A stretch of 12,388 nucleotides of DNA from Deltaproteobacteria bacterium. GTDB taxonomy: Bacteria > Desulfobacterota > DSM-4660 > Desulfatiglandales > Desulfatiglandaceae. Below the pieces are notes generated by a model. That model was given only the letters and a program-made list of their open reading frames with translations. It was not told the DNA's origin and ran no database searches. The position numbers and the translations under genes were made by a program. The DNA lies in contig JAFDJF010000302.1 in assembly GCA_019307645.1 (NCBI GenBank), positions 1 to 12,388 on the forward strand, in the 5' to 3' direction. This document shows positions 1 through 12,388 of this stretch, one piece after another; the stretch's first letter is position 1; every line of letters begins with the position of its first letter.

Positions 1-143
1 GTGCCCATCCATAAATGGTCTTTTTGTCCAATATCTGCGTTATGCTCAAAAAATAATCCTCGGAATATCAACTATATGCCTGCGGTTATTTTTTTCGCAT
101 GCCTTGATCTTGAATAAAAATCCTCATTTATGGATGGACACTA
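1..143 (+). repeat. Family A palindromic element, copy 1 (window edge)
   Basis: This element of about 145 bp is bounded by complementary ends: GTGCCCATCCATAAATG on the left and CATTTATGGATGGACAC on the right. Inside is a second stem (ATGC..AAAAAAT against ATTTTTT..GCAT) enclosing a 33-bp core at 55-87 that begins AATCCTCGGAATATCAAC and ends GCCTGCGGTT. The core is identical to the reverse complement of 9951-9983 and matches 25 of 33 positions at 6642-6674. Copy 2 starts with TA before GTGCCC, so this copy probably begins just outside the window. There is no coding capacity. I do not recognise it as a named element. Confidence 0.85.
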
Positions 144-498
144 ACTAATAACCAGCGGCCCTCTTGAGGACCATTTCTGGATGAAAACTAACTGATCTTT
201 TTTCAGAGATCAAGAAATAATGCTCTACTCAGGTTGTTAGGTTCACGGTTCAGCGGTTCAGAGGTTGTGGATCAACCGTGAACCGTTGAACCCTGAACAA
301 CCTAAATTACATCAGGTGTAAGGTATAAGGAAAGCGGTTCGGGGTAGACGGTATCATGAAAAAGTACTGCGCTATATACCGATTACAATACGGCTTATTC
401 ATTGACACGCTGATTGACTGGGGCTATGATATGGTCCATTGCGATGAGCCACATCAAAACTTTTTTCTGTTGTGCGCTCTATTTTTTTGGGTGACTCA
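144..498. other. Gene-poor leader region
   Basis: Apart from the heptamer hairpin at 231-304 and its extension to about 341, I see no supported gene here. A 60-codon open frame (356-538) has no family resemblance, no convincing ribosome binding site, and runs into the family B palindrome, so I treat it as chance. A small stem, TGATCT (193-198) with AGATCA (207-212), is not followed by a T tract and is not called a terminator. Confidence 0.5.
231..304. repeat. Inverted pair of degenerate heptamer arrays (GGTTCAN type)
   Basis: The left array reads in steps of seven from 240: GGTTCAC, GGTTCAG, CGGTTCA, GAGGTTG. The right array from 273 reads CAACCGT, GAACCGT, TGAACCC, TGAACAA and is roughly the reverse complement of the left, closing on AGGTTGTT/AACAACCT. 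The two arms are almost adjacent, so the whole unit can fold into one imperfect hairpin. It continues at 314-341 as another seven-step run (AGGTGTA, AGGTATA, AGGAAAG, CGGTTCG). Confidence 0.7.
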
Positions 499-690
499 AC
501 CCCAACGTTGCATAAAATTTGAGTTCAAAACGCTCTAGATGAGGTCAGCAAGGGACGTTTGGCCATTTTCAAGGACGAAGGCGTATTGAGCATACGGTGA
601 GGTCTTGAAAATTGGACAAACGTTTCTTGATGGCCTTATATAGAGCGAGCGTAGCGCTTTTGGGCCAAAGATTTATGCAACGTTGGGGTC
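499..690. repeat. Family B long palindrome, copy 1
   Basis: Terminal arms CCCCAACGTTGCATAAA (500-516) and TTTATGCAACGTTGGGG (671-687) are exact reverse complements. Inside, the left half from 531 (CGCTCTAGATGAGGTCAGC, then ACGTTTGGCCATTTTCAAG) pairs imperfectly with the right half ending at about 646 (CTTGAAAATTGGACAAACGT, then TTGATGGCCTTATATAGAGCG). The apex lies near 577-600. The element is thus one long imperfect hairpin of about 190 nt. It shares only its terminal arm with the copy at 2119-2299. No transposase is present, so a MITE-like origin is an inference. Confidence 0.75.
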
Positions 691-747
691 AACGCTGTGG
701 TTTTTGATCGTTTCGAGAACAATTGAGATAAGGAGAACCCCAAGCGC

Positions 748-933
748 ATGAAATTGCTGTTCTGCCTGATAGGGCTTGTACTCTTTGTTGAAGGTCTTCC
801 CTACTTTATCTCTCCCGGTAAGATGAAGAAATGGATGTTAACCATCCAGGAAATCCCGAATCCGCATCTCAGGACCATGGGGCTCATTGCGATGGCTCTG
901 GGCCTCTTGATAGCCTATTTCTTCAAAGAATAA
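748..933 (+). CDS. DUF2065 family (YjeT-like) small membrane protein
   Basis: This 61-residue protein has two predicted membrane segments (about residues 2-19 and 42-58) separated by a short basic, amphipathic linker. The pattern is an N-terminal hydrophobic helix with VEGLPYFISP, then KMKKW, a short LR motif and a second helix ending in a charged tail. It matches the DUF2065 family, whose E. coli member YjeT has about 65 residues. Its function is not established. A purine-rich AAGGAGA lies around 730-735, about 12 bases before the ATG, which is slightly long spacing but usable. It lies between the family B palindrome and queA and is separated from queA by 116 bp, so co-transcription is possible but unproven. 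Family assignment is from memory of the pattern, without a profile search. Confidence 0.8.
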   Translation: MKLLFCLIGLVLFVEGLPYFISPGKMKKWMLTIQEIPNPHLRTMGLIAMALGLLIAYFFKE

Positions 934-939
934 AATCAG

Positions 940-968
940 TTGACTTTAAAATGGTTCTTGTCTAACGT
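940..968 (+). promoter_or_regulatory. Candidate sigma70-type promoter for queA operon
   Basis: TTGACT (940-945) matches the -35 consensus at five of six positions. With a 17-bp spacer it faces TAACGT (963-968), a poor -10 matching three of six. It lies in the 116-bp gap before queA, the only gap where a promoter for the whole queuosine/Sec cluster could lie close by. The weak -10 keeps this tentative. Confidence 0.3.
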
Positions 969-1049
969 ACGCGACTTAAATCCGGATTTCGCAGTAGCCG
1001 CCGTAACAGTTTAGGGTTGTGAAACCGGGTCAGGCACTAAATTACATAG

Positions 1050-2105
1050 ATGTTCGACATAGAGGACTACAATTACGATTTGCCGCCGAGTTTGATCGCG
1101 CAGGTTCCAGTTTCAAAACGGGATCATTCCCGTTTGTTCGTGGTGGATCGTCGAAAAAAATCCTTTTCTGACTGTCATTTCTTTGATCTTCCCAAACTGC
1201 TCAAGCCGGGTGATCTCATTGTCGTAAATGATACCAGGGTTGTCCCGGCAAGGCTTTTTGGCCGTAAAGAAAGCGGAGGTCAAGTCGAAATACTGGTGCT
1301 GGAGTACCCTGACCCGGCAGATGAAGACCCTTTAACGCGCTCCTGCCTGCTGAAATCGTCCAAGCGGCCCAAAACAGGGAACCGCCTGTTTTTTGATTCC
1401 GGTGTTTCAGGACAGGTCAAAGAGGTACTGGATAACGGCCGGGTCAGGATTACATTTGAGGGGGAACGGTCCGTTGACTCTCTGCTTGAAGAAAAAGGGC
1501 ACATGCCATTGCCACCCTATATCAAGCGGGAACTCAATGGCACCCATTCCCAGCTTGACAAGCAGCGATATCAGACGGTTTATTCCAAACGGAAAGGTGC
1601 TGTGGCAGCGCCCACCGCGGGCCTTCACTTTACAGGGGATCTGATCAGGGAACTGGAACAGGCCGGAATCTCTCTGGTTCCTCTGACCCTCCATGTGGGG
1701 TACGGGACATTCCGACCCGTTCGGACAACGGATATCAGAGACCATATCCTGGGAAAGGAATCCTACAGGATTGAACCGGAGACCGCTGAAGTCATCGAGC
1801 AGACCCAAAAGAAAGGCGGGAGGGTCGTTGCCGTTGGCACCACGGTTGTACGGACCCTGGAAACAGCTGTCGATACAAACGGTTCTGTTGCTTCGGGAGA
1901 AGGGAACACCGAACTCCTTATCACGCCCGGTTTTTCTTTCAATGTGGTTGATACACTGATTACAAACTTTCATCTGCCAAAGAGTTCTCTGCTTTTCCTG
2001 GTATCGGCATTTGGGGGTCTGGAACTGATAAAAGAAGCCTACAGGCTGGCCGTTGAAAAAGGATACCGCTTTTACAGCTACGGGGATGCCATGCTGATTG
2101 TGTGA
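1050..2105 (+). CDS. queA: S-adenosylmethionine:tRNA ribosyltransferase-isomerase QueA
   Basis: QueA transfers and isomerises the ribosyl moiety of S-adenosylmethionine onto preQ1 at tRNA position 34, giving epoxyqueuosine in the cytoplasm. At 351 residues it is full length (E. coli about 356). Family signatures appear in order: DYNYDLPPSLIAQVP with RDHSRL near the N terminus, GDLIVVNDTRVVPARLFG at about residues 54-71, GAVAAPTAGLHFT at about 183-195, HVGYGTFRPV at about 216-225, GGRVVAVGTTVVRTLE in the 250s-270s, NFHLPKSSLLFLVSAFGG in the 300s and a C-terminal YRFYSYGDAMLI. The ATG at 1050 fits the family N terminus, although only a weak GTCAGG-like sequence precedes it. It is followed by tgt, the usual partner, but a family B palindrome separates the two. 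I see no damage to the frame. Confidence 0.97.
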   Translation: MFDIEDYNYDLPPSLIAQVPVSKRDHSRLFVVDRRKKSFSDCHFFDLPKLLKPGDLIVVNDTRVVPARLFGRKESGGQVEILVLEYPDPADEDPLTRSCLLKSSKRPKTGNRLFFDSGVSGQVKEVLDNGRVRITFEGERSVDSLLEEKGHMPLPPYIKRELNGTHSQLDKQRYQTVYSKRKGAVAAPTAGLHFTGDLIRELEQAGISLVPLTLHVGYGTFRPVRTTDIRDHILGKESYRIEPETAEVIEQTQKKGGRVVAVGTTVVRTLETAVDTNGSVASGEGNTELLITPGFSFNVVDTLITNFHLPKSSLLFLVSAFGGLELIKEAYRLAVEKGYRFYSYGDAMLIV

Positions 2106-2118
2106 AGGCAAAGGTTTA

Positions 2119-3403
<1,285 letters not shown>

Positions 3404-3407
3404 AAAA

Positions 3408-3414
3408 AGGAGGT
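3408..3414 (+). promoter_or_regulatory. Strong ribosome binding site of yajC
   Basis: AGGAGGT lies six bases before the yajC ATG, directly after the tgt stop codon. It is the only near-perfect Shine-Dalgarno sequence in the window; queA, tgt, secF and the TPR gene all have weak ones, so yajC may be translated more strongly than its neighbours. Confidence 0.75.
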
Positions 3415-3420
3415 TTTAAA

Positions 3421-3744
3421 ATGGATGTTTTGGCTTACGCAATGGGAACCGGGGGTTCGGGCTCTTCAGGAGGAGAAGGTGCAGGCTTCATTTCCTTTGT
3501 CCCTCTGCTTCTTATGTTCGCGATCTTTTATTTTCTGCTCATCAGACCCCAGCAGAAAAAATCCAAGCAACACAGGGAATTGCTTGGCGCCTTAAAAAAG
3601 GGAGACAAGGTTGTCAGCTCGGGCGGACTCCATGGTACTGTGACCGGCCTGACGGATGATGCGGTGACCATGGAGATCGCCCCCAAGGTGAGGGTAAAGG
3701 TCTCAAGAGGTTCTATCTCCGCTGTTGTGGCCAAGGGCCAATAA
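3421..3744 (+). CDS. yajC: Preprotein translocase subunit YajC
   Basis: YajC is the small membrane partner of SecD and SecF in the accessory complex of the Sec translocon. The 107-residue product has a glycine/serine-rich N terminus (residues 9-22), one membrane helix at about 23-42 ending in the family motif LIRPQQKKSKQH, and a small cytoplasmic domain with the typical LKKGDKVVSSGGLHGTVTG and a short beta-rich tail (VTMEIAPKVRVKVSRGSI). Length and layout match the family (E. coli 110 residues). The gene is 17 bases after tgt and 28 bases before the preferred secD start, so the three are almost certainly one transcript. Confidence 0.96.
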   Translation: MDVLAYAMGTGGSGSSGGEGAGFISFVPLLLMFAIFYFLLIRPQQKKSKQHRELLGALKKGDKVVSSGGLHGTVTGLTDDAVTMEIAPKVRVKVSRGSISAVVAKGQ

Positions 3745-3760
3745 ACTCAAAAACTCGTTC

Positions 3761-3766
3761 AGGGAG
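3761..3766 (+). promoter_or_regulatory. Ribosome binding site deciding the secD GTG start
   Basis: AGGGAG sits six bases before the GTG at 3773. It supports that codon over the in-frame TTG at 3725, which lies inside yajC and would add 16 non-conserved residues before the first membrane helix. Confidence 0.55.
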
Positions 3767-3772
3767 CAGCAA

Positions 3773-5377
3773 GTGTCAAAAAACTTAGTTTGGCGGGCAG
3801 CAATTGGCTTATTCGCGATTTTGATGGCATTTATTTACCTCACCCCTTCTCTCACCGATGAGCTCCCATCATGGTGGGCCAGCATCCTGCCTCAGGACAA
3901 AATTCATCTCGGCCTCGACCTTCAGGGTGGTATGCATCTTGTGCTGGAAGTACAGTCCTTAAAAGCCGTGGAAAGCCACCTTGAAAGAGTCGTGGAAGAG
4001 CTGAAACACGATTTCCGAAAAAGCAAGATGAGATACCTGAAACTGGTACGCCATGGCACCAGGGAGGTTAGCGTTACATTAATCAGGGAAGAAGACAGTG
4101 ACAAGTTCAAAAACATGGCGGAAGCCAATTACCCTGATTTCGAGATGACGACAGTATCGAAAAGAGATGGGAAGCCATTCTTCAGCCTTGTTCTGCGTGA
4201 CGAACCAGTGACCCGAATAAAAAAAATGGCCGTGGACCAGGCCCTGGAGACAATCCGGAACAGAATTGATCAGTTTGGCGTCAGTGAACCGGACATCAGA
4301 CCACAGGAAAACGACAGGATCCTTATCCAGCTGCCCGGGGTCAAAGACCCGAAGAGAGCCATGGACCTCATCGGCAAGACCGCCTTTTTGGAATTCAAAC
4401 TGGTGGATGATGAATACAGTGTTGAGGATGCACTGAAGGGAAACATCCCGCCTGGACATGAGATCCTTTACCAGTACACTAGAGACCCGAAGACCGGCCT
4501 CCAGATGAAAACCACCCCTTTTCTGTTGAAAAAGAGGGCTCTTCTTACAGGGGAGTATATAACCGATGCCAGGGTTCAAATCGACAACCGGGACAATACA
4601 CCCTATGTTTCTCTTTCATTCAACTCCAGGGGCGCAAAACTATTTGAGCGGGTTACCGGAGAAAACATCAGGAAAAGGCTGGCCATTGTCCTTGACAACA
4701 AAGTTAATTCTGCGCCTGTAATCCAGGATAGAATCTCCGGTGGGAAAGCTCAGATTTCCGGGCGTTTTACCATGGAGGACGCGCGTGATCTGGCCATTGT
4801 CCTGAGGGCAGGCGCCCTGCCTGCACCGGTCAAGATTATTGAGGAAAGGACCGTGGGGCCTTCTCTCGGAAAAGACTCAATTGAAAAGGGCCGCAAGTCC
4901 ATGATCATCGGCGGCATTCTGGTTCTCATATTCATGATGATTTATTACAATCTGTCCGGCATCATTGCTGATCTGGCCCTATCGCTGAATATTCTGTTTA
5001 TTATGGCGGGCCTTGCCTTTTTTGGCGCCACGCTGACCCTTCCCGGGATCGCCGGGATGATCCTCACCATTGGTATGGCGGTTGACGCCAATGTATTGAT
5101 TTTTGAACGCATCCGCGAAGAACTGCGGCTGGGCAAGACGCCTCGATCCGCCATTGAGGGAGGATTCTCAAAGGCATTGGTTACGATTATTGATGCAAAC
5201 GTCACGACACTGATCGCTGCACTGGTATTGTTCCAGTTTGGGACCGGTCCTGTCAGAGGATTTGCGGTTACGCTCAGCATTGGTATCGTAGGAAGTCTGT
5301 TTACAGCAATGTTTCTGTCCAGAATCATCTTTGACTATCTGTATGTGTATAAGAGGATAAAAAAAATCAGCATTTAA
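3773..5377 (+). CDS. secD: Protein translocase subunit SecD
   Basis: SecD works with SecF and uses the proton motive force to help complete protein export through SecYEG. With the GTG start at 3773 the protein has 534 residues: membrane helix 1 at about 6-25, the hallmark HLGLDLQGGMHLVLEV at about 46-61, a large periplasmic P1 region (about 62-375, including DIRPQENDRILIQLPGV and TGEYITDARVQ), then a cluster of five membrane helices carrying GMAVDANVLIFERIREEL (from about residue 434). The frame opens farther upstream at a TTG (3725) that overlaps yajC, but AGGGAG at 3761-3766 with six-base spacing and the normal N terminus (short basic stretch, then helix 1) favour the GTG. It is intact. secF follows after 139 bp containing a hairpin element. 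Confidence 0.96.
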   Translation: MSKNLVWRAAIGLFAILMAFIYLTPSLTDELPSWWASILPQDKIHLGLDLQGGMHLVLEVQSLKAVESHLERVVEELKHDFRKSKMRYLKLVRHGTREVSVTLIREEDSDKFKNMAEANYPDFEMTTVSKRDGKPFFSLVLRDEPVTRIKKMAVDQALETIRNRIDQFGVSEPDIRPQENDRILIQLPGVKDPKRAMDLIGKTAFLEFKLVDDEYSVEDALKGNIPPGHEILYQYTRDPKTGLQMKTTPFLLKKRALLTGEYITDARVQIDNRDNTPYVSLSFNSRGAKLFERVTGENIRKRLAIVLDNKVNSAPVIQDRISGGKAQISGRFTMEDARDLAIVLRAGALPAPVKIIEERTVGPSLGKDSIEKGRKSMIIGGILVLIFMMIYYNLSGIIADLALSLNILFIMAGLAFFGATLTLPGIAGMILTIGMAVDANVLIFERIREELRLGKTPRSAIEGGFSKALVTIIDANVTTLIAALVLFQFGTGPVRGFAVTLSIGIVGSLFTAMFLSRIIFDYLYVYKRIKKISI

Positions 5378-5425
5378 AAACGGTGATTGCTGCCTGTATT
5401 TTTTGGGGGAAATGCACAGGTATCC

Positions 5426-5481
5426 CATCTAAGGGTTCGCGCAAAAATAAATTCGCATTTTTGCGCGAGCCCTAAGACGGG
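5426..5481. repeat. Family C short hairpin element, copy 1 (between secD and secF)
   Basis: AGGGTTCGCGCAAAAA on the left pairs with TTTTTGCGCGAGCCCT on the right around a loop of about ten bases (TAAATTCGCA). Flanking CCCATCTA and TAAGACGGG extend the stem almost perfectly to 5426-5481. The same unit recurs at 9607-9650. There is no T tract after the stem, so it is not a normal intrinsic terminator. Its place inside the secD-secF gap suggests transcript processing or partial attenuation, which is inference. Confidence 0.8.
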
Positions 5482-5516
5482 CACTCAATAATTATAACAA
5501 CGTGTTGGGGTAATAA

Positions 5517-6566
5517 ATGGAGTTCATTAAACCCGGGATTAACATTGATTTTATTGGAAAACGAAAAATTGCATTCGTGTTTTCCGCCATGATGGTTCTC
5601 GCAACCGTTTTCCTGCTCATCTGGAGAGGCGGACCGAATTACGGCGTTGATTTTTCAGGCGGTGTGTTGGTGCAGATCCAACTGGATCAGAAACGAACGC
5701 CGGCCGAAATCAGAAAGGCGCTTAAACCGGTTCAGCTTGAGGACAGCATCATTCAGGAATTCGGGGAAGAAGGTCAGTTTGAGTATCTGATTCGGATCAG
5801 AAAAACAGACGTCGAGCTGACAGGTTTGAGTGAAAAAGTAAAACAGGCCCTGATGCTGGAATTCGGTCAGACCGTTGAAATGAGGCGAGTAGAAATGGTG
5901 GGACCGAAGGTGGGCGAAGACCTGAGGCAGAAGGCGCTGTTTGCAATCTTCTACGCCATCCTCTTCATTGCAATCTATATCTCGGGACGATTCGAACTCA
6001 AGTGGTTAATGAGCATCGTCCTTGCCGTGTCACTGGCCCTTGTTGTCACCATCGCTTCCGGCTTTGGCATGAGCGTCACCTGGCTCATCTTTATCGCCAT
6101 GATCGTAACCCTCGGGCTGTGCTGGTTCCTGAAACTGAAATATGCCCTGGGAGCCATTGTTGCACTTATTCACGATGTGCTCATAACGATTGGGGCCTTT
6201 GCCTTGACAAACACGGAAATCTCTCTTTCCATCATTGCCGCGATCCTCACAATTGTGGGATATTCTCTCAATGACACCATTATTGTCTTTGATAGAATCA
6301 GGGAAAACCTGAGACGTTTCCGGAGGCGCCCATTTGAAGAGGTCATGAATGCCAGCATCAATGAGACCCTGAGCCGGACCATCCTCACATCCACCACGAC
6401 ACTCGTTGTTGTTCTGGCCCTTTATCTCCTGGGCGGTAGCGTAATCCATGATTTTGCTTTTGCAATATTGATCGGAATCATCGTTGGAACCTATTCTTCC
6501 GTCTTTGTTGCCAGCCCGGTTCTGTTGATCTGGGAAAGCACGATTGCCAATAAAGGCAAGGGCTAG
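5517..6566 (+). CDS. secF: Protein translocase subunit SecF with extra membrane segment pair
   Basis: This is the partner of SecD in the proton-driven export complex. The 349-residue protein has helix 1 at about 16-36, the family motif NYGVDFSGGVLVQIQL at 41-56, a periplasmic P4 region to about 135, and the C-terminal helices with YALGAIVALIHDVLITIGAF (about 209-228) and GYSLNDTIIVFDRIRENLRR (248-267). It is longer than E. coli SecF (about 323). Between RFELKW (158-163) and LKLKYALGAI (206-214), normally a single continuous RFEW-RFALGA-like junction, about 44 extra residues form two hydrophobic helices (about 165-183 and 187-205). An even number of added helices would keep the topology. The start has a weak GGGG, seven bases upstream. 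All signature motifs are kept, so it is probably functional. Confidence 0.95.
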   Translation: MEFIKPGINIDFIGKRKIAFVFSAMMVLATVFLLIWRGGPNYGVDFSGGVLVQIQLDQKRTPAEIRKALKPVQLEDSIIQEFGEEGQFEYLIRIRKTDVELTGLSEKVKQALMLEFGQTVEMRRVEMVGPKVGEDLRQKALFAIFYAILFIAIYISGRFELKWLMSIVLAVSLALVVTIASGFGMSVTWLIFIAMIVTLGLCWFLKLKYALGAIVALIHDVLITIGAFALTNTEISLSIIAAILTIVGYSLNDTIIVFDRIRENLRRFRRRPFEEVMNASINETLSRTILTSTTTLVVVLALYLLGGSVIHDFAFAILIGIIVGTYSSVFVASPVLLIWESTIANKGKG

Positions 6567-6585
6567 GCATTCAATCAGGCTTAAC

Positions 6586-6730
6586 TAGTGCCCGAACGAA
6601 AACTGTCTTTTTCACCAATATCTGCGTCAGATAAAAATTTTAATCCTCAAAATACTTAATGTATTCCTGCGGTTAAAATTTTGATCTTCCTTGATCTTGA
6701 CGAAAAATCCTAGTTTTCGTTCAGACACTA
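6586..6730 (+). repeat. Family A palindromic element, copy 2
   Basis: It begins 19 bases after the secF stop. The outer ends are TAGTGCCCGAACGAAAACT and AGTTTTCGTTCAGACACTA, complementary apart from two G-T type positions. The inner stem is AGATAAAAATTTT against AAAATTTTGATCTT around the core 6642-6674. The outer arm sequence is unrelated to that of copies 1 and 3, but the spacing of stems, core and the conserved strings CACCAATATCTGCGTCAGA and CCTTGATCTTGA are the same. It sits where a terminator for the queA-secF transcript would be expected. Confidence 0.87.
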
Positions 6731-6811
6731 TCGAATCACGCTAAAGACGTGACCGATGGGCAAGAATTTCGAATGATGAAAGAAGGAATTTTGTCAATTA
6801 TGTAAAAGGTA

Positions 6812-6919
6812 TTAACCACAAAGGTCGCTAAGAAACGCTAAGGCATATAACTTTTCAATCTCATCCTCAGTCATAAACTTGGCGTCAATTGGCGTTCTTG
6901 CCGGTAACAAATCAATCAT
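6812..6919 (-). pseudogene. Possible C-terminal gene remnant
   Basis: A 35-residue open frame on the minus strand reads MIDLLPARTPIDAKF followed by MTEDEIEKLYALAFLSDLCG and a stop. Upstream on that strand the frame runs into low-complexity heptamer sequence (6940-6974), so no full gene is present. The charged, well-structured composition suggests a decayed tail of a real protein, but I do not recognise the family. It could equally be chance. Confidence 0.25.
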
Positions 6920-6939
6920 AGAGCGAAGCGATTCCTTAC

Positions 6940-6974
6940 TTCTACATTCTACATTCGTTATTCGATATTCTGCG
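6940..6974. repeat. Degenerate heptamer array (TTCTACA type)
   Basis: Five consecutive units of seven bases: TTCTACA, TTCTACA, TTCGTTA, TTCGATA, TTCTGCG, followed by GTTC. This is the same seven-base period as the arrays at 231-341, 8885-9114 and 10976-11160 but with a different unit. I see no inverted partner nearby. Confidence 0.55.
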
Positions 6975-7079
6975 GTTCAAAATACTTCCCGCATGGTAAC
7001 AATTCCGGATATTTGAGCTTATTGAGAATCATTAATTTAACCCATTTGACTGACTACTGACACTACCAAAGATTGAATA

Positions 7080-8879
7080 TTGCTGCAAAAGCAAAAAAGA
7101 CAACCACGTTCCACCAGATCGGTCTATTTAAAGGGCCTGCTGGTGATGATTGTTCTCGCCTCCGGCTGGTGGCTCTGGCGAGGACTGTACCCGCCCGACC
7201 CCAGACTAAATTCCATACTGCTGCGCATAAATCATGAACCCCGGCAAATCCTGCCCGGGGAGCCTATCAATTTTCACTCAAGCGATAAAGTCCGGATCCT
7301 CGAAATCTCTACCAATATCCTCTGGAACCTGAATGTTCGTCTGGTATCAGAAGGCTTTGATGTCAACGCACTCAGGCATGAGGATGTAAGACTTTCTTCG
7401 CTCCTGCCGGAACAGAATATTTTTGATCACTATAAGTTCCGGGTCCTGGTTAAATATCGCAACAAGAATCTGGGGCACAATGACTGGGATATCCAGCCAT
7501 ATGCCGAGGACTGGCTGGAAAAGGCGAACGGGACCATAAACGACGAACAGAGAATAGCTGTTCTCGAACATGGCCTCCGGATTCTGCCTGAAGACAGCCA
7601 CATCTGGCGCAGGCTCCTTGACGAATACAAATCGCAAAAGCATTGGAAACGGGCAGCCTCCATGCTTGAGCAAACAGCAGAAAAAGATCCGAATCAGAAG
7701 ATACTCTCCGAACTGCTGGAGGTATACGCCGCCATGTCCAGCAAGGAGAAAATCATTTCGGTCTTGAATAAGCTTATCGAGTTTGACCCGCAAAACCTGA
7801 ATTTAAGGCTCCAGTTGGCAGAGATCCTGGAGGAGAGCAAGAAGTACAAGTCCGCCATAAAACATTATGAACAACTGGTAAAACGGGTTGATAAAAATGA
7901 CAGACTGCCTATCTATAAACGCCTCGGGTATCTCTATACAAAAACATGGCATTACCATAAAGCCATTGTCTATTACCTCAAGGCAATAGAATTAGACAAA
8001 AAAGATGCAAATCTCTACTATAACTTGTCGTATTTATATGATAAAATCAAAGAGAAAGAAAAATCCTATTATTATCTGGAAAAAGCCGCAGGCTTGAAGC
8101 CGAAAGATTCGGAAAGCCGTCTGGTACTGGCACAGAGGCTTATCAAAAAAGGAGACCTCAAAAAGGCCGAAAAATACATCTCAGAGGTCTTGAAGAAAAA
8201 ACCTTCCTCCCTCGAGGCCCTGCTGTTAAAGGCCCGAATTGCGGAAAAACAGGGAAAAAAGCATGAATTAGAGAAGATTTACAGAAAAGTCCTTCGGCTT
8301 GACCCGAAAAATGAGACCGTATTGTATAATCTTGGTGTCCTCAACTACGAATCAGGTGATCTGAAGGCCAGTCTGTCCTATTTCACAAAGTATCTCAAAA
8401 GCCACCCGAAGGACGTATCGGCCCACGAGGTTGTTTTCGACATTTACAAAAAGCAGAAAAATGAAGAGATGGCCTTTAAAAAGGCAGAAATCATTGTTAA
8501 GCTGGATCCGAAAAAGATTGATCTTTATCATTTCATGTTCAATTACCTGAACAGCAGGGGCGATTATAAAGAACTCATCCCTATCCTGGAGCAGGGAATA
8601 AAATCCAACCCCAAGCAGACTGATCTCAGAGAGCAGCTTCTGTTTGCCTATCTCAAGACCGGGAAGGAAGACCTGGCACTTAATCAAATGGATGAAATCC
8701 TCAAGACCAGGCCGAATGATGTGGGTTTGCTGCTCCAAAAGGCCCGCCTGCTGGAAAAGCAGGAAAAATACTCTGACGCGCTGGAAGTCTACAAAAAAAT
8801 TATCTCCCTGTCCCCGGACAATGAAGCGGCAGAAGAAGGCTATCTCAGGCTTAGATTGAAGGGGGTCCGGAACAACTAA
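7080..8879 (+). CDS. Membrane-anchored TPR-repeat protein of unknown role
   Basis: This 599-residue protein starts at TTG 7080. A stop at 7074-7076 closes the frame just upstream, and the first ATG codon lies inside the membrane helix, so TTG is the best start although no clear ribosome binding site precedes it. A basic N terminus (KQKRQPR) precedes one membrane helix at about 18-35, followed by a non-repeat domain (about 40-145), then about a dozen degenerate tetratricopeptide repeats from 155 to 590. Typical helix pairs are YLKAIELDKKDANLYYNLS (299-317) and YRKVLRLDPKNETVLYNLG (401-419). The middle is unusually rich in lysine. Positive residues inside the first helix suggest that the TPR part faces the periplasm. 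TPR domains bind partner proteins; the partner is unknown. It lies after the Sec cluster but is separated from it by 513 bp, so it is probably an independent unit. Confidence 0.85.
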   Translation: MLQKQKRQPRSTRSVYLKGLLVMIVLASGWWLWRGLYPPDPRLNSILLRINHEPRQILPGEPINFHSSDKVRILEISTNILWNLNVRLVSEGFDVNALRHEDVRLSSLLPEQNIFDHYKFRVLVKYRNKNLGHNDWDIQPYAEDWLEKANGTINDEQRIAVLEHGLRILPEDSHIWRRLLDEYKSQKHWKRAASMLEQTAEKDPNQKILSELLEVYAAMSSKEKIISVLNKLIEFDPQNLNLRLQLAEILEESKKYKSAIKHYEQLVKRVDKNDRLPIYKRLGYLYTKTWHYHKAIVYYLKAIELDKKDANLYYNLSYLYDKIKEKEKSYYYLEKAAGLKPKDSESRLVLAQRLIKKGDLKKAEKYISEVLKKKPSSLEALLLKARIAEKQGKKHELEKIYRKVLRLDPKNETVLYNLGVLNYESGDLKASLSYFTKYLKSHPKDVSAHEVVFDIYKKQKNEEMAFKKAEIIVKLDPKKIDLYHFMFNYLNSRGDYKELIPILEQGIKSNPKQTDLREQLLFAYLKTGKEDLALNQMDEILKTRPNDVGLLLQKARLLEKQEKYSDALEVYKKIISLSPDNEAAEEGYLRLRLKGVRNN

Positions 8880-9190
8880 GAGATGAACGTCGAACATCGA
8901 ACGTCCAACGTCGAACACCGAACGAAGGTCAAAGGACCAATGGCGAACCAGGGGTCAAAATGGTCGCCTGACTTCCAAAATAGATATTGTCGTTTTGTGC
9001 TCTTGTTATAATCCAGCAGTTTGTAAAAACGGTCAGAGGTAGTTTAGAATATATAATTGACCGCCAAAGGCGCCCCACAGTTCGACGTTGGACGCTCGAT
9101 GTTCGATGGGCGTTCAGGTTTTTTATAAATCCTTACGCCTCCCGTTCAACGGAAGAACGAATACGTTTTTTCCGGCCCGGCAGCTTATTC
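8880..9190. other. TPR-mutT intergenic region
   Basis: It is dominated by the inverted heptamer arrays at 8885-9114. The mutT reading frame stays open back to 8987, but that extension translates the repeat and is not believed. The TATAAT at 9007-9012 might serve as a -10 for mutT; no matching -35 is visible at normal spacing. Confidence 0.5.
8885..9114. repeat. Inverted pair of degenerate heptamer arrays (GAACGTC type)
   Basis: The left array has six seven-base units, 8885-8926: GAACGTC, GAACATC, GAACGTC, CAACGTC, GAACACC, GAACGAA. The right array, 9080-9114, reads GTTCGAC, GTTGGAC, GCTCGAT, GTTCGAT, GGGCGTT and is close to the reverse complement of the left, with about 26 of 28 bases pairing in the best stretch. 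The 150-bp spacer contains a TATAAT (9007-9012) without a good -35. The left array starts five bases after the TPR stop codon. Confidence 0.75.
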
Positions 9191-9610
9191 ATGACAAAAG
9201 AAAAGCAGAAACCCCATATCCATGTTTCAGCGGGACTGATTCAAAAAGATGGGCGTTTTCTGATTACAAAACGTCCGAAAGGGGGCCACCTTGAAGGCTA
9301 CTGGGAATTCCCGGGCGGCAAACAGGAAAAAGGTGAAAGCCTTAAAGGTTGTCTTGAAAGAGAGATCAAAGAGGAACTGGGCCTTAAGATCCGGGCACAT
9401 TACGTCCCTTTGACGGTAGTTCATGAATATGAAACCAAGGTGGTCTCCCTGCATGTCCTGGATTGTACCATCCTTGGGGGTGAACCAAGGGCCATTGAAT
9501 GCCAGGAATTCAGATGGGTAGCCCCTGCCGATTTTCATAATTATGAATTCCCTCCGCCCGACATGAAAGTGATCGAATTTCTATCCGCCCCACCGGCTTC
9601 TCTCCCTTAG
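9191..9610 (+). CDS. mutT: MutT-type Nudix hydrolase (probable 8-oxo-dGTP diphosphatase)
   Basis: MutT-type enzymes hydrolyse oxidised dGTP so that it is not built into DNA. The 139-residue product starting at ATG 9191 has the expected beta strand IHVSAGLIQKDGRFLITKRP, followed by GGHLEGYWEFPGGKQE and the complete Nudix box G-x5-E-x7-REIKEELGL (about residues 36-58), with the metal-binding REIKEEL glutamates intact. The C-terminal part (EFRWVAPADFHNYEFPPPDMKVI) is like that of MutT proteins, in which the PPAD.K stretch closes the fold. The frame opens earlier (8987), but that extension translates repeat DNA; the ATG gives the normal MutT length. No strong ribosome binding site is seen. The TAG stop lies at the edge of a family C hairpin. 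Other Nudix substrates cannot be excluded. Confidence 0.9.
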   Translation: MTKEKQKPHIHVSAGLIQKDGRFLITKRPKGGHLEGYWEFPGGKQEKGESLKGCLEREIKEELGLKIRAHYVPLTVVHEYETKVVSLHVLDCTILGGEPRAIECQEFRWVAPADFHNYEFPPPDMKVIEFLSAPPASLP

Positions 9611-9650
9611 GGTTCGCGCAAAAGTAAATTCACATTTTGGCGCGAGCCAT
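9607..9650. repeat. Family C short hairpin element, copy 2 (overlaps mutT stop)
   Basis: TAGGGTTCGCGCAAAA pairs with TTTTGGCGCGAGCC around a loop TAAATTCAC that is nearly the same as in copy 1. The first bases of the left arm include the TAG stop codon of mutT (9608-9610). A T tract is lacking after the stem. It might serve as a mutT transcript end or stabiliser, by inference. Confidence 0.78.
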
Positions 9651-9894
9651 TACCCTCTCAGCGCTGATCACTGATAACCGACTCCTGGCAACGCTTCCCC
9701 TTTGGATCTTTTCGACTTCTTTTTTGCCTTTGTCTCTTTCCGGCATTTAATAAATCACACAACATATTGTATTTTTACTTGACTTTTACCTCTATAGGTT
9801 GTAGGTATGGCCAAATTTTGCTTCATAATTTTTTTCTGAATCAGCCGCCGGTATTTTGGCAGACAACACCTTTCTAAAACCTGTTTTCCATCAA
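9651..9894. other. AT-rich gap without recognised gene
   Basis: No open frame of note and no clear repeat is seen between the family C hairpin and family A copy 3. A TTGACT at 9779-9784 resembles a -35, but the following sequence (TAGGTA after 17 bp) is a poor -10. If real, it would point towards the deacetylase gene, whose start is about 300 bp farther on. Confidence 0.45.
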
Positions 9895-10040
9895 TGGAGA
9901 TCTTTGAAAAATGCTCAATTTTGTGCCAAATCAAGAAAGACTAAAATTTTAACCGCAGGCATATAGTTGATATTCCGAGGATTAAAATTTTAGTCTGACG
10001 CCGAGTTGGTGCAAAAGGGGGCGTTTTTCAAAGATCTCCA
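9895..10040 (-). repeat. Family A palindromic element, copy 3 (inverted)
   Basis: Read on the minus strand it aligns with copies 1 and 2. The outer arms TGGAGATCTTTGAAAAATGC and GCGTTTTTCAAAGATCTCCA pair over 20 bases with one mismatch-type position. The inner arms GACTAAAATTTT and AAAATTTTAGTC are perfect complements. The 33-bp core (9951-9983) equals the core of copy 1 exactly. It lies 53 bases before the deacetylase start codon, in the position of a 5-prime leader or promoter. Confidence 0.87.
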
Positions 10041-10093
10041 ATGATGAAATTGACAATAAGTGACAACTCTATGGTTGAACAGAGGAAAAATCT

Positions 10094-10903
10094 ATGGATA
10101 GACGGAAGTTCCTGTTCCGAAGTGCTTCTATTGTGGCCGGGAGTTTCTTTGGCCTAAACGGTTTCACCAGGGCCTTTGCCTTGGAGGATCGTAATATCCC
10201 TCCTGTTTATTCACCCCGCATCGCCCTGATAATCGATGATATCGGGTTCAGCTCCCCCCGTGCGAGAACCTTTTCCATATTGCCCCGTCTTGAAAAATCT
10301 CGTGATCTGGCCCTGGAAATCCATGAAAAGGGCCATGAGATCATGCTCCATCAGCCTATGGAACCATATAATTCCAGTATTGACCCGGGTCCCGGTGCGC
10401 TCTATTTGGGATTTCCAGACGACAAAATAGGCGGCATCATAGAAGAAAACATTGATTCCGTGCCTTATTCAATAGGAGTCAATAACCATATGGGTTCAAA
10501 ATACACGGAATGCCGGAAGGAGGTAAATGAGTTTCTGAGAACCGTCAACAAGGCAGGGTTCTTTTTTATTGACAGCCTCACCACAAGCCGCTCTACGGCT
10601 TACGAGACGGCCAGAAGACTGCACATGCCTGCTGCCTGCAGGAACACATTCCTGGATCATGTCCCTTATGAGTCAGCCATCCATTGCCAGCTACACAAGC
10701 TCATGAAATGTGCCTTCAAATATGGCCATGCCGTCGGAATCGGCCACCCATACCCTGAGACAGCCAGGGTTCTCAACCGCTTTTTTGGTGATTTTGAAGA
10801 ATCCGGCGTTTCACTGGTACATGCGTCCAAAATCCTGTCACCACAAAACCCTTCAATTGATCAGGGTTCCGTTCCCTCTGTCACAGGCGACATCACCCTA
10901 TAG
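10094..10903 (+). CDS. YibQ-type divergent polysaccharide deacetylase, Tat signal, shortened fold
   Basis: It has 269 residues and belongs to the divergent polysaccharide deacetylase family (DUF610, E. coli YibQ). The substrate is not established. Motifs seen are RIALIIDDIGF (42-52, with the Asp pair), FSILPRLEKSRDLALEIHEKGHEIMLHQPMEPY, DPGPGALYLGF, IGVNNHMGSKYTE, FFFIDSLTTSRSTA, RNTFLDH and IGHPYPETARVL. The N terminus MDRRKFLFRS, a hydrophobic stretch to about residue 24 and ALA-like cleavage near FALE look like a twin-arginine export signal. AGAGGA about nine bases upstream is a fair ribosome binding site. Oddity: between GFSSPRAR (51-58) and TFSILP the protein is about nine residues shorter than I expect from YibQ, removing the end of the first helix and the loop before the second strand. 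Whether the enzyme still folds is uncertain. Confidence 0.87.
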   Translation: MDRRKFLFRSASIVAGSFFGLNGFTRAFALEDRNIPPVYSPRIALIIDDIGFSSPRARTFSILPRLEKSRDLALEIHEKGHEIMLHQPMEPYNSSIDPGPGALYLGFPDDKIGGIIEENIDSVPYSIGVNNHMGSKYTECRKEVNEFLRTVNKAGFFFIDSLTTSRSTAYETARRLHMPAACRNTFLDHVPYESAIHCQLHKLMKCAFKYGHAVGIGHPYPETARVLNRFFGDFEESGVSLVHASKILSPQNPSIDQGSVPSVTGDITL

Positions 10904-10975
10904 TCAATGGCATTAACTTAAGTGATTCTTCTATCCAGTGATCGAGAAATGCGTACTGCAGAGGGTTTTATGTCC

Positions 10976-11160
10976 AAGGCGCACGGCATAAGGCGTAAGG
11001 TGAAAGGTGAAATGCGGACATGCTTTGCAACCATTCGATATTGCTTCATGACCTAGACCAACTCTCGTCGGAAAATCTTAATCCCAGGGGAACTTTTTTA
11101 TTATAAAGAGAAGAATTCCTTTTATACCGTGCGCCGTGTGCCCTACGCCTTGCGCCTTAA
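10976..11160. repeat. Inverted pair of degenerate heptamer arrays (AAGGCGT type)
   Basis: The left array has six seven-base units, 10976-11017: AAGGCGC, ACGGCAT, AAGGCGT, AAGGTGA, AAGGTGA, AATGCGG. The right array has five, 11126-11160: ACCGTGC, GCCGTGT, GCCCTAC, GCCTTGC, GCCTTAA, and its reverse complement resembles the left array imperfectly. The spacer of about 108 bp holds no gene. The right array ends 16 bases from the broken 3-prime end of the pncA relic. Confidence 0.7.
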
Positions 11161-11176
11161 GTTTTTGCCATTCACC

Positions 11177-11610
11177 CTATTCAGCGGCAAGGCCTCCGAC
11201 CAAAAGCCGGTGTACACCAGCGGCCTGAAGCCTTTCATTCAGGTCTGTCCCCTCAAAGCCTGAATAGGCGTCTGTGTCCCTTCCACTGCCTTTGAAATCA
11301 CTGTAGCGGAATCCGTTAGACGCCGGTTCGAAGGGAACCGGCTGCCTGTTGTTCCTGCCACACAATGCACCGGCCAGATGACCCCCTGCTCCTCAAATAA
11401 GCAGTGATTTTTTGGATGCCAGTCTCGTGTCGCATAGACCGGCAGTCCGTTTGAGTGAAAAAGCTCAATGTACCGTTTGATAACCGGGACGATCTCATCA
11501 CCACCCGGCACGGCCAGGCTTCCCCCGGGGAGGACATCGTTCTGGACATCGACGACCACAAGGACACCTCCGGATTTAAGAGCCGGATCATGCTGATTGG
11601 ATTGATTCAT
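11177..11610 (-). pseudogene. pncA: Nicotinamidase (PncA, isochorismatase-like), frameshifted and truncated
   Basis: Nicotinamidases convert nicotinamide to nicotinate for NAD salvage. From the ATG at 11610 the first 107 residues are normal: VVVDVQND (catalytic Asp21), LPGGSLAVPGGDE, YATRDWHPKNH (metal ligands Asp63, His65), WPVHCVAGT (His82) and TVISKAVEG (catalytic Lys107). Around 11278-11282 one base appears to be missing (an AAAGGG-like run reduced on the minus strand). The expected continuation, RDTDAYSGFEGTDLNERL then VHRLLVGGLA, goes on in the next frame and stops at 11177 after LAAE. In working enzymes this point is followed by the DYCV block with the catalytic cysteine, which is absent here. 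The gene therefore has two lesions, a frameshift and loss of about 55-65 C-terminal residues. Its broken end abuts a heptamer array. Only a sequencing error could excuse the frameshift, and it would not restore the missing end. Confidence 0.87.
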
Positions 11611-11999
11611 TTTTCAAACACCTGCCGTGTATACCCGGCTGATGGAACCCCTGCGGGATTCATGGAATTCCATTGCCATTGTATCACAACATGATAATAA
11701 AGCGGGGAAAATCAGTTCGCTGATAACGGGTTGAGTAGTTGAGTAGAAAATGTTAGAAAAACACAAGCTAACATTGGCGGTCTCGTAAAAAGTCGTCACT
11801 CCGGTGAAAATCGGAGTCCAGACCGGCTGGCATCATTTGATATAACTGGATTCTCCGATAAATCGGAGTCTCCGACCGGCTGCAGTTTATCCCGCATCAG
11901 TGTGCGGGGCCGGAATGACGGAAAATGGTGTTTTCCGACTCTTTGCAAAACCATCAACATTCGTAAACCCCCTTAAAATCATTTCATGGAAACCTCACA
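11611..11999. other. pncA relic-kdsD intergenic region
   Basis: The first 165 bases hold no recognised gene; a doubled octamer GTTGAGTA occurs at 11730-11745. The rest is taken up by the family E element at 11776-11953. The last 46 bases before kdsD contain no clear promoter; TAAAAT around 11973-11978 has no partner at normal spacing. Confidence 0.5.
11776..11953. repeat. Family E composite palindromic element
   Basis: The ends pair imperfectly: CGGTCTCGTAAAAAGTCGTC with ACTCCGG on the left (11778-11804), and CCGGAATGACGG followed, after an 18-base insertion, by CCGACTCTTTGCAAAACC on the right (11910-11952). Inside are two related stem-loop modules: ACTCCGGTGAAAATCGGAGT then CCAGACCGGCTGG (11798-11830), and TCTCCGATAAATCGGAGT then CTCCGACCGGCTGC (11852-11883), plus a stem CCCGCATCAGTGTGCGGGG (11891-11909). 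It resembles the widespread proteobacterial repeat with a TCATTCCGGCGAAAGCCGG motif, recognised from memory. Confidence 0.72.
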
Positions 12000-12388
12000 A
12001 TGCCAATTGATGAAGCCAAAGAAGTTTTAAAAATAGAGGCACAGGGTATCTTAAACCTCGTGGAACGGGTTGGTCCTGAGTTTGAAGAGGCGGTGGACAT
12101 GATCCTGACGTCCAAGGGAAGGGTTATCCTCACGGGGATGGGAAAGTCCGGGCTGGTGGCCAGGAAAATATCCTCGACCCTCAGCAGTACAGGAACACCT
12201 TCTTTCTTTCTCCATCCCGCAGAGGCCAGTCATGGGGACCTGGGTATGGTCACCGGTAATGACATCGTTTTGGCCATTTCTAATGGTGGACACACACCCG
12301 AGATCAACAGCATACTGCCACTGCTGAAAGAAATGGGGACCAGGGTCATCTCTTTCACCGGGGGTCTGGACTCTCCTATGGCCAAGGC
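12000..12388 (+). CDS. kdsD: Arabinose-5-phosphate isomerase KdsD/KpsF, 5-prime part only
   Basis: KdsD interconverts ribulose 5-phosphate and arabinose 5-phosphate, the first step to Kdo for lipopolysaccharide. The frame starts at ATG 12000 and is open for 129 codons to the window end. It covers most of the SIS domain; the CBS pair expected downstream is outside. Seen are GMGKSGLVARKISSTL (46-61, catalytic-type Lys49), STGTPSFFLHPAEASHGDLGMV (63-84) and PEINSILPLL with Glu101, corresponding to Glu111 of E. coli KdsD as I recall. Unusually, the phosphate-binding stretch normally SNSGES/T reads SNGGHT (94-99), changing Ser to Gly and Glu to His. A weak GGAA precedes the start. KdsD versus the capsule-linked KpsF or GutQ paralogue cannot be decided from this part. 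Confidence 0.92.
   Translation, partial: MPIDEAKEVLKIEAQGILNLVERVGPEFEEAVDMILTSKGRVILTGMGKSGLVARKISSTLSSTGTPSFFLHPAEASHGDLGMVTGNDIVLAISNGGHTPEINSILPLLKEMGTRVISFTGGLDSPMAK

Follow-up and report, generated by a model that had tools for sequence, protein, structure and literature searches.

The window, by which we mean the whole stretch of 12,388 nucleotides that was analysed, carries a run of genes that we take to be queA-tgt-yajC-secD-secF, the gene names following from the Pfam families, and Pfam also places in it a TPR protein, a NUDIX gene, a divergent polysaccharide deacetylase and an ORF with an isochorismatase domain. Three repeats lie outside all of these Pfam-annotated genes; copy 2 follows secF, and copy 3 sits in reversed orientation, with the NUDIX gene on one side and the deacetylase on the other. 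Each repeat is an imperfect palindrome of about 142 bp, with outer arms that are unrelated between copies and self-complementary within each, and the three belong to three end classes (GTGTCC, GTGCCT and GAGACC).

1..141, + strand: copy 1, GTGTCC class, ends GTGCCCATCC...GGATGGACAC; its left end is window base 1
55..87, + strand: core of copy 1, 33 bp (AATCCTCGGAATATCAACTATATGCCTGCGGTT)
6588..6728, + strand: copy 2, GTGCCT class, ends GTGCCCGAACG...CGTTCAGACAC; flanks TAACTA/TATCGA, no perfect duplication
6642..6674, + strand: core of copy 2, 33 bp
9892..9896, no strand: left target-site duplication of copy 3, CAATG, read by eye
9897..10038, - strand: copy 3, GAGACC class, ends GAGATCTTTG...CAAAGATCTC
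9951..9983, - strand: core of copy 3, 33 bp, identical to the core of copy 1
10039..10043, no strand: right target-site duplication of copy 3, CAATG, read by eye

A sequence-only reading had pointed out these three copies, which are present with limits a few bases inside those first given, and its identities for the core AATCCTC..CCTGCGGTT were reproduced (33/33 between copies 1 and 3, 25/33 for copy 2). The perfect 5-bp duplication around copy 3 has the length that fits the GAGACC class; the flanks of this copy are also nearly inverted-complementary. As single-stranded DNA, taken with limits slightly wider than the element ends, all three copies fold on either strand far better than 200 dinucleotide-shuffled sequences do (z -5.8 to -10.7), and in each copy the fold is more stable on the strand opposite to the core-defined one. 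When the window was scanned without filter using the covariance model R1, whose training set included the three window copies themselves, only these three places reached E <= 0.011, each on both strands (147.5, 133.8 and 132.1 bits), the next-best place having E 3.8.

A pattern scan of genome contigs returned at least 118 further stretches with the core. By title, 93 among the 118 matches listed are Desulfo- or Deltaproteobacteria, 13 are named only Proteobacteria or Pseudomonadota, three Oscillospiraceae (two MAGs), two Rokuibacteriota and two only 'bacterium', with one each from Bacillota, Fischerbacteria, Sandaracinaceae, Syntrophobacterales and Syntrophaceae. Twenty-one loci were chosen, and the 19 genomes they come from, which were selected for already having the core, all gave model hits, from 5 to at least 150 per genome. 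Counting the genome from which each comparison started, a model match was present in 4/8 genomes of the order of G006 (E <= 1e-5) and, at E <= 1e-8 with stricter filters, in 33/198 genomes of the phylum of G016; within the family to which one Oscillospiraceae MAG belongs, the exact core pattern was confined, among 100 genomes, to that MAG itself, where it occurred 17 times. A single end motif matched 401 times in G001 with at most one mismatch, and several contigs of G006 end within copies. Queried with window copy 2 only, plasmids gave no match and phages just four short pieces at E 0.4; viral contigs gave 0 matches to the core pattern. Core-bearing units mostly measure 141-145 bp and are mostly intergenic, only 9/190 lying inside an ORF of at least 80 aa as called by a crude ORF caller; neighbouring genes were convergent for 32 elements and divergent for 18. 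The elements are therefore, like MITEs, short, devoid of a transposase gene and present in high copy number.

The interior common to the family consists of an inner stem, the unpaired boxes GCGTY and CCTTGA, and the apical core AATCCTC..CCTGCGGTT. For the analysis of pairing, flanks of 45 nt were available on either side of 111 core matches, 74 of which passed a filter for both boxes; alignment A1 comprised 58 of the 74 plus four hand-picked rows, one of which (L097) was at the wrong place. Removal of eight of the 62 rows for other architecture or misplacement (L021, L022, L027, L044, L074, L094, L097 and L108) left alignment A2 with 54 rows, which, because of the filtering and the dropped rows, is biased to the standard form and its boxes. 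In A2, 20 of 30 pairs show double changes, and on each of five measures all 500 shuffles scored lower. Paired cells make up 95.2% compared to 83.4% after shuffling, a figure that leans toward the A2 structure because this structure came from A2 itself, and pairing falls to 29.5-45.2% when the partner is slid by 1-3 columns. Long pairs were absent from a count that also took in the A1 and A2 rows.

The first calls of element limits often overran the ends through chance pairing. Among clusters with at least two members, the median member pairs at 12/16 or more of its outer-arm positions with its own partner in 11/15 clusters, compared to 4/210 combinations with the partner of another cluster, and over all clusters the corresponding counts are 13/26 and 11/650; the four failing multi-member clusters are the longer class and truncated or nested elements. 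Over the inner 7 bp, pairing at 6/7 or more with the own partner is seen for 23/47 distinct left arms, compared to 91/2162 crosses. The proposals made from the window alone, that outer stems are unrelated yet self-complementary and that inner stems change in a paired way, thus extend to further copies, and pair covariation, suggested as a check, is strong in A2. In terms of known elements, the outer-arm counts mean that terminal inverted repeats are present. Over distinct elements, the pairing profile shows helical zones divided by zones with less than 60% Watson-Crick pairs, at 8-9, 14-15, 17-19, 23, 27-28 and 34-36 bases from the core.

The unpaired parts stay while the paired parts change, as entropy and box counts indicate. 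In A2, itself filtered for both boxes, mean entropy is 0.46 bits for TGCGTC and 0.35 bits for TCCTT, compared to 1.17/1.19 bits for the helix between the boxes, 0.77/0.89 for the next helix and 1.26/1.31 for the outer arms. When no box filter was applied, the left box was present in 73 of the 109 distinct arm pairs that flank the exact core, the right CCTTGA in 62 and both in 54, with shuffled means for the same arm pairs of 3.7, 0.8 and 0.02, respectively. The expected conserved unpaired parts beside covarying stems are therefore also seen when boxes are not selected for, the invariance of core and boxes being in part ascertainment since the exact core was the search key and the boxes were the A1/A2 filter.

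Several classes could be distinguished by their ends (among them GTGTCCATCCATAAATG, GTGCCTGAACGAAAAC and GAGACCTTTGCAAAACG), and exact target-site duplications were counted against shuffled flanks, trying widths 3-8, in element lists that hold chance pairs because four mismatches were allowed. Exact 6-bp duplications occur in 25/72 elements of the GTGTCC class (shuffle mean 2.0, max 7) and 14/28 of the GTGCCT class (mean 3.2, max 7). The GAGACC class has exact 5-bp duplications in 11/53 (mean 0.4, max 4), and exact 4-bp duplications were found in 9/26 of the GAGCCA class (mean 0.45, max 2), 5/30 of the GAAGCC class (mean 0.3, max 2) and 10/17 of the GGAAAC class (mean 1.9, max 6), the GAGACC, GAGCCA and GAAGCC lists having elements in common. 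A fixed duplication length, as known for MITEs, is thus seen in six classes (6, 5 or 4 bp) and is absent from the long TAAGGG class, with 0/9 exact duplications at every width. Among later loci (18/27 read by eye), those with GAGACC ends show an exact 5-bp duplication in 3/5, and those with GTG ends an exact 6-bp duplication in 2/7, one mismatch in 4/7 (one of these with an uncertain end) and three mismatches in 1/7. Many copies, window copy 2 among them, have no perfect duplication.

Derivatives of the element have also multiplied. In G006, L256 and L259 have one core deletion in common, with two more matches of the same length, and five elements (L248, L250, L251, L253 and L261) carry a common REP-like hairpin nested in the core. 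From these multicopy core-deleted and nested-core derivatives, an intact core seems unneeded in cis for multiplication. Terminal inverted repeats, class-specific duplications, high copy number and multicopy derivatives together uphold the suggestion of a mobile element; its supposed dependence on the fold found no support, as copies that lack the core or carry a foreign hairpin inside it have nevertheless multiplied.

The same interior occurs under several ends. L235 (GTGTCC) and L119 (GAGACC) have interiors that are 93.3% identical and outer arms that are 55% identical, the latter being a raw value; 165 of 4316 cross-class interior pairs are at least 86% identical, and interiors reach 95% identity between elements labelled with different ends. 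GTGTCC-like ends were moreover found around another interior of 187-188 bp (L221, L224, L012, L099 and L100). One element, L265, has the core alone inverted relative to its arms; it is the only clear flip among 176 decided elements (172 normal, 57 undecided), the other three of four 'flipped' elements having been rejected as inversions on account of box mismatches. A nested insert common to L258 and L249/L252/L254/L257 was not used as proof of end exchange; since the same insert is also present in another box of L063, it may be site-specific.

Starting from the observed ends, duplications, copy number, covariation and similar interiors under different ends, we consider it likely that the three copies are palindromic MITEs, non-autonomous elements whose terminal inverted repeats are recognised by cut-and-paste transposases acting in trans, and that they belong to a modular family in which ends are exchanged round one hairpin. 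Duplication lengths that differ by class suggest that more than one transposase is involved. Because an interior 93% identical is found under GTGTCC and GAGACC ends, the ends appear to have been exchanged around a common hairpin, presumably swapped by recombination.

Loci with PF01609 (38 loci, 14 genomes), Y1 (PF01797; 30 of 49 matches, 8 genomes), PF13340 (6 loci, 22 genomes) or PF05598 (17 loci, 20 genomes) yielded no autonomous element whose ends match those of any class; as many searched contigs are short, this absence is weak evidence. The nearest IS, in L304 (G013), has a 510-aa transposase that, we assume, is IS1182-like, and ends GAGACTGTCGAAAAA that match a class end at 11/15 bases, which is no evidence for a partner because 53/3000 random 22-mers match some class as well. 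The consensus end of the GAGACC class equals the end of ISNme1 (IS5 family) at 15/15 bases, and that of window copy 3 at 13/15, as far as the sequence is given in Table 2 of PMC4596501.

An alternative would be ordinary MITE families with interiors alike by plain descent and ends that diverged stepwise, without exchange. The ends of GAGACC, GAGCCA and GAAG resemble each other, so for these classes gradual divergence is possible; GTGTCC and GAGACC, however, have dissimilar ends and duplications of 6 and 5 bp, respectively, around interiors up to 93% identical, and GTGTCC ends also surround the different 187-bp interior, which makes this account of the whole family unlikely.

Compensatory changes are usually read as the mark of functional RNA. 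On that view the repeat would have spread as a structured RNA or an RNA-dependent element, and its stems would covary to preserve a transcribed hairpin that regulates mRNA or is bound by a protein. The presence of conserved internal loops beside covarying stems agrees with this, as does the better fold of the opposite strand in 3/3 window copies, on which A-C mismatches would be G-U. In contrast, among 132 elements with two called neighbours, the top strand of co-directional cases is sense in 36 and antisense in 46 (p = 0.32); Rfam has no gathering match in the window, its sub-threshold matches being mostly microRNA models; and the arms terminate on both sides in inverted repeats of transposon type, flanked by duplications. 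On the core-defined strand, G-T mismatches stay below A-C mismatches, with 24 and 63 in the first eight inner pairs, and with 68 and 140 when each cluster and context counts once. This comparison is not a clean one: seen from the other strand the surplus of A-C would be G-U, yet it is largely C-A (106/140) at recurrent positions, and for that reason cannot confidently be taken as wobble there. On that other strand, mismatches at 8-9 bases from the core would often be tandem G-A, a stable kind of pair. With no Rfam family, strand bias or clear G-U signature, the structured RNA proposed from the window alone is unsupported, and we hold this explanation to be improbable. The paired changes mimic RNA evolution, but a DNA-level cause probably explains them better.

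A single-strand HUH/Y1 (RAYT-type) hairpin element related to REPs, with a Y1 transposase recognising the folded DNA strand, would account for a hairpin with bulges and mismatches, for Y1 genes in 5/8 genomes tested and for the likeness of GCGTC to the CGTC tag of REPs (in extracts of PMC3733652), but is very improbable given that target-site duplications exist, that G009, G010 and G011 (3/8 genomes) have no Y1 match despite 75, 25 and 143 R1 hits, and that R1 hits up to E 1 fall at 5 places in 3/30 Y1 loci compared to 4 places in 2/18 DDE loci, by estimate about the genome-wide density.

Hairpin-forming bacterial MITEs include NEMIS, ERIC and Nezha (extracts of PMC3733652) and Correia (extracts of PMC4853749). 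Like the present elements, MITEs of this kind are short, non-coding and of high copy number, with terminal inverted repeats and hairpins; to our knowledge each has one set of ends, whereas here one conserved interior is found under several end classes that differ in the length of their duplications. The IS5-related MITEs of Porphyromonas (BrickBuilt, MITEPgRS) share their end motif with the GAGACC class, although BrickBuilt is made of 23-nt repeats with putative duplications of varying length (both in extracts of PMC4596501). REPs, REP dimers and TIRtrons with RAYT/TIRYT are alike in being palindromic DNA with conserved unpaired tags and stems that vary between families, but REPs measure 20-40 bp and carry a GTAG or CGTC tag (extracts of PMC3733652), while the present elements, of about 142 bp and with class-specific duplications, depart from them in length and in having duplications at all; no linked Y1 gene was seen beside them, and 3/8 genomes have no Y1.

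Integron attC sites have the box consensus RYYYAAC/GTTRRRY. They were considered for L043 and L104 (GCATAAC/GTTATGC arms) and rejected, as these boxes misfit the consensus and the neighbours of L043 look by eye like ordinary genes. The comparison with known families was confined to Rfam and openly licensed literature and agrees with the remark that no named family has this layout: openly licensed papers on structured MITEs, on MITEs of sulfate-reducing bacteria and on common interiors held nothing describing this hairpin family. Core or end strings in print were the ISNme1 end (PMC4596501) and a primer (PMC5070880), in the parts available of both, and one FRET paper. The hairpin family with its common core is provisionally regarded as novel and apparently unnamed.

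Returning to palindromic MITEs with exchanged ends, the complementarity of the arms may be kept at the DNA level by replication template switching between arms, by selection on the DNA hairpin, or by both. Template switching between inverted repeats is described to homogenise arms and invert spacers (extract of PMC8604942) and can yield multi-base compensatory changes (extract of PMC8794818); applied to these elements, it could also have inverted the spacer of L265, the one clear inversion from which we infer it. The unpaired boxes and core might, as a guess, be a putative binding site for a common DNA-hairpin-binding factor. We tentatively put forward, as a possibility that we ourselves rather doubt, that a portable DNA-hairpin core persists by changing its ends, a conserved interior with at least two internal-loop motifs repeatedly gaining the termini of different transposase systems, while hairpin template switching would rewrite both arms at once and the loops would be kept by a common factor that binds the folded strand.

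Strong covariation in apparent DNA transposons calls for caution when RNAs are sought by covariance in environmental genomes rich in repeats, in which such copies may also help explain broken assemblies, as with the contigs of G006. If end exchange is true, a non-autonomous element could outlive any single transposase by re-ending, which would make MITE persistence testable.

Besides the palindromic elements with the common 33-bp core, the window carries the following repeats and hairpins:

240-302: long hairpin of the GGTTCACGGTTCAGCGGTTCA type
499-689 and 2118-2300: second family of palindromic repeats (ends: ACCCYAACGTTGCATAAA)
5430-5475 and 9607-9648: a pair of short hairpins (ends: TAAGGGTTCGCGCAAAA)
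8890-9106: inverted repeat of TCGAACATCGAACGT-type units (arms of 27 nt, 96% complementarity, spacing of 163 nt)

By eye, the centre of the second palindromic family reads CCTC-hairpin-CYTTCG on one strand and resembles the apical loop of the 33-bp core. The ends of the two short hairpins are similar to those of a longer class of elements that carries this core (loci L019, L024, L034, L077 and L080). Elsewhere, in genome G001, match positions place a facing pair of GAGCCA ends just 43 bp apart (C10:16218-16260), which suggests a micro-palindrome consisting of ends only.

Other hairpins are nested inside the core-bearing elements themselves. A repeated hairpin (TTGCCCTGTGAAATGCGAAGC...) was found within L249, L252, L254, L257, L258 and L063. 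In L063 it lies in a different box, one of the conserved unpaired segments; in the others, which represent two end classes, its position in the core is identical. Eight elements (L248, L250, L251, L253, L261, L011 7538-7692, L268 and L270) carry a second hairpin, GTA(G/A)GGGCAC...GTGCCCCTAC, nested at one shared site within the core; judged by eye, it is REP-like.

Position 1 of the window is the first base of an element of the core-bearing family, and several contigs of genome G006 end within copies of the same family; these repeats may therefore break assemblies.
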